Source of the DNA: Corallococcus soli
GTDB taxonomy: Bacteria; Myxococcota; Myxococcia; Myxococcales; Myxococcaceae
Direction: 5' to 3'
DNA: 64,000 nt
Assembly (NCBI RefSeq): GCF_014930455.1
Contig: NZ_JAAIYO010000001.1
Location: 1,178,001-1,242,000, forward strand
Part shown: positions 1 to 64,000 of the stretch, in pieces
Layout: every line of letters begins with the position of its first letter
How positions within the stretch are numbered: the first letter of the stretch is position 1
Notes under the pieces: model-generated
The model's input: the letters and a program-made list of their open reading frames with translations, nothing else
Told to the model about the DNA's origin: nothing
Database searches by the model: none
Position numbers and translations under genes: made by a program

Positions 1-3000
1 CCTCGCGCTCCGCGTCGGGTGCGTCCGCGTAGTAGCCGAGCGTGTCGTGCAGGGCCCGGCTCAGCTCCTCGATGGAGGCCAGCCGCACGTCCAGCTCGCG
101 GTGGCGCAGCGCGGCCACCAGCCAGTCCGCGCGGCGGCGGCTGCGGTTCTCCGCCCACCAGGACGTCCACTGGCGCGGCTGCAGGCCCAGCGTGGCGCGG
201 GTGACCTCGCGCAGCGCCTCGGCGGCGGCCTGCGCGCACATCGCGTCGTCGCTGCCGGTGAGGTTGATGAGGCCCTCGATGGCGTCGCGGTCGTGCAGCG
301 TGCCCAGGGCCCGGGCCGCCAGGGAGCGGCGCAGCGCGTCCCGGCTGGTCAGCTCCTGGCGCAGGTCGCGCAGGGACGCATCCAGGCGCGGCAGGTGCTT
401 GAGCGCGGCGGCGGCCACGCGCGCGGCGCTGGAGATGTCCGGCTCCATGTCGAAGAGGCCGCGCAGCACCCCGTCCACCAGCTCCGCGTAGGGCAGGTTG
501 CCCGCGGTGAGCAGCGCCAGGTAGCGCGTGTCCGCGTCGTTCGAGTCCAGCAGCGGCGCCAGCGCGACGGCCGCGGGACGGCCCAGGCGCGACAGGGCGG
601 CGGGGATGGGGCCCAGCTCGTCCGCCTCCGGCAGCTCCACCACCGGCAGGCGGCTCCAGGCCGTGGGGCCGGGGAAGTGCTGCGCGAGCACGCGGGCGCT
701 GGCCTCGGGCGAGCGCGCCAGCTCCGCCATCGCGCTGGAGCGCTGCGCGGCGTCCGGACCCGTGAGCCGGCGCAGCAGGGGCGCGAAGTCCGGGGGCGGC
801 CGCTCCTCCGGGGACAGCACGCGCGGCGGCATGGCGGCGGCGCGGCCCAGGTTGGCCACGCCCCCCCGACCGAAGAACGGGCTCCAGCCGAGGCCCGCGA
901 CCACGGCGGGCGCGGGGGCGGGCAGGGACGCGGCCGGGAAGCCGGGCACGTCCACGTCGATGCTGATGTCCTCCTCCTCCGGCGCGCGCAGCTCGGCCAC
1001 GCGCTGCTTGCGGAAGAGGATGAGCTCTTGGAAGGCGGCCGGCAGGTCCTGGCAGAACAGGATGTAGTCGCTCAGCCGGCGCTGGCTCATCGGCTTCTGG
1101 CCGCAGTCGCCGTAGAGGATGGCCACCAGCCGGCCCTTCACCTCCACCGGGTACAGGAAGACGGTGCGCGGCGCCTGACGGCCGAACAGCTCCAGGTAGT
1201 GCCGCGTGAGCGCGTCCGGAGGCAGCGGGCCCGCGTAGCTGCCCCGCGTGACGGCCACGGTGCGGAAGACGCTGCTCGCGTCCAGCGGGATGGACACCTG
1301 CGACAGGGCGCTCGCGTCCAGGCCTTCGCCCCGCGCGTCCCAACCGCCGGCCGCGCCGCGCACCACCGCGAAGGCGGCCACGTAGTCGAACGTGCGGCGG
1401 CCGAAGCGCAGCGCCACGTCCACCAGCCGGTCGCGATCCCGCGTCGCCTCGCGCAGCGCGGAGCGAGCCTGGGGCAGCGTCCAGTCCGGCACCGGCGCTC
1501 CCGGCGCGCTCGAAGCGCCCGGCACCGGGGCGGCACCCTCGGGCGCGCCGCGCGGACGGGCCGCGCCCGGGTTCGACGCCGGGTTGCTGAAGATGATGAA
1601 CGACGGCTCGCCCCGGGGCGGCGTCGGTGGAACGGGCGGCGGGGTCGGCGTCGCGGCGCGCGCGGCTTCACGGGCCTGCTGCGCGGGCGCCGGAGGCCAT
1701 ACCGTCGTCGTCGCGGGAGCACGCGCGCCCGGGGCCTGCGGCGGCGCGGCGGGACCCTGCCGTGCGCCCTGCGCGGAGGGCTGCGGCGCCGTGGCGGGCG
1801 GCTGCGTTGCGGAGGGGCCCTGTGCGGGCGCCGTGGGCGCCGAGGCGCCCGGCCTGGCGTTCTGGGCCTGGGCAGTCGCGCTTGGTGGTGGGGTCGCCTG
1901 AGCGGAAGCGCCCGGTCGAGCCCCCTGCGCGGAAGCCGGTGGCGCGGAGACGGACGTGCCCTGCGGACCCGTCACTCCCGAGACACCGTCCGTGTTGATT
2001 CCCCGGCCCGAGGCCTGGGGCGTGGACGGGCGCGCGGAGGGCGGCTGTCCCGGGGCCTGCGGCGGCGCGGTGCGGGGCTGCGGCGGTGTCCCCGCGGTCG
2101 TGGGGGCCTGGGGCGTGGCCTGCCCCACGGGCGCCAGCACGGGCACGGCCTGCGGAGGCGGTGGGGGCCGCTCGCCGGGGGGATGGAGCGTCGGGGGCGC
2201 GCCGCCAGCGGGCGCGGTCGCGCTCCGGTTCGGGGGCGTCGCGGCGGGGGGCGGCTGCGTGGCGGGCGTGGCGCGGGCCGGCGTGCCCGGCATGTTCAGC
2301 CGCAGGGGCTCGCGCACGTACGCGGGCGGAGGGATGTCCGCGGGCGCCGGGGGCGGGGTGGGGCGCTGGACCGCGCGGGCCGACGTGACGGGGCCCGCGG
2401 AGGTGTTGAGGCGCAGGGGCTCGCGCACGTACGCGGGCGGAGGGATGTCCGCGGGCGCGGGCTCACGCGGAGCGGCGGGGCGGCCTTCGGGCGCGACGGG
2501 CTCCTGGGCGACGGAGCGCGCGAGCTGCTCCACCATGTCCACCGACATGGACTCGTCCTCGGGAGGAGGAGGCGGCGGCGGGGTGTGGCTTCCGGCCTGC
2601 TGCGCGGCCAGCGCGTCACCAAGCTGGACGAAGCGCGGAGGCAGCGGTTGGCGGTAGATGATGGAGATCCACTCGCGCACCCGCAGCTCGATGGCGACCC
2701 ACAGCTCCAGCGGCTTGCCCAGGAGGAAGCCGACTTCGTCCAGCTCCTTCTTCGGCACCGGGTAGGCGCACGCGACGTGCAGCGTGGTGCCGTCCAGGGA
2801 CAGGGGCACCACGCTCAGGCGCTCCGCGATCTTCGGCGGGATGAAGGTGGCGACCTCCTGGTTGGGCTCGAAGTCCACCAGGTTCACGGGCCGGAAGCCG
2901 GAGGCCTCGCCGAGCATGGCGAGGACGTCCTGCTCGGACATGCCGCGCTCCATCAGCGCGGTGTCGAGGTGGCCACCCTGGGCCTGGTGTTGACGCAACA

Positions 3001-3067
3001 ACTCCCCGGCCTGCTCCTGGGACAGGAGGCCGCGCGAGACGAGGTGCTGGGCAAGACGGGAAGGCAT
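1..3067 (-). CDS. GspE-N (MshEN-like) / GAF-like / HEAT-repeat protein, C-terminus cut by window edge
   Basis: The frame is open from ATG at 3067 to the left edge, giving at least 1022 residues with no stop. Residues 1-135 read as a GspE N-terminal domain; the start RLAQHLVSRGLLSQEQ resembles the MshEN motif that binds c-di-GMP in some type II secretion and pilus ATPases. Residues about 155-505 are a Pro/Ala-rich linker holding two copies of DIPPPAYVREPLRL. Residues about 520-680 look GAF-like, ending in VKGRLVAILYGDCG. The remainder (about 745 on) is alpha-helical with HEAT-like units. No Walker A or B motif is seen, so this is not a secretion ATPase. A regulatory or scaffold role is inferred. 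A perfect hairpin sits just before the start codon. Confidence 0.85.
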   Translation of the reverse strand, partial: MPSRLAQHLVSRGLLSQEQAGELLRQHQAQGGHLDTALMERGMSEQDVLAMLGEASGFRPVNLVDFEPNQEVATFIPPKIAERLSVVPLSLDGTTLHVACAYPVPKKELDEVGFLLGKPLELWVAIELRVREWISIIYRQPLPPRFVQLGDALAAQQAGSHTPPPPPPPEDESMSVDMVEQLARSVAQEPVAPEGRPAAPREPAPADIPPPAYVREPLRLNTSAGPVTSARAVQRPTPPPAPADIPPPAYVREPLRLNMPGTPARATPATQPPPAATPPNRSATAPAGGAPPTLHPPGERPPPPPQAVPVLAPVGQATPQAPTTAGTPPQPRTAPPQAPGQPPSARPSTPQASGRGINTDGVSGVTGPQGTSVSAPPASAQGARPGASAQATPPPSATAQAQNARPGASAPTAPAQGPSATQPPATAPQPSAQGARQGPAAPPQAPGARAPATTTVWPPAPAQQAREAARAATPTPPPVPPTPPRGEPSFIIFSNPASNPGAARPRGAPEGAAPVPGASSAPGAPVPDWTLPQARSALREATRDRDRLVDVALRFGRRTFDYVAAFAVVRGAAGGWDARGEGLDASALSQVSIPLDASSVFRTVAVTRGSYAGPLPPDALTRHYLELFGRQAPRTVFLYPVEVKGRLVAILYGDCGQKPMSQRRLSDYILFCQDLPAAFQELILFRKQRVAELRAPEEEDISIDVDVPGFPAASLPAPAPAVVAGLGWSPFFGRGGVANLGRAAAMPPRVLSPEERPPPDFAPLLRRLTGPDAAQRSSAMAELARSPEASARVLAQHFPGPTAWSRLPVVELPEADELGPIPAALSRLGRPAAVALAPLLDSNDADTRYLALLTAGNLPYAELVDGVLRGLFDMEPDISSAARVAAAALKHLPRLDASLRDLRQELTSRDALRRSLAARALGTLHDRDAIEGLINLTGSDDAMCAQAAAEALREVTRATLGLQPRQWTSWWAENRSRRRADWLVAALRHRELDVRLASIEELSRALHDTLGYYADAPDAERE
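2301..2457. repeat. 46-bp perfect direct repeat inside the GspE-N protein linker
   Basis: Bases 2301-2346 and 2412-2457 are identical over 46 positions. On the minus strand each copy encodes the peptide ADIPPPAYVREPLRL. The identity extends through third codon positions, which suggests a recent duplication or gene conversion, although strong GC bias also limits synonymous drift. Confidence 0.9.
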
Positions 3068-3070
3068 GAA

Positions 3071-3096
3071 GGCCGCGGCATCTTACGGCCGCGGCC
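3071..3096 (-). promoter_or_regulatory. Perfect 9-bp hairpin directly upstream of the GspE-N gene start
   Basis: GGCCGCGGC at 3071-3079 pairs with GCCGCGGCC at 3088-3096 across an 8-base loop. It lies 3 bases before the ATG at 3067 on the minus strand, where a Shine-Dalgarno site should be. It is also 21 bases past the stop of the upstream RDD gene. It could act as an attenuator/terminator or as a block on ribosome entry. There is no U-tract, so simple termination is not clearly supported. Confidence 0.5.
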
Positions 3097-3117
3097 GCAA
3101 GGCACAATGAGCCGGTT

Positions 3118-4983
3118 TCAGCTCGGTTGGACGACGAAGGTGGACGTCAGCTTGTCATGCAGGGTCTGGCCGCGTCGGTCGAACAGCGCCATCCAGAAGC
3201 CGCCCAAGAAGAGAACGAAGGAAAGCCCGGCAAGCAGGGCCCGGAAGATGGCCCGGCCCGGGGTGGGCGCCATGCCATGGGTGTCCACCAGCCGAAGTCC
3301 CAGGAGCAACCGCCCCAGGGTGCGTCCATTCCAGAGGAAGGCCGCGACGGCGCAGTACACGGTGGCGAGCACCAGCACCAGTACCATGCCCGGCAGCAGC
3401 ACGGTGTGCAGGGCGCGCAGCCACGCCACGAAGGCATCCAGCCCCGTCAGGCCCGGCTGGGGGCCCTTCACGCCCGCTATCGAAGAGGCGAGGACGATGT
3501 AGGCCGCCGCCACGGCGCCAATGGCCGCGGTGTCCACGGTGAACGACAGCAGGCGCCGCCACAGCGACGCGGGGCGCGCGTGGACCTCACCCGCGACCGG
3601 GGCCGGCGCGGGGGCCTTCGACTTCGAGGACGCGGCGGGGGCGGGCGAGGCTTCCATGCGGGACACTCCCGGGGCGGACGACGCGGAAGCGGCGGCGACG
3701 GCCGGCGTCTCCAGCGGGGGAAGGAAGGAGGGCTCGTCCGCGAGCGACAGGGCCGGCGCGAGGGCTGCGTCCCGCCGCGGCAGGCCCGAGGCGACCGGAG
3801 CCGGGTCGGAGGACTCCGCGCTGGGCGGTCCGGACGAGGCCTGGGCCTCCATGCGCGGGAGGCCGGAGGGGGCCTGGGCGGGAGCCTCCATGCGCGGGAG
3901 GCCGGAGGAGGGCTGCGCGGGCGCGGCGTCCCGACGTGGCAGGCCGGGGGCCGGCACGGGACGCGCACCGTGCGCCTCCGTACCGTAGGCCGGCGTGGGC
4001 ACGGACCCCGGACGGGGCTCCGCGCTCACCGGGGCCTGCGCCGCGCGAGGCACGGCGACACCGGGATTCTGGAAGCCCGCCTCCGACAGAGGCGGGGTGG
4101 GCGCGGCGCGCGCGGCCTGCGGGGATGCACTCGGCGGCTGCGCGGCTGCGGGACGCGGCGGGAGCACGGCGCCGGAAGTGGCGTTCGCGGGAGGCGGTGC
4201 GACGCGCGGAGGAACAGGGGCCGCAGAGGCGGGCACGGCCGCACGGGGAGCCGCGGCGCGCTCTGGCTGCGCGGGAGCCCGGCCCGGCGGACCTTCCGCG
4301 TGCGAGGCGGGAGCGCGAACCGCCGCATCCGCTTGAGGCGGGAAGGCCCGCGCGGCGTCCGTCGGCGGAGCAGGTGCACGCGGCGCTGCACGAACCGCCG
4401 CATCCGCGTGCGGGGCGGGGGCGCGAACGGTCGCATCGGCTTGCGGCGCGGCGGCGCGAACGGTCGCATCCGCGTGAGGTGCGGCGGCGCGAACGGTCGC
4501 ATCGGACGGGGGCACGGCGGCACGCAGCGTCGCATCCGCCGGCGACGCAGGGGCGCGCGCCATCGGTCCATCCGTCACGGGCACGGAAGCACGCGGCGCG
4601 GCGGCACGCGGAGGGGCGGCGGCTGGAGCCTGGGGGGGCGCCGCGGGCCGAGGCGCGGCGGCGCGGGGCGCGGCTTGAGGAGCAGGCGCACCCGTGGCCG
4701 GGCGCACCGTCGGGGTCATGCCCGGCGGGGTGATGGGGCCGCGCGGGGGCTCCATCGCGAACGCCGGCGTGCCTCGCAGCGTCTCCGGCTCCAGCGGCTC
4801 GCCATTGAGGGTGGTCGCTTCCGGGGCGTTGCGCTCCCCCAGCTTGCGGCGGTCAATGTGGATGTCGCGGTCGAGCAGGCTCGGGACGGGAGCGACCGTG
4901 GGTGGGCGCGCGGCGGTGGCGGCGCAAGCAGTGCAATCTCCGACCGGCGGCAGCGAGGCGCCGCACTTCAGGCACTTGGACAA
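3118..4983 (-). CDS. RDD-family membrane protein with N-terminal zinc ribbon and long Pro/Ala linker
   Basis: 621 residues. The N-terminus has paired cysteines (KCLKCG, then CTAC), a probable zinc ribbon. Residues about 50-460 are a low-complexity Pro/Ala linker with 11-residue tandem repeats of the DATVRAAAP type and SGLPRMEA/SGLPRRDA units. Residues about 470-621 form an RDD domain starting SLWRRLLSFTVD, with three hydrophobic spans. RDD proteins are integral membrane proteins of mostly unknown role; transport has been suggested. The start is a TTG at 4983 with a strong AGGAGG five bases upstream; no better start precedes the cysteine motif. The next gene downstream begins 50 bases after the stop. 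Confidence 0.85.
   Translation of the reverse strand: MSKCLKCGASLPPVGDCTACAATAARPPTVAPVPSLLDRDIHIDRRKLGERNAPEATTLNGEPLEPETLRGTPAFAMEPPRGPITPPGMTPTVRPATGAPAPQAAPRAAAPRPAAPPQAPAAAPPRAAAPRASVPVTDGPMARAPASPADATLRAAVPPSDATVRAAAPHADATVRAAAPQADATVRAPAPHADAAVRAAPRAPAPPTDAARAFPPQADAAVRAPASHAEGPPGRAPAQPERAAAPRAAVPASAAPVPPRVAPPPANATSGAVLPPRPAAAQPPSASPQAARAAPTPPLSEAGFQNPGVAVPRAAQAPVSAEPRPGSVPTPAYGTEAHGARPVPAPGLPRRDAAPAQPSSGLPRMEAPAQAPSGLPRMEAQASSGPPSAESSDPAPVASGLPRRDAALAPALSLADEPSFLPPLETPAVAAASASSAPGVSRMEASPAPAASSKSKAPAPAPVAGEVHARPASLWRRLLSFTVDTAAIGAVAAAYIVLASSIAGVKGPQPGLTGLDAFVAWLRALHTVLLPGMVLVLVLATVYCAVAAFLWNGRTLGRLLLGLRLVDTHGMAPTPGRAIFRALLAGLSFVLFLGGFWMALFDRRGQTLHDKLTSTFVVQPS
4388..4540 (-). repeat. 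33-bp tandem repeats in the RDD protein linker
   Basis: The 17-base string GCGCGAACGGTCGCATC occurs at 4421, 4454 and 4487, exactly 33 bases apart, with diverged units on both sides. Each unit encodes an 11-residue peptide of the form DATVRAAAPxA. About five units are recognisable. Such arrays are prone to copy-number change between strains. Confidence 0.85.
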
Positions 4984-5144
4984 CGGATCCTCCTGGCGAT
5001 GCGCACAACCGCCGCCATGAAAGGCCGCATTCAGGCCTGTAGCAAGAAAAGGACAAGCCCCCGAGGTCCCTCGCCCGAGGAACCGTCAGGGGCTCATCAA
5101 CCCAGCGGCAGCCATCCTCAGGGGACGCTGCGCGGGGGCTCACG

Positions 5145-5411
5145 CTAGGCGTGGACGCGGCGCCGTCCCGCTGCTCCGACGAGGAGTAGCACGAGGATCG
5201 ATCCCACGACGGACATGATGATGCCGGACGCATGCAGGTCGAAGAGTCGCCCGTCGCGCTGGAAGAGCGAGCCGACGAGACCGCCCACCAGCGAGCCCAC
5301 CATGCCCAGCAGGGTGGTGGCCACCAGGCCCATGCTCTGCTTGCCCGGGAGGATGGCCCGCGCGATGAGGCCCGCGATGAGGCCGATGATGATGAATGCG
5401 ATGATCCCCAT
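5145..5411 (-). CDS. GlsB/YeaQ/YmgE-family small membrane protein
   Basis: 88 residues with three hydrophobic segments and the family's glycine-rich spans (IIIGLIAGLIARAILPGK, then LLGMVGSLVGGLVG). This is the transglycosylase-associated family, often linked to stress responses, with no settled biochemical function. It ends in a short basic tail (GRRRVHA). The start ATG at 5411 follows an AAGGAGA site. A 6-bp hairpin (5431-5447) precedes the ribosome-binding site. It stands alone between rsmE and the RDD gene, all on the minus strand. Confidence 0.9.
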   Translation of the reverse strand: MGIIAFIIIGLIAGLIARAILPGKQSMGLVATTLLGMVGSLVGGLVGSLFQRDGRLFDLHASGIIMSVVGSILVLLLVGAAGRRRVHA

Positions 5412-5430
5412 GAGAGTCTCTCCTTATTGA

Positions 5431-5447
5431 GGGACCCGCGAGGTCCC
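5431..5447 (-). promoter_or_regulatory. Short hairpin between rsmE and the glsB-like gene
   Basis: GGGACC at 5431-5436 pairs with GGTCCC at 5442-5447 around a 5-base loop. It lies 74 bases past the rsmE stop and about 20 bases before the glsB-like start on the same strand. It may end rsmE transcripts or structure the leader of the next gene. No U-tract follows, so the role is uncertain. Confidence 0.4.
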
Positions 5448-5520
5448 GAATGGCAGAAACGTAGGAATGGGCACACGGATCCGTGACCCAGGCTGGGGAG
5501 AGGGGCTGTCCGCCCGCCTG

Positions 5521-6255
5521 CTACCCGAGCGAGCCGTCCAGGTGCTGCATCACCGCGAGCGCCGCGAGCGCCGCCGTCTCCGTCCGCAGGATGCGCGCCC
5601 CCAGCGTGACGGGCCGCGCTCCCAGCTCGCGCAAGCCCGTGACCTCCTCGCGCGCCAGCCCGCCTTCGGGGCCAATCACCAGCGCCACCGGGGTGCCCGG
5701 CCCCACGCTCCGGAACGCCTCGCCCAGCGGCACCGCGGACTCCTCTTCATCCAGCACCAGCAGGAGCGTGCCCGGCGTCAGTGAGCGCGCGGCCTCCAGG
5801 AGCGGACGCGGTGGGTGCACGCGCGGCACGTCGTCGCGGCGACACTGGCGCGCGGCCTCCTCGACGATCTTCGACCACCGCTGGGTGCGCTCCTCCGCGC
5901 GCTTCGGCTCCAGCTTCACCACGCTGCGCGCGGTCGCCACCGGGTGGAACGCGGTGGCCCCCAATTCGGTGCCCTTCTGCAGCACCCACTCCAGCTTGTC
6001 CCCCTTGGGCAGTCCCTGGAGCACGCTCATCTCGCGCGCGGGCGGCGTCACGCGCACGGTGCCCAGCACCAGCCGCACGTCCTCCGCGCCCAGGCCGCTG
6101 ACGCGCGCCTCGAAGGCGCGGCCCTGGCCGTCGAACACCTCCAGCGCGTCGCCGTCCGCGAGCCGCAGCACGTGCACCAGGTAGTGGCGGCGCTCGCCCG
6201 TGAGCGTCACGTCGGAAGGGGCGGGCTCGGGCAGGGGGACGAAGAGGCGGACCAC
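5521..6255 (-). CDS. rsmE: 16S rRNA m3U1498 methyltransferase RsmE
   Basis: 244 residues, the usual family length. It starts VRLFVPLPEP and has the RsmE features: the N-terminal PUA-like part with RRHYLVHVLRL, then the SPOUT-type knot with ALVIGPEGGLAREEV and the C-terminal LGARILRTETAALAAL. It methylates N3 of U1498 in 16S rRNA, in the cytoplasm, using S-adenosylmethionine. I chose the GTG at 6255, which has AAGGAA six bases upstream and begins right at the conserved N-terminus. The same frame extends upstream to 6573, but that extension has no family similarity and would run into the divergent asparaginase gene. Confidence 0.93.
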   Translation of the reverse strand: MVRLFVPLPEPAPSDVTLTGERRHYLVHVLRLADGDALEVFDGQGRAFEARVSGLGAEDVRLVLGTVRVTPPAREMSVLQGLPKGDKLEWVLQKGTELGATAFHPVATARSVVKLEPKRAEERTQRWSKIVEEAARQCRRDDVPRVHPPRPLLEAARSLTPGTLLLVLDEEESAVPLGEAFRSVGPGTPVALVIGPEGGLAREEVTGLRELGARPVTLGARILRTETAALAALAVMQHLDGSLG

Positions 6256-6415
6256 GGCGACTTCCTTGGAGGAGGGGCGCGAAGGATTCAGCACCCCCCG
6301 CCCGGACACCAGCCCCGGCTTCCCCTTTTTTGGACACGCCTCCCCTGGAAGCCCCGGACGCGCCCCGGTGCGGCGGGACACGCGGACGCCCGCCCTGCTA
6401 TGGGCCGCCACGCCC

Positions 6416-7423
6416 ATGTCCACCTCCACGCCCACCTTCGTCGTCGAGTCCACCCGCTCCGGCTTCGTCGAGTCCCTCCACGTCGTCTCCGTCGCGGTGG
6501 TGAGCGCGGAGGGCGAGCTCGTCGCGGCGGCCGGGGACCCGGACCGCGTCACCTTCTGGCGCTCGGCGGCCAAGCCCTTCCAGTCGCTGCCCCTGGTGCA
6601 GGACGGCGCGGCGGACCGCTACGGCTTCGGCTCGCGCGAACTGGCGCTGGCGTGCGCGTCCCACTCCAGCGAACCCGTGCACCGCGCGCTCGCCATGCAG
6701 ATGCTGCGCGCGTCAGGTTGTGACGAGAACCAGCTCGCGTGCGGCCCGCATCCCCCGCTGTCACAGGCCGTGGCGGAGGAGGCCTTGCGCGCGGGCGTGG
6801 CGCTGACGCCCCGGTGGAACAACTGCTCCGGCAAGCACGCGGGGATGCTCGCGCTGGCCCGGCACCACGGGTGGGACCCGAAGGGCTACGCCAGCGCCGG
6901 CCACCCGGTGCAGGAGCGCATCCAGGATGAAATCGCGAAGTGGACGGGCCTGCCGCGCGACGCGCTGGTGACGGGCGTGGATGGCTGCCTCGCGGTGTGC
7001 TTCGGCCTGCCCCTGCGCGCCATGGCCACCGCGTGGGCCCGCTTCGGCATCTCCGAGGACCCCGGCGCGCGCCGCCTGCGTGAAGCGATGCTGGCGCACC
7101 CGGAGCTGGTCGCGGGGAAGGGGCGTGCCTGCACGGACCTGATGACGGCCTTCCAGGGTGAGGCCGTGGTGAAGATTGGCGCGGAGGGCGTCTACTGCGC
7201 CGCGCTGCCCCGGGCCCGGCTGGGCGTGGCCCTCAAGGTGGAGGACGGCGATGCCCGCTGCGCCCCGCCCGCGCTGCTCACCGTGCTCCGCTTCGTGGCC
7301 GAACAGCAGGGCATCCCGCTGCCCATGACGGGCCTGGAACACCACGCGGAGCCGCGCCTCTTCAACACCCGGGGCGAAGCGGTGGGCTCCCTGCGCGTGG
7401 CCGGGTCGCTCGGCTTCGCGTGA
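6416..7423 (+). CDS. L-asparaginase II family protein
   Basis: 335 residues of the asparaginase II family (Rhizobium etli AnsA type, unrelated to E. coli AnsB). Seen motifs: FWRSAAKPFQSLPL, an early SHSSEPVH segment, WNNCSGKHAGML (the SGKH region carries active-site residues in this family) and GVDGCLAV. The predicted reaction is asparagine to aspartate plus ammonia. The ATG at 6416 starts just before the conserved TFVVESTRSG block but lacks a clear Shine-Dalgarno sequence; an in-frame extension upstream runs into the divergent rsmE gene and is not favoured. It stands alone, convergent with prmA, with a strong double hairpin between them. Confidence 0.9.
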   Translation: MSTSTPTFVVESTRSGFVESLHVVSVAVVSAEGELVAAAGDPDRVTFWRSAAKPFQSLPLVQDGAADRYGFGSRELALACASHSSEPVHRALAMQMLRASGCDENQLACGPHPPLSQAVAEEALRAGVALTPRWNNCSGKHAGMLALARHHGWDPKGYASAGHPVQERIQDEIAKWTGLPRDALVTGVDGCLAVCFGLPLRAMATAWARFGISEDPGARRLREAMLAHPELVAGKGRACTDLMTAFQGEAVVKIGAEGVYCAALPRARLGVALKVEDGDARCAPPALLTVLRFVAEQQGIPLPMTGLEHHAEPRLFNTRGEAVGSLRVAGSLGFA

Positions 7424-7560
7424 CGCCCGGAGACCGGCTGTAGCGCGGAAGGTCACACGCGCGCCGCGCCCCGTAACCCGCCCCGCTACAACCCAGGGAG
7501 GCCCCGTCCGGCCCTTCTCCGGGGAGCCGGGACACGCCAGGCGGGCATGGGGACTGCAAT

Positions 7561-7619
7561 GACTCCCGGCACACGGCGGGAGTCGCGAGGTCCTGAGGTA
7601 AAGGGGGAAAGCCTCGCGA
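7561..7619. terminator. Double hairpin between convergent asparaginase and prmA genes
   Basis: Two perfect inverted repeats sit back to back. GACTCCCG (7561-7568) pairs with CGGGAGTC (7577-7584) across 8 bases. TCGCGAGG (7583-7590) pairs with CCTCGCGA (7612-7619) across 21 bases. They share two bases, so the two stems would compete slightly. Placement between two gene ends supports a bidirectional terminator, although no U-tract is present, as is common in very GC-rich genomes. Confidence 0.6.
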
Positions 7620-7676
7620 GTCCAAGGCAGGGGTCGGGTTGGCGGACACCGTTCGCGACCCGGCCCCCCTTTGTTT

Positions 7677-8543
7677 TCAGCGCTGCAAGTCGATGCGCAC
7701 CCACTCGCCCTGCTGCGCGCCCGCCAGCACCTTGCACCCGAGCTGGCGGAACGCGGCCTCCACGTCCACGCGCTGGTGCGCGAGCACGCCCGCGAGCACC
7801 AGCCGGTCCTTCGCCTTGGCGACGATGAGGGGCGCCAGTTCAATCAGCGTGTTGGCCAGGATGTTGGCGAGCACCAGGTCGAAGGTGCCCGGCACCTGCG
7901 TCAGTTCGCGCTCGGAGATGTCCAGGTCCGGCGTCGCGTTGTCGGTGCAGTTCTCCCGCGCCAGCTCCACGCAGACGGGGTCGTTGTCGGTGCCCACCAC
8001 GGTGCCCGCGCCCAGCTTCTTCGCGGCGATGGCGAGCACGCCCGTGCCGGTGCCCACGTCCAGCACGCTCGCGCCGGGGTGCGTGGCCATGAAGTCGTCC
8101 ACCGCGGCCAGGCACAGCGCGGTGGTGGGGTGGTCCCCCGTGCCGAAGGCCATCTTCGGCTCAATGACGATGCGCAGCTTGTCCTTGGGCGCGTTCTCCG
8201 CTTCCCAGGGCGGGCCCACCCAGAGGCGGCCCACCTGCACGGACTTGATGAGCGACTTCCACTCGTTGCTCCAGTCCTGCTGGGGCTGCTCGTCCAGGGT
8301 GATGCGCGCGTTGGGGTGGGACTCGGCCACGGCGTCGCGGGCGGCCTCGGCGCTCTCGCGGTCCTCGAAGTAGGCGACGACGATGGCCTCACCCGGGGGA
8401 GGCGCGCGCACGCCCGGCATGATGGGCATGTCGGGATCGCGGACCTCCAGGCCCAGGGCGCCGGACTCATGGAGCAGGTCCTGGAGAATCTCGGACGCTT
8501 CCTCCGCGATATCCACGGTGAGTGAAAGGTAGGTCTGGGACAT
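7677..8543 (-). CDS. prmA: Ribosomal protein L11 methyltransferase PrmA
   Basis: 288 residues. The C-terminal half is a class I methyltransferase fold with the SAM-binding motif VLDVGTGTGVLAIAA and the post-motif NILANTLIELAP typical of PrmA (equivalent to the NPP(Y/F) block). The N-terminal half is the PrmA substrate-recognition domain, starting SQTYLSLTVDI with GALGLEVRDPD. The middle has KMAFGTGDHPTTALCL, a family signature. It methylates ribosomal protein L11 on several amino groups. The ATG at 8543 begins at the conserved N-terminus. Confidence 0.93.
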   Translation of the reverse strand: MSQTYLSLTVDIAEEASEILQDLLHESGALGLEVRDPDMPIMPGVRAPPPGEAIVVAYFEDRESAEAARDAVAESHPNARITLDEQPQQDWSNEWKSLIKSVQVGRLWVGPPWEAENAPKDKLRIVIEPKMAFGTGDHPTTALCLAAVDDFMATHPGASVLDVGTGTGVLAIAAKKLGAGTVVGTDNDPVCVELARENCTDNATPDLDISERELTQVPGTFDLVLANILANTLIELAPLIVAKAKDRLVLAGVLAHQRVDVEAAFRQLGCKVLAGAQQGEWVRIDLQR

Positions 8544-8617
8544 GCGCCCCTTCTACCCCAGCCGGTGCGGCGTGGAAGCGCCGTTGGACGCTCCCACGCA
8601 CGTCAGTTCCGACCCCG

Positions 8618-11221
8618 CTACGGCCCGACGACGGCCATGGCCATGCGGTCGAAGTCGATGACCCGGCGGGCCACCTCCTGCACGTCCGCGGCGGTCACCT
8701 TCGCCACGTGCTCGGAGTAGTGCAGGAAGTTGTCCAGCCCCACGCCGTAGCAGGTGTCCAGCGCGAGCAGCGTCGCGCGGGCGCTGTTGCGCTGCAGGTC
8801 GATTTCGTACGCGCCGATGATGTGCTGCTTGGCGCGCTCCAGCTCCGCGTCCGGAATCGGCTCGTCGCGGATGCGCTCCAATTCCTTGCGCATGCCCGCC
8901 ACGGCCGCGTCCACCTTCTCCGGGCTCGTGCCCATGTAGACGGCGAAGTAGCCCGGGTCCAACCCGTCCATGGAGAAGCTGCTCACGCTGTAGGCCATGG
9001 AGCGCTTGTCGCGCAGCTCGACGAAGAGCCGGCCGCCCTGGCCCGACAGCACCGTGGACAGCACGTCCAGCGTGATGCGCCACGGGTCGGTGAGCCGCGC
9101 GGCCTGGAAGCCCATCACCAGGTGCGTCTGCGCGCGCGCCAGCTCCTTCTTCTCCGTGCGCGCTGACGAGGGAGGCGCTTCCGGCAGCACCGGCTTCGCC
9201 TTCACCGCGCCGCCCCGCGACGTGCCGAAGTATTCGAGCGCCAGCGCCCGCACCTCCTCCACCCGCACGTCGCCCACCACGCTCAACGTCATCTGCGAGG
9301 GATCCATGTGCGCCCGGTGGTACGCGCGCAGCTGCTCCGACCCCAGCTTCTCCACCGACGCCTTCTCGCCCGTGAGCGGCAGCCGGTACGGGTGCTCGCG
9401 GTACAGCGTGCGCGCGAACAGCTCGAAGGCGAGGCTGGACGGCTTGTCCTCGCGGGTGAGGATGTCCTGGAGCAGCAGCGACCGCTCCCGGGCGACCTCC
9501 TCCTCGCGGAAGGCGGGGTTGAGCAGGCAGTCGGCGAACAGCCGGAAGCCCGGCTCGAAGTAGCGCGACAGGAAGTCCGCCTTCAGGCTCACGGAGTTGC
9601 GGCCGCCCTGGGCGCTGACGTTGCCCGCGTAGATGTCGCTCAGCTGGGAGACCTCATCCGCGCTGAGCGTGGCGGTGCCGCGCGTGAGGGTGCGGCTCAC
9701 CAGGGTGGTGATGCCGTTGTCCTCGGGCGTCTCGTAGCGCAGGCCGCCGGAGAAGGCCGCGCGCATGGAGAACAGCGGCACGTGGGGCTCCACGCGCACC
9801 ACCAGCGTCGCGCCGGAGGGCAGCTTCTCCTGGTGCACCTCCGAGCGCGCGGACGCCACCGTGCTCCGGGCCGGACGCGCCGGGGCCTCGGGGGGCACCG
9901 GCCGGGCCGCGCGCTCCGGGGGTGTGAGGCCCGGGGCCCTGGCCGCTTCGTCCAGCGCGGCGTTCACCGCGTCCTGCGTCAGCTCCGCGGCTGGCGGCAC
10001 CAGCGCGGTGAAGATGGCGTGCTCCAGCCGCAGGTACTTCTGGGCGACGCGGAGCAGGTCCTCGCGCTTCAGCCCGCGGATGTCCTCCATGTAGCGGGCC
10101 TCGGACTCCAGGCCGCCGGGGCTCGTCTGGTACGAGCCCAGGTTGCGCGCGGTGCCCTGCACCGTCTCCTTGCGGTAGACGGACTCCGCCTCCACCGCGG
10201 ACTTGAGCGTGCGCAGCTCGTCCTCGGGCACCAGCGTGGTGCGCAGCGCCTCCAGCACGCGCGCGGCCTGCGTGAGCGCCTTCGTCGCCTGGGCCGGCGG
10301 CAGCGTCAGGGCCACGGAGAAGATGCCGGGGTCCTTGGGCGTGTACGCGGAGGCGTGGATGTCATTGACCAGGTGCTGGCGGTGCTTCACCTCGCGCACC
10401 AGCCACGACGACTCGCCCTGGCCGGCGATCATCGCCAGCATGTCCAGGGCGGGCACGTCCGGGTGCTCCAGCTCCGGGATGGGGAAGGACAGGTGCAGGT
10501 AGGCCTCCTTCACGTCCTCCGCCTGGATGTGGATGCGCCGGCCGGTGGGCGCCGCCTCGCGGGGGCGGGGCACCGGGCCCGCGTAGGGCCGGCCCCAGTC
10601 ACCGCCGAAGATCTCCTCCACCCACTCGCGCAGCTCCGGCTCGCGCAGGTCTCCCGCGACGGACAGCACCAGGTTCTTCGGCGTGTAGTGCCGGTGGTAG
10701 AACTCCAGCACCTTCTCGCGGGTGAAGCTGCGCACGCTCTCCTCGGTGCCGATGACGGGCAGCCGGTAGGGGTGCGTCTGGAAGGCGGTGGCGAACAGGC
10801 CGCGCGAGGCGCGGCGCGACGGCGAGTCGAAGCTGCGCTTGATCTCCTCGCACACCACCTCGATTTCGCGCGCCAGCTCCTCCTTGTCGAACGCGGAGCG
10901 GCGCACCGCGTCCCCCAGGATGTCCAGGCCCGTGCGGGCGAACTGGCTGGCGATGACGATGTGGTAGACGGTCTGGTCGAAGGACGTCCAGGCGTTGATC
11001 TCCCCGCCGTGCGCTTCAATGTCGCGGGCGATCTCGCCGGGTCCGCGGCGCTCCGTGCCCTTGAAGAGCATGTGCTCGTGCAGGTGGGCGAGTCCGGCCT
11101 GGTCGGGCCGCTCGTCCGCGCTGCCGGCCTTGACCCAGACCTGGAAGGCCGCGACCTTGGCGGCGTGCTGCTCTTCGAAGACGACGGTGAGACCGTTGGG
11201 CAGGGCGTAGCGGATGGCCAT
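8618..11221 (-). CDS. M16 family zinc metallopeptidase, two tandem M16 units in one chain
   Basis: 867 residues containing two M16 (pitrilysin/MPP-like) repeats. The first half has the inverted zinc motif HLHEH at residues 46-50 (H46, E49, H50) followed by MLFKGT, with a distal glutamate in the EELAREIEVVCEEI helix. The second half begins about residue 445 (EKLPSGATLVVRVEP); where an active M16 would carry HxxEH it has ITTLVSRTLTRGT, so it is non-catalytic and likely a structural partner, as in other clamshell M16 peptidases. A Pro/Ala/Arg-rich linker (about 415-440) joins them. No signal peptide is seen, so it is predicted to act on peptides in the cytoplasm. Confidence 0.92.
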   Translation of the reverse strand: MAIRYALPNGLTVVFEEQHAAKVAAFQVWVKAGSADERPDQAGLAHLHEHMLFKGTERRGPGEIARDIEAHGGEINAWTSFDQTVYHIVIASQFARTGLDILGDAVRRSAFDKEELAREIEVVCEEIKRSFDSPSRRASRGLFATAFQTHPYRLPVIGTEESVRSFTREKVLEFYHRHYTPKNLVLSVAGDLREPELREWVEEIFGGDWGRPYAGPVPRPREAAPTGRRIHIQAEDVKEAYLHLSFPIPELEHPDVPALDMLAMIAGQGESSWLVREVKHRQHLVNDIHASAYTPKDPGIFSVALTLPPAQATKALTQAARVLEALRTTLVPEDELRTLKSAVEAESVYRKETVQGTARNLGSYQTSPGGLESEARYMEDIRGLKREDLLRVAQKYLRLEHAIFTALVPPAAELTQDAVNAALDEAARAPGLTPPERAARPVPPEAPARPARSTVASARSEVHQEKLPSGATLVVRVEPHVPLFSMRAAFSGGLRYETPEDNGITTLVSRTLTRGTATLSADEVSQLSDIYAGNVSAQGGRNSVSLKADFLSRYFEPGFRLFADCLLNPAFREEEVARERSLLLQDILTREDKPSSLAFELFARTLYREHPYRLPLTGEKASVEKLGSEQLRAYHRAHMDPSQMTLSVVGDVRVEEVRALALEYFGTSRGGAVKAKPVLPEAPPSSARTEKKELARAQTHLVMGFQAARLTDPWRITLDVLSTVLSGQGGRLFVELRDKRSMAYSVSSFSMDGLDPGYFAVYMGTSPEKVDAAVAGMRKELERIRDEPIPDAELERAKQHIIGAYEIDLQRNSARATLLALDTCYGVGLDNFLHYSEHVAKVTAADVQEVARRVIDFDRMAMAVVGP

Positions 11222-11424
11222 AGGGAACGTCCGAAGCTGTCACCGCCCCCACGGGGAGGCAAGGCGAGGTGTGCGAGGTGTGATGTTTGCCCCATTGGCT
11301 AACGTCCGGGGCCCCCCGCGTCGAGCGGACCGTGCCGCCTTCCTCCTGCCAGGCAGGCGAAGCGACGGCGGGTGTGTCGCGTAACTGGTGGAAACCCCCC
11401 GCCGCCAGTAACCTGGGAGCGCAC

Positions 11425-13677
11425 ATGCCGTCCCCTCCGGATGAGGCGGATCCGTTCGCGGACCTCAAGGATTTGCTGGATGACGGCGACGCCCCGGTGG
11501 CGGCGCCCGCCCCGGCGCCCTCCAGGCCGCTCACGGTTCCCAAGCCTCCCACCACAGCGCCTCCGCCCCTGCCGCCCCGCCGGCCGGCCGCCCCCCTGTC
11601 CGCCGAGCCGGCGGCCCGTCCCGCCGGGGCTCCGGCCACGCCCGCCCCCGTGGCGTCCCGCACCCCCGCGCCCATCGGGGGTGGAGGGTTGCCCACGACC
11701 GCCCCCCTGTCCCCGGCCGCCGCGGCGCGCAGCCCCGGCAAGGGGGACCCCTTCGGGGAGCCCGCCGAACCCCGGCTGCCCATGGGCGGGTCGCCGGAGG
11801 AGAAGCTGGAGTTCTTCCGGGGCATCCTGAAGCAGAAGACGGAGACGCTGGCCCGGGCGCGCGCGCTGTACGCGGAGCGCGAGGCGGAGCTGGCCCCCCT
11901 GCGGGCCGCGCTGGAGAAGGCGCGCAAGGACGCGGGCGCGGCGGGGACGCCGGCCCAGGACGAGCAGCGCGCGCAGCTGGCCCAGGCGAAGCTCGCCGCG
12001 CTGGAGGCGGAGCTGGCCGCGTCGGAGGCGGACCGCCGGGACCTGTCCCGCGCGCTGGCGGAGGTGGAGTCGGAGGTCCCCCGGCTGACGGAGGAGCTCC
12101 AGGTCGAACGCGAGTCACGCGGCTCGATGGCGGAGGAGCTGGTCGGCGCCAAGGAGGCGCTGGGGCTCGCGCAGGACCGGGTGGCGGAGCTGGCCGCCGG
12201 CAAGTCCGAAGCCCAGGGCGCGCTGGAGGCCGTCCAGGAGCAGTACCAGTCGCTGCTCGGGGACGTGGAGCGGCTGACCGCCGACGTCCAGGCGCTCACC
12301 CAGGAGCGCGACGCGCTCACCCTGCGCGGCGGCCAGCTGGAGGCGGCGCTCGCGGAGGCGCAGGGGTCGCTGGGCACGCTGGAGAGCGAGAGCGACTGGT
12401 CGCGCAGCTCGCTGGAAGAGGCCCACAACCACGCGAAGCTGCTGGAGGGCGAACGGGACGCCGCGCGCCGGCAGCTCGCGGTGGTGGAGGACGGGCTGCG
12501 CTCGCTCCAGACGCACGTGACGGAGCTGGAGCGGACGCTCGCGCTGAAGGACGCGGACGCGGTGGGCCTGCGCGCCGCGCTCACCGCGCGCACGGCGGAG
12601 GCCGCGGAGCTGCCCTCGCTGCGCAGCGCCCTGGAGGGCCGCGCGGCGGAGGCCGGCCAGGCCCTGGCGCGCGTGCGCGCACTGGAAGCGGAGCTGGCCC
12701 AGGCGAAGGAAGGCGTCCGCCAGGACATCGAGGCCGCGGAGGTCCGCGCGCGGATGGCCGAGTCGGAGCTGGCCTCGCTGAAGGAGGTGCTGGAGGCGGC
12801 CGAGGTCGAGCAGGTGTCGCTGCGCGACCGGATGGAGTCGGACGCGGCGGCGCTCGGCGAGGCGGTGCAGGACGCCGAGACGCGCGTGCACGACGCCGAG
12901 GCCCGGGTGCGGGACGCCGAGGCCAAGGTGGCGGAGCTGACGGCCCAGGTGACGGCCGCGGACACCGAGCGCGAGTCGCACCAGCAGCAGCTGGCCGCGC
13001 TGGACCGCAAGGTGGCCACCACCCAGGCGGAGCGCGTCGGCTTCTCCGCGCGCGTGTCCATGCTGGAGACGGCCGTGGGCCAGCGCGACGCGGAGCTCCA
13101 GCGCCTGCAGGCCCAGGTCGCCAAGGCGCAGGAGGAGCTGACGCTGGAGCGCGCCCGGCGCGAGGCGGTGGAAGCCGAGGCCGCGGACGCCCGGGTGAAC
13201 GCCGCGGAAGCCGAGGCCCGCGTGGACGCCCTGGCCGCGGGGCAGGGGGGACAGCGCGACGAGCTGGCCGCCCTCACCGAGCAGTTGGAGGCGGCCCGCG
13301 CGGAAGCGGACAAGGTGGACCGGCTCCAGCAGCGCGTGAAGATGGTGGAGGGCGCGCTGGAGGCCTCCGAGTCCAAGCGCCGCGTCGCCGAAACACAGGC
13401 GGCCCGGGTGAAGGACCTGGACGCGAAGCTCGCCCAGCTCAACGCCGCGCTGCAGGCGGAGCAGGCGGCACGACAGCTGCTCGAAGCCCAACTGGAGGAG
13501 GCACCGTCGGCCGCTTCGGGCGCCCCCGCTGACTGGGAGCAGGAGCGCGAGCAGCTCAGGGCGGACGTGGCCTCCATGAAGCGCAAGCTGATGGCGGCCG
13601 AGTCGGCGCTCGAGTCGGCCGCCAGCACCAAGGCGAAGGTGGCGAGGCTGGAAGCGCAATTGAAGGCACTGAAGTAG
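11425..13677 (+). CDS. Long coiled-coil protein of unknown function
   Basis: 750 residues. An acidic start (PPDEADPFADLKDLLDDGD) is followed by a Pro/Ala linker to about residue 110. From about residue 125 to the end it is almost unbroken heptad-rich helix dominated by Ala, Glu, Leu and Arg, for example repeated LEAELA and DAEARVRDAEAKV units. There is no membrane segment, receiver domain or enzyme motif. The ATG at 11425 follows GGGAG seven bases upstream and directly precedes the conserved-looking acidic start; a longer open frame reaches to 11287 but looks non-coding. A cytoskeletal or scaffold role is plausible, and the resemblance to named motility proteins is only compositional. hemW starts 14 bases downstream. 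Confidence 0.8.
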   Translation: MPSPPDEADPFADLKDLLDDGDAPVAAPAPAPSRPLTVPKPPTTAPPPLPPRRPAAPLSAEPAARPAGAPATPAPVASRTPAPIGGGGLPTTAPLSPAAAARSPGKGDPFGEPAEPRLPMGGSPEEKLEFFRGILKQKTETLARARALYAEREAELAPLRAALEKARKDAGAAGTPAQDEQRAQLAQAKLAALEAELAASEADRRDLSRALAEVESEVPRLTEELQVERESRGSMAEELVGAKEALGLAQDRVAELAAGKSEAQGALEAVQEQYQSLLGDVERLTADVQALTQERDALTLRGGQLEAALAEAQGSLGTLESESDWSRSSLEEAHNHAKLLEGERDAARRQLAVVEDGLRSLQTHVTELERTLALKDADAVGLRAALTARTAEAAELPSLRSALEGRAAEAGQALARVRALEAELAQAKEGVRQDIEAAEVRARMAESELASLKEVLEAAEVEQVSLRDRMESDAAALGEAVQDAETRVHDAEARVRDAEAKVAELTAQVTAADTERESHQQQLAALDRKVATTQAERVGFSARVSMLETAVGQRDAELQRLQAQVAKAQEELTLERARREAVEAEAADARVNAAEAEARVDALAAGQGGQRDELAALTEQLEAARAEADKVDRLQQRVKMVEGALEASESKRRVAETQAARVKDLDAKLAQLNAALQAEQAARQLLEAQLEEAPSAASGAPADWEQEREQLRADVASMKRKLMAAESALESAASTKAKVARLEAQLKALK

Positions 13678-13690
13678 AGGTTCCACCTCC

Positions 13691-14896
13691 ATGTCCTTCG
13701 CCGCGCCCACGGATCCGCTCACGGGGATGCAGGCGGCCCGCTTCGGGCTGTACCTGCACTTCCCGTACTGCCTGGCCAAGTGCCCCTACTGCGACTTCGC
13801 GGTGGCGGTGGCGCGCCAGGTGCCGGAGGAGCGGTACGCGAACGCGGTGCTCGCGGAATTGGACGCGCGGCTGTCCGCGGACCCCTCGCTGCGAACGAAG
13901 CCGCTGGAGTCGCTCTTCCTGGGCGGGGGCACGCCGTCCCTCTGGCACCCCCGCTACGTGGCGCGGGTGCTGGAGGGCATCGCCGCGCGCATGTCGCTCG
14001 CGCCGGGCCTGGAGGTGTCGCTGGAGGGCAACCCGGAGCGCTCGGACGCGGAGCGCTTCGCCGGCTACCGCGCCGCGGGCATCAACCGTCTGTCCCTGGG
14101 CGTGCAGTCCTTCCAGCCCCGGACGCTGAAGGCCCTGGGCCGCGCGCACGACGCGGCCATGGTGGAGGGCGCGGTGGCGGCGGCGCGCAAGGCGGACTTC
14201 CCGGTGGTGGCGCTGGACTTCATCTACGGCGTGCACGGCCAGACGCGCGCGGAGGTGGAGGCGGACGCGCTCCGCGCCGTGGCGCTGGCCCCCGAGCACC
14301 TGTCCACCTACGCGCTGACGGTGGAGCGCGAGGTGCTGGCGGAGGACACGCCGCTGTCCAAGCAACTGGCGCGAGGAGAGCTCACGCTGCCGGAGGACGA
14401 CGACGTGGTGGCCATGGCCCGCACGGTACGCGACGTGTACGGCGCCCACGGCCTCGCCCGCTACGAGGTGTCCAACCACGCGCGCCCCGGCTTCAGCTCG
14501 CGGCACAACGCGCTCTACTGGACGGGCGGCGAGTACCTGGCGCTGGGCGTGGGCGCCACGGGCATGCTGCTGTCGCCCCGGCCCCACCGCTACGTCAACC
14601 TGCGCAGCCCGGAGGCGTACCTGCGCGCGGTGGAGGAGGGCCGGGTGCCGGAGGCGAGCCGCGAGGACCTGGCGCCCGAGGAGCTCTTCGCCGAGCGACT
14701 GAGCATGGGCTTGCGCCTGGTGTCGGGGGTGGACTGGGAGGCCGTGTGTGAGCGATACGGCCAGCCCGTGGAGCCCCGGCGCGCGGAGGTCGAGCGGCTG
14801 GTGGCCCATGGCTTCGCCACCCGGGACGGGCGCAGACTGGCCCTGACGGAGCGGGGCGCGGACGTGCACAGCGCCATCTGTGCGCGGCTGCTCTAG
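13691..14896 (+). CDS. hemW: Radical SAM protein HemW
   Basis: 401 residues. The radical SAM cluster motif is CX3CX2C at C27, C31 and C34 (YCLAKCPYCDF), as in HemW and HemN. It continues with the family's SLFLGGGTPSLW, EVSLEGNPE and INRLSLGVQSF motifs and a HemN-type C-terminal domain. HemW was long annotated as an oxygen-independent coproporphyrinogen oxidase, but known members bind heme and act as heme chaperones; they lack a full HemN N-terminal extension, as here. The cytoplasmic role in heme delivery is inferred from the family. It lies close behind the coiled-coil gene and may be co-transcribed with it. Confidence 0.92.
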   Translation: MSFAAPTDPLTGMQAARFGLYLHFPYCLAKCPYCDFAVAVARQVPEERYANAVLAELDARLSADPSLRTKPLESLFLGGGTPSLWHPRYVARVLEGIAARMSLAPGLEVSLEGNPERSDAERFAGYRAAGINRLSLGVQSFQPRTLKALGRAHDAAMVEGAVAAARKADFPVVALDFIYGVHGQTRAEVEADALRAVALAPEHLSTYALTVEREVLAEDTPLSKQLARGELTLPEDDDVVAMARTVRDVYGAHGLARYEVSNHARPGFSSRHNALYWTGGEYLALGVGATGMLLSPRPHRYVNLRSPEAYLRAVEEGRVPEASREDLAPEELFAERLSMGLRLVSGVDWEAVCERYGQPVEPRRAEVERLVAHGFATRDGRRLALTERGADVHSAICARLL

Positions 14897-14923
14897 GACG
14901 GGACGGCCGCTCGCGGAGCGGGG

Positions 14924-15769
14924 GTGTCGGATGAGGAAGGACGTTCGAGCGTGCTGACCAAGTGGTTGTTGTGGATGGGCCTGACGTTGCTGACGGGCAG
15001 CCCCCTCCTGTCGTTGGCCCTGCTGGTGGTGCTGCTGTTCGCGGCGGACCGCTTCACGCTCCAGCTGTTTCCCAGCCCGGTGCGCGCCCTGAAGCGGTGG
15101 CAGCGCGCCGGAGAGCTGGCCGGCACCATCCTCACCAACACCCACGACCGCCGCGCCCGCGCGGAGCTGGCCGACATCCGCCTGGGCCAGAAGCGCTACG
15201 CGGAAGCGGTGGACCTCCTGCGCCCCAACCTGGACGCGGGCGACGACGACGTGGACACCCTCTACCTGCTGGGCGTGGCCTACCTGGGCGCGGGGGATGC
15301 TCCCAAGGGCGAGCTGCTGCTCGACGAGGCCGCCCGCCTGGACGCCGACTACCGCCAGGGCGCCATCGACCTGGAGCGCGGCCGCTTCCGCCTCCAGTAC
15401 GGCGACCTCAAGGGCGCGCGCGAAGCCCTGGAGCGCTTCCTCCAGGTGCGCCAGGGCTCGGTGGAGGGCCGCGTGCTGCTGTCGCGCGTACTGGCGAAGG
15501 AGGGGCTCGCGGCGGAGGCGAAGGCGACGCGCGACGCCGCCTGGCGCGAGTACACCGTGGCACCCCGCTTCCAGCGCCGGCGCGACCGCTGGTGGGCCTG
15601 GCGCGCGCGGCCCTCCCGGCCGCTGACGTACGCCGCCGTGGCGCTGGTGATGATGGGGGTGGGGGCCTACGCGACCCGCCACCTGCCCACGCACGACGTG
15701 GCGCCGCGCTACTACTACGATGAGGCTCCCTACGCCGCGGAGGACCTGGGCGGGGACGACGCGGAGTAG
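14924..15769 (+). CDS. Membrane-anchored TPR protein
   Basis: 281 residues. A double or single N-terminal hydrophobic stretch (about residues 10-42) is followed by TPR-like helices from about 60 to 205 (LADIRLGQKRYAEAVDLL, VDTLYLLGVAYLGAGD, GDLKGAREALERFL) and a second membrane span near residues 232-250 before an acidic, Tyr-rich tail. The function is unknown; TPRs imply protein-protein contacts. The start taken is a GTG at 14924 with GGAG upstream; another in-frame GTG at 14951 with GGAAGG is also possible and would begin at LTKWLLWMG. It sits 27 bases after hemW in the same direction. Confidence 0.8.
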   Translation: MSDEEGRSSVLTKWLLWMGLTLLTGSPLLSLALLVVLLFAADRFTLQLFPSPVRALKRWQRAGELAGTILTNTHDRRARAELADIRLGQKRYAEAVDLLRPNLDAGDDDVDTLYLLGVAYLGAGDAPKGELLLDEAARLDADYRQGAIDLERGRFRLQYGDLKGAREALERFLQVRQGSVEGRVLLSRVLAKEGLAAEAKATRDAAWREYTVAPRFQRRRDRWWAWRARPSRPLTYAAVALVMMGVGAYATRHLPTHDVAPRYYYDEAPYAAEDLGGDDAE

Positions 15770-15825
15770 TCCGCGCACGTCCGCTCCCAGGCTTCCGCCC
15801 GACCCCCAGGCCGAGGCTTCCGCGC

Positions 15826-17370
15826 ATGTTCCCCCCGCCGTCCCAGGTGCTGCGCCAGCGGGAGGGAACGCTGGAGGACACGCCCTTCCCGCTGCTGCTG
15901 CACGCGCTGATGGTGGAGGAGCGCACCTGCACGCTGGAGCTCAAGGTGCGCCAGCGCGAGAAGCGCATCATCTTCGAGGACGGCGCGCCGGTGGCGTGCC
16001 ACTCCAACCTCCTGCACGAGACGCTGGGCAAGTACCTGGTGGAGAAGGGCCGCCTGACGGAGGGCGACTACCAGAAGGCCCTGGCGGAGAGCGTGTCCTC
16101 CGGCCACCAGATGGGTGCGCTGCTGGTGCAGAAGGCGCTCATCAGCCCCTTCGACCTCTACAAGCAGCTCCAGGCGAACCTGGCGCACAAGCTGCTGGAC
16201 TGCTTCCGCTGGACGGACGCGCGCTACCGGCTCATCTCGGACGTGGAGGCCCCGGACGCCACCGTGCGCGCCAACAGCGCGCAGCTCATCCTCACCGGCG
16301 TCTCCACCCAGCTGCCCTTCGACGCCGTCGCCACGCACTTCACCTTCACCGACGACCGCCGCTTCGGGCAGATGCCCGGCGTGGAGTCCGCGCCCAAGCT
16401 GTCCTCCAAGGACGCGCGCCTCTTCCAGGCCCTGCGCCAGCGGCCCACCTTCAACGAGCTGCTGGAGCGCACCGGCTTCGACATGGAGTCCGTCCTGCGC
16501 CGCCTCTACGCCCTGTGCCTCCTGGGCGTGGCGGGCTTCGTGGAGGACGTGGACCAGAGGGCCGCGGAGGTCGCCGCGAGGGCCCCGTCCGCGCCCGAAC
16601 CGGCGGCGGCCCCCGAGCCCGCGGCGGTGGTGGCCCCGGTGGCCCCTACCGGCACGCCCTTCGCGGATGACGACGAGGGCGCGCGAAACGCGCTCGTGGG
16701 CGCGTTCCTCTCCCACCGGAGCCAGGACCCGTTCGCGCTCCTGGACGTGCCGGAGGACGTGCAGCCGGTGGCGCTGCGCAAGGCGTTCCTCGCCGCCGCG
16801 GACCGGTGCTCCCCGCTGCGTTTCCAGACCTCGGAGCTGAAGGAGAAGGCCGAAGCGCTGCTCGCCGCCTACGCCCGGGCCTACGGCGCGCTGTCGGAAC
16901 CGGAGCAGAACGCGCTGTGGAAGAAGCGCCGGCAGGCCCACCGGGAGAAGGCCCGGGGCACCGGCCGGCCCACGGCGGCCGAACAGTTCCGCATCCGCAC
17001 CGACCTCCTGGACGCGACCACCCAGTTCGACGAGGCGAAGCGGCGCCTGGAGGCGCGCAACTTCCCGGGCGCCTTCGAGTACTTCGAGTACGCCTGCGAC
17101 ATCGACCCCCGGCCGCTCTACCAGGCCCACCGCGCCTGGGCGCGCTACCTGATGAAGCCGGAGGCCCACGGCCGGCTCGTGCTCCAGGAGCTCCAGGAGC
17201 TGGTGCGCCAGGAGCCCGGCCTGGAGGAGGGCTGGGCCTTCCTGGGCGACGTGGCCCGGGGGGAGGGCCAGTGGGCGCTCGCGGAGGACGCGCTGCGCAA
17301 GGCCTTCAAGTTGAACCCCCAGCAGCGCCGCTACGTGGCGCTCATCCAGGACATCGCCCGGCGGCGGTGA
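15826..17370 (+). CDS. DUF4388 protein with degenerate J-like domain and C-terminal TPRs
   Basis: 514 residues. Residues about 8-150 form a DUF4388-type module (GTLEDTPFPLLLHALMVEE, then LGKYLVEKGRLTEGDYQKAL and MGALLVQKALIS), which echoes the MshEN fold. Residues about 300-370 resemble a J domain (DPFALLDVPEDV, LRKAFLAAADRC), but the HPD tripeptide needed to stimulate DnaK is absent; the loop reads DRCSPLRF. The C-terminal part is TPR-like. DUF4388 proteins are common in delta-proteobacteria and are thought to be regulatory. An Ala/Pro linker separates the domains. It is convergent with a lipoprotein gene 23 bases away. Confidence 0.82.
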   Translation: MFPPPSQVLRQREGTLEDTPFPLLLHALMVEERTCTLELKVRQREKRIIFEDGAPVACHSNLLHETLGKYLVEKGRLTEGDYQKALAESVSSGHQMGALLVQKALISPFDLYKQLQANLAHKLLDCFRWTDARYRLISDVEAPDATVRANSAQLILTGVSTQLPFDAVATHFTFTDDRRFGQMPGVESAPKLSSKDARLFQALRQRPTFNELLERTGFDMESVLRRLYALCLLGVAGFVEDVDQRAAEVAARAPSAPEPAAAPEPAAVVAPVAPTGTPFADDDEGARNALVGAFLSHRSQDPFALLDVPEDVQPVALRKAFLAAADRCSPLRFQTSELKEKAEALLAAYARAYGALSEPEQNALWKKRRQAHREKARGTGRPTAAEQFRIRTDLLDATTQFDEAKRRLEARNFPGAFEYFEYACDIDPRPLYQAHRAWARYLMKPEAHGRLVLQELQELVRQEPGLEEGWAFLGDVARGEGQWALAEDALRKAFKLNPQQRRYVALIQDIARRR

Positions 17371-17393
17371 GCGCCACCGGGCGGGTGCGGCAC

Positions 17394-18065
17394 CTACGGC
17401 AGGGCGTTGAACCTGGCGCGCTGCTCCGCTGACAGGCTCTGGCCGTCTGACAGGTCACCGATCGCCTGATCGACATAGGCGGCGTCCTGCTTGCTCAAGG
17501 TCTTGCCCTCCAGGATCCTGAACAGCTCCTGGAAATCTTCGTACTGGGTCACCTTGCCCAGGTCGAACTCGCTGCTCAGGGCCGACGTGTCGCGCCCGCT
17601 GTTGGTGCAGTAGGCGAAGATGGGCTGGAAGTACCGCTCCTGGGGCGGCACCAGGATGGAGATGCGCTGCGCGATGATCCCGTTCTGCACCTCGCGGCTC
17701 CGGGACACGAAGATGAGCCCCGGGGGAAGCTCCAGGGGGATGGGAAGATTCGTGGTGTTGTTGAAGACGAGGCAGAGCTGCACCTGCTCGCCATGCCCCT
17801 TGGCCTGATCCTCATACTTGTAGTCGCAGTCCTCGGGGTCGGCGCTGTTGTAGCCCTTGATGGGCGTCTCCACGGTCAGGCCCTCCGGCAGGATGAAGGG
17901 GAGGCCCTCCGGCTCCTCTTCGTTGAGGCCCATCCCAGGACGGTGCTCCGGGTCGGTGGTTCCTCCGCCGTCGGGCTTGTCGATGGGATCCTCCTCATCG
18001 CCGCAGGCCGCCAGGGCCACCGCCATCGCCACCACACCCGCGCGCCATGCCAGATGCCAGTTCAT
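17394..18065 (-). CDS. Hypothetical lipoprotein
   Basis: 223 residues. The signal peptide ends in a lipobox (VALAAC, Cys17-18), followed by an Asp/Gly/Pro-rich spacer (about 20-50). The mature part has an immunoglobulin-like beta pattern (VQLCLVFNNTTNLPIPLELPPG) with several cysteines, and a helical C-terminus. I do not recognise the family. The ATG at 18065 is chosen because AGGAGG lies upstream and the signal peptide starts there; the frame continues 49 codons further upstream without coding character. It lies just upstream of, and divergent from, the Tad-like operon. Confidence 0.78.
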   Translation of the reverse strand: MNWHLAWRAGVVAMAVALAACGDEEDPIDKPDGGGTTDPEHRPGMGLNEEEPEGLPFILPEGLTVETPIKGYNSADPEDCDYKYEDQAKGHGEQVQLCLVFNNTTNLPIPLELPPGLIFVSRSREVQNGIIAQRISILVPPQERYFQPIFAYCTNSGRDTSALSSEFDLGKVTQYEDFQELFRILEGKTLSKQDAAYVDQAIGDLSDGQSLSAEQRARFNALP

Positions 18066-18197
18066 CACCGCTCCTCCTGATCGCTGCTCGTTCGCTTCCC
18101 ACGTCCGGCCCGCTTCACGTCGGACCCGCTCGAGACCACGCGCGCCCGGATGCGTCAAGCGCTCCTGGCGGCGGGCCACGGGGGAATGTCCGACAGG

Positions 18198-18223
18198 CTG
18201 GACGGCGACCACACCCCGTCCAG
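18198..18223. promoter_or_regulatory. 26-bp inverted repeat upstream of the Tad-like operon
   Basis: CTGGACGG (18198-18205) and CCGTCCAG (18216-18223) form perfect 8-base arms with 10 bases between, about one helical turn centre to centre. The site is 39 bases before the probable start of the first pilin gene and in the divergent gap shared with the lipoprotein gene at 18065. It looks like a dimeric repressor or activator site, or a leader hairpin. No confident -35/-10 pair was identified. Confidence 0.45.
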
Positions 18224-18261
18224 TTGGCGGATGCCCTTCATGCTTGCCTGTGGAGGATAAG

Positions 18262-19101
18262 GTGGAGGTAAATCGAGGTCTGGAAGACTCCTACCTTTTG
18301 TTTGACCGGGTGACAGCCATGCGCGGCAGGGGCGAATCAGGCCAGGTAGCGGTGGAGACGGCCATCGTCCTCCCCCTCTTTGTCTTCTTGCTGCTGGGCA
18401 TCCTGCAGCTGGGCATGATGCATCAGGCCCGCCTGCTGACGAAGTACGCGGCCTACAAGGCCGTGCGCGCCGGCTCCCTCCACAACGCGGACGTGGAGGT
18501 GATGGAGAGGGCCGCGCTCGCGGTGCTGCTGCCCATGGTGAGCCAGGCGGGCGGCGGTGGGGCGGAGGTCCTCAAGCCCATCGCCAGCGCCTCGGACTTC
18601 GCGCAGAAGTGGAACTCGTCGGGCATCTCGCAGAACAAGATGCCGGATGCGGACCTGAAGTACGCACAGGTCCACATCTGCGGCCCGCTCAAGGCGGACA
18701 TCACCTCCGGCACCCATGCCAACAAGGAACTCGACTTCGACGACCCCCGGGTCGCGTCCGGCGGTGACTGGGCGGAGAGCCTGCGCACCAAGCTGAGCAT
18801 CCAGGTGACGTTCAACTACCGCCTGCCCATCCCCTTCGCGGACGTCACCATCTTCAACATCGCCCGCGGGCAGAAGGCCCTTCCGTACGTGCTGAGGCTC
18901 GGGAAGGAAGAGAACCACACGAAGAAGTCGTACGTCGACTTCCGGACCGATCCCCTGGATGCCGCGGCGGAGAACAAGCTCTACATCCTGCCCATCCGCG
19001 CCACCTACATCATGCGGATGCACTCGAACTTCTACCTCACGCAGAAAGCCCTCCCGGAAGTGAACAAATGCACCTTCACGTTCGACCAGGCGGCGGAATG
19101 A
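18262..19101 (+). CDS. TadE-like minor pilin
   Basis: About 279 residues. The prepilin-like signature is SG before QVAVETAIVLPLFVFLLLGI, with glutamate at +5 after the cleavage glycine, as in TadE/TadF pseudopilins. The rest is a large beta-rich extracytoplasmic part. I chose the GTG at 18262 because GGAGG lies 5 bases upstream; in-frame alternatives are GTG 18310 and ATG 18319, which would shorten the leader but keep the cleavage site. The stop overlaps the next start (ATGA), indicating translational coupling. The predicted role is assembly or capping of a type IVb (Flp/Tad) pilus or a secretion pseudopilus. Confidence 0.8.
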   Translation: MEVNRGLEDSYLLFDRVTAMRGRGESGQVAVETAIVLPLFVFLLLGILQLGMMHQARLLTKYAAYKAVRAGSLHNADVEVMERAALAVLLPMVSQAGGGGAEVLKPIASASDFAQKWNSSGISQNKMPDADLKYAQVHICGPLKADITSGTHANKELDFDDPRVASGGDWAESLRTKLSIQVTFNYRLPIPFADVTIFNIARGQKALPYVLRLGKEENHTKKSYVDFRTDPLDAAAENKLYILPIRATYIMRMHSNFYLTQKALPEVNKCTFTFDQAAE

Positions 19102-20639
19102 GCTCGAAACGCGTTCGTCGAAGCCGTGCCCGGGGCCAGTCGCTGGTACTGGCCTGTCTGTCCTTCCTCCTGCTCGCGCTGATGACGACGCTCAGCTTCA
19201 ACCTGAGCCACGCCCTGCGTGAGAAGATGAGCCTGCAGCAGCACAGCGACACCATGGCCTACTCCATGGCCGTGCTGGAGGCGCGCTCGCTCAACTACTA
19301 CGCGGTCACCAACCGCTCCATCGCCGCCTCCTACGCGGCCATGACCACCATGCACGGCTACATGGCGGCCGCCAGCGTGACCGGCGACATGATGAGCGCC
19401 GGCAGCACGAACTTCGTCATGATCGCCATCCTGGAGCTGGCGCAGTGCTACCCCAAGCTCACGCACTGCGTTCATGCTGCTGAGGCGCTCAAGATCTCGA
19501 GCGAGTACAGTCAGAAGGCCAACGACTACAACAAGAAGGTCAAGAACCTCGAGAGCGACTTCAACAAGATCATCAAGAACCTCGACAAGATGGCCAACTC
19601 CCTGCACGCCTCGCAGGCTGCGGTGCACAGGTCGACGGCCAACGCGGTGCGGGACGGCCAGTCGGCGGACCTCAAGAAGCTCACCGAGTACAACGCGCCG
19701 GGTGCGTCCACCGTGGCCACGGGGGTGGGCAGCATCAACACGGATGAGTTCAACTGCGTGGTGGACGGGATGAACTGCCAGAAGGCGCAGAGCACCTCCA
19801 CCCAGGCGCGCGCCCGCTCGATGACGGAGGTCGCCAACGCGACCCGTCCAAGCTGGGCCACCGACCGTGGCATCCCGGTGCTGATGAACGGCATCCCCTC
19901 GTATCTGAACAACAAGTTCCAGAAGTCGCTCCTCAAGGACATCCCAAGCCGCGGCACCCACATCGGCTTCGACCATAAGGGCACGGCGAAGGTCGTGAAG
20001 CAGATGGGTGACGTCCACGGCAATGGTCAGTATGGCGGCAACACGGGGGATGCCGTCGCCGCGGATGAGCACGGCACGCTCTTCCAGCAGTGGCGCGATG
20101 GCGCGTGGATCTCGTCGTATGACGCCAAGATCAGCAGCCGCGCGAGCGGCAGCGAGCACACGCCGAACGGTGCCCATAGCGGCCAGCACTCCGAGTTCAA
20201 GGGCGTCAACACCAAGGACCTGGCCTCGTGCGCCACGGAGGGCAACTGCTTCATGAAGTTCCGCGGCATTGACTCCAAGGCGGAGGACTGGGGCCAGCCG
20301 CGCGCCTACAGCTACACCACCCGGCAGTTCTTCAACGGCTCCTACGCCAAGGCGCCCTGGGAGCTCAACAGCTCCGGCACCCTCAAGTTCGGCCACGGAG
20401 CGCAGGGGACGGGCTCGCTGCGGCTCGCGCCGGGAGAAGGGGCCGCCCTCTCCAAGGCGCTCGTCTACTACCACCGCCTGGGACCGAACGGCTGGAAGGA
20501 GTCCCCCAGCCTCTTCAATCCCTACTGGCGCGCCAAGCTCCACCCGTTCTCGGCCGAGGAGGCGTCGAGGGTGCTCAGCGCCGCGAACAATTCGGACGGC
20601 AGCCAAATCGCGTCATCCGCACAGGACCTGCCCCTATGA
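19098..20639 (+). CDS. TadG-like pilus-associated protein
   Basis: About 513 residues. A basic start (KRVRRSRARG) is followed by a single hydrophobic segment QSLVLACLSFLLLALMTTL and a helix rich in Met/Ser/Tyr (HSDTMAYSMAVLEARSLNYY). The layout resembles TadG-type proteins, but the +5 glutamate of TadE/F pilins is missing and no von Willebrand MIDAS motif is apparent. The rest is hydrophilic with a coiled-coil stretch near residues 135-180. The ATG at 19098 overlaps the preceding stop. It is the longest product of the operon and probably reaches across the periplasm. Confidence 0.72.
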   Translation: MSSKRVRRSRARGQSLVLACLSFLLLALMTTLSFNLSHALREKMSLQQHSDTMAYSMAVLEARSLNYYAVTNRSIAASYAAMTTMHGYMAAASVTGDMMSAGSTNFVMIAILELAQCYPKLTHCVHAAEALKISSEYSQKANDYNKKVKNLESDFNKIIKNLDKMANSLHASQAAVHRSTANAVRDGQSADLKKLTEYNAPGASTVATGVGSINTDEFNCVVDGMNCQKAQSTSTQARARSMTEVANATRPSWATDRGIPVLMNGIPSYLNNKFQKSLLKDIPSRGTHIGFDHKGTAKVVKQMGDVHGNGQYGGNTGDAVAADEHGTLFQQWRDGAWISSYDAKISSRASGSEHTPNGAHSGQHSEFKGVNTKDLASCATEGNCFMKFRGIDSKAEDWGQPRAYSYTTRQFFNGSYAKAPWELNSSGTLKFGHGAQGTGSLRLAPGEGAALSKALVYYHRLGPNGWKESPSLFNPYWRAKLHPFSAEEASRVLSAANNSDGSQIASSAQDLPL

Positions 20640-21700
20640 ACCGTCGCCATCACGTCCGCCGCCGTGGCGCCGCCTCCGTGGAGATGGCGCTGTCGATGAT
20701 CGTCCTCATCCCCATCTTCCTGTACTCGGTGTTCCTGGACGACCTGCTGCGCTACTCACTGGATGCCCAGGAGGGCGCGCTCTCCACGGTGTGGGACTAC
20801 ACCGTGCAGGACTTCACCAAGGCCCCCACCGATGTGCAGCGCTTCGCCCGCCTGACCTTCTGCGACCACGAGTCCGGTATCGACCGGCCGGAGGCCATGA
20901 CCGGCGGCAAGTACGATGACTGCGAAGTCCCTGACCACCACAAGGCCGTGGTGGCCCACGTCTGCTGGCTGAATGCCAACGCCAAGCAGGTGACGTGCCA
21001 GATTGACGAGGGCGCGGGGAGGTCCATGGACCCCAGGCACCAAGCCTTCCACAGCCAGTACACCCGGGGCGGTCTGGTGCAGTGCGAGGCCCGGGCCGTG
21101 GTGGAGAACTACATGCTGCCCGAAACGTTCCTGCCCGAGTTCAGCAAGGAGAAGCTGACCAAGAAGCAATGGCAGAACGACAGCGCGAACGCGGTCCACG
21201 ACAACGCCACGGCGGGCGAGGCCGGGGCGGGGGGCATGGGCGGGCGTATCGAGGGCAATGCCTACTTCCTCAAGCAGCAGCAGATGTCCGTCTTCACCGA
21301 CACCTGGGCGCTCACCCAGGAGGCCGACACGGAGCCCGGAGACAAGAGCGGTGAGATGTATGACCGGGTGAATTTCACCTACCGCACGAGCGAGGGGTAC
21401 ACGAACGTGGTCTCGGAGTACCCGACGTTCATGCAGAACATCACCCAGGACCTGCTGTCGATGCAGTACCTGCCCCTCTTTGGGGCCGACAACATCCTCA
21501 CCCCGAACCTGGCCATCAAGCCCCACACGGGCGCCACCATGCCCTCCATCAGGGTGGCGCAGGAGGGGCGCGGCGGAAGCTCGTCGAACTACTTCACCAC
21601 CGAGTGGAGGGACTGGGAGTCGAACAAGAGCGAGAACATCTACAACAACAGCGACCGCGGCGACTGGTACATGGGCTGCAAGGAAGCTGAGCAGTGCTGA
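20636..21700 (+). CDS. Second TadE-like minor pilin
   Basis: 354 residues. The start MNRRHHVRRRGAASVEMALS contains a basic leader, a cleavage glycine and glutamate at +5, followed by the hydrophobic stretch MIVLIPIFLYSVFL. The mature part is hydrophilic, with several cysteines (FCDHES, DDCEV, VCWLN, VTCQI, and a C-terminal MGCKEAEQC) that may form disulfides outside the cytoplasm. The ATG overlaps the previous stop by the ATGA arrangement. The family match is by N-terminal signature only. Confidence 0.75.
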   Translation: MNRRHHVRRRGAASVEMALSMIVLIPIFLYSVFLDDLLRYSLDAQEGALSTVWDYTVQDFTKAPTDVQRFARLTFCDHESGIDRPEAMTGGKYDDCEVPDHHKAVVAHVCWLNANAKQVTCQIDEGAGRSMDPRHQAFHSQYTRGGLVQCEARAVVENYMLPETFLPEFSKEKLTKKQWQNDSANAVHDNATAGEAGAGGMGGRIEGNAYFLKQQQMSVFTDTWALTQEADTEPGDKSGEMYDRVNFTYRTSEGYTNVVSEYPTFMQNITQDLLSMQYLPLFGADNILTPNLAIKPHTGATMPSIRVAQEGRGGSSSNYFTTEWRDWESNKSENIYNNSDRGDWYMGCKEAEQC

Positions 21701-22557
21701 GGGAGGTCGCCCACCATCCTGCGTTTCGCGCGGGGACGCTCCTGGCGTCCGTCGCCGTGGTGGGCGTGCTCCTTGGCGTGGCCTGGGAGGATGTCCGCTA
21801 CAGCGGCGCCCCCACGGCGCTGGAGCGGGTGGAGGCCCAGGTGGAAGCGCGGGAGACCGCGCAGGACACGGGGCTTCCGGCCCGTACGAAGCGGGACGAG
21901 GCCATCCTGGCGCGGACGTTGACGTACTTTCCGCCCTACCCGAAGGCGAGCCGTCCGGAAGCGCTGGCCGCTGACTACATGGGGCCGGACGCGCCCATCG
22001 CGGTGTCCTGGTTCGCCACCACGGACTCGTCGGACCAGGTGCTCGAGCACTACCGCAAGGTGCTCCTGGACCAGGGCCTGCCCGTCATCGGCATGCGCTT
22101 CAACCCGAACGCGGGCTACGTGGGCTACTGGGTCCCGGACACCGAGGAGGTTCGCCTCGTCTCCACGCTGCACCAGGGTGGGGAGACGATGGCGTTCGTG
22201 TCCGCCGGGCAGATGGCCAACGTGCTGAACCGCGACAGCCGGGTGCCGGATTGGATCCCCGTGCCCCCGGGCCTGCAGGTGACCTCTTCCCTGACGCTGA
22301 AGATGGAAGGGCTCGACAACACCACGGTGACCGGCACGATGTCCGCCGCGACCGTGGAGGCGGCGGAGCAGATCTACCGGAAGACGCTGCGCTCCCGGGG
22401 CTGGGTGGCGGAGGACGGCAGCTCTCCAAGCTTCCAGCAGCGGGAGTTGACGGTCAGCAACACGGGCCTGCGTGGGCAGGTCATCCTGAAGCAGGCGGCC
22501 GGCGACGAGGTGGAGTTCCACCTGTCGCTGATGCAGAAGGCGGAGGCCGTGCCATGA
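21694..22557 (+). CDS. Membrane-anchored protein of unknown function in the Tad-like operon
   Basis: 287 residues with one N-terminal membrane span (AGTLLASVAVVGVLLGVAW, about residues 13-31) and an extracytoplasmic part. It does not resemble CpaB/RcpC. The C-terminal two thirds contain two similar alpha/beta units (VSWFATTDSSDQVLEHYRKV... and TGTMSAATVEAAEQIYRKTL...), suggesting an internal duplication. The start is a GTG at 21694 overlapping the previous stop by several bases. The tight coupling implies a role in the same apparatus. Confidence 0.72.
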   Translation: MLREVAHHPAFRAGTLLASVAVVGVLLGVAWEDVRYSGAPTALERVEAQVEARETAQDTGLPARTKRDEAILARTLTYFPPYPKASRPEALAADYMGPDAPIAVSWFATTDSSDQVLEHYRKVLLDQGLPVIGMRFNPNAGYVGYWVPDTEEVRLVSTLHQGGETMAFVSAGQMANVLNRDSRVPDWIPVPPGLQVTSSLTLKMEGLDNTTVTGTMSAATVEAAEQIYRKTLRSRGWVAEDGSSPSFQQRELTVSNTGLRGQVILKQAAGDEVEFHLSLMQKAEAVP

Positions 22558-22865
22558 ACACGGTACGAGAGGAGCGCTGGAGCATGAAGAACCTTGGTGG
22601 CTGGACCCTGGCGATGGGCGTGAGCGCGATGCTGTTCGTGGCTCCGTCGGCCTGGGCGAAGGAGTGCGCGCGGGTTTGCGTCGACGACCTGGCGAGGAAC
22701 TCGAAGCTGTGCAAGCAACACGCGAAGAACAAGTCGGTCGAGTGCGTGCAGATGATGACGCAGGCGAAGGACGAGTGCCTCAAGGAGTGCAAGAATCCGT
22801 CGCAGAAGGCGGCGCCCCAGGAGGACGACTCCCATGAAGACGACTCCCATGAAGACGCGCACTGA
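22554..22865 (+). CDS. Small cysteine-rich secreted protein in the Tad-like operon
   Basis: 103 residues from the ATG at 22554 (ATGA overlap with the preceding stop), or 93 from an internal ATG at 22584 that begins an ideal signal peptide (MKNLGGWTLAMGVSAMLFVA, ending SAWA). The mature part has a regular cysteine pattern (CARVC, KLCKQ, VECVQ, ECLKEC) suggesting a disulfide-bonded helical hairpin. It ends with a duplicated His/Glu/Asp motif (HEDDSHEDAH). The 3' end overlaps the following pilin gene. I know no family for it. Confidence 0.7.
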   Translation: MNTVREERWSMKNLGGWTLAMGVSAMLFVAPSAWAKECARVCVDDLARNSKLCKQHAKNKSVECVQMMTQAKDECLKECKNPSQKAAPQEDDSHEDDSHEDAH

Positions 22866-23040
22866 GCTGCTGCGCCGCCAGCGCCTTCAGCGCGGCCAGG
22901 CGATGTCCGAGTACGGCGTCATCTCCGCGGCCTTCTTCGGCTTCTCGGTGATGAGCTGGCCGTTCCTCGTGCAGTTGATCAACGCCCTGCACACGTACTT
23001 CCAGTCCGTCTACTACGTCATCCAGTCCCCCATCCCCTGA
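22834..23040 (+). CDS. Flp-like type IVb pilin
   Basis: 68 residues. A basic leader ends RLQRG, then QAMSEYGVISAAFFGFSVMSW: glutamate and tyrosine at +5/+6 after the cleavage glycine match Flp pilins (the Flp motif is G followed by xxxxEY). A hydrophobic helix and a short Tyr-rich tail complete a typical small mature pilin. The start at 22834 has AGGAGG nine bases upstream, and both lie inside the preceding gene; a second in-frame ATG at 22849 lies in the repeated sequence. It is the last gene of the operon, and a strong terminator follows. Confidence 0.75.
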   Translation: MKTTPMKTRTELLRRQRLQRGQAMSEYGVISAAFFGFSVMSWPFLVQLINALHTYFQSVYYVIQSPIP

Positions 23041-23061
23041 TGCGGTGATGGGAGGGACGGA

Positions 23062-23084
23062 CCCCGGGCCCTCAAGGCCCGGGG
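23062..23084. terminator. Strong hairpin terminator between pilin operon and LivK-like gene
   Basis: CCCCGGGCC (23062-23070) pairs perfectly with GGCCCGGGG (23076-23084) around the loop CTCAA. It sits between the pilin stop at 23040 and the convergent gene end at 23101, and so can serve both directions. There is no U-tract. Confidence 0.7.
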
Positions 23085-23100
23085 GCGGGTGGATGCGACG

Positions 23101-24300
23101 TCAGGGCTTCACGGTGGTGACGAACACCGCCTTGCCGCCCTCGACCTTCATCACCACGGCCTGCTTCACCGCGTCGCGGTTGGCGTCCAGGTTGATGGTG
23201 CCCGCGACCCCCGGGAAGTCCTTCGTCGCGGCGATGGCGTCGCGGATGGCGGGCCCGGAGGTGTCCGGCGCGCGCTTCATCGCGTCCACCAGCAGCCGCG
23301 CGGCGTCGTACGCCAGCACCGCCACGCTGTCCGGCACCGCGCCGTAGGCGTCCTTGTACTTCTTGAGGAAGCCCTGGACGACGGGGTCCGGGTTGTCCGG
23401 CGAGTAGTGGTTGGAGAAGTAGCTGCCCTCCAGCGCGGAGCCGCCCAGCTCGAAGAGCTTGTCGGAGTCCCACCCGTCACCGCCCAGCAGTGGTACGCGC
23501 AGGCCCACCTCGCGCGCCTGCCGCGCGATGATGCCCACGTCCGTGTAGTAGCCGGGCACGAACACGGCCTCCGGCTTGCGGTTCTTGATGGCGGTCAGCT
23601 GCGCGCGGAAGTCGGTGTCGCCCTTGGAGTAGCTCTCCTGGGCCACCACCTGCCCACCGAAGGACTTGAACTTCTCGTTGAACACCTCCGCCAGCCCCAC
23701 GGAGAAGGCGCTCTTGTTGTCCACGAGCATCGCCACCTTCGACAGCTTCAGGTTCTCCCGCGCGAACTTCGCCATCACCAGGCCCTGGAACGGGTCGATG
23801 AAGCAGACGCGGAAGATGTAGTCGCCTTTCTTCGTCACCTCGGGGCTGGTGGACGTGGGCGTAATCATGGGCACGCGACCGGCCTGCGCCTTGTCCGCCA
23901 TGGCCATGGACACGGACGACGCGGCCTCGCCCAGCAGCGCCACCACCTTGTCCTGCGCGATGAGCCGCGTGGCGGCCTGGGCGCCTTCCTCCGGACGGCC
24001 CTGGCTGTCGTAGAGGCGCACCACCAGCTTCTGGCCCCTCACGCCGCCCGCGGCGTTGGCTTCCTGGATGGCCAGGTCGATGCCGTTGCGCGCGGAGATG
24101 CCGAAGGTGGCCTCGGAGCCGGTGAGGCTGCCCACCTCTCCAATGAGGATGCTGCCTTCGGGCGGAGGACCCGGCGGGGAGGCCGTGGACGGGGCGCCCT
24201 GCGACGCGGGGGCCGCGGGCGCGGGAGCAGCGGACTTCTTCTCACAGCCCACCAGGGCCAGGGCCAGGGCGGTGAGCAGGAGGGGCAGGGGACGGCGCAT
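23101..24300 (-). CDS. LivK-like substrate-binding lipoprotein
   Basis: 399 residues. The signal peptide ends in the lipobox LALVGC (Cys19), then an Ala/Pro spacer and a periplasmic binding protein type I domain: ILIGEVGSLTGSEATFG, GIDLAIQEANAAGGV, MITPTSTSPEVT, FIDPFQGLVMAKFA and VFVPGYYTDVG are typical of branched-chain amino acid binding proteins. No permease or ATPase gene is next to it, so it is an orphan receptor; the ligand is not predictable. The ATG at 24300 has GAGGAG upstream. An in-frame upstream extension to 24486 lies in the Suf regulator promoter region and is rejected. Confidence 0.88.
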   Translation of the reverse strand: MRRPLPLLLTALALALVGCEKKSAAPAPAAPASQGAPSTASPPGPPPEGSILIGEVGSLTGSEATFGISARNGIDLAIQEANAAGGVRGQKLVVRLYDSQGRPEEGAQAATRLIAQDKVVALLGEAASSVSMAMADKAQAGRVPMITPTSTSPEVTKKGDYIFRVCFIDPFQGLVMAKFARENLKLSKVAMLVDNKSAFSVGLAEVFNEKFKSFGGQVVAQESYSKGDTDFRAQLTAIKNRKPEAVFVPGYYTDVGIIARQAREVGLRVPLLGGDGWDSDKLFELGGSALEGSYFSNHYSPDNPDPVVQGFLKKYKDAYGAVPDSVAVLAYDAARLLVDAMKRAPDTSGPAIRDAIAATKDFPGVAGTINLDANRDAVKQAVVMKVEGGKAVFVTTVKP

Positions 24301-24437
24301 CAAGGGGGCTCCTCGGCCAGAAAGCGAACGGTCGCACCCTAGCTTGAGCAGTGGAGCGCGGCGAACCCGCACCCCGGGGCGGTGTGCGCTCCCCACCCTG
24401 GCGGCCCTCCCTCCAGGGGCCGGCGGACGCCCCTGAT

Positions 24438-24466
24438 TTGAATGTGGACTGAATAGGTCCAGATTA
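24438..24466 (+). promoter_or_regulatory. Suf operon promoter with overlapping palindromic operator
   Basis: TGGAC-N7-GTCCA at 24445-24461 is a perfect 5-base inverted repeat. It lies within a plausible sigma-70 promoter: TTGAAT (24438-24443), 17 bases, then AGATTA (24461-24466). The start codon of the Rrf2 regulator is 62 bases beyond. Such placement fits autorepression by the first gene of the operon, as known for IscR/SufR-type regulators. The repeat is not the textbook E. coli IscR site. Confidence 0.5.
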
Positions 24467-24527
24467 CGTAAGAGGCCGTCGGGCATCGGGCCCGCGAAGC
24501 CACGGCAGGCACAGGAGACACCCCCTC

Positions 24528-25037
24528 ATGCTCCGGATGAGCAAGATGACGGACTACGGCATCGTGCTGATGGCCGAGCTGGCGCGCGCGGACGGGGACA
24601 CCCGGACCACGCGAGAGCTGGCGGCACGCACGCGTGTCTCCCTCCCTTCCGCGAGCAAGGTGCTCAAGGGCCTGCTGCAGGCGGGGCTGGTGGTGTCCCA
24701 CCGGGGCGCGAGCGGCGGCTACGGCCTGGCGCGTCCGGCGGAGGCCATCTCCCTGGCGGAGCTCGTCACCGCGCTGGAGGGCCCGGTGGCCCTCACCGAG
24801 TGCGGCCAGCACACCGCGCCCGCCACGCCCTGCGAGCTGGAGTCCGTCTGCCAGGTGCGGGGCCACTGGCGGCTCATCAATCAAGCCATCCAGGAGGCGC
24901 TGGGGAAGCTGACGCTGGCGGACCTGCGCGCGCCCGCGCCCCGCATGCCGGAGCGGCTGGTGGGCCTGGGCCTGCCGGCGAGCGCCGCCGGCGTGAACAG
25001 CGCCCTTCCTCCTTCCGCGACGGGAGTCCGGTCATGA
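24528..25037 (+). CDS. Rrf2-family regulator of the Suf operon (SufR/IscR-like)
   Basis: 169 residues. An N-terminal winged helix ([18 protein letters not shown], then [23 protein letters not shown] and a GGYGLARP wing) matches Rrf2 regulators. Three cysteines at 92, 102 and 108 (CGQ, PCE, VCQ) are placed as the [2Fe-2S] ligands of IscR-type sensors. The predicted role is to sense Fe-S cluster status and repress the downstream suf genes from the palindrome in its own promoter. The start ATG at 24528 has AGGAG 11 bases upstream. The stop overlaps sufB by ATGA. Confidence 0.9.
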
Positions 25038-26473
25038 GCAGCACCGAAACCATCCAGGAACTCACCCGCAAGGGCTATCAGGCGGGCTTCGTCACGCAGG
25101 TGGAGTCGGACACGCTGCCGCCCGGCCTGGACGAGGACGTCATCCGCGTGCTGTCGCGCAAGAAGGGCGAACCGGCCTTCATGCTCGACTGGCGCCTGAA
25201 GGCGTACCGGCACTGGCTCACCCTGAAGGAGCCCACCTGGCAGGCGGTGAAGTACCACCCCATCGACTACCAGGCCATCCGCTACTACTCGGCGCCGAAG
25301 CAGAAGCCGCTGAAGGACAGCCTGTCGCAGGTGGATCCGGAGATCCTGCGCACCTACGAGAAGCTGGGCATCCCGCTGGAGGAGCAGAAGCGGCTGCAGA
25401 ACGTGGCGGTGGACGCGGTGTTCGACTCCGTGTCGGTGGCCACGACGTTCCGGGAGAAGCTCTACAAGGCGGGCGTCATCTTCTGCTCGTTCTCCGAGGC
25501 GGTGAAGGAGCACCCGGAGCTGGTGGAGCGCTACCTGGGCACGGTGGTGCCGTTCTCCGACAACTTCTTCGCGGCGCTCAACTCCGCGGTCTTCAGCGAC
25601 GGCTCCTTCTGCTACGTGCCCAAGGGCGTGAAGTGCCCCATGGAGCTGTCCACGTACTTCCGCATCAACGCGGCGGACACGGGCCAGTTCGAACGCACGC
25701 TGCTCGTCGCGGACGAGGGCGCCTCCGTGAGCTACCTGGAGGGCTGCACCGCGCCCATGCGCGACACCAACCAGCTGCACGCCGCGGTGGTGGAGCTGGT
25801 GGCGCTGGACGGCGCGTCCATCAAGTACAGCACGGTGCAGAACTGGTACCCGGGTGACGCGGAGGGCAAGGGCGGCATCTACAACTTCGTCACCAAGCGC
25901 GGCATCGCGCACAAGGGCTCCAAGATTTCGTGGACCCAGGTGGAGACGGGTTCGGCCATCACGTGGAAGTACCCCAGCGTCATCCTCAAGGGGGATGACT
26001 CGGTGGGCGAGTTCTACTCCGTGGCGCTCACCAACCACCGCCAGCAGGCGGACACGGGCACGAAGATGATCCACATCGGGAAGAACACCCGGTCCACCAT
26101 CGTGTCCAAGGGCATCTCCGCCGGGCGGGGCCAGAACACGTACCGGGGGCAGGTGAAGGTGCTCAAGAGCGCGGTGAACGCGCGCAATCACACGCAATGC
26201 GATTCCCTGCTGCTCGGTGACAAGTGCGGCGCCCACACGCTGCCGTACATCGAGGTGAAGAACTCGACCGCGCAGGTGGAGCACGAAGCGTCCACGTCGA
26301 AGATTGGCGAGGACCAGCTCTTCTACTGCCGGCAGCGGGGCATCTCCCAGGAGGACGCGGTGTCGATGATCGTCAATGGCTTCTGCCGGCAGGTCTTCAA
26401 GGAGCTGCCCATGGAGTTCGCGGTGGAAGCGCAGAAGCTGTTGGGCGTGAGCCTGGAAGGGAGCGTGGGGTGA
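25034..26473 (+). CDS. sufB: Fe-S cluster assembly scaffold SufB
   Basis: 479 residues, standard SufB length. Typical stretches include [14 protein letters not shown] near residue 50, [39 protein letters not shown] and, near the C-terminus, [21 protein letters not shown]. SufB pairs with SufC and SufD in the cytoplasmic SufBC2D complex that builds [4Fe-4S] clusters. The ATG at 25034 overlaps the regulator stop. An open frame extends upstream inside the regulator gene, but the family N-terminus begins here. Confidence 0.96.
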
Positions 26474-27258
26474 TGTCGCTGCTCAGCATTCAGGGCCTGC
26501 ACGCCCGCGTGGGCGACAAGGAGATCCTCAGGGGCATCGACCTGGAGGTCCGCCCGGGCGAGGTGCACGCCATCATGGGGCCCAACGGCTCCGGCAAGAG
26601 CACGCTCGCGGGCGTGCTGGCGGGGCGTGAGACGTTCACGGTGACGCAGGGTTCGGTTCGCTTCAACGGCGAGGACCTGCTGGGCCTGTCGCCCGAGGCG
26701 CGCTCGCAGGCGGGCGTGTTCCTGGCGTTCCAGTACCCGGTGGAGATTCCGGGCGTCGGCAACCTGCACTTCCTGCGCACCGCGCTCAACGCCCGGCGCC
26801 GCGCGAAGGGCGAGGACGAGCTGGACGCGATGGACTTCATGCAGCTCGCCAAGGAGAAGGCGAAGCTGGTGGAGCTGGACAGCGCCTTCATGGGCCGCTC
26901 GGTGAACGAGGGCTTCTCCGGCGGGGAGAAGAAGCGCAATGAGATCTTCCAGATGGCGGTGCTCCAGCCGAAGCTGGCGCTGCTGGACGAGACGGACTCG
27001 GGCCTGGACATCGACGCGCTGCGCGTCGTCGCGGGCGGCGTGAACGCCCTGCGCGCGCCGGACCGGGCGATGGTTGTGATTACCCACTACCAGCGACTGC
27101 TGGACTACATCGTGCCGGACCACGTGCACGTGATGGCGGCGGGCCGCATCGTGCGCTCGGGCGGGCGCGAGCTGGCGCTGGAGCTGGAGGAGAAGGGCTA
27201 CGGCTGGCTGGGCGGGGAGGGCGTTGGGGCCGGCAAGGCGAAGGAGGCGCGGCGATGA
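26473..27258 (+). CDS. sufC: Fe-S assembly ATPase SufC
   Basis: 261 residues, an ABC-type ATPase. Walker A is GPNGSGKST (about residues 35-43), the Q-loop region is FLAFQYPVEIPG, the signature is SGGEKKRNE, and Walker B is LALLDETDSGLDIDAL, the SufC-specific version. It supplies ATPase activity to the SufBCD complex. The start shares one base with the sufB stop (TGATG). The Lys/Gly tail beyond the usual end (GVGAGKAKEARR) is short. Confidence 0.96.
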   Translation: MSLLSIQGLHARVGDKEILRGIDLEVRPGEVHAIMGPNGSGKSTLAGVLAGRETFTVTQGSVRFNGEDLLGLSPEARSQAGVFLAFQYPVEIPGVGNLHFLRTALNARRRAKGEDELDAMDFMQLAKEKAKLVELDSAFMGRSVNEGFSGGEKKRNEIFQMAVLQPKLALLDETDSGLDIDALRVVAGGVNALRAPDRAMVVITHYQRLLDYIVPDHVHVMAAGRIVRSGGRELALELEEKGYGWLGGEGVGAGKAKEARR

Positions 27259-28579
27259 GCGCGGGCCTTGCGCACTACCTGGACGTCGCCCGGGGCTTCC
27301 AGTCGCGCGGGAGCGCGAACGACCCGGCGTGGCTCAAGACGCTGCGCGCGGAAGCGCTGCGCCACTTCGAGGCGCGGGGCCTGCCCACGTCGAAGGACGA
27401 GGAGTGGAAGTACACGCCCCTCTCCACGCTGTCGTCGCACCCGTTCCAGCCCGCGCGGGACGTGTACGCGGGCGAGGACGTGGCGGCGGCGGTGGCGCGG
27501 CTGGCCCTGCCCGGGCCCCGGCTCGTCTTCGTGGACGGACGCTACGTCCCGGCGCTGTCGGTGCTCACCGGCCTGCCGCGCGGCGTGACGCTCAAGCCGC
27601 TGTCGCAGGCGCTGCGCGAGGACGGCGAGCTGCTGGAGGGGACGCTGGGCCAGCGCACGCGGCTGGGGGCCAACGCCTTCACGTCGCTCAACGCCGCCCT
27701 CTTGGAAGAGGGCGCGCTGCTCACGCTCGCGCCCCGCGCGCTGAGCGAGGTGCCGGTGCAGCTGCTCTTCCTGGTGCGCGGTGGCAACGGGCCGGTGCTG
27801 GCCAGCCCCCGCATCGTGGTGGTGGCGGGCGAGGGCAGCGAGGCCACGCTGGTGGAGACGTACGTGGGACTGGGCACGGAGGCGACCTTCACCAACGCGG
27901 TGACGGAGGTGTCGCTGGGCGACAACGCCAGCCTGCACCACTACAAGCTCCAGACGGAGGGCGACGCCGCGCTGCACCTGGGCGGGCTGTACTCGCGGCA
28001 GGGGCGCGACAGCCGCTTCCAGTCGCACGCCTTCTCCTTCGGTGGCGCGGTGGCCCGCAATGAAGTGCACGCGCTGTTCGCGGGGGAGGGCGGGGAGTGC
28101 CTGCTCAACGGCCTGTTCGTGGGCCGGGGCACGCAGCACCTGGACAACCGCACCGACCTGGACCACGCGGTGCCGCGCTGCTCCAGCCGGGAGCTCTACA
28201 AGGGCGTGCTGGATGACCGCTCACGCGGCACGTTCCATGGGCGCATCCGCGTGCGCGAGGACGCGCAGAAGACGGACGCGAGCCAGACGAACCGCAACCT
28301 CCTGCTGTCGGAGGGCGCGCAGGTGGACACGCGGCCCCAGCTGGAGATCTTCGCGGACGACGTGAAGTGCGCCCACGGCACGGCGGTGGGCCGGCTGGAC
28401 GACACGGCGCTGTTCTACCTGCGCTCGCGCGGCATCCCGAAGCCGGAGGCGGAGCGGATGCTGACGCAGGCGTTCGCGAGCGAGCTGGTGCTCGCGGTGC
28501 CGGCGGGGCCGGTGCGCGCGCGCGTGGAGGCGTTGCTGTCGGCGAAGCTGCCGGGCGGGGCCCGGCTGGAGGTGACGGG

Positions 28580-28583
<4 letters not shown>
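27255..28583 (+). CDS. sufD: Fe-S assembly protein SufD
   Basis: 442 residues with the SufB/SufD core fold in the C-terminal half: HALFAGEGGECLLNGLFVGRG, LYKGVLDDRSRGTFHGRI, NRNLLLSEGAQVDTRPQLEIFADDVKCAHG and the AVGRLDDTALFYLRSRGI ending. The N-terminal part carries DEEWKYTPL, found in SufD. It acts as a structural and iron-delivery partner in SufBC2D. The start overlaps sufC (ATGA). Confidence 0.95.
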
Positions 28584-29805
<1,222 letters not shown>

Positions 29806-29809
<4 letters not shown>

Positions 29810-30258
29810 GTTCGGACCTCAAGGACCTCTACCAGGAGGTGGTGCTGGAGCACTCCAAGCGCCCGCGCAACTTCCGGGTGGTGGAGGGCGCGACGTGCAC
29901 GGCGGAGGGCTACAACCCGCTGTGCGGAGACCAGCTCTCCGTCACGTTGAAGATGGACGGCGACGTCATCCGCGACATCGGCTTCCAGGGACAGGGGTGC
30001 GCCATCTCCAAGGCCTCCGCTTCACTGATGACCGGCGCGGTGAAGGACAAGACGCGCGCGGAGGCGGAGGCGCTCTTCGAGCGGGTGCACACGCTGGTGA
30101 CGGAGGGCCCGGAGAAGGTGGATCCGGAGACGCTGGGCAAGCTGGCGGTGCTGTCGGGCGTGAGTGAGTTCCCGGCCCGGGTGAAGTGCGCGAGCCTGGC
30201 GTGGCACACGCTGCACGCGGCGCTGGATGGCCGCTCCACGTCGGTGTCGACGGAGTAG
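29806..30258 (+). CDS. sufU: SufU-type sulfur-transfer/scaffold protein
   Basis: 150 residues of the IscU/SufU family with the three conserved cysteines in NPLCGDQL, GQGCAISKAS and RVKCASLAWHT, and an aspartate beside the first. The insertion between the second and third cysteines (ALFERVHTLVTEGPEKVDPE) is longer than in IscU, as in SufU. SufU accepts sulfur from SufS in species without SufE. The start is GTG, overlapping the sufS stop as GTGA. Confidence 0.93.
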
Positions 30259-30271
30259 GGGAGGGAACACG

Positions 30272-30829
30272 ATGCGAGGCGCGATGACGATCACCGAGCG
30301 CGACGTGGACGCGATGCTCATCCCCAGCGGGGACAAGGTGTTGCTGCCGGCGGGCTCGGAGTTGACGGTGGTGCAGACGCTGGGCGGCAACGTCACGGTG
30401 CAGGACCCGTACGGCCAGCTCTTCCGCATCGACGAGAAGAACGCGTCGGTGCTGGGCGAGGACTACGCGGCGAAGGCGAAGCCGCAGGCGGACGCCACCG
30501 AAGCCCCCCCCGGGGAGTTCCACGAGGAGCAGGTCTGGGAGCAGCTGCGCACGGTGTATGACCCGGAGATCCCGGTGAACATCGTGGAGCTGGGGCTCGT
30601 GTACACCTGCAAGGCCACGCCGCTGGACGAGGGCGGACAGCGCGTCTCCATCGAGATGACGCTGACGGCGCCCGGGTGCGGCATGGGGCAGGTGCTGGTG
30701 GAGGACGTGCGCCAGAAGGTGTCCTCCGTGCCCGGCGTGAAGGAGACCCAGGTGGAGCTCGTCTGGGAGCCGCAGTGGGACCAGAGCCGCATGACGGACG
30801 TGGCGAAGCTCCAGCTCGGCTGGATGTGA
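30272..30829 (+). CDS. sufT: SufT-like Fe-S assembly protein (MIP18/DUF59 family)
   Basis: 185 residues. The C-terminal part is an MIP18/DUF59 domain with VYDPEIPVNIVELGLVY and LTAPGCGMGQVLVEDV; the conserved cysteine is in APGCGMG. The N-terminal SufT-specific extension contains LPAGSELTVVQTLGGNVTVQDPYGQLFRI. SufT proteins help maturation of Fe-S proteins. It is the only gene of the operon not overlapping its neighbour: 13 bases with GGGAGG precede the ATG. A second in-frame ATG 12 bases later is possible. Confidence 0.92.
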   Translation: MRGAMTITERDVDAMLIPSGDKVLLPAGSELTVVQTLGGNVTVQDPYGQLFRIDEKNASVLGEDYAAKAKPQADATEAPPGEFHEEQVWEQLRTVYDPEIPVNIVELGLVYTCKATPLDEGGQRVSIEMTLTAPGCGMGQVLVEDVRQKVSSVPGVKETQVELVWEPQWDQSRMTDVAKLQLGWM

Positions 30830-30858
30830 AGCTCGGGGGCTCCAGGGCCCCTGACCGC

Positions 30859-31518
30859 TCAGGCCAGGGCCTTGCGGCCCCTCGCCACGAGCCCCAGCGT
30901 GGCCACGGCGGCGAGCCCGCCCGCGATCCACTTGGGCCAGCTTGGAGACGTCACCTCCCGCTGGGCGATGGCGGGCGTCATGCGCTCGGCGAAGAGCGCG
31001 ACCAGGGCGTGCTCGAAGGCGAGCAGGTCGTGTGGCCCCCGGCTGGACACCCAGTTGCCGTCGCGCACCACCGGTTCGTCCGTCCAGTGCGCGCCCGCGT
31101 TCTCCAGGTCGTTGCGGATGCCGGGCCAGGACGTGACGTGCCGGCCCTCCAGCAGCCCCGCGGACGCGAGCAGCCACGGCCCGTGGCAGATGACCGCGAT
31201 AGGCAGGTCCAGCAGGTCCGCGTCTCGCACGAAGTCCAGCGCCAGCGCGCTCTGCCGGAGGAAGTCCGGGTTCATGAAGCCGCCGGGCAGCAGCACCGCG
31301 TCGAAGTCCGCGGCCTTCACCTCGCGCAGCGTGGCGTCCACGCGGACCTTCTTGCCGGGCACCAGCAGGTTCATGCCCCGGATGCGACCCTTGTGGAGGG
31401 AGACGATGGTGACCTGGGCGCCCTCGCGCTCCAGGCGCTTCACCGGCCGCGTCAGCTCCACCTGCTCGAAGCCATCCGCCGCCAGCACGGCCACCCGCAT
31501 CCCTGTCAGCTTCTTCAT
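30859..31518 (-). CDS. DJ-1/PfpI family protein with C-terminal membrane anchor
   Basis: 219 residues. A type 1 glutamine-amidotransferase-like fold with the nucleophile elbow AVICHGPWLLAS (Cys111-His112) and an early glutamate (FEQVE, Glu18), as in PfpI/YhbO-type DJ-1 proteins. After the usual end, about 25 residues form a hydrophobic segment, WIAGGLAAVATLGLVARGRK, which should tether the enzyme to the membrane; most relatives end before this. The family includes proteases, deglycases and hydratases, so the exact reaction is open. I prefer ATG 31518, since GGGAGG lies 9 bases upstream; ATG 31527 directly abuts that site. Confidence 0.85.
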   Translation of the reverse strand: MKKLTGMRVAVLAADGFEQVELTRPVKRLEREGAQVTIVSLHKGRIRGMNLLVPGKKVRVDATLREVKAADFDAVLLPGGFMNPDFLRQSALALDFVRDADLLDLPIAVICHGPWLLASAGLLEGRHVTSWPGIRNDLENAGAHWTDEPVVRDGNWVSSRGPHDLLAFEHALVALFAERMTPAIAQREVTSPSWPKWIAGGLAAVATLGLVARGRKALA

Positions 31519-31578
31519 CGCGCTCATCCTCCCGGTGTCCGTGGTTCTCCGACAGCCCAGTGGTGCAGGGTGTACATG

Positions 31579-31675
31579 CCCCTCCGGGAGGGGAAGCAGA
31601 GGGCAGGCAGGCAGGCGGGGGCTCGGGATTTCGTTGGCCGGCCCCTCTTCGGAGGGCGACATGCTGGCCGGCATG
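31579..31675. promoter_or_regulatory. Two palindromes in the divergent gap between DJ-1-like and Ntn-hydrolase genes
   Basis: CCCCTCCGGGAGGGG at 31579-31593 is a perfect palindrome with 7-base arms around a central G. CATGCTGGCCGGCATG at 31660-31675 is palindromic at 7 of 8 base pairs. Both lie between two divergent starts (31518 and 31741), a place where operators are expected. No -35/-10 pair could be assigned with confidence. Confidence 0.35.
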
Positions 31676-31740
31676 CCGTGGGCCTGGACGGCCTGGGACG
31701 AACAGCTTTAGGTCAGGCTCTCTTCTGGAGGCGTAACGGC

Positions 31741-32955
31741 ATGTCTTCTTCGTTCTCTCCCTGGCTGTACCGGGGCCTGCTGGCGGGCACCGCGCTGCTG
31801 CTCGCTCCGCTGGGCTGCGCCACGTCCAACCAGGCGGGCGCCGCACGCGACGAGGCAGCCCTGCGCATGGACCCGCCACCGCGGGCGAAGCCGAAGTGGG
31901 GGCTGGTCATCCACGGCGGCGCGGGCGTCATCTCCCGCGAGAACCTGTCCCCGGAGCGCGAGGCCGCGATGCGCGCCGCGCTCACCCAGGCGCTCCAGGC
32001 GGGCCATGCGGTGCTGGCGAAGGGCGGTCGCAGCCTGGACGCGGTGACGGCCGCGATTCGCGTGTTGGAGGACTCGCCGTACTTCAACGCCGGCAAGGGC
32101 GCGGTGTTCAACCACGACGGCGTGAACGAGCTGGACGCGGCGCTGATGGACGGCAAGACGCGCGCGGCGGGCGCGGTGGCCGGCGTGCACCACATCCAGA
32201 ACCCCATCGACCTGGCGCGGCGGGTGATGGAGCAGTCGCCGCACGTGATGATGGTGGGCGAGGGCGCGGAGGCGTTCGCGCGGGCGCAGGGCATCCCGCT
32301 GGTGGACGCGAAGTACTTCTACACGGAGGAGCGCTGGCAGGGCCTCCAGCGCGCGTTGGCGCAGGAGCGGGCGAAGGCGGTGCCGCCGGGCTCGGCGCCT
32401 GACACGGGGACATCGCCGCCCGTGACGCCGCCCCCTGCCGTGCCTGGGCAGCCGCCCACGACCCAGCCCCCTCCGGCGCCTGGGAAGTCTCCGGCCTCAT
32501 CGCTGGAGCCGGGCGTGGATCCGGTGACGGGGGACCACAAGTTCGGCACGGTGGGCGCGGTGGCCCTGGACCAGGAGGGCAACCTCGCGGCGGGCACCTC
32601 CACCGGGGGAATGACGAACAAGCGCTTCGGTCGCGTGGGCGACTCGCCCATCATCGGCGCGGGCACGTACGCGGATGAACGCTGCGCGGTGTCCGCCACC
32701 GGGCACGGCGAGTTCTTCATCCGCTACACGGTGGCGCGCGACATCTGCGCCCGCGTGGAATACCAGGACCTGCCGCTGCCGGAGGCCGCCAACGTCGTCA
32801 TCCACGACGTGCTGGCGAAGGTCGGCGGCGAGGGCGGCGTCATCGCCATGGACCACCAGGGCAACGTGGCCATGCCCTTCAACTCCAGCGGCATGTATCG
32901 CGGCTACATCGGCGAGGACGGCGCGCCCACCGTCGCCATCTTCCAGCAGCCGTGA
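31741..32955 (+). CDS. Isoaspartyl peptidase/L-asparaginase lipoprotein (Ntn-hydrolase)
   Basis: 404 residues. The signal peptide ends in the lipobox APLGC (about Cys22-26). The T2 family fold follows: WGLVIHGGAGVI, GGRSLDAVTAAIRVLEDSPYFNAGKGAVF, then the autocleavage site HKFGTVGAVALD with the nucleophile at Thr270, GNLAAGTSTGGMTNKRFGRVGDSPIIGAGTYA and a closing GNVAMPFNSSGMYRGY. Autoproteolysis at Gly-Thr yields the alpha and beta chains. Unusual features are a Pro/Thr-rich stretch of about 50 residues just before the cleavage site and lipoprotein export. A good TGGAGG precedes the start. It degrades isoaspartyl dipeptides or asparagine outside the cytoplasm. Confidence 0.9.
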   Translation: MSSSFSPWLYRGLLAGTALLLAPLGCATSNQAGAARDEAALRMDPPPRAKPKWGLVIHGGAGVISRENLSPEREAAMRAALTQALQAGHAVLAKGGRSLDAVTAAIRVLEDSPYFNAGKGAVFNHDGVNELDAALMDGKTRAAGAVAGVHHIQNPIDLARRVMEQSPHVMMVGEGAEAFARAQGIPLVDAKYFYTEERWQGLQRALAQERAKAVPPGSAPDTGTSPPVTPPPAVPGQPPTTQPPPAPGKSPASSLEPGVDPVTGDHKFGTVGAVALDQEGNLAAGTSTGGMTNKRFGRVGDSPIIGAGTYADERCAVSATGHGEFFIRYTVARDICARVEYQDLPLPEAANVVIHDVLAKVGGEGGVIAMDHQGNVAMPFNSSGMYRGYIGEDGAPTVAIFQQP

Positions 32956-33080
32956 ACCCCGGGGGCGCCCGGGCCCGTCGGCAGGCAGCCGAGCCGAAAC
33001 CGGAGGGCCGCTTGCCCCGTGCCGGGCGACGCCAAAGCTTTGTCTCCACGTTCCCTTCCTTTGCTTGAACGGAGACATCC

Positions 33081-33893
33081 ATGGCGTCGCGCGCACCTGC
33101 TTCCACCCGTCCCCTCGCCGTCGTGACCGGGGCCTCCAGCGGCATCGGCTACGAACTGGCGAAGCAGTTCGCCAGGAACGGCTTCGACCTGGTCATCGCC
33201 GCGGAGGACCCGGGCATCGTGGGGGTCGTCGCCGCCTTTGAGGGCCTGGGCGCCTGGGTGAAGAGCGTGCAGGTGGACCTGGCGAAGGCCGAGGGTGTCC
33301 AGAAGCTCCACTCCACCCTCCAGCAACTGGGCCGCCCCGTGGACGCCATCGCCATCAACGCGGGCGTGGGCGTGGGCGGCGACTTCGCCCGGCAGACGGA
33401 CCTCCAGGCGGAGCTGAACCTCATCAACCTCAACGTCACCTCGTCGGTGCACCTGGCGAAGCTGGTGCTGAAGGACATGGTGGCCCGCAACCAGGGGCGC
33501 GTCCTGTTCACCTCCTCCATCGCGGCCACCATGCCCGGGCCCTTCGAGGCCGTGTACGCGGCGTCCAAGTCCTTCCTGCTCTCCTTCTCCGAGGCCCTGC
33601 GCAACGAGCTGAAGGACACGAAGATCACCGTGACGGCCCTGATGCCGGGCCCCACGGAGACGAACTTCTTCCACCGCGCGGGCATGGACGACACCCGGGT
33701 CGGCGCGCAGAAGAAGGACAGCGCGGAGGAGGTGGCCCGCCAGGGCTACGAGGCGCTGATGGCGGGCAAGGACAAGGTCATCGCGGGCTCGCTCAGCAAC
33801 AAGGTGATGGCGGTGGCCGCGGCGGTGCTGCCCCAGCCGGTGGCGGCCGAGGGCCACCGCAGGCTGTCCGAGCCGGGGTCCGCGAAGCACTGA
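33081..33893 (+). CDS. Short-chain dehydrogenase/reductase
   Basis: 270 residues, classical SDR. The cofactor motif is TGASSGIG (residues 16-23), NAGVGVGG follows, and the catalytic residues are Ser in LFTSSIAATMPG and Tyr159/Lys163 in VYAASKSFLLS. The substrate is unknown; an early acidic residue after the second strand (IAAEDP) hints at NAD(H) or a mixed preference. It stands alone between the Ntn-hydrolase and the GH71/99-like gene, with 125 bases of upstream sequence. Confidence 0.9.
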   Translation: MASRAPASTRPLAVVTGASSGIGYELAKQFARNGFDLVIAAEDPGIVGVVAAFEGLGAWVKSVQVDLAKAEGVQKLHSTLQQLGRPVDAIAINAGVGVGGDFARQTDLQAELNLINLNVTSSVHLAKLVLKDMVARNQGRVLFTSSIAATMPGPFEAVYAASKSFLLSFSEALRNELKDTKITVTALMPGPTETNFFHRAGMDDTRVGAQKKDSAEEVARQGYEALMAGKDKVIAGSLSNKVMAVAAAVLPQPVAAEGHRRLSEPGSAKH

Positions 33894-33921
33894 GGCCCTC
33901 GCGGCTCCGGCCGCCGGCGCG

Positions 33922-35634
33922 CTACAGCTTGATGACCGACACGTCGTCCATGTGGACGAAGTTGGCGGTGTTGCCGGTGAGGGCCCGCGTGTGGAAGCCG
34001 AACTCCAGGAAGCCGCCCGTCACGGACACGGCGGGCGTCTCCACCTGGGTCCAGCCCCCGTACGTGCCCAGCGCCGTGAACGCGAACGTGCACGCGACGC
34101 ACGCCTTCACCTGGAAGCGCGCCATGTCGAAGCCGCCGCCCTTCCGCACCCACGCGCGGACCTTGTAGTTGCCGGACGGGAGCCCGGAGAGCGCCTGGTA
34201 CGTCCACGTCTCGAAGGGCGCGCCGCTCCAGTGCGTCAGGTGGTTCGCGCTGTCGTGCCCGCCGTTGTACGTCTCCGAGAAGGCCGCGCCCGCGGTGTTG
34301 TTGGGCGTCCACGTCGTCCAGCCCGCCATGCCGGACTCGAAGCCTCCGTTGGTGACGGACACGCCCGTGCCACCGCCGCCCCCGTTGAGGATGTTGCGCG
34401 CCTGGGTGACGTTCAGCGAGGCCAGCGCGGCGGCGGCCTGGTTGAGCTGCGCCTGCTTGTTGCCGTCCCCCGCGTACTGCTTGCGCTGCTGGAAGAGCGT
34501 GTGGATGAGCTCCAGCTCGCTCTGCGAATAGGGCACGCCCAGCTTCTGCTGGAGCGACGTGAGGAAGCCGTAGCCGAACTCACGCGTGGGTTCGATCATC
34601 GTCCCCTCGCCGTAGTCGTTCCAGGTGTTGAGCTGAAGGTGCTGGATGCTGGCCGCGTTCTTCGCCAGGTCCAGCGTCTGGTTGAAGCTGTCCAGGCCGT
34701 TGTGGGCAATCTCCCAGGTGGGCCCGGGCCAGCCGCCCGCCGCGTAGAACGACCGGAAGCCCGGGTAGACGGAGCCGAACTTCAGGGGCGACGGATGGGT
34801 GTTGTAGAAGTGCGTGAGGCCCGCCATGAAGTCCGGGTAGATCCACGCGAACTCGCCCTTCGCGTTGCTGCCCGCCTCACCCGACTCGTGCCAGAGCGTC
34901 AGGAAGGTGGGCTTCTGGCTCAGCGGTGAGAAGACGTTCGTCCACTCCCCGGGGGACTGGAACGTCTGCGGCCCGAAGACGAGCAGCAGCGGCGCGTTGT
35001 CCGGCCGGATGTAGTTGGGCTGGTTGAAGTACCGGTCGCGCAGGTACGCCATGTCGTTGCGCGCGGCGCCCGGCTTGTCGGTGATGAAGCCACCGTTGTA
35101 GGCGAAGGTGACGTTGTGGTCCTCGTACACCACCGCGAAGTCCAGCCCCACCGCGGCCGTCTGCGCGATGATGGCTTCGCTGTTGGCCCGGTTCTTCGGG
35201 TAGTCGAACGCGTTGATGGTGCCCGGCCAGTCGATGAGCACCCCGTCCACGCCCGCGTACTTCATGAGCAGCAGCTGGTACTCGATGACGTCCCGGTCCC
35301 CGGAGCCATACGGCCCGATGAGCGGGTAGTAGTGCGAGGCAATCTGCCGCCGCCCGGTGCCGTCCACCACGTCCGGGTTCTGGTTGGCCATGGTCCAGTG
35401 GATGCCCCACGCCCCATTGCCCGACGTGGCCCGCGTCTCGAACCAGGGCATCAGGTGCACGTACACCTTCTTGCCCACCGCCTTGGGGACCTTCACCGCC
35501 ACGCCCGCGCGCCGCGCGTCCAGTTCGGGGCCGGGCCCCACCGCGCCCTCCACCGGAGCCGGAGCGCCACACCCCGCGCCCATCAGCCCCAACAGCGCGC
35601 ACGCCCCGAGCGAAATCCAATCCTGATGTCTCAT
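33922..35634 (-). CDS. GH71/GH99-like glycoside hydrolase lipoprotein with C-terminal carbohydrate-binding-like domain
   Basis: 570 residues. The signal peptide ends in the lipobox LMGAGC (Cys22). The catalytic-like part (about 50-400) resembles GH71/GH99-type barrels: KVYVHLMPWFETR, GIHWTMANQNPD, YAGVDGVLIDWPG, FAVVYEDHNVTF and NTWNDYGEGTMIEPT. Acidic residues in the VDGVLIDW and NDYGEG segments are catalytic candidates. A Gly linker (GGGGG) leads to a beta-rich domain (VTNGGFESGMAGWTTW, to the end) like carbohydrate-binding modules. Predicted to cut alpha- or beta-linked glucan/mannan at the cell surface. The ATG at 35634 and its AGGAG lie inside a long hairpin. Confidence 0.82.
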   Translation of the reverse strand: MRHQDWISLGACALLGLMGAGCGAPAPVEGAVGPGPELDARRAGVAVKVPKAVGKKVYVHLMPWFETRATSGNGAWGIHWTMANQNPDVVDGTGRRQIASHYYPLIGPYGSGDRDVIEYQLLLMKYAGVDGVLIDWPGTINAFDYPKNRANSEAIIAQTAAVGLDFAVVYEDHNVTFAYNGGFITDKPGAARNDMAYLRDRYFNQPNYIRPDNAPLLLVFGPQTFQSPGEWTNVFSPLSQKPTFLTLWHESGEAGSNAKGEFAWIYPDFMAGLTHFYNTHPSPLKFGSVYPGFRSFYAAGGWPGPTWEIAHNGLDSFNQTLDLAKNAASIQHLQLNTWNDYGEGTMIEPTREFGYGFLTSLQQKLGVPYSQSELELIHTLFQQRKQYAGDGNKQAQLNQAAAALASLNVTQARNILNGGGGGTGVSVTNGGFESGMAGWTTWTPNNTAGAAFSETYNGGHDSANHLTHWSGAPFETWTYQALSGLPSGNYKVRAWVRKGGGFDMARFQVKACVACTFAFTALGTYGGWTQVETPAVSVTGGFLEFGFHTRALTGNTANFVHMDDVSVIKL

Positions 35635-35692
35635 GTGAACAGGCTCCTGACCGGAGGACGCTCCCCCGGGCAGGAGCCCGTTAACATGAGAC
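35628..35692 (-). promoter_or_regulatory. Long hairpin sequestering the start site of the GH71/99-like gene
   Basis: Bases 35628-35649 and 35671-35692 are inverted repeats of 22 bases matching at 20. On the minus-strand mRNA one mismatch becomes a G-U pair, leaving one true mismatch. The 21-base spacer can pair partly with itself. The downstream arm contains both the AGGAG site and the ATG (35634), so folding would hide them. The upstream arm holds another ATG (35687) that opens an 18-codon frame ending in TGA at 35631-35633, overlapping the real start. Confidence 0.75.
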
Positions 35693-35700
35693 GCTATCAA

Positions 35701-35722
35701 CCAGGAATAGCAGCAATCCTGG
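35701..35722 (-). terminator. Hairpin after the DUF3857 gene
   Basis: CCAGGA (35701-35706) and TCCTGG (35717-35722) form a perfect 6-base stem with a 10-base loop, 19 bases past the stop of the DUF3857/TPR gene on the minus strand. It lies immediately before the long hairpin of the next gene. It could terminate or slow transcription between the two genes. No U-tract is present. Confidence 0.4.
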
Positions 35723-35740
35723 AATGTCGTGTCGCCGTGG

Positions 35741-38700
35741 CTACTTCTTCACGAGGAACAGCTCGCGCACCTGGAGCAGGTCCACGTCCCCGGCGAAGGC
35801 GGAGAACTTCTCGTACTGGGCGGGGGTGACGCGGGCGCGGGGCAGCAGGAGGGACTCCGCGATGGAGAGCGTGCGGCCGTCCTGCTTCTCCTCGCGGGTG
35901 TAGCGGCCGAACTCGCTGTCCACCTTCAGTCCCGCCTGCGGGTCGCTGAGCTTCCAGCCCTGGGGCATGGTGAGGGTGACGCTCGTGCGGCTGGCCTCCG
36001 TGTCGTCGATGAAGAGCGGCGTGGTGCGGGAGCTCACCTGCACGTAGCGCCGGCCCAGCAGGGCGGGGAAGGTGAGGGGGCCCATGGCCATGCGGCCGTC
36101 GCCCTCCATGCGCCCGAAGCGGGGCACGGTGAACGCGTAGCGCAGCACGAAGGGCGCGCCGACCTCCTCCGTGCGCTCCAGCTTCACGGACGACAGCTCC
36201 GCGCCGCCGAAGTAGCGCGCCACCGCGCCCTGGAGCGCCTGGTTGCGGCTCTCCGCGGAGAGCTGCTCGAAGGCCTCGGCGATCTGCGCGGCGTCGAAGC
36301 CGGAGTAGGTCTCCTCGCCCTGGCCGCTGAGCTTGCCGTCCGCGCCAATCTCCAGGGTGAGCTTCACGCTCTTGCCCTCGCGCGGCTGGAGCGGGGGCGT
36401 CTTCACCTTCTGCAGCGGCTTGCCGGGCTCCGGCAGGAGGTACGCCTCGCGCTCGCCCATGGCCGACTCCGGCAGCTGCCCGAAGGGGCCGAAGCGCACC
36501 GACGTGTCCAGCCACAGCGGGGACTCGCCCGGCACCTCCACGCGCAGCGCCGCGTAGGGCAGCAGCGCGTCCGCCGGGAACAGGTAGGGGGCCGGGTCGG
36601 TGTGGAAGGTGCGCACCGCCGCCACGCGCGACGGGATGCCCAGCGTCTCCAGGCCCGCCTTCATCACCGACAGCCGGCTGCCCCGGTCCTGCGCCACGGT
36701 GGCGGCCGCAGACTGCGCGAGGCTCGCGTCACGTCCGGAGAAGCGCTTCATCACCGCGGAGTGCAGCGCCTTCACCGCCTCCAGGCCCTCCTTGCCCTGG
36801 GTGGCTTCGCGCGCGAACGCCTCCACCTCCGCGGTGCGCAGCCACCGGTCCTGGAAGGCGTCGCCGTACACGCGCGCCAGCCCGTCGTTGCCCGTGTCGC
36901 CCGCGCCCACCATGACGAAGGGCAGGTATTCGTTGCCCGTGGGCGGCGCGTCCGGCTCCGGGAGGAACGGCGGCACGCGGCGCGCGTCGTAGTGGAACAC
37001 CTCCACGTCGCCCTTCACCTCCGGGGGCGGCGCCTTCATGCCGTGCGCGTCCACCTTCAGGCCGCTGCCCTTGGGCGCGACGACGGTGTACGTGCTCCAC
37101 GCGTTCGGCTGGTTGGCGATCTGGAAGTAGAAGGCGGACGCGGTGAAGCCCGGCTGCGCGGGGCCACGCTCGCCTTCGGCCAGCAGGTATTCGACCTCCA
37201 CGGAGTCACCCACCTGCACGCCGGGGAGGCTGACGGAGTCCTTGCCCTCGAAGTTCTCCGGCTCCAGCACGCGGCCGTCCGCCTTGAGCGTGCGCAGCGC
37301 CAGCACCTGCGCGCCCCGCGGGATGTTCACCTCCGCGATCTCCTGCACGCCCGACTGCTCCAGCGCCTTCTGGATGGTGTGGATGCGGTTGACGAGCGAG
37401 CCGTCCTCGTAGGCGCGCACCGCCGCCGCGTCCAGGACGTACACGGCCGCGCTGCCGCCGGTGATGGGGGCCGCCTCGTACGCCTTCAGCGCCTCCTTGC
37501 CGTCGATGGCGTGGTCCGCGAGCAGCTCCTTGCCCGTCTTCGCGCGCTCCACCGCGCGGCGCAGCGGCAGGTCGCTGCCGTCCAGCTTCAGCGCCTTCTC
37601 CCGCAGCTTCAGCGCCTCCTTGCCCTGGCCCGCGTACTCGCGCACGTCCGCCATCCGCTTGAGCAGCTCCGTGTTGCGGGGCCACACGTCGGAGAGCGCC
37701 TGGAGCACCTTCGCCGCGTCGTCGTAGCGGCGCAGGCTGACGTAGGCGCCGGACAGCGCCGCCGCGGTGGTGAGGTTGTCGGGGTCCTGCGCGAGCAGCC
37801 GCGCGTAGCCCTTCGCCGCCGCCTCCATGTCCCCGCGCGTGCGCAGGTGCTCCACGAGCCGCGCGTCCGCGCCGGGGCAGCCCTCCTGGGCCTTCACCAG
37901 CTCGTCGGTGCGCGCCACCGCGTCCCGGCGCCGCGCCAGCGAATACTGGAGGCCCAGCGCCTCGCACAGCCCGGGCTGGGCTTCCAGCGCCGAGGCCAGG
38001 GCCGTCTCCGCCTGGGCGTCCACGTCCAGCGCCAGCGCCGCGCGGGCGAGCAGCAGGTGCACCGGGAAGCCCGCGGGCTTCACCGCGTCGCGCGCCGTCT
38101 TCAGCGTGTCCAGCGCGCTGGCCGCCTGGCCGTCATCCAGGAAGAGGTCCGCGCGCAGGAGCAGCGCGCCCACGTTGCCCGGGTCCTTCGCCAGCGCCGC
38201 CTCCAGGTCGCGCGTGGCCCGGCCGCGCGCCACCTTGGACGGGATGCCGCGGTCCTGCGCGGCCTGCTCCGCGCGCAGGGTCAGCACCGCGGGCGTCGTG
38301 GCCGCGAGCTTCGCCATCAGCCGCCGGGTGCCGTCCGCGTCGCGCGACAGGCCGTCGCGCACGGCGAGGAACGCGCCCAGCGTCTCCCCGGCCTCGGCCT
38401 GGAGCGTCCGGGCCAGGTCCTCCGCCCCCGGGAACACGGAGGGGGCCTCCGCCTCGTCCAGGGTGGCGTTCCAGCGCGGCGCGGGGCCGGTGGCGGCGGT
38501 GAAGCGCACCTGGGACGCGCTCCCGTCCGCCTTGATGAGCGCGAACGTGAGGCCGCCCTGGCTGTTGTCCTTGGCCAGCTTCACGACGAAGCGGTGCTTG
38601 CCCGCGGGCAGCTCCAGCGCCTTCACGGACACCGTGGAGGTGGTGCGGGCCCAGTCGCGGCGCTCCAGCACCGGGGCGCCGTCCATCAGCACGCGGTGCG

Positions 38701-39514
38701 ACGTCTGGCTCACCGTGCGCAGCACGTACACGCCGGCCTCGGCCACCTCCGCGTCGATGCCCAGCGCGTACATGTCCCCGTGACCGGGCTCGCCGCCCAG
38801 GTCCAGCCGGCCGTCCGGCGAGCGCAGCGTGCGCACCGTCAGCGGCCCGTACGCGCCCTTCAAGGGCCCCGCGAACGAGCCGTCCTTCTCCGGCCCGATG
38901 GGCTCGTCGATGGACAGGACGTGGAAGGGCGAGAAGGGGCCCACCACCGAGGCCTCGCCCGCGCCTCCCAGGTCCTTGAGCGCCTGGGCCTGGGCGGCCG
39001 CGTCCACGCGGAGGCTCGCCACCGACAGGCGCGCGGCGCGCAGGAGGTAGGCCGTCTCGCCCTGGGCGCCCGCGGCGAGCGCGGCGTCCACACCCTTGAG
39101 GATGGCGTCGTCCTCCGCGCGCGACGTGCCCACGCGGTCCAGCACGTACCGGGCGGCGACGGCGGCCAGCGCGTGGCGGGGGGCGCGCTTCACCAGCTCC
39201 AGCGACGCCGCGAGCGCGCGGTCGGACTGGCCCTTGCGCCGGGCGAGCAGCGCCTGCCCCTCCAGGGCGTAAGGGTCGCCGGGGTCCTTCTGCACGGCGG
39301 CGTCGAAGCGCTGCTGGGCCAGCACCGCGTCACCCGCGACGAGGTACGCGTGGAAGCCCGCGAACGCGAGCGTGCGCGCCTCCACGTCACCCTTGCCAGC
39401 GCGCTCGGCGGCGGACTCGAGCACGTGGGGCGCGACGACGGAGGACGGCCGGGGACAGCCGGTGAGGCCGGCGACGAGGGCGAGTGCGGTCAGGCCGCGG
39501 CGGAAGGTGCGCAT
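35741..39514 (-). CDS. Giant TPR/DUF3857 lipoprotein with degenerate transglutaminase-like domain
   Basis: 1257 residues. The lipobox is AGLTGC (Cys20). Residues about 35-160 and 420-690 are TPR-rich. The middle (about 190-330) is beta-rich (GVYVLRTVSQTSHRVLMDG). About 700-860 is a DUF3857 domain (HTIQKALEQSGVQEIAEVNIPRG). Residues about 915-1010 align in layout with a transglutaminase core, but the catalytic Cys region reads DRGSRLSVMKAGLETLGIPS instead of GDCKDKA-type, and the His position reads YAALRVEVPG. The enzyme is therefore probably inactive. A DUF3858-like beta domain ends the protein. The ATG at 39514 lacks a clear Shine-Dalgarno sequence. Confidence 0.85.
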   Translation of the reverse strand: MRTFRRGLTALALVAGLTGCPRPSSVVAPHVLESAAERAGKGDVEARTLAFAGFHAYLVAGDAVLAQQRFDAAVQKDPGDPYALEGQALLARRKGQSDRALAASLELVKRAPRHALAAVAARYVLDRVGTSRAEDDAILKGVDAALAAGAQGETAYLLRAARLSVASLRVDAAAQAQALKDLGGAGEASVVGPFSPFHVLSIDEPIGPEKDGSFAGPLKGAYGPLTVRTLRSPDGRLDLGGEPGHGDMYALGIDAEVAEAGVYVLRTVSQTSHRVLMDGAPVLERRDWARTTSTVSVKALELPAGKHRFVVKLAKDNSQGGLTFALIKADGSASQVRFTAATGPAPRWNATLDEAEAPSVFPGAEDLARTLQAEAGETLGAFLAVRDGLSRDADGTRRLMAKLAATTPAVLTLRAEQAAQDRGIPSKVARGRATRDLEAALAKDPGNVGALLLRADLFLDDGQAASALDTLKTARDAVKPAGFPVHLLLARAALALDVDAQAETALASALEAQPGLCEALGLQYSLARRRDAVARTDELVKAQEGCPGADARLVEHLRTRGDMEAAAKGYARLLAQDPDNLTTAAALSGAYVSLRRYDDAAKVLQALSDVWPRNTELLKRMADVREYAGQGKEALKLREKALKLDGSDLPLRRAVERAKTGKELLADHAIDGKEALKAYEAAPITGGSAAVYVLDAAAVRAYEDGSLVNRIHTIQKALEQSGVQEIAEVNIPRGAQVLALRTLKADGRVLEPENFEGKDSVSLPGVQVGDSVEVEYLLAEGERGPAQPGFTASAFYFQIANQPNAWSTYTVVAPKGSGLKVDAHGMKAPPPEVKGDVEVFHYDARRVPPFLPEPDAPPTGNEYLPFVMVGAGDTGNDGLARVYGDAFQDRWLRTAEVEAFAREATQGKEGLEAVKALHSAVMKRFSGRDASLAQSAAATVAQDRGSRLSVMKAGLETLGIPSRVAAVRTFHTDPAPYLFPADALLPYAALRVEVPGESPLWLDTSVRFGPFGQLPESAMGEREAYLLPEPGKPLQKVKTPPLQPREGKSVKLTLEIGADGKLSGQGEETYSGFDAAQIAEAFEQLSAESRNQALQGAVARYFGGAELSSVKLERTEEVGAPFVLRYAFTVPRFGRMEGDGRMAMGPLTFPALLGRRYVQVSSRTTPLFIDDTEASRTSVTLTMPQGWKLSDPQAGLKVDSEFGRYTREEKQDGRTLSIAESLLLPRARVTPAQYEKFSAFAGDVDLLQVRELFLVKK

Positions 39515-39599
39515 AGGGGAGTCGAGGGATAATGCAATCCCCCCGGCGAGGCCATATTCCCCTTGAGGTGCGTGTGCGAAGTCGGCGCCGCCTGTTGTC

Positions 39600-41489
39600 C
39601 TAGCGGCGCTTCGTGGACTTGGCGGGGGCCGCCTTGACCGGCTGGCGCTTGGGCGGAGGCGGCGGCGGCGCACGCTTGGGCACCACCGCCTTGGTGGGCA
39701 CCGCGGCGGCCACCGTGCGCTGCGTCGCGGCCACCACGGGCGAGGACGGGGTTTCCGCCACGGGGGCGGGCCGGTCCACGGCGTAGGTGAGCCCTTCGAT
39801 GCTGCACGTGCCTTCGATGCAGCCGACCGCGGGCGTGGGCGGTTCACCGAACTGGCCCTGCCAGTCCGGGCCCAGGTTCAGCGGCTCCGCGATGGGGCGC
39901 TGATCCGCGCCCTGCCCGATGAAGGCCTGCAACACGCCCTCCTCGGTGACGAACAGCTCCAGGCGCGCCTCGCCCTGGGGGGACGGCTGGCCCAGCATGG
40001 TGCCGCTGCGCTCGCCCAGCGCCCACTCCAGGGCCAGGGGGGCGCCCGCGCCATGGTGCACCAGCGCCACGTAGCGGCCATCCCGGCCCACCAGCATCAT
40101 CGCGACCACCGGATCCGGCGGCGGGCCCTTCAGCCATTCCTGCAGGCGGCGCTTCAGCGTGGGGGGAGGCGCTTCGGCGCGCACGCGCGCGGTCAGTCGC
40201 GCGACCCCGCCCACGAACCCCACCACGTCCGCGCGCACCCGCCCCACGCGCGTCAGGTCCCGCTTCTCCTCCTCGTTCGGGAAGAGGGGGAGGTCCAGGG
40301 GCGGGAAGACGATGGCCTTGTTCTCGAAGACGGCGGGCCTGCCGGCCAGGGGCATCGCCAGTTGGTCGGGGCCCTCGCCCACCAGCACCCGCTGCTTGTT
40401 CGGGAGCACGTCCTCCCGGCGCCCGGGGGCGGTGCGGTTCGTGTTCGCGTTCTTGTGCTCCGCCAGGATGGCGGCGCCCGGCGGCCCCTGCCGCTCACGG
40501 ACCTGTCCGCTGCGGTAGTACTCGAAGCCCAGCACGCCCACCGCCGATACCACCAGCAGCGTCGCGGCCGTCTGCGCCGCCACGCGCACCACGCCCTTGG
40601 CCGTCCGCTTCGCCCGCTGCAGCCGCGTCAGCCGCATGGGCGGCATGGACAGCAGGCTGCCGGGGACCAGCGGCTCCAGCTCCGCGATGAGCGCGCCCAC
40701 CGTCTGGTAGCGGTCGTCCGGATCCGGCTTGAGGCACCGCATCACGATGGCGTCCACGCGCGGGTCCAGCCCGGAGCGCTTGCGCGACGGCGGATCAAAG
40801 GTGCCCAGCGGCACCTCGCCCGTGAAGGTCTCGTAGAGGATGACGCCCAGGGAGAAGATGTCCGCCCGGGCGTCCGCGCTCTTCGCGTCCACGCGCTGCT
40901 CGGGCGCCATGTACGAGATGGTCCCCATGGACACGTGCGTGGACGTGAGCGCGTAGCGCGACGCCACCGTGGAGTCGTCCAGGAACGACGCGAGCCCGAA
41001 GTCGGACACCTTCGCGATGCCGCCGGCCTGCTGATCCAGCAGGATGTTCTCCGGCTTCAGGTCGCGGTGGATGACGCCCCGGCCGTGCGCGTATTCGATG
41101 GCGCGGCAGATCTCCAGCATCCGCCGCAGCAGCACCTGCGTCTCCTGCTGCGGGGTGCGCATGAGCTCGCGCAGGGACGGCCCGTCCACGAACTCCATCA
41201 CCAGGTAGTAGGTGCTGTCCGTCTTCCCCTTGTCGACGATGGCGACGACGTGGGGGTGGCTCAGGGTCGCCAGCGCGGCGGCTTCCTTCTGGAAGCGCGC
41301 GATGAACGACGGGTCCTTGGCCAGCTCCGAATTGAGCAGCTTGACCGCGACCGTGCGGCCTAGCGAGAGCTGGGTGGCCTTGTGGACCTCCCCCATGCCT
41401 CCGGTACCGACGAGCTTCTCCAGGCGGTAGCCGCTGATGAGGTCAGGGGTCCGGGCACGGCTGATGGCGGTGGGCTCAATCGAGGACAT
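39600..41489 (-). CDS. Hanks-type serine/threonine protein kinase with one membrane span
   Basis: 629 residues. The kinase domain is at about 21-290: glycine loop VGTGGMGEVH, VAVK with Lys50, HRDLKPEN (141-148), DFG (163-165), APEQ and a C-lobe with PDPDDRYQTV. All catalytic residues are present. A membrane span lies near 315-335 (AATLLVVSAVGVLGFEYY). The outer part (about 340-560) is of unknown type and includes a beta-rich stretch (VALVHHGAGAPLALEWALG). The C-terminus is a Lys/Pro/Ala-rich basic tail. It lies 85 bases upstream of the DUF3857 lipoprotein on the same strand and may share regulation. Confidence 0.92.
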   Translation of the reverse strand: MSSIEPTAISRARTPDLISGYRLEKLVGTGGMGEVHKATQLSLGRTVAVKLLNSELAKDPSFIARFQKEAAALATLSHPHVVAIVDKGKTDSTYYLVMEFVDGPSLRELMRTPQQETQVLLRRMLEICRAIEYAHGRGVIHRDLKPENILLDQQAGGIAKVSDFGLASFLDDSTVASRYALTSTHVSMGTISYMAPEQRVDAKSADARADIFSLGVILYETFTGEVPLGTFDPPSRKRSGLDPRVDAIVMRCLKPDPDDRYQTVGALIAELEPLVPGSLLSMPPMRLTRLQRAKRTAKGVVRVAAQTAATLLVVSAVGVLGFEYYRSGQVRERQGPPGAAILAEHKNANTNRTAPGRREDVLPNKQRVLVGEGPDQLAMPLAGRPAVFENKAIVFPPLDLPLFPNEEEKRDLTRVGRVRADVVGFVGGVARLTARVRAEAPPPTLKRRLQEWLKGPPPDPVVAMMLVGRDGRYVALVHHGAGAPLALEWALGERSGTMLGQPSPQGEARLELFVTEEGVLQAFIGQGADQRPIAEPLNLGPDWQGQFGEPPTPAVGCIEGTCSIEGLTYAVDRPAPVAETPSSPVVAATQRTVAAAVPTKAVVPKRAPPPPPPKRQPVKAAPAKSTKRR

Positions 41490-41606
41490 GGGCAGGGCGC
41501 AGGGCGGCGAGGGTAGCAGAAACGGGCCGCCGCGTTACCGCTCCTCGCCTGCTCCCGGCCGCCCCCCCGTCCGCGGGGTGGGCGGGCAGTCGTGACCCGG
41601 GTGCGC

Positions 41607-42245
41607 TCAGGTATCCCCGGAGGCGGTGCGCAGCACGCTGGTGAGGTTGGTGCGCACCTGGGACAGCGAGGAGCGCATGTTCGCGTGCCGCACCGACGCG
41701 CCAATGGCCCGCGCCAGGGACTTGAGCAGGGACACCTCTTCGGGGCGCCACACGCGCGCCTGGCGGCAGTCCTCGAAGGCCACGAACCCCCACCACTGCT
41801 TGGCCGGGGTGATGGGGCACAGCAGCACGGACTGGACGCCCTGGCGCTCCAGGACGTCGCGCATCAGGGGCGGCGCCTCGCGGGCGGCGCAGGAGACCAC
41901 CATCCCGGCCTCCAGCATGTCCATCCACGCCAGCGCGTAGTCGCGCATCGCGAAGGAGCGCAGCACCGGGTGCGCGTGCGGGGACACGACGCCGGGCTCC
42001 GCCCAGGCGTGGCGCAGGTCCGTGAGGAACCGGCCCGCCAGGTTCGTGGTGCGGTTCTCGAAGATGCAGGCGCGGTCCACCTTCAGGGGGCGGGCCACCA
42101 TGCCCAGCGCTTCCGCGCCCGTGGCCGCGCACAGGCCCTTGTCCAGCAGCAACCGGGACGCTTCGGACACCTTCGTGAACGCTTCCACCATGACCGTCTC
42201 GCTTGAAGGGGGGGAGGGGGACGCCCCTTCTTGTCGTGGATGCAT
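41607..42245 (-). CDS. GAF-domain protein
   Basis: About 212 residues. A single GAF domain spans about residues 22-190, seen in KVSEASRLLLDKGLCAATGAEALGMVARPLKVDRACIFE-type layout, then VLLCPITPAKQWWGFVAFED and ARVWRPEEVSLLKSLARAIGASV. No output domain is present, so it is probably a stand-alone sensor or partner. The ATG at 42245 has AGGTGG six bases upstream and fits a nearby promoter; ATG 42191 is an alternative that starts at the domain itself. Confidence 0.8.
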   Translation of the reverse strand: MHPRQEGASPSPPSSETVMVEAFTKVSEASRLLLDKGLCAATGAEALGMVARPLKVDRACIFENRTTNLAGRFLTDLRHAWAEPGVVSPHAHPVLRSFAMRDYALAWMDMLEAGMVVSCAAREAPPLMRDVLERQGVQSVLLCPITPAKQWWGFVAFEDCRQARVWRPEEVSLLKSLARAIGASVRHANMRSSLSQVRTNLTSVLRTASGDT

Positions 42246-42264
42246 TGGCATCCACCTAAAGCCC

Positions 42265-42293
42265 ATTAAGCAGGATTCTTCTGGCGCTGTCAA
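42265..42293 (-). promoter_or_regulatory. Sigma-70-type promoter for the GAF gene
   Basis: On the minus strand a perfect TTGACA (42288-42293) is followed by 17 bases and CTTAAT (42265-42270), matching the -10 consensus at four of six positions. Transcription would begin near 42257, directly at the AGGTGG site, giving a very short leader before the ATG at 42245. The region is locally AT-rich, unlike the coding sequence around it. Confidence 0.6.
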
Positions 42294-42359
42294 ATGGTGG
42301 TTTTGCTGAAATTCTAAGAACGAGAATGTTTTGTGGTGTCCGGTGCCGGAAACGACGAC

Positions 42360-42388
42360 AGGGGCACCTTCGTGAAGAAGGCGCCCCT
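42360..42388 (-). terminator. Terminator hairpin after the Lys/Thr/Glu-rich gene
   Basis: Bases 42360-42371 pair with 42377-42388 as a 12-base stem with a 5-base loop. On the minus-strand RNA the single imperfect position is a G-U pair; on plus-strand RNA it would be an A-C mismatch. This favours use in the minus direction, 57 bases past the stop at 42446. Confidence 0.65.
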
Positions 42389-42445
42389 GCCGGGCACGGC
42401 GTCATGCCCATCCCTTGGAGACGGGCGGACGGTGCGGTGGCGGGA

Positions 42446-42709
42446 CTACTCCGCCGCCTTCTCGGTGGTGGTCTTCTTCTCGGTGGTGGTCTTCTTGGAG
42501 GCCTTCTTGCCCGTGGCCGTCTTGCCCTCGGTCTTGGTCTCCGTCTTGGACTCGGTCTTCACTTCACCGGTCGTGGGCGCGGGGGCAGCGGCCTCCATCT
42601 TCGCCTCGGCGGCGGGGGCCGGCTGCGCGGCGGGGGCGGCGGCGGGCGCGGGAGAGGTGGCGAAGGCGGTGGAGGCGGCGAACAGGGCGGCGACGATGAC
42701 GGTCTTCAT
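42446..42709 (-). CDS. Small secreted Lys/Thr/Glu-rich protein
   Basis: 87 residues. The signal peptide MKTVIVAALFAASTAFA is followed by an Ala/Pro-rich stretch (about 18-45) and a highly charged low-complexity tail of KTE/KTT units (KTESKTETKTEGKT, KKTTTEKKTTTEK). It has no known domain and is likely unstructured outside the cytoplasm; binding to polyanions is possible but is a guess. The ATG at 42709 has GGAG about eight bases upstream. A sigma-54-like promoter lies 64 bases upstream and a terminator downstream, so it is a well-defined single-gene unit. Confidence 0.78.
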   Translation of the reverse strand: MKTVIVAALFAASTAFATSPAPAAAPAAQPAPAAEAKMEAAAPAPTTGEVKTESKTETKTEGKTATGKKASKKTTTEKKTTTEKAAE

Positions 42710-43048
42710 GGATGGCTCCGGGGAACGACACGCCGACGCGGGATTGCATCGGTTGTTGTGCGCTGACCCAAGAGCACCGGGCGTGCCAGTCCCCGTTTTG
42801 AACAACTTCGCGGGTTTCCCGGGGTGGGAGTGGATCCACCATGGGGAGAAACTCCTCAGTTGAAACCGCAACGATGGGTGCAAGCTCCCCAGGCAGGCGC
42901 ACGGCGCTTTGACGGCATCAGTGCTCTTCTGCAAGCTGTGACGCGTTCTCCCTTCCCGAGCGCCAGGCGCCGGGACCTTGTAAGGAGCACGTTGCCCGGC
43001 GGTCCTCGTCTCGCATGTCGCGCGTCCAGGGGTCGGGAGAGATGGCGT
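42710..43048. other. 339-bp divergent intergenic region
   Basis: This gap separates the start of the Lys/Thr/Glu-rich gene (minus) from the start of a coiled-coil lipoprotein gene (plus). It holds a sigma-54-like promoter facing left at 42773-42788 and a palindrome GTGGATCCAC at 42830-42839 flanked by GTTTCCC and GGGAGAAAC. I see no gene: short open frames on the plus strand here are in-frame extensions of the lipoprotein without coding character. Confidence 0.6.
42773..42788 (-). promoter_or_regulatory. Sigma-54 (-24/-12) promoter candidate
   Basis: The minus strand reads TGGCACGCCCGGTGCT. This matches the sigma-54 consensus TGGCACG-N4-TTGC(A/T) at all but one defined base, and keeps the essential GG-N10-GC spacing. 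Transcription would start near 42763 and read into the gene at 42709. A palindrome at 42830-42839, 42 bases upstream of the -24 box, could be an activator site. Confidence 0.65.
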
Positions 43049-43510
43049 ATGCGGCACCTGCTGGTCGCATGGAGCATGGCGTGGCTGGGCCTGGGATGCG
43101 CCGCGACCATCCCGCTCGAGCGCCTGCAGGCCCAGGTGTTGGAAACCGAGCGGTGGCAGCGCGACTTCCAGGCCGAGCGCGAGCGCACCGAGGTGCTGGC
43201 GGCGAAGCTGGCGGCGCTGGAGTCCGCGCTGGAGGAGCTGGCGCAGCAGCGCGCGGAGGCGGAGCAGGCGAGAGCGGAAGCCGAGCAGGGCCGCTCCGCG
43301 GCGGTGGACGAGCTGGCGCGGCTGGAGACGGAGCGCCACGCGCTGGAGGAGCACAACGCGCAGCTGCTGGCGCGGCAGCGCGAGCTGGCGGCGCTGCACG
43401 AGGAGCTGTCGGACGTGTGGTACGAATCCGCGCTGGAGCGCGCGCGGCGCCGCACCCAGCCGCCCCTGCCGGGCGAGACGGCCACCGAAGCCACCCGGCC
43501 GGTGCCGTGA
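43049..43510 (+). CDS. Coiled-coil lipoprotein
   Basis: 153 residues. The signal peptide MRHLLVAWSMAWLGLGC carries a lipobox (Cys17). From about residue 24 to 125 it is a continuous coiled coil (ERTEVLAAKLAALESALEEL, AEQARAEAEQ). A basic patch (ALERARRRT) and a Pro-rich end follow. The function is unknown. The ATG at 43049 follows GGGAGAG by about eight bases and begins at the signal peptide; the longer frame upstream is not coding-like. A terminator hairpin separates it from the histidine kinase gene downstream. Confidence 0.75.
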   Translation: MRHLLVAWSMAWLGLGCAATIPLERLQAQVLETERWQRDFQAERERTEVLAAKLAALESALEELAQQRAEAEQARAEAEQGRSAAVDELARLETERHALEEHNAQLLARQRELAALHEELSDVWYESALERARRRTQPPLPGETATEATRPVP

Positions 43511-43517
43511 TGTTTCC

Positions 43518-43543
43518 GAAGGCGCCCCGTCCGGGGCGCCTTC
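43518..43543 (+). terminator. Terminator hairpin after the coiled-coil lipoprotein gene
   Basis: GAAGGCGCCCC (43518-43528) pairs perfectly with GGGGCGCCTTC (43533-43543) around GTCC. The following bases are pyrimidine-rich (CCCTTCTT). It starts 8 bases past the stop. Its arms resemble the terminator at 42360-42388, so the two could also be copies of one motif. Confidence 0.7.
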
Positions 43544-43565
43544 CCCTTCTTCAAGGAGCGTGGGC

Positions 43566-44999
43566 GTGGCGATGAACTCGCGGACCCCCATCCGTGGCTA
43601 CCGCGCGGGTTTCTTCTTCGTGGTGATGATGCTGTCGGCCGTCACCGCCTTCACGCTCTGGACGGAGGTGCGCACCGGCCATCAGGTGGACGCCCTGGTG
43701 CTGGAGGCGCTGGAGCGCGCCAGCCTCATTGGCCGCATCCGCGTGGACGTGATGTCGCTGGAGTCCGCCATCGAGGCGCACGTGCGCTCCACCGGCGACG
43801 CCGAGCGCAAGGAGGCCGACGCGGTGATGGAGGACATCCTGGGCAGCATCCGCCGGGCCTCCGAGGCGTACATGCGCCACCTGCCTCCCGGCGAGAAGGA
43901 GGTGTGGCTGCGCTTCAACGGCGCGTGCCAGGGGCTCGCGGATCAGGTGCGCGCGGCGGCGGTGTTCTCGCGCCAGCGCGACGCGGAGCGCGCCCGGCGC
44001 CACCTGGTGGAGAGCATCCGCCCGCTGGCGGCGGAGGTGGACACGCTCGCGGGAAAGCTCGCCACGGAGAACGCGGACGACGCGCGCGTGCTCGTGGGCC
44101 GGCTGGGCACGCTCCGGGTGCGCAACACGGCCCTGGGCGCGGGCACCACGCTGCTGGCCATCCTCCTGTCGGTGCTGGTGGGCTGGCACATCATCCGGCT
44201 GCTCAAGCGCCAGGACGCCACCATCCAGGGACAGTTCGAGGAGCTGGGACGGCACAACCAGGAGCTGGACGCCTTCACCAGCCGCGTGGCGCACGACCTG
44301 ATGGGCCCGCTGTCCCCGCTCAAGGGCTACCTGACGCTCATCCGGCGCTCGGGCGCGGTGAAGGACCCGGGCGCGCTGGAGATGATCTCCCAGTGCGAAT
44401 CCAGCGCGGTGCGCATGGGGGAACTCATTGAGGCGCTGCTGCGCTTCTGCCGCGCGGGCAACCGGGGCGACGGGACGACGGGCGAACTGGACACGGCGGT
44501 GAGCACGCTGCTGCTGGAGGTGAGCCAGACGGCCGCGGCGCTGGGCGTGTCGCTGGAGCGCGAGCTGGAGCCGGGCGTGCGGGTGGACTGCCCCGCGCAG
44601 CTGCTCCAGGTGGTGGCGCGCAACCTGTTGTCCAACGCGGTGAAGTACACGGCGGGGCGGCCGGATCCGCGCGTGAAGGTGCGGGTGGCGACGGAGGGGC
44701 CGGACGCGGTGGTGGAGGTGACGGACAACGGGCTGGGGATGAGCGCGGCGACGCAGGCGTCGCTGTTCCAGCCGTTCTTCCGGGCCGCGGAGGTGCGCGG
44801 CATTCCGGGCCACGGCCTGGGGCTGGCCACCACCCGGCGCGTGGTGGAGGCGCACGGAGGGACGCTCACGGTGCATTCGGAGGAGGGCAAGGGCACGCGG
44901 ATCCGCGTGCGGTTCGCACGGGCGGCGAGCACGGCGGCGCCGCTTGTGGTGGAGTCCGGGCCGCAACGGGACCCCTCCTCCATCCGCAAGGCCTCATGA
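43566..44999 (+). CDS. Membrane sensor histidine kinase
   Basis: About 477 residues. Two membrane spans (about 10-32 and 178-202) flank a helical extracytoplasmic sensor of about 140 residues. A HisKA domain with the phospho-accepting His in FTSRVAHDLMGPLSPL follows, then an HATPase domain with the N box NLLSNAVKYTAG, G1 DNGLGM and G2 GHGLGLATTRRVVEAHGG. It should phosphorylate the response regulator encoded next, whose start overlaps its stop (ATGA). The start is either GTG 43566, seven bases after AAGGAG, or ATG 43572; I take the former. A terminator separates it from the gene before. Confidence 0.9.
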   Translation: MAMNSRTPIRGYRAGFFFVVMMLSAVTAFTLWTEVRTGHQVDALVLEALERASLIGRIRVDVMSLESAIEAHVRSTGDAERKEADAVMEDILGSIRRASEAYMRHLPPGEKEVWLRFNGACQGLADQVRAAAVFSRQRDAERARRHLVESIRPLAAEVDTLAGKLATENADDARVLVGRLGTLRVRNTALGAGTTLLAILLSVLVGWHIIRLLKRQDATIQGQFEELGRHNQELDAFTSRVAHDLMGPLSPLKGYLTLIRRSGAVKDPGALEMISQCESSAVRMGELIEALLRFCRAGNRGDGTTGELDTAVSTLLLEVSQTAAALGVSLERELEPGVRVDCPAQLLQVVARNLLSNAVKYTAGRPDPRVKVRVATEGPDAVVEVTDNGLGMSAATQASLFQPFFRAAEVRGIPGHGLGLATTRRVVEAHGGTLTVHSEEGKGTRIRVRFARAASTAAPLVVESGPQRDPSSIRKAS

Positions 45000-46357
45000 G
45001 CTCAGCCCGAATCCTCGTCGTGGATGATGACCCGCATGCGCGGGACCTGTTGCAGCGCCTGCTGGGCGTGCTGGGCCCGGTGGCGCAGGCGGCGGATCCA
45101 AAGGGCGCGGCGGAGCGGATGGGCGAGCAGGCCTTCGACCTGGTCCTCACGGACATGGCGATGCCGGACCCTGGCGACGGGCTCAAGGTGCTCCAGACGG
45201 TGCGCTCCACGCTCCCGGACACGCCCGTCATCGTGGTGACGGCGTTCGGCAACATCGAGGGGGCGCTGGACAGCATCCAGCAGGGCGCCTTCGACTACCT
45301 GTCCAAGCCCTTCGACGTGGACGCCATCATGCGGGTGGCCAAGCGGGCGCTGGAGCAGAAGCGGCTGGTGGAGGAGAACCGCACGCTGCGCAAGCAGGTG
45401 GAGCGCACGTCGCTCGTGGGCCGCAGCCAGGCGCTGCTGGAGGTCTACAAGCAGGTGGCGCGCGCGGCGACGAGCAACGTGCCGGTGTTGATTACCGGTG
45501 AGACGGGCACCGGCAAGGAGATGGTGGCGCGCGCGCTGCACAGGCGCTCGGCGCGCTCCAGCGGGCCATTCATCCCCATCGACTGCGGCGCCATCACCGA
45601 ATCGCTGATGGAGAGCGAGCTGTTCGGCCACGCGAAGGGCAGCTTCACGGGCGCGTCGGGTGCTCGGCGCGGCCTGTTCGAGGAGGCCAACGGCGGCACG
45701 CTCTTCCTGGACGAGATTGGCGACGTGGGGATGAAGGTCCAGTCGCAGCTCCTGCGCGTGCTCCAGGAGGGGGAGATCCGCCGCGTGGGCGAGAGCGTCC
45801 CGGTGAAGGTGGACGTGCGGGTGCTGGCGGCGACGAACAAGGATTTGAAGGTCCGGGTGACGGACGGGCTGTTCCGCGAGGACCTCCTGTACCGGCTGGA
45901 CGTGGTGCACCTGCACCTGCCGCCCCTGCGCGAGCGGCGCGAGGACATCCCGGCGCTGGTGGAGCACTTCGCGGCGCTGCACGCACGCGGCGGCGTGCGG
46001 CCGGTGGTGACGGCGGACGCGATGGCGCGGCTCACGGTGTACGACTGGCCGGGCAACGTGCGGCAGCTGGAGAACGTGATGGCGCGGGCGCTCGCGCTGA
46101 ACGTCACGGGCGTGCTGGGGCCCCCGGACTTTCCGGAGCCCATCGGTGACGCGCCCAAGCGGCTCACCGGCCTCGCGGGGGACTTGCCGAGCCTCGCGGA
46201 GCTGTCGCGGCGGTACGCGGCGCACGTGCTCCAGCACGTGGGCGGCAACAAGAGCGAAGCGGCGCGGCTCCTGGGCGTGGACCGCAAGACGCTCTACAAG
46301 CTGCTGGAGGCACCCGAGGCGCCGGAGGTCATCCCACCCACCGAAGGCCGGAGCTGA
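44996..46357 (+). CDS. NtrC-family sigma-54-dependent response regulator
   Basis: 453 residues. The receiver (1-120) has the acidic pocket VDDD and phospho-acceptor Asp53 (LTDMAMP). The AAA+ domain (about 140-370) has Walker A GETGTGKE, Walker B GGTLFLDEIGD and arginine-finger region FREDLLYRLDV. The sigma-54 contact loop reads GSFTGA rather than the usual GAFTGA. A Fis-type helix-turn-helix (NKSEAARLLGVDRKTLYKLL) ends the protein. Coupled by overlap to the kinase gene. A sigma-54-like promoter 2.2 kb away at 42773-42788 is a candidate target. Confidence 0.94.
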   Translation: MSSARILVVDDDPHARDLLQRLLGVLGPVAQAADPKGAAERMGEQAFDLVLTDMAMPDPGDGLKVLQTVRSTLPDTPVIVVTAFGNIEGALDSIQQGAFDYLSKPFDVDAIMRVAKRALEQKRLVEENRTLRKQVERTSLVGRSQALLEVYKQVARAATSNVPVLITGETGTGKEMVARALHRRSARSSGPFIPIDCGAITESLMESELFGHAKGSFTGASGARRGLFEEANGGTLFLDEIGDVGMKVQSQLLRVLQEGEIRRVGESVPVKVDVRVLAATNKDLKVRVTDGLFREDLLYRLDVVHLHLPPLRERREDIPALVEHFAALHARGGVRPVVTADAMARLTVYDWPGNVRQLENVMARALALNVTGVLGPPDFPEPIGDAPKRLTGLAGDLPSLAELSRRYAAHVLQHVGGNKSEAARLLGVDRKTLYKLLEAPEAPEVIPPTEGRS

Positions 46358-46368
46358 TCCGCGCCCGG

Positions 46369-46442
46369 CCTGGGCAGGGAAGGGCGCGCGTTCCGCCACT
46401 CGTGGCAATCACCGCTGAGGACGCAAGCCCTGCCCACCCAGG
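46369..46442 (+). other. Imperfect inverted repeat after the response regulator gene
   Basis: CCTGGGCAGGG (46369-46379) can pair with CCCTGCCCACCCAGG (46428-46442), leaving a 4-base bulge and a large loop. Inside it GCCAC-TC-GTGGC (46395-46406) forms a second small hairpin. The gap (46358-46517) holds no gene. A terminator role is possible but weak. Confidence 0.35.
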
Positions 46443-46517
46443 CGCTTGCGCGCGCAGGAGATCGCACCTGGGCCGACGTTGAGGATGTCGGCGGGGACCC
46501 GTACCGTAGCGACCTGT

Positions 46518-48434
46518 ATGCGCCGCTGGTTCTCGCTCGGACTTCCCCTGATGTTCTTCGCGTGCGCTCCGGTGGAGCCGCCCGCCCCTCTTGCTCAGGT
46601 GGATGCGGGCAGCGCGCTGGCCGGGATGGGGCTGGCGTCCGTCGCCGCTCCGCCCGATGCCGAGCCTTCGTCGATTGAATCCGCGGAGGCGCTGCGCTCC
46701 GCGTGGCAGGCCACCGCGCCGGAGCCCTCCTCGGATGGCGGCGTGCCGCACGCTACGGCGTCCGCGCTGATTGAACCCATGGATCCGTCGGAGCTGGCGG
46801 ACCCACCGGAGGAGGACGGAGGCGCGGGCGGCGCGCTCGCCCTGTCGCTGGCGCCTTCGCTCTCCCAGACGCCTTCGCGCGGCGCGAACCCGCAGGCCCT
46901 GCCGGGCGAGGAGGAGCCCCAGGTCATCACCGAGTCCGAGGTCCCCGTGCTGGAGCTGGGACCTGATGGCGAGCCGCTGCTCGACGCGGACGACTTCGCC
47001 CAGGAGCCCGTGCCGCCCGTCGCCGTCGAGCCCCTCCTCGGTGACGCGCCCGTCGCGGACGTGGGCTCCCGGCCGGATGGAACGCCCGCCGCTGGAGACG
47101 TAGGCGCTGACTCGAACGGCACACCGCCCGGCGTGGACCCTGGCTCCGACGGGGACGCCACCCCCGAGGCACCGCTCGCCTCGCTCGATGCGGGCTTCGA
47201 GCCCTACGCCGTTCCGTACGCGCCGGACGCCGGTTCGCTGCGCGTGCGCCGCTCCATCGCGGTGCGCTCGGAGCCCCGGCAGGGCTCGCCGCCCCTGGGC
47301 ACCGTGGCCCAGGACATGCGCGTGACCTGGCAGGAGGGCGCGATGCGCGGACCCGACTGCGAGACGTGGGTCCACCTCCAGCCTCGCGGCTGGGTGTGCG
47401 AGCGCTACCTGGAGCAGAACTTCCGTGAGCCCCGCGTGCGCACGCTGCCCCGCGTGGAGGAGGGCGCGCTCACGCCCGGCATCTACGCGCGCGTGGTGGG
47501 CCGCCGCGTGCGCGCCTACCCGAGCCTCGCGCTCGCCCGCAGGCGCAAGCAGGGCGTGCTGCTCAAGGGCTCCGTGACGGTGAAGCTCCAGGGCCAGGTG
47601 AAGGTGGGCCGGCGCACCTTCTGGCGCACGTCGGACGGCCAGTACTTCGAGGCGCGCGTGCTGCGCGAGCACCGCCCCTCCGACTTCAGCGGCCTGGACG
47701 CGGAGGCCCTCGCGTCGCTGCCCATGCCCTTCGCGTGGGCCCAGTCCCGAGGCGCCCCCCGCTCGGACGTGGTGGTGCGCGTGGCCCCGGACGCCAGGGC
47801 CGCCCGCCAGACGGTGCTCCCGCCCCGCACGCTCGTGTCCGTGCGCGAGCTGTCCCCGGATGGCCAGTGGGTGCTGATTTCAGAGGACCACTGGGTGGCA
47901 CGCGACGACCTGCACGTCGCGTGGTCGCTGGCGTCCCCGTCCATCGTGGCGCCCGGCGCGAAGTGGCTGGACGTGGACCTGGAGTCCCAGGTGCTCATCG
48001 CCTACGAGGGCGACCGCCCCGTCTACGCCACGCTCATCTCCTCCGGCAGCCCCGGCACCGACACCCCTGAAGGCCTGTTCCGCATCTGGGTGAAGTTCGC
48101 CGAGGCCGACATGACGGGCAGCACGGGCAACGCCAGCTATCGCGTGGCCACCGTGCCGTGGACCATGTTCTTCGAGGGCGACTTCGCGCTGCACACCGCC
48201 TACTGGCACGACCGCTTCGGCGAACCGGTGAGCCACGGCTGCATCAACCTGGCCCCGAAGGACGCGCGCACCCTCTACGGGTGGACCACGCCCGACGTGC
48301 CCACCGGCTGGTCCATGGCCCACGCCATGCCGGACGACCCGGGCACCTGGGTCCGCATCCGGGGACAGGCCCGCGTGCAGCCGAAGAAGCGCCGGGGCCC
48401 CGCCCCCGTGGTCGCCACCCTCAGCGACCTGTGA
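46518..48434 (+). CDS. L,D-transpeptidase (YkuD) lipoprotein
   Basis: 638 residues. The signal peptide ends in the lipobox MFFAC (Cys16). Residues about 20-230 are acidic and Pro/Ala/Asp-rich low complexity. Two SH3-like modules follow ([37 protein letters not shown]). The YkuD domain (about 485-625) contains [40 protein letters not shown], with the catalytic Cys near 575 in SHGC. Predicted to cross-link peptidoglycan stems or attach proteins to them in the periplasm. No clear Shine-Dalgarno precedes the ATG. Confidence 0.9.
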
Positions 48435-48450
48435 CGCCAGGGGGCCGCGC

Positions 48451-48867
48451 TCACCCGCCCAGCACGGACACGGTGACGCGGCGGTGGTGCGGCGACGTGC
48501 GGTGCTCCCAGACGTAGACGCCCTGCCAGGTGCCCAGGTCCGCCGCGCCGTCCTTCACCGGCACGGTGAGCGACACCTGCGTCAGCACCGTACGCACGTG
48601 CGCGGGCATGTCGTCCGGCCCCTCCGCGTCGTGCTGGAACAGCGGGTCGCCGTCCTTCACCAGCCGGGAGAAGAAGGCCTCCAGGTCGCGCTGGACGACG
48701 GGGTCCGCGTTCTCGCTGATGAGCAGGGACGCGCTCGTGTGGTGCAGGAACAGCGTGCACAGGCCGTCGCGGATGCCCGTGCCCTTCACCGCCCGCTGCA
48801 CCTCGTCGGTGATGTCCACGAGGCCCCGACCCCGCGTGGACACCGTCAGCTGCTTCGCCTGATACAC
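48451..48867 (-). CDS. YjbQ/UPF0047 family protein
   Basis: 138 residues, the full family length. Conserved features are LFLHHTSASLLISENADPVVQRDL in the middle, and the C-terminal LGTWQGVYVWEHRTSPHHRRVTV. E. coli YjbQ has weak thiamine-phosphate synthase activity, but the physiological role is unsettled. The conserved histidines form a likely metal site. The start is a GTG at 48867 with GGAGG four bases upstream. The gene is 19 bases past the esterase stop on the same strand. Confidence 0.9.
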   Translation of the reverse strand: MYQAKQLTVSTRGRGLVDITDEVQRAVKGTGIRDGLCTLFLHHTSASLLISENADPVVQRDLEAFFSRLVKDGDPLFQHDAEGPDDMPAHVRTVLTQVSLTVPVKDGAADLGTWQGVYVWEHRTSPHHRRVTVSVLGG

Positions 48868-48886
48868 GCGTCCTCCGTCCCGCGGG

Positions 48887-49617
48887 TCAGCGCCCGTCCA
48901 GTCGCTTCACGAGGAACGCGGCCAGCTGCTCCAATTCCTCCGTCAGGATGGTGTGCCCTCCGTCGAAAGGTAGGAACTCCACCGGCATCCCCACTCCGGT
49001 CAGCAGGTCGCGCAGGCGCTCGCCTTCCTGGAAGGGCAACACCGGGTCCTGGCGGCCGTGGCCCTGGAACACCGGCAGCGCCGAGCGCGCGCGGGCCTTC
49101 GGCATCCATTCGTCCTGCGCGACCAGGGCCCCGGACAGCAGGCACAGGCCGGCCGGCGACTCCTCCAGCCGCAGCGCCACGTCCGTGGACATCATCGCGC
49201 CCTGGCTGAAGCCTCCCAGCACGATGCGACCGAAGGGGTGCTGGAGCGCCGCCACCGTGCTCATCAACGCGCGGCGGGCGGCGGGCATCCCCGGGGGCAC
49301 CTCACGGGAGAACTGCTCCCAATCCCGCTGCTGCCCCATCAGCACCGACTGCGGCAGCGCGAACCACGCGCGACCCTGGGGCATGCCCAGGTTCTCCAGC
49401 GACAGGGGCGCTTCCGGAAACACGAAGCGCACGGCCTCCGCCAGCCTGGGCGAAGCGTTCATCAACTCCGGCCCCAGCCCCACCAGGTCCGTGCCCGACG
49501 CGCCGAAGCCGTGGCTGAGCACGACCACCAGCTCCGGCCTCGCGCCTTCGGGGAGCGCGTCCACCACGACGCAGTTCAGCTCCCCCAGCTTCGTGCGCAC
49601 CGCGCGCGGACGGAGGC

Positions 49618-49621
<4 letters not shown>
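48887..49621 (-). CDS. Phospholipase/carboxylesterase-type serine hydrolase
   Basis: 244 residues, alpha/beta hydrolase. The nucleophile elbow is GGFSQGAMMS (Ser139), the oxyanion region is SHGFGASGTDLVGL, and the late Asp and His are in GRQDPVLPF and DGGHTIL. This matches the family of small carboxylesterases such as YpfH and PA3859-type enzymes. No signal peptide is seen, so it is cytoplasmic; the substrate is unknown. The start is GTG, overlapping the stop of the cyclophilin gene (GTGA), which couples the two. Confidence 0.9.
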
Positions 49622-50322
<701 letters not shown>

Positions 50323-50398
50323 GGCGGGCGCATCCTAGCGGCTTTCGGCACGGCCACGGCGTGCTAAAGAGTGCGTCCATCCCCGGAGGTTTCCCCCT

Positions 50399-50749
50399 GT
50401 GACAACCGGACAGGAATGGCTGGTTGACGCGAGCGGCTGCTCGCCGGAGAGGCTCAAGGACGCGCCCGCGCTGGCGGCCCTCTTCGAGGCGCTCGTCGTC
50501 ACCCTGGACCTCAAGGTCATGGGGCAACCCCAGTGGCACGTCTTCCCGGAGCCCGGGGGCATCACGGGCCTGGCGCTGCTGGCCGAAAGCCACCTCACCC
50601 TCCACACCTTTCCGGAGCACGGCTTCGCCGCGCTCAACGTCTATTGCTGCCGCACCCGCGCGCGTCCGGACTTCGACGCGCTGGTGGCCCACCACCTGGG
50701 GGCCACGTCGTGCCGCGTGCGTGAGCTGTCGAGAGGGGTGGAGGCGTGA
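50399..50749 (+). CDS. speD: S-adenosylmethionine decarboxylase, small class
   Basis: 116 residues, as expected for the short class 1B form. The self-cleavage site is the Glu-Ser bond in LAESHLTLHTFPEHG (Glu63-Ser64), giving the pyruvoyl group; cysteines follow in NVYCC. It makes decarboxylated AdoMet, the aminopropyl donor for spermidine synthase encoded downstream. The start is GTG with GGAGG nine bases upstream. The stop overlaps the next start by GTGA. It opens the polyamine-type operon. Confidence 0.9.
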   Translation: MTTGQEWLVDASGCSPERLKDAPALAALFEALVVTLDLKVMGQPQWHVFPEPGGITGLALLAESHLTLHTFPEHGFAALNVYCCRTRARPDFDALVAHHLGATSCRVRELSRGVEA

Positions 50750-52659
50750 CGCAGGGGGCGTGTCCGTCGTGTGGGGCGAGCGTGGAGTTCACCGCCGGTT
50801 CGGCGCAGGTGGTGGTGTGCGGCCACTGCCAGACGGTGGTGGCGCGCGCCGGCGCGGAGCTGGAGGCTCACGGCCGCGTGGCGCGCGTCGTGGAGACCGA
50901 GTCCCCGCTGCGCCTGGGCCTGGAGGGGCGCCTCAACGGCGTCTCCTTCCAGATCGTCGGCCACCTCCAGAAGGACCACGGCGCCGGCCCCTGGGACGAG
51001 TGGTACGTGGAGCTGTCCGACAGTCGGACAGGTTGGCTCAGCGAGTCCGAGGGCGCCTTCCACCTGCTCTTCGCCGGGGGCGTGGAGGAGGGGCTGCGAC
51101 TGGAGGACCTGCACCCGGGCGGGCGCCTGCGCCTGCGCAACCGCCCCCTGGTGGTGGAGGAGCGCGGCCACGGGCACGTCACCGCCGCGGAGGGCCAGCT
51201 GCCGGACGACGTCGACCCGTCCCAGGACTCCTGGTACGTGGACGCCACGGGCCCCCGGGGCCTGTTCGTGTCGCTGGACTTCGGCTCGCGCGACCGCGAC
51301 CCGGAGGTGTTCCTGGGGCAGAAGCTGGAGCTGTCGCAGCTGGGCATCCCCGCGGGCGACCTGCGCCCCCGCGTGCGCAAGGCGCAGCTGCAGCAGGCGC
51401 GCTGCACGAACTGCAACGGGCCGCTGGAGTTGCGCGCGCCGGACCAGACGCTGCGCGTGGCGTGCCCGTACTGCGGCGCGCTCATGGACGCGAGCCAGGG
51501 CAAGCTGAAGTTCCTCAAGCTGCTCCAGAAGCCGGAGCTCCCCTCGGACATCCCCCTGGGCGCGAAGGGCACGCTCGACGGGACGGAGTGGCTCTGCATC
51601 GGCTACCAGGAGCGCTCGTGCGTGGTGGAGGGCACGCGCTACCCGTGGCTGGAGTACCTGCTCTACCACCCGGCGCGCGGCTTCACCTGGCTGATGGAGT
51701 CCACCGGCCACTGGGTGTTCCTCAAGCCGCTGGCGGCCGGTGACGCGGAGATCGTCCCGCACATCTCCGCGCACTACGAAGGCCGGCGCTACAAGGCCTT
51801 CCAGTCCGTCCAGGCCGTCACCGACGCGGTGGTGGGCGAGTTCTACTGGAAGGTGACGCAGGGTGAGACGGCGCAGGCCACGGAGTACGTCGCGCCGCCG
51901 TACTCCATCAGCGAGGACGCCACCGACAACGAGGTGACGTACACCCACGGCGAGTACCTGACGCCGGAGCAGGTGCGCGACGCGTTCAAGCTGAAGGACC
52001 CGCTGCCGCCTCCCCGGGGCATCGCGCCCAGCCAGCCCAACACGCGCCGGCAGGCGCTGTGGCGGACGCTGAAGTGGACGGGCCTCTGGCTCGTGGCCCT
52101 GGTCGCGCTGTCGCTCTTCTTCCAGGCGCGGGCGCTGAAGGCGCAGGTGCTGGACCTCCAGGTGCGGCTGCCCCCGGACGCGGCGTCGGGCACGCCCTCC
52201 GCCATGCACTTCAGCGAACCCTTCGAGCTCACGCGCGACGGCAACATCCGCGCGGAGGTGGCCATGTCCACCGTGCTCAACAATTCGTGGGTGGGCGTGC
52301 AGGGCGACCTGGTGAACCAGGACACGCAGGAGGTGGTGAGCTTCTACGAGGAGATCAGCTACTACCACGGGCGCGACAGCGACGGCTCCTGGAGCGAGGG
52401 TGGCAACCACGGCAGCGTGTTCCTGTCCACGGTGCCCAAGGGCACGTACGTGCTGCGCACCACCACGTCGTTCGACCCGGCGATGAAGTTCAAGTCGAGC
52501 CTGCAGGGCGTCGCCTACCGGGTGGTGCTGACGCACGACACGCCGAACCAGAGCTGGCTCGGCATCGCGCTGGTGCTGATGCTGCTGGGGCCGGGGCTGT
52601 CGTTCTTCAGCGCCCACGGCTTCGAGACCGAGCGCTGGAAGGAAAGCAACCTGCAGTAG
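50746..52659 (+). CDS. DUF4178 membrane protein with two zinc ribbons
   Basis: 637 residues. A zinc ribbon at the start (CPSCG, CGHC) and a second near residue 222 (CTNC, CPYC) each precede a DUF4178-type beta domain, for example VSFQIVGHLQKDHGAGPWDEWYVEL and LDGTEWLCIGYQERSC. Two membrane spans lie near 445-463 (WLVALVALSLFFQ) and 605-622 (LGIALVLMLLGPGLSFF), with an extracytoplasmic beta-rich part between. Its biochemical role is unknown; relatives are often found beside DUF350 and polyamine genes. The start is a GTG overlapping speD. Confidence 0.85.
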   Translation: MTQGACPSCGASVEFTAGSAQVVVCGHCQTVVARAGAELEAHGRVARVVETESPLRLGLEGRLNGVSFQIVGHLQKDHGAGPWDEWYVELSDSRTGWLSESEGAFHLLFAGGVEEGLRLEDLHPGGRLRLRNRPLVVEERGHGHVTAAEGQLPDDVDPSQDSWYVDATGPRGLFVSLDFGSRDRDPEVFLGQKLELSQLGIPAGDLRPRVRKAQLQQARCTNCNGPLELRAPDQTLRVACPYCGALMDASQGKLKFLKLLQKPELPSDIPLGAKGTLDGTEWLCIGYQERSCVVEGTRYPWLEYLLYHPARGFTWLMESTGHWVFLKPLAAGDAEIVPHISAHYEGRRYKAFQSVQAVTDAVVGEFYWKVTQGETAQATEYVAPPYSISEDATDNEVTYTHGEYLTPEQVRDAFKLKDPLPPPRGIAPSQPNTRRQALWRTLKWTGLWLVALVALSLFFQARALKAQVLDLQVRLPPDAASGTPSAMHFSEPFELTRDGNIRAEVAMSTVLNNSWVGVQGDLVNQDTQEVVSFYEEISYYHGRDSDGSWSEGGNHGSVFLSTVPKGTYVLRTTTSFDPAMKFKSSLQGVAYRVVLTHDTPNQSWLGIALVLMLLGPGLSFFSAHGFETERWKESNLQ

Positions 52660-52693
52660 GGCTCCCCCAGGGGGAGCACGGTGGAGGTGGACG

Positions 52694-52855
52694 ATGAGAT
52701 TCCTGGGTGGGGTCGTGCTGCTGGCGTATGCGTGGGCGACCTATACGGGCTGGGCGCCCTTCAGCAACGAGGAGCGCGGGCGGGTGACAGGCGATGTTCG
52801 GCGCGGCCCTGGCGGCGTGCTGCTGTGGACCGGTGGATTCATGGGAGGCAAGTGA
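52694..52855 (+). CDS. Unannotated 53-residue membrane-associated peptide in the polyamine-type operon
   Basis: 53 residues with an N-terminal hydrophobic stretch (RFLGGVVLLAYAWATYTGW), a short polar middle (SNEERGRVTGDVRRG) and a glycine-rich hydrophobic end (GGVLLWTGGFMGGK). GGAGG precedes the ATG at 52694, and its stop TGA shares the last base with the ATG of the DUF350 gene (TGATG), the same coupling used throughout the operon. It lies in the only gap of this operon large enough to hold a gene. I know no family for it. It is too short for many gene finders to keep. Confidence 0.65.
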   Translation: MRFLGGVVLLAYAWATYTGWAPFSNEERGRVTGDVRRGPGGVLLWTGGFMGGK

Positions 52856-53082
52856 TGCTGCTGCTCGGAGTGGTGGTCACGCTGCAGGGAGTGCTGGCGA
52901 GCGTCATCTATTCGCTCATCGGCCTGGTGGTGTTCGTGGCCGGCTTCTACGTCATCCGCCTCATCCTCCCCTTCGACGTGCACAAGGAGATCGAAGTCGA
53001 CCAGAACACGGCGCTGGGCATCGTCATCGGGTCCTTCATCCTGGGTCTGGCCATCATCATCGCGGCGGCCATCAGCGGCTGA
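52855..53082 (+). CDS. DUF350 small membrane protein
   Basis: 75 residues with two hydrophobic helices (VLASVIYSLIGLVVFVAGFYVI and NTALGIVIGSFILGLAIIIAAA), joined by LILPFDVHKEIEVDQ. This is one DUF350 unit; many family members carry two or more. YjfL of E. coli belongs to it. The function is unknown but it is frequently found with DUF4178, polyamine and membrane-stress genes. The start overlaps the stop of the 53-residue gene, and the next gene begins 13 bases after its stop. Confidence 0.85.
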   Translation: MLLLGVVVTLQGVLASVIYSLIGLVVFVAGFYVIRLILPFDVHKEIEVDQNTALGIVIGSFILGLAIIIAAAISG

Positions 53083-53095
53083 ACGACGTGACGCT

Positions 53096-54592
53096 TTGAA
53101 CAAGACGCTGCTCTTCCTCACCGTCCTCGTCATCGCGACGTGCGGGCTCATCTACGAGCTCATCGTCGGGACGCTCGCCAGCTACCTGCTGGGGGACAGC
53201 ATCACCCAGTTCTCCACCGTCATCGGCGGCTACCTGTTCGCCATGGGCATCGGCAGCTACCTGTCGCGCTTCGTGGAGCGCGGGGTGGCCCAGCGCTTCG
53301 TGGAGATAGAGCTGGCCGTGGCGCTCTTCGGCGGGCTGTGCGCGCCGATGCTCTTCCTCACCTTCACGCTCACCAGCGTCTTCCCCGTCGTCCTCTACGG
53401 CACCGTGCTGCTCATCGGCACGCTGGTGGGGCTGGAGATCCCGCTGCTCCTGCGCATCCTGCAGGACCAGCTCAAGTTCAAGGACCTGGTCAGCCAGGTG
53501 CTGACGTTCGACTACCTGGGCGCGCTGGCCGCGAGCGTGGCCTTCCCGCTGCTGCTCGTGCCCAAGCTGGGGCTGGTGCGCACGTCGCTGCTCTTCGGCC
53601 TGTTGAACGCGGCGGTGGGGCTGTGGAGCACGTGGCTGCTCGCGCCCGTGCTGGCCAACCCCCTGCGCCTGCGCATCAAGGCGGTGCTGCTGTGCATGGG
53701 CCTGCTCGTGTGCTTCGCGATGGGGGACCGGCTCAACACCTTCTACGAGGACCAGCTCTACGCGGACGAGGTGGTGCACGCGAGCAGCTCCCCGTACCAG
53801 CGCATCATCGTCACGCGCGGCAAGCGGGGCTTCTCGCTGTTCCTCAACGGCAACCTCCAGTTCGCCAGCATCGACGAGTACCGCTACCACGAGCCCCTGG
53901 TGCACCCGGCCATGGGGCGGGCCCGGAAGGTGGAGCACGTCCTCATCCTGGGCGGCGGTGACGGGCTCGCGGCGCGCGAGGTGCTGCGCTACCCGGAGGT
54001 GAAGTCCGTCACGCTGGTGGACCTGGACCCCGCCATCACGCAGCTGGCCACGGGCTACAAGGAGCTGGCGGTGCTCAACGGGCACGCGCTGACGCACCCG
54101 AAGGTGCGCGTCATCAACACGGACGCGATGCAGTTCCTCACCGAGGGCACGGGCACCTGGGACGTGGTGGTGGTGGACTTCCCGGACCCGAACAACTTCG
54201 CGCTGGGCAAGCTGTACACGACGGGCTTCTACAAGATCTTGAAGAAGCGCCTGGCGCCGGACGGGGTGGCGGTCATCCAGAGCACCAGCCCCCTGTTCGC
54301 GCGGCGCTCGTTCTGGTGCGTGGAGACCACGCTGAAGGCCGCGGGCTTCTGGACGCAGCCGTACCACGCGCTGGTGCCGTCCTTCGGCGAGTGGGGCTAT
54401 GTGATGGTGGCGCTGGAGCCGCCCGGCCGTCACCGCCCGCTGCCGGAGGGGCTGCTGTTCCTGGATGAGCACACGCTGGAGGCCCTGACGCGCTTCCCTC
54501 CGGACATGGCGCCCCTGCCGGCGGAGGTGAACCGGCTGAACAACCAGGTGCTGGTGCACTACTACGAAGAGGAATGGCGTCGGTGGAACTGA
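53096..54592 (+). CDS. speE: Membrane-embedded spermidine synthase-like aminopropyltransferase
   Basis: 498 residues. The first 225 residues carry about seven membrane spans starting LLFLTVLVIATCGLIYEL. The spermidine synthase domain follows: YRYHEPLVHPAM, the SAM/dcAdoMet motif LILGGGDGLAAREVL, VDLDPAI, then VVVDFPDPNNFALGKLY where soluble SpeE enzymes have a DSxDPxGP-type loop. It should transfer aminopropyl groups at the membrane, though the altered loop leaves acceptor specificity open. The start is TTG at 53096; no in-frame ATG or GTG precedes the first span. The end overlaps the next gene by 19 bases. Confidence 0.88.
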   Translation: MNKTLLFLTVLVIATCGLIYELIVGTLASYLLGDSITQFSTVIGGYLFAMGIGSYLSRFVERGVAQRFVEIELAVALFGGLCAPMLFLTFTLTSVFPVVLYGTVLLIGTLVGLEIPLLLRILQDQLKFKDLVSQVLTFDYLGALAASVAFPLLLVPKLGLVRTSLLFGLLNAAVGLWSTWLLAPVLANPLRLRIKAVLLCMGLLVCFAMGDRLNTFYEDQLYADEVVHASSSPYQRIIVTRGKRGFSLFLNGNLQFASIDEYRYHEPLVHPAMGRARKVEHVLILGGGDGLAAREVLRYPEVKSVTLVDLDPAITQLATGYKELAVLNGHALTHPKVRVINTDAMQFLTEGTGTWDVVVVDFPDPNNFALGKLYTTGFYKILKKRLAPDGVAVIQSTSPLFARRSFWCVETTLKAAGFWTQPYHALVPSFGEWGYVMVALEPPGRHRPLPEGLLFLDEHTLEALTRFPPDMAPLPAEVNRLNNQVLVHYYEEEWRRWN

Positions 54593-56217
54593 CGCGGCGG
54601 GAGCTGGTGGCCGCGTTCCTGGGCGCCTCCGTGGCAAGCGCCTGCCAGCGCTCGCGGGCCCCTCGCGCGACGGTGCCGGGCGCCATCGTGGACCGCGCGG
54701 TGGACACCGGCCACAAGCTCCGGGGCGGGCCGCTGCCGCGCGCGCAGGCCTTCGAAGCCGTGGACGTGCTGATTGTCGGCGCGGGCGCGGCCGGGCTCTC
54801 CGCCGCGTGGCGCCTGGCCGGCGCGGGCGTGAAGGACGTGCGCGTCGTGGAGCTGGAGGCGGAGGCCGGCGGCACGTCGCGCTCCGGCAGGAACGGCGTG
54901 TCCGCGTACCCGTGGGGCGCGCACTACCTGCCGTCGCCCTTAGAGGACAAGGGGCCGGTGATGCGCCTGCTGCGGGAGATGGACGCCGTCACCGGCGTGG
55001 ACGCGCAGGGCCACCCGTCGTTCGCGGAGGAGCTGCTCATCCAGGAGCCCGACGAGCGGCTCTTCTACCGGGGCCACTGGTACGAAGGGCTGTACCTGCG
55101 CGCGGGCGCGAGCGGGCAGGACCTGGAGGAGTTGGAGCGCTTCGACGCGAAGATGAACGCCTTCGCCGCCGCGCGCGACGCGAAGGGGCGCAAGGCGTTC
55201 GCGGTGCCGGTGGCGCTCTCCAGCGACGACGCGGAGTGGACGGCGCTGGACGCGCTGAGCATGGCGCGGTGGCTGGAGGCGGAGGGCTTCCAGTCGCCCC
55301 GGCTCAAGTGGTTCGTGGACTACGCGTGCCGCGACGACTACGGCACCACCAGCGAGCACGTCTCCGCCTGGGCGGGCATCTGGTACTTCGCCGCGCGGCA
55401 GAACGGGCAGGGCGAGAGGAGCGACGGGTTCCTGTCCTGGCCGGAGGGCAATGGCCGGCTGGTGCGGCAGCTCTTGTCGTCGCTGGGCCCGCGTCAGGTG
55501 GAGCCGAACGTGCTGGTCCACACGGTGGAGCCGGGGGAGGGCGGCTGCCGCGTGCACGCGCTGGATGCGCGCACCGGAGCGCCCCGCGCCTTCCAGGCCC
55601 GGCAGGTGGTGCTGGCGTGTCCCCGCTTCGTCGCCGCGCACGTGGTGGCGCCGTGGCGCCAGGCGCGGCCCGCGTGGATGGACGCCTTCGTGTACAGCCC
55701 GTGGGTGGTGGCGAACCTCACGCTGTCGGGGCCGCCCGCGTCGCGGGGCTTCCCGCTGGCCTGGGACAACGTCCTCTATGAGAGCCGGAGCCTGGGTTAC
55801 GTGGTGGCCACGCACCAGTCGCTGCGCCAGGACGAGCGCGGGCCCACGGTGCTCACGTGGTACCTGCCCATGGCCGGCGAGGACGTGAAGGCGGAGCGCA
55901 CCCGGGCGCTCGCCGCCACGTACGCGGACTGGGAGGCGCTGGTGATGGCGGACCTGCTGCCGGCGCACCCGGGCGTGGGCGCGCTCACGCAGCGGCTGGA
56001 GGTGCAGCGCTGGGGGCACGCGATGATCCGCCCCGCGCCGGGCTTCCTCTGGGGCGAGGCGCGCAGGGCGGCCGGGGAGAGCCTGGGGCGGCACCTGCAC
56101 TTCGCGCACACGGACCTGGGCGGCATGGCCCTGTTCGAGGAGGCCAACTGGTTTGGCGTGCGCGCGGCGGAGCGGATATTGGCGGAAATGGGATACAGCT
56201 CCGCCAGTTGGTTGTAG
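54574..56217 (+). CDS. Tat-exported flavin amine oxidase-like protein
   Basis: 547 residues. The N-terminus LTRRELVAAFLGASVASAC combines a twin-arginine motif with an imperfect lipobox (Cys24), suggesting folded export with its cofactor. The FAD-binding motif is VLIVGAGAAGLSAAWRL (about 66-82), then VVELEAEAGGTSRSG with the amine-oxidase-type GGxxR-like region. The C-terminus lacks an obvious complete second FAD motif, but reads HTDLGGMALFEEANWFGVRAA. It is coupled to the membrane spermidine synthase, which suggests oxidation of a polyamine or of an amine-bearing product outside the cytoplasm; that is inference. Confidence 0.85.
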   Translation: MASVELTRRELVAAFLGASVASACQRSRAPRATVPGAIVDRAVDTGHKLRGGPLPRAQAFEAVDVLIVGAGAAGLSAAWRLAGAGVKDVRVVELEAEAGGTSRSGRNGVSAYPWGAHYLPSPLEDKGPVMRLLREMDAVTGVDAQGHPSFAEELLIQEPDERLFYRGHWYEGLYLRAGASGQDLEELERFDAKMNAFAAARDAKGRKAFAVPVALSSDDAEWTALDALSMARWLEAEGFQSPRLKWFVDYACRDDYGTTSEHVSAWAGIWYFAARQNGQGERSDGFLSWPEGNGRLVRQLLSSLGPRQVEPNVLVHTVEPGEGGCRVHALDARTGAPRAFQARQVVLACPRFVAAHVVAPWRQARPAWMDAFVYSPWVVANLTLSGPPASRGFPLAWDNVLYESRSLGYVVATHQSLRQDERGPTVLTWYLPMAGEDVKAERTRALAATYADWEALVMADLLPAHPGVGALTQRLEVQRWGHAMIRPAPGFLWGEARRAAGESLGRHLHFAHTDLGGMALFEEANWFGVRAAERILAEMGYSSASWL

Positions 56218-56243
56218 CCGCCGTTTCGGGAAGGGATGGGCCC

Positions 56244-57512
56244 ATGCTGGACAAGCGCATCAGCCGTTCGGAGTTCCTGGCACTCAGCAGCCTGCTCGCG
56301 GGCTCCACGCTGTTCCCGTCGCGGGGCGACGCGGCCCCGGACGGCGGCGTGGCCCCGGTGCGCGGGGCCGGGAAGCCGGCCTCCGCCCGGCCTCCGGATG
56401 GCGGGGTGACGGCCTCCGCGCCGCCGTCCCAGGCGGAGCACGCCTGGCTGCGGCGGGGCTGCACCGCGTCGCTGGCCGCGGGCTCCACGGCGGAGGACGG
56501 CGCGGAGTACGTGCGCATCGGCGAATGGATGCAGCGCCAGAAGCTGTCCAGCGACGTGTACGGCAGCGGCGACTTCGTGCAGGCGTTCGAGAAGCGCGTC
56601 GCGGACCTGCTCGGCTTCGAGGACGCGTGCTTCATGCCCACCGGCACCATGGGGCAGCTCATCGCGCTGCGCATCCAGGCGGACGCGAGCGGCGTGCGGA
56701 CCGTGGGCGTGCACCCGTCGTCACACCACGTGCTGCACGAGGACGACAGCTACGCGGTGCTGCACCAGCTGCGCGCCGTGTACCTGGGGCCGTGGACGCG
56801 GCCGCTGCTGGCGGAGGACGTGGCCCAGGCGAAGGAGGCGCTGGGCACCGTCAGCGTGGAGCTGCCGGTGCGGTGGCTGGGCGGCCAGCTCCCGACGTGG
56901 GAGCAGCTCACCGCGCTCAAGCGCGCCTGCCGCGAGCGCAAGGTGAAGCTGCACATGGACGGCGCGCGGCTGTGGGAGAGCCAGCCCTTCTATGGCCGCT
57001 CCTACGCGGACATCTGCAGGGGCTTCGACTCCGTCTACGTGTCCTTCTACAAGCAGGTGGGCGGCATTGGCGGCGCGATGCTGGTGGGCGGCCGCGACTT
57101 CATCCGGGAGTCGCGCGTGTGGCGCCACCGGCACGGCGGCAACCTGTACCAGCTGGCGCCCTACGTGGCCTCCGCCGCCATGCGCCTGGACCCGGCGCTG
57201 GCCGCCATCCCGGGGTACGTCAAGCGCGCGAAGGCCCTCACCGCGCTCCTGGCGGCGGACCCCCGCGTCACCGTGCTGCCGCAGCCGGTGCAGACGAACA
57301 TGTTCCACGTGTTCCTGCGCGGCTCGCCCGGGGCGTACACCCGCCAGCGCGACCGCATCGCGCGCGAGGACAAGGTGTGGGTGGCGGGCGGCTTCGGACA
57401 GACGCGCGTGCCTGGCGTCGTGTCCACGGAGCTCCAAGTGGGCGAGGGGCTCGGGAGCCTGGGCGACGCCGAAGCGGCCCGGGCCTTCCTGCGCCTGCTC
57501 GACGCGAGCTGA
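56244..57512 (+). CDS. Exported threonine-aldolase-like PLP enzyme
   Basis: 422 residues. The N-terminus ISRSEFLALSSLLAGSTLFP resembles a Tat signal with a single arginine, followed by a Pro/Ala spacer to about residue 65. The beta-eliminating lyase/threonine aldolase fold follows: FMPTGTMGQLIAL, HLDGARLWE-equivalent KLHMDGARLWESQ, and PLP lysine Lys270 in VSFYKQVGGIGGAMLVGG. Cytoplasmic threonine aldolases have no export signal, so location is unusual. It begins 26 bases after the flavin oxidoreductase, on the same strand, and probably shares its transcript. The amino acid substrate is unknown. Confidence 0.85.
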   Translation: MLDKRISRSEFLALSSLLAGSTLFPSRGDAAPDGGVAPVRGAGKPASARPPDGGVTASAPPSQAEHAWLRRGCTASLAAGSTAEDGAEYVRIGEWMQRQKLSSDVYGSGDFVQAFEKRVADLLGFEDACFMPTGTMGQLIALRIQADASGVRTVGVHPSSHHVLHEDDSYAVLHQLRAVYLGPWTRPLLAEDVAQAKEALGTVSVELPVRWLGGQLPTWEQLTALKRACRERKVKLHMDGARLWESQPFYGRSYADICRGFDSVYVSFYKQVGGIGGAMLVGGRDFIRESRVWRHRHGGNLYQLAPYVASAAMRLDPALAAIPGYVKRAKALTALLAADPRVTVLPQPVQTNMFHVFLRGSPGAYTRQRDRIAREDKVWVAGGFGQTRVPGVVSTELQVGEGLGSLGDAEAARAFLRLLDAS

Positions 57513-57525
57513 CCTGTGGACGGCG

Positions 57526-57555
57526 CCGCCGGTGCCCAAAGGCAGACACCGGCGG
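57526..57555. terminator. Hairpin terminator between PLP-enzyme and cupin genes
   Basis: CCGCCGGTG (57526-57534) pairs perfectly with CACCGGCGG (57547-57555) around 12 bases. It starts 13 bases past the plus-strand stop and ends 24 bases before the convergent minus-strand stop, so it can serve both. Confidence 0.65.
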
Positions 57556-57579
57556 GAGGTGAAACAGAGACAGCGTCCG

Positions 57580-58065
57580 TCAGGCCGCCTTCTTGATGCT
57601 GTACTGCGGCTCCTGCTCCTGGTCCTTGAGGAAGAACTCGGAGTCCAGCAGCATCCCGATGCCGCCCTTGTCGTTGTAGAAGGCGATGGGGCCGTGCGCG
57701 GTGAAGTGCACCATCGACTCCTCCAGCGCGGTGGTGGCGGGGTGCTCGGCGCCCAGCGGCTCGAACTCGTAGTCGCCCGGGCGGGTGATGCCCATGCGGT
57801 CCTGCGTCGAGCCGGAGAGGATGAAGATCTCCGCCGGGCCCAGGTGACGGTGCGGCGCGAAGACGGCGCCCTTCTCCATCTTGAGGATGGCGCTCCACAC
57901 GCCCGTCTCCGCGCTCACGCGCAGCAGGCGGTAGGAGGTTCCAGGGCCCAGGGGCTTCCACTCCAGCTCCGCGGTATGCACCAGGACATCCATCATCTTT
58001 CCGGACATGACATCCTCCACGATCGGCGCTGCGTGTGTTGCTTTACCCATGATAACGCCCAACAT
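57580..58065 (-). CDS. ChrR-like cupin-domain protein
   Basis: 161 residues. One cupin barrel (about 45-140) has metal-ligand histidines and a glutamate in FAPHRHLGPAEIFILSG and GAEHPATTALEES. The layout (WKPLGPGTSYRLLRVS...) resembles ChrR-type cupins and related acetylacetone/dihydroxyacetophenone dioxygenase-like proteins. No zinc-binding anti-sigma domain is present, and no sigma factor gene is adjacent, so it is not a full ChrR. A small metal enzyme or sensor is likely. The ATG at 58065 follows AAGGAA by five bases; an internal ATG at 58050 is an alternative. Confidence 0.82.
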   Translation of the reverse strand: MLGVIMGKATHAAPIVEDVMSGKMMDVLVHTAELEWKPLGPGTSYRLLRVSAETGVWSAILKMEKGAVFAPHRHLGPAEIFILSGSTQDRMGITRPGDYEFEPLGAEHPATTALEESMVHFTAHGPIAFYNDKGGIGMLLDSEFFLKDQEQEPQYSIKKAA

Positions 58066-58252
58066 GGAATTCCTTGCAAGTTTGTCTCATGCACAAGGTT
58101 GTCACGTTTAACGCATTGCCCTCTGTCAGACCGGAGGGCGGAAGTTTCCACGATGACTGTTCAATGAGGACGCTCAGGGTCGCATTTTCTGATCAGACAG
58201 AAAGTGGGGTGGGGCGCGGACCCGCGTGGAAACCCGCAGGCGGGAGGAAGTG

Positions 58253-58663
58253 TCACCGCCCGCCTTCGTCCTCCAGGTGTGGCTCCGCGCTCGCATCCGC
58301 TTTCGCGTCGTAGGCCCTGCGCGCCGCCTCCACCTGCTCACGGTGCGCGAGCGCCCAGTGCGCCAGCGCGTTGAGGGGCGTCAGCACGTCGCGCCCCATC
58401 TCCGTGAGCGCGTAGTCCACCCGGGGTGGGATGGTGGGCGTCACGGTGCGCGTCAGGTAGCCGTCGCGCTCCAGCCCGCGCAGCGTGGCCGTCAGCATCT
58501 TCTGGGACACCGTGCCAATGGTCCGGCGCAGCTCGCTGAAGCGGTGGCTGCGCTCCGACAGCAGGACGATGACGAGCACCGACCACTTGTCGCCAATGCG
58601 GCCCAGCACGTTGCCGACCGAGCGGCAGACGTCGGAGGGGATGTCGAGGTGACCGAGTTTCAT
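58253..58663 (-). CDS. HxlR-family transcriptional regulator
   Basis: 136 residues. The winged-helix domain spans about 12-105: CRSVGNVLGRIGDKWSVLVIVLL, RFSELRRTIGTVSQKMLTATLRGLERDGYLTR and PRVDYALTEMGRDVLTPL are typical of HxlR/YodB/HypR regulators. The single N-terminal cysteine (DVCRSVG, Cys13) is at the position used for redox or electrophile sensing in YodB-type members. It faces the SDR reductase gene across 95 bases, the usual arrangement for a regulator and its target. Confidence 0.92.
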   Translation of the reverse strand: MKLGHLDIPSDVCRSVGNVLGRIGDKWSVLVIVLLSERSHRFSELRRTIGTVSQKMLTATLRGLERDGYLTRTVTPTIPPRVDYALTEMGRDVLTPLNALAHWALAHREQVEAARRAYDAKADASAEPHLEDEGGR

Positions 58664-58684
58664 CCAGGTGCCTTCTTGAAGTGC

Positions 58685-58713
58685 GAGAGGGTTCCCAACA
58701 TATACCCACTCTC
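58685..58713. promoter_or_regulatory. Inverted repeat in the HxlR/reductase intergenic region
   Basis: GAGAGGGT (58685-58692) and ACCCACTCTC (58704-58713) are inverted copies apart from two extra bases, spaced 11 apart. The AT-rich centre CAACATATA could serve as a -10 element in either direction, with TTGAAG 17 bases before CATATA on the plus strand. Location and symmetry suit an HxlR dimer controlling both divergent genes. Confidence 0.5.
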
Positions 58714-58758
58714 CTTTTGAAACCTGCTCTCCCAAGGGCAGGACGAGGTGGGTGACGC

Positions 58759-59799
58759 ATGCGCGAAGGTTTGAAGGACGACGTGGTGCTGGTGACGGGA
58801 GGGTCGGGCTACCTGGGGGGTTGGACGGTCGTCGCGCTGCTGGAGCAGGGCTACCGGGTCCGGACGACGGTGCGGAGCCTGGCCCGGGAGGCGCAGGTGC
58901 GGGCCGACGTCGCCCGGCGGGTGGAGGCGGGGGACCGGCTCTCCTTCTTCGCCGCGGACCTGCTGGCGGACGCGGGCTGGGAGCGGGCGGCGGACGGCGC
59001 GCGGTACATCCTGCATGTCGCATCCCCCATGGGCGTGGGGGAGTTCAAGTCCCAGGACCTCATCCGCCCGGCGCGCGAGGGCACGCTGCGGGTGCTGAAG
59101 GCCGGCGCGAAGGCAGGGGTGGAGCGGGTGGTGCTGACGTCGTCGCTCCAGGCCGCGCTGCCGCCGCCCGACCCCTCCCCGGACGCGCCCGCGACCGACG
59201 AGAGCGTCTGGACCGACCTGTCCTCGAAGGATGGGACGCAGTACACGCGGGCGAAGACGCAGGCGGAGCAGGACGCCTGGGCGTTCGTGCGACAGGGCGG
59301 CGCCGGGGCCATGACGCTCGCCACCGTGCTCCCGTCCGTCATCCTGGGGCCGGTGATGGGCCGGGACGTCTCCGGCTCGCTGGAGTTGGTGGCGCGGATG
59401 CTGAAGGGACAGCTGTCCCACCTGCCCCGGATGGGCTTCAGCGTCGTGGACGTCCGCGACCTGGTGGACCTGCACCTGAGGGTGATGACGGCGCCCGGGG
59501 CCGCGGGCGAGCGCTTCGCGGGGAGCGGTGACTTCCTCTGGATGACGGACATGGCCCGCGTGCTGCGCGAACACCTGGGCGCGCGGGCGGCGAAGGTGTC
59601 GACGAAGACGGCGCCAGACTTCCTGGTGCGGTTCGGGGCGCTGTTCAACGCGGAGGTCCGCCAGCTCACGCCCAACCTGGGCCTGCGGAGGACGTTCTCC
59701 ACCGCGAAGGCTGAGCGGCTGCTGGGCTGGCGGGCACGTCCGGCGGTGGAGGCGCTGGTGGCCAGCGCGGAGGGCCTGCTGCGCGAAGGCCTGGTGTGA
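58759..59799 (+). CDS. NAD(P)-dependent reductase of the dihydroflavonol-reductase-like extended SDR group
   Basis: 346 residues. The cofactor motif is VLVTGGSGYLGGWTVVALLEQGYRVRTTVRS (GxxGxxG near residues 14-20), with basic residues after the second strand favouring NADPH. HVASPMG and VVLTSSLQAAL follow; the catalytic Tyr/Lys pair is in QYTRAKTQAEQDAW. This group reduces aldehydes and ketones. The divergent HxlR-type regulator suggests induction by a reactive carbonyl or quinone compound. The ATG at 58759 is the first start after the shared promoter region. Confidence 0.9.
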   Translation: MREGLKDDVVLVTGGSGYLGGWTVVALLEQGYRVRTTVRSLAREAQVRADVARRVEAGDRLSFFAADLLADAGWERAADGARYILHVASPMGVGEFKSQDLIRPAREGTLRVLKAGAKAGVERVVLTSSLQAALPPPDPSPDAPATDESVWTDLSSKDGTQYTRAKTQAEQDAWAFVRQGGAGAMTLATVLPSVILGPVMGRDVSGSLELVARMLKGQLSHLPRMGFSVVDVRDLVDLHLRVMTAPGAAGERFAGSGDFLWMTDMARVLREHLGARAAKVSTKTAPDFLVRFGALFNAEVRQLTPNLGLRRTFSTAKAERLLGWRARPAVEALVASAEGLLREGLV

Positions 59800-59869
59800 G
59801 GCTTCGCGCGGCGCGCGCCCCCGGACGCGTGCTCCTGGACGGTCGGAGGTTGCTATCCTCCCGGGCCTG

Positions 59870-61012
59870 ATGCCCCGCCTCCTCGCGCCCACGCAGGCCT
59901 GGCTGTTCGGCCCATCCGTGGACCTCGCCGTGTTCGCTGGCAGCGCGCTCGCGTCCGTCGCGTTCGTGCTGGCCGCGCCGTGGCTGGGCGCGGTGGGGGA
60001 CACGCCGGCGTGGGCGTGGCTGCTGTTCGTGGTGGGCGTGGACGTGGCGCACGTCTGGTCCACGCTGTTCCGCACGTACCTGGACGGCGAGGAGGTGGAG
60101 CGCCGTCCGGGCCTCTACGTGGGCGCGCCGCTCGCCGCGTACGCGGTGGGTGTGCTCGCGTACTCCGCGTCCCCGGGCGCGTTCTGGACCGTGTTCGCCT
60201 ACGTGGCGCTGTTCCACTTCATCCGCCAGCAGTACGGCTGGGCGGCGCTCTACGACCGCAAGGCGCGCGCCTCCGCCTGGGAGCGGCGCCTGGACGCGGC
60301 GGCCGTCTACGCCGCGACGCTGGGCCCCGTCATCTGGTGGCACGCGAACCTGCCCCGCGCCTTCTGGTGGTTCGTGGAGCATGACTTCCTCGCGGGCCTG
60401 CCCCGGTGGGCGGGCACGGCAGCGCTGGCGGCGCACGCGGTGGTGCTCGGCGCGTGGGCCGTGTTCCAGGGCGCGCGCGTGGCGCGGGGCGAAGGCTTGC
60501 AGGCGGGCAAGGTGCTGCTGGTGGCGGCGACCTGGGTCGCGTGGTTCGGCGGCATCGTGCTGGCGCGCGACGACTTCGCCTTCACGGTGATGAACGTGAT
60601 GCTGCATGGCGTGCCCTACTTCGCGCTGCTGTTCCGCTACGCGCGCGGACGTCACGCGGAAGGCGGCTTCGGCGCGAAGGGCGTGCTCCTGCGCGCGGGG
60701 CTGCCGGGGTTCCTGCTGTTCCTCGGGGTGCTGGCGCTGCTGGAAGAGGGCCTGTGGGACTTGCTGGTGTGGCATGACCGCCCGGTGCTGTTCGGAGACA
60801 GCGGCCTCGCGCTGGAGGCCGACCTGATGGCGCTGGTGGTGCCGCTGCTGGCGCTGCCCCAGGCGACGCACTACGTGCTGGACGCGTTCGTCTGGAAGGC
60901 CGGCCGGGAGCCCGCGCTGCTGAACAGGCTGGGCTGGGGGAAGGGGACCCAGAATCCAGGAACCGGCAGCCAACCTTACAAGGCGGTAGCCATTCCCGGC
61001 GTAGGTGAATAG
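59870..61012 (+). CDS. Polytopic membrane protein of unknown function with conserved-looking histidines
   Basis: 380 residues with about eight to nine hydrophobic spans. Histidines sit within or beside spans in four places: DVAHVWSTLFRTYLD, FHFIRQQYGW, VMLHGVPYFALLFRY and PQATHYVLDAFVWK. This pattern recalls membrane enzymes that bind metal through histidines, and is vaguely like Brp/Blh carotenoid dioxygenases, but the family is not established. It starts 70 bases after the reductase and ends 12 bases before the trehalose gene, so it may be co-transcribed with one or both. Confidence 0.78.
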   Translation: MPRLLAPTQAWLFGPSVDLAVFAGSALASVAFVLAAPWLGAVGDTPAWAWLLFVVGVDVAHVWSTLFRTYLDGEEVERRPGLYVGAPLAAYAVGVLAYSASPGAFWTVFAYVALFHFIRQQYGWAALYDRKARASAWERRLDAAAVYAATLGPVIWWHANLPRAFWWFVEHDFLAGLPRWAGTAALAAHAVVLGAWAVFQGARVARGEGLQAGKVLLVAATWVAWFGGIVLARDDFAFTVMNVMLHGVPYFALLFRYARGRHAEGGFGAKGVLLRAGLPGFLLFLGVLALLEEGLWDLLVWHDRPVLFGDSGLALEADLMALVVPLLALPQATHYVLDAFVWKAGREPALLNRLGWGKGTQNPGTGSQPYKAVAIPGVGE

Positions 61013-61024
61013 AGCATATGGGCC

Positions 61025-63196
<2,172 letters not shown>

Positions 63197-63198
63197 CG

Positions 63199-63272
63199 GC
63201 GCGGGCCGGTCTGGCTGTGCTCCCGCGCAGGGGCGACGCCGCCAGCGACCCGGTGAGAGGGTCGCCAGCGGC
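63199..63272. terminator. Two hairpins between the trehalose gene and the last gene
   Basis: GCGCGGG (63199-63205) pairs with CCCGCGC (63222-63228). Next, GCGACCC (63245-63251) pairs with GGGTCGC (63259-63265), extended after a 2-base internal loop by GCCGC/GCGGC (63238-63242 and 63268-63272). The first immediately follows the plus-strand stop, and the second precedes the convergent minus-strand stop at 63287. Confidence 0.65.
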
Positions 63273-63286
63273 GCGCGCTTGTCAGG

Positions 63287-63862
63287 CTACTGGATGGCGG
63301 TGACGACCTGGGCCTGGCACGTCATGGGGTCGACGAAGGTCTGCGACGTGCTGAGCGTGCAGACGGCGCCCTGCGTGCCGAAGGCGGCCTGGTTGATGCT
63401 GCCCGAGCAGACGCCGTTGGTGACGGTGAGCGTCAGGATCCAGCGACACGTCTTCGCGGCGCCGGTCGGATCCGCCGGGTTGGTCGTGTAGTAGTAGAGC
63501 TGGGTCAGCGGCGACAGCAGGGGGGTGATCATCTGGAAATGGCCCGAGATGCTGGGCGACGCGACGGGGGGCAGGGGGCTGGGCGGCAGCGGATTGGGCG
63601 TGCCCGTCACGGAGTAGCCGGGGAAGGTGTTCACGCCGGTCCAGTTGCCGATGTAGAAGTCGTTGACGGTGGTCGCCGGGCGCAGCGACGGGTTGCCTTC
63701 CAGGCGGCCCGAGGGAAGCTGGATGATCTCCTCCTGAACGACGCTCACATAGTCGTGGCGCTCGGAGAGGAGCTCTTCGACGCCGTACTGCTCGGCGAGC
63801 GCGACCGACGGCATGAGGGACAGCAGGGAGGCGGCCAGGAAGCGCTTCACGTTGTTCGTCAT
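63287..63862 (-). CDS. Secreted protein of unknown function
   Basis: 191 residues. A signal peptide (NVKRFLAASLLSLMPSVALA) is followed by a polar domain. A Pro-rich loop lies near residues 90-105 (LPPSPLPPV) and four cysteines in the C-terminal half (KTCRWI, GVCSGS, AVCTLS, MTCQAQ) probably form two disulfides. It lacks a lipobox and any motif I recognise. A possible promoter lies upstream on the minus strand (TTGATT near 63929-63934, 18 bases, TAGAAA at 63905-63910). Bases 63863-64000 hold no other gene that I can see. Confidence 0.75.
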   Translation of the reverse strand: MTNNVKRFLAASLLSLMPSVALAEQYGVEELLSERHDYVSVVQEEIIQLPSGRLEGNPSLRPATTVNDFYIGNWTGVNTFPGYSVTGTPNPLPPSPLPPVASPSISGHFQMITPLLSPLTQLYYYTTNPADPTGAAKTCRWILTLTVTNGVCSGSINQAAFGTQGAVCTLSTSQTFVDPMTCQAQVVTAIQ

Positions 63863-64000
63863 GGTCTTGTCCTGTGGTGTCTGGTGTTGGCCGGAGCCAA
63901 TTCCTTTCTACCACCGGGCTTGTCTGCAAATCAAATCAAGTCTGGCAATTCACGCAATTCCAGCGGCTGTGAATGATTGCCGCCCGGACGCCCGTTCCGC

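Follow-up and report, generated by a model that had tools for sequence, protein, structure and literature searches.

A 65-nt hairpin covers the translation start of a WbsX/GH99-like lipoprotein gene in the window (the whole 64-kb stretch of the Corallococcus soli genome that was analysed), and is present in all eight Corallococcus genomes with this gene. The structure is real, conserved and well placed over the ribosome-binding site, and, according to folding calculations, any RNA containing both arms would be blocked for translation by it. We favour, with moderate confidence, given that the transcription start is predicted and that covariation is uninformative, the interpretation of this hairpin as a read-through insulator, with the enzyme made only from its own promoter. 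In silico support comes from the hairpin itself, its conservation, the opening energies, its single copy in the genome and the missing downstream hairpin of the neighbouring gene; the promoter, the start site, the occurrence of read-through and its effect on translation are what we infer.

In the proposed mechanism, polymerase running on from the upstream gene, which encodes a TPR/DUF3857 protein, would copy both arms, and in the read-through RNA the 31-nt-arm hairpin would bury the Shine-Dalgarno sequence and the ATG, so that this RNA would not be translated. The -10 box of the lipoprotein gene's own promoter would sit inside the 5' arm; the native RNA would then start near position 35671, past the anti-Shine-Dalgarno CTCCT, retain at most the hairpin tip and be translatable. 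As only the RNA from the own promoter would be translatable, the enzyme would be made only when that promoter fires. The features of the locus, in window coordinates, are as follows.

33922..35634 (-), WbsX/GH99-like lipoprotein gene, 570 aa
35628..35692 (-), hairpin, 65 nt, extending from the proposed -10 region to codon 3, found in 8/8 Corallococcus carriers
35628..35658 (-), 3' arm, with AGGAG (35648-35644), ATG (35634-35632) and the next codons
35662..35692 (-), 5' arm, with the proposed -10 and the anti-Shine-Dalgarno CTCCTG (35676-35671)
35631..35687 (-), mini-ORF of 18 codons, overlapping frame in 2/8 genomes, judged not conserved
35671 (-), predicted transcription start, G, placed by standard spacing from the proposed -10
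35678..35686 (-), proposed extended -10, TG-T-TAACGG, inside the 5' arm, suggested by the dyad
35702..35707 (-), proposed -35-like box TTCCTG, 15 nt before TG(n)TA, belonging to a dyad common to orthologs from other genera
35701..35724 (-), second inverted repeat TTCCAGGATTGCTGCTATTCCTGG, a possible operator, overlapping the -35-like box
35741..39847 (-), upstream co-directional ORF (TPR, DUF3857) with the stop TAG at 35743-35741

Seventeen inverted repeats with arms of at least 16 nt placed at most 60 nt apart were identified in the whole 64-kb window, the hairpin at 35628-35692 being the first listed and the strongest. It is set on the minus strand between the stop codon of the TPR/DUF3857 gene and the lipoprotein ATG, 106 nt apart in the window, and has arms of 31 nt each, 87% complementary, with 3 nt of loop between them. 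The original prediction, made from the sequence of the window, described arms of 22 bases with 20 identical; the inverted repeat is real, but this arm length is too short. The AGGAG site and the ATG of the hydrolase gene do lie in the 3' arm, as it had claimed. The fold of 35740-35600 (141 nt, minus strand), suggested there as a check, has an energy of -72.2 kcal/mol (z -5.8), better than all 200 shuffles of the same piece (mean -48.1 kcal/mol). The 65-nt hairpin alone folds with -51.9 kcal/mol, and the range in the eight carriers, the diverged G017 included, is -34 to -52 kcal/mol. In silico, an RNA with two arms buries both the Shine-Dalgarno sequence and the start codon.

The lipoprotein itself scores above the Pfam cut-off for WbsX (PF14307, 37.4 vs 25.1), and below it for GH99 (PF16317, 32.3 vs 33) and GH71 (PF03659, 15.6 vs 34). 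All 23 full-length orthologs with loci, the window's included, were used for the comparison of leaders, matches to the C-terminal domain only (L025-L031, and others without a locus) being left out. Matches to the lipoprotein at E 1e-50 or better, full-length ones included, are found in 59 of the 96 family genomes; many of them cover only approximately residues 395-570, with 56-69% identity (33922-34377 (-), the C-terminal ~150 aa), and this part is perhaps a carbohydrate-binding domain common to other proteins of the family genomes. The convergent neighbour of the lipoprotein gene in the window (33081-33893 (+)) is a short-chain dehydrogenase. At that place, by eye, several non-carriers, such as G027, G020 and G018, have what we take to be the end of an isoaspartyl-peptidase-like gene, and G019 has the dehydrogenase; the neighbourhood of the lipoprotein gene is, as judged by eye, variable.

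The hairpin is a single-copy element. The 101-nt query finds one place in the own 9.4-Mb genome, and among 96 genomes of the family searched at E 0.001 or better, matches occur solely in eight genomes of one genus, the window's included; the eight matching leaders align as orthologs, and all adjoin the same upstream gene end. No match to the hairpin was found in the phage and plasmid records searched. A dispersed palindrome of the REP or MITE type, which the original prediction had considered, was therefore rejected. In pattern counts, the 15-base arm pattern with at most two mismatches occurs at 106 places in the own genome, compared to 56 for the reversed control, and single-arm relatives of the hairpin may exist elsewhere in this genome.

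Conservation was assessed in an alignment of the eight Corallococcus carriers, the window's genome included. All nine columns of GGGCTCCTG, located in the 5' arm, are invariant across these genomes (G017 has one extra base inserted after the first G), compared with 143 of 223 four-fold sites of the gene and 3 of 16 columns in the neighbouring spacer (a gap counting as a difference); by simple arithmetic, the chance of nine invariant columns at the four-fold rate is ~0.02, which is modest. In the 3' arm, 25 of the 27 examined columns are invariant. As for the pairs, 18 out of 29 are invariant, five have one-sided changes, one is changed on both sides, and five depart only by unpaired cells, while 94.4% of alignment cells pair, compared to 38–50% when the alignment is slid by 1–3 columns. 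Covariation across the eight genomes is not above chance, with 323 of 500 shuffles as high, and so says nothing for or against the fold; the search for compensatory changes in relatives, proposed in the original prediction, yields none that can be demonstrated.

The difference between the two kinds of RNA is pronounced in the calculated opening energies. Opening of the Shine-Dalgarno sequence in RNA with both arms costs 16.0–17.9 kcal/mol in 8/8 carriers, and 0.4–5.2 kcal/mol in RNA from the predicted start (0.8–5.3 when the RNA is extended a little at the 3' end). The site as a whole, from -17 to +3, takes 19.0–34.0 kcal/mol to open in read-through RNA and 6.1–12.8 kcal/mol in the predicted native RNA. 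In 15 orthologs from other genera, considered with 200-nt leaders, Shine-Dalgarno opening takes 0.1–7.6 kcal/mol, and the predicted-native Corallococcus values fall within this range. Further, with 150-nt leaders, the lipoprotein start has the highest opening energy of the ribosome site, 32.0, among 32 candidate starts in the window, a rough selection based on GC3, ORF length and the presence of a word resembling a Shine-Dalgarno sequence. The runner-up (27.2, at 61712) is inside a longer open frame and so is probably no true start, and 400 random sites average 13.2 and reach 24.3 at most.

The insulator model depends on the exact start position, as a start shifted 6 nt earlier raises the Shine-Dalgarno opening energy to 7.5–13.8 kcal/mol. 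In four of the eight genomes (G023, G021, G025, G017), the predicted native RNA folds at its very 5' end into a stem-loop formed by the hairpin tip. In the predicted native RNA the ATG of G025 is still paired (unpaired probability 0.00–0.01) and that of G017 mostly paired (0.09–0.23), which the model does not explain.

Seven other orthologs were classed, by a simple ORF test, as having a co-directional neighbour, and parallels in them are weak or absent. The whole-site difference between read-through and native RNA is just 0.3–3.2 kcal/mol in L011, L024, L016, L020 and L017 (the native start of L011 was assumed from a -10-like word), and the comparison yielded no predicted start for L013. L012 from Myxococcus, which has a co-directional neighbour and whose ATG is covered by an unrelated hairpin, shows a decrease for the whole site from 15.0 to 6.1, its native start also being assumed from a -10-like word, but the Shine-Dalgarno sequence alone behaves oppositely (0.1 to 4.9).

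The predicted start is based on a dyad, TTYYHG-N14-TGHTA, present upstream of 9 of the 12 orthologs outside Corallococcus and Myxococcus, a count to be read with the fact that the pattern was drawn from the same sequences, several of them close relatives. The three exceptions, L013, L016 and L020, are one base off in the first box. Other gaps, from 8 to 21, gave 0/12 orthologs, bar gap 8 with 1/12, and 300 shuffles per gap produced at most one dyad match. The dyad is found in 8/8 Corallococcus carriers at gap 15 with the second box relaxed, this box being inside the 5' arm; a further relaxed match at gap 19 is present in five of the eight. In the three Myxococcus orthologs searched, the dyad is absent. 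The dyad stands at a variable distance from the ATG (36 to 117 nt) in the orthologs while its gap is constant, as would suit a promoter.

The boxes do not match the sigma-70 consensus. The strict dyad has one match in the own genome, at the hairpin locus, with ~2 expected by chance from base composition, and this shows neither a regulon nor its absence. Given the lack of a sigma-70 match and an occurrence not above chance, the dyad may be a site for a gene-specific regulator, as far as sequence patterns suggest. The predicted +1, G35671, comes directly after the anti-Shine-Dalgarno CTCCT (35676-35672), and GGGCTCCTG, placed after the -10 but ahead of the predicted start, would be absent from transcripts of the native promoter. 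The comparative evidence thus predicts a start that lies beyond most of the 5' arm; the original prediction had named such a start as counting against its translational switch, and with it the mechanism shifts from switch to insulator. Our literature search, made in open-access papers and with few terms, found no paper on Corallococcus start sites.

The leaders of L013 and L016-L022, 106–125 nt long from TGnTA through ATG, have in common a conserved stem of the GCCTC...GAGGC type ahead of the Shine-Dalgarno sequence; 3 of the 22 predicted pairs show two-sided changes. Leaders of L013, L017, L018, L021 and L022 gave no match in Rfam. This stem is a predicted, different structured 5' leader of the same gene.

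The promoter evidence bears directly on a translational off-switch, in which every mRNA would start upstream of the 5' arm and a small RNA, protein or helicase would open the stem. We consider it unlikely. The extremely stable full fold, kept in 8/8 carriers, and the position of the gene's start as the most occluded of the 32 candidates would suit such a switch, but the conserved dyad is inside and just before the arm and so indicates no upstream start, a hairpin of -34 to -52 kcal/mol is hard to open, and the upstream stop, ~48 nt from the arm, is probably too far for terminating ribosomes to invade. In addition, the mini-ORF frame occurs in 2/8 genomes, no response to temperature is predicted up to 65 C, and no Rfam family is assigned.

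The original prediction was correct in that the 5'-arm ATG (35687) opens 18 codons in the window, with the TGA overlapping the real ATG; its suggestion that this mini-ORF acts as a translational switch is at variance with the comparison of carriers. The 5'-arm start codon is ATG in three and GTG in five of the eight genomes, and is 53 nt from the real ATG in the window, 52 nt in six genomes and 59 nt in G017. The frames opened by it have 5, 8, 18 or 20 codons; in four genomes they reach at least 80. Only the window and G017 have a short frame with the TGA over the gene's ATG (18 and 20 codons, respectively), and the two peptides differ up to their end, which the shared 3' arm encodes. A leader controlled by an upstream ORF, for which a conserved frame is expected, was rejected. 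The occurrence of a frame of this type in two separated genomes is noteworthy, though it is not conserved.

Opening of the stem by temperature, also put forward originally, finds no confirmation in silico: in folds of the window sequence only, the Shine-Dalgarno sequence is unpaired with probability 0.0001–0.0021 over 20 to 65 C, that is 0.2% even at 65 C. An RNA thermometer, whose stem would open within the growth range, was rejected. In the Rfam search, the sole hit of the window stretch has E 0.53 and 18.8 bits vs the gathering score of 50, and 12 related loci have nothing at gathering score.

The palindrome could act at the DNA level instead, as an operator bound by a transcription factor over the -10/start region, with the RNA fold as a by-product; this, too, seems improbable to us. 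It covers the stretch between the proposed -10 and the start codon, a region bound by repressors, and the second inverted repeat overlaps the -35-like box. The latter has the form TTCCAGGAAT-N6-ATTCCTGG in relatives, with 17 of 24 columns invariant in eight genomes, and one strict match in the own genome. Arms of usual operators are shorter than 31 nt, so the hairpin arms are long for this role, and the 101-nt query occurs just once in the genome. Moreover, seven relatives have G.U at one to three outer pairs that are G-C or A-U in the window, and so keep RNA pairing at lowered DNA symmetry; this argument is weak, given the five of 29 pairs departing only by unpaired cells.

For the read-through insulator, the 3' end of the upstream gene is of importance. 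In 8/8 non-carriers of the genus, a strong hairpin directly follows the upstream stop (85-nt fold, -42.1 to -56.8 kcal/mol), whereas in 8/8 carriers this stretch, whose end precedes the 3' arm, folds only with -23.4 to -30.3 kcal/mol. The non-carrier hairpin (L079, L083-L089) is conserved and GC-rich, of the CCGCGC...GCGCGG type, by eye without a T-run, and is perhaps a myxobacterial form of terminator or 3' end. Among 22 hand-chosen genomes of other genera, the upstream stop is followed within 75 nt by a hairpin of -20 kcal/mol or better in 15 and by none in seven; this comparison covered the 22 genomes and not the further other-genus loci L090-L099. As the 3' structure of the non-carriers is missing where the enzyme gene follows, read-through from the upstream gene in carriers is plausible on the strength of this comparison. 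In the tree of the upstream gene, seven carriers form a well supported clade, and G017 is across the midpoint root, without good support; the best tree requires no more than one change of the carrier state (support 36/26, 34% of bootstrap trees).

The same hairpins would fit a view in which the palindrome mainly serves the upstream gene, as a 3'-end or terminator-like structure in place of the non-carrier hairpin, its overlap with the ribosome site being incidental or an added benefit. The regular presence of a strong hairpin close after the upstream stop, both in non-carriers of the genus and in 15 of the 22 chosen genomes, is in line with it, but the minus strand at the locus showed no terminator-like site with a T-run, and such a role does not need the exact placement over the Shine-Dalgarno sequence, the ATG and the -10. 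We regard it as very unlikely.

There is likewise only a slim chance that the hairpin has no selected function and arose as an inverted duplication (template-switch mutation), its arms being kept as promoter and as ribosome site and coding sequence: the absent covariation signal and arms that by eye are unlike other-genus leaders are in line with this, but GGGCTCCTG is invariant though noncoding and outside the proposed -10, and all carriers, even the diverged G017, retain a fold of -34 to -52 kcal/mol.

Returning to the read-through insulator, it is favoured by the opening energies, the dyad inside the arm, the invariance of GGGCTCCTG, the absence of the neighbour's hairpin and the same layout in known systems; against it are the dyad's lack of sigma-70 fit and absence from Myxococcus, the sensitivity to the start position, the paired ATG in G025 and G017, and the lack of covariation.

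Layouts of this kind are known from mobile elements. In the leaders of the IS10 and IS50 transposase genes, transcripts entering from outside form a structure in which the end inverted repeat covers the ribosome site of the transposase, and native transcripts lack one arm. The Corallococcus hairpin is unlike these elements, being confined to one genomic place with no transposase noted beside it.

Closer parallels are provided by phage T4. According to published accounts, longer transcripts of gene e and I-TevI from upstream promoters form a hairpin hiding the ribosome site, and the late promoter immediately upstream produces RNA that does not have enough of the 5' strand and is translated (PMC3014915, PMC2988022). 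The layout of gene e (lysozyme) and I-TevI (homing endonuclease) is the same as proposed here, the differences being a chromosomal enzyme gene, unrelated sequence, predicted promoter and start, and no known temporal programme. Similarly, work on Bacillus subtilis sigG describes a hairpin of at least 20 pairs that cannot form in RNA from the sigG promoter, its proposed role being to keep RNA running in from the upstream spoIIG operon untranslated; a second small hairpin there also damps the native RNA (PMC5942855). The sigG leader shares the proposed read-through block with the Corallococcus locus and differs in gene, phylum and sequence. By analogy, the hairpin probably joins this known type of translational insulation, represented by T4 e, I-TevI and sigG. 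A search of open-access papers with few terms found no paper on this leader.

If the insulator interpretation is true, the hairpin would be a chromosomal myxobacterial case of a control known mainly from phage genes and sigG, with a natural comparison provided by the eight genomes of the same genus that have neither the gene nor the hairpin, and have a strong hairpin after the upstream gene instead. RNA-seq coverage of the lipoprotein gene then need not mean protein. A broader conjecture, to which we assign a low probability, is that palindromes joining promoter and ribosome site are a recurring myxobacterial device for accessory genes behind terminator-less housekeeping genes, L012 being perhaps a second, independently evolved case; if so, the sequence would tell the ribosome where the mRNA began.
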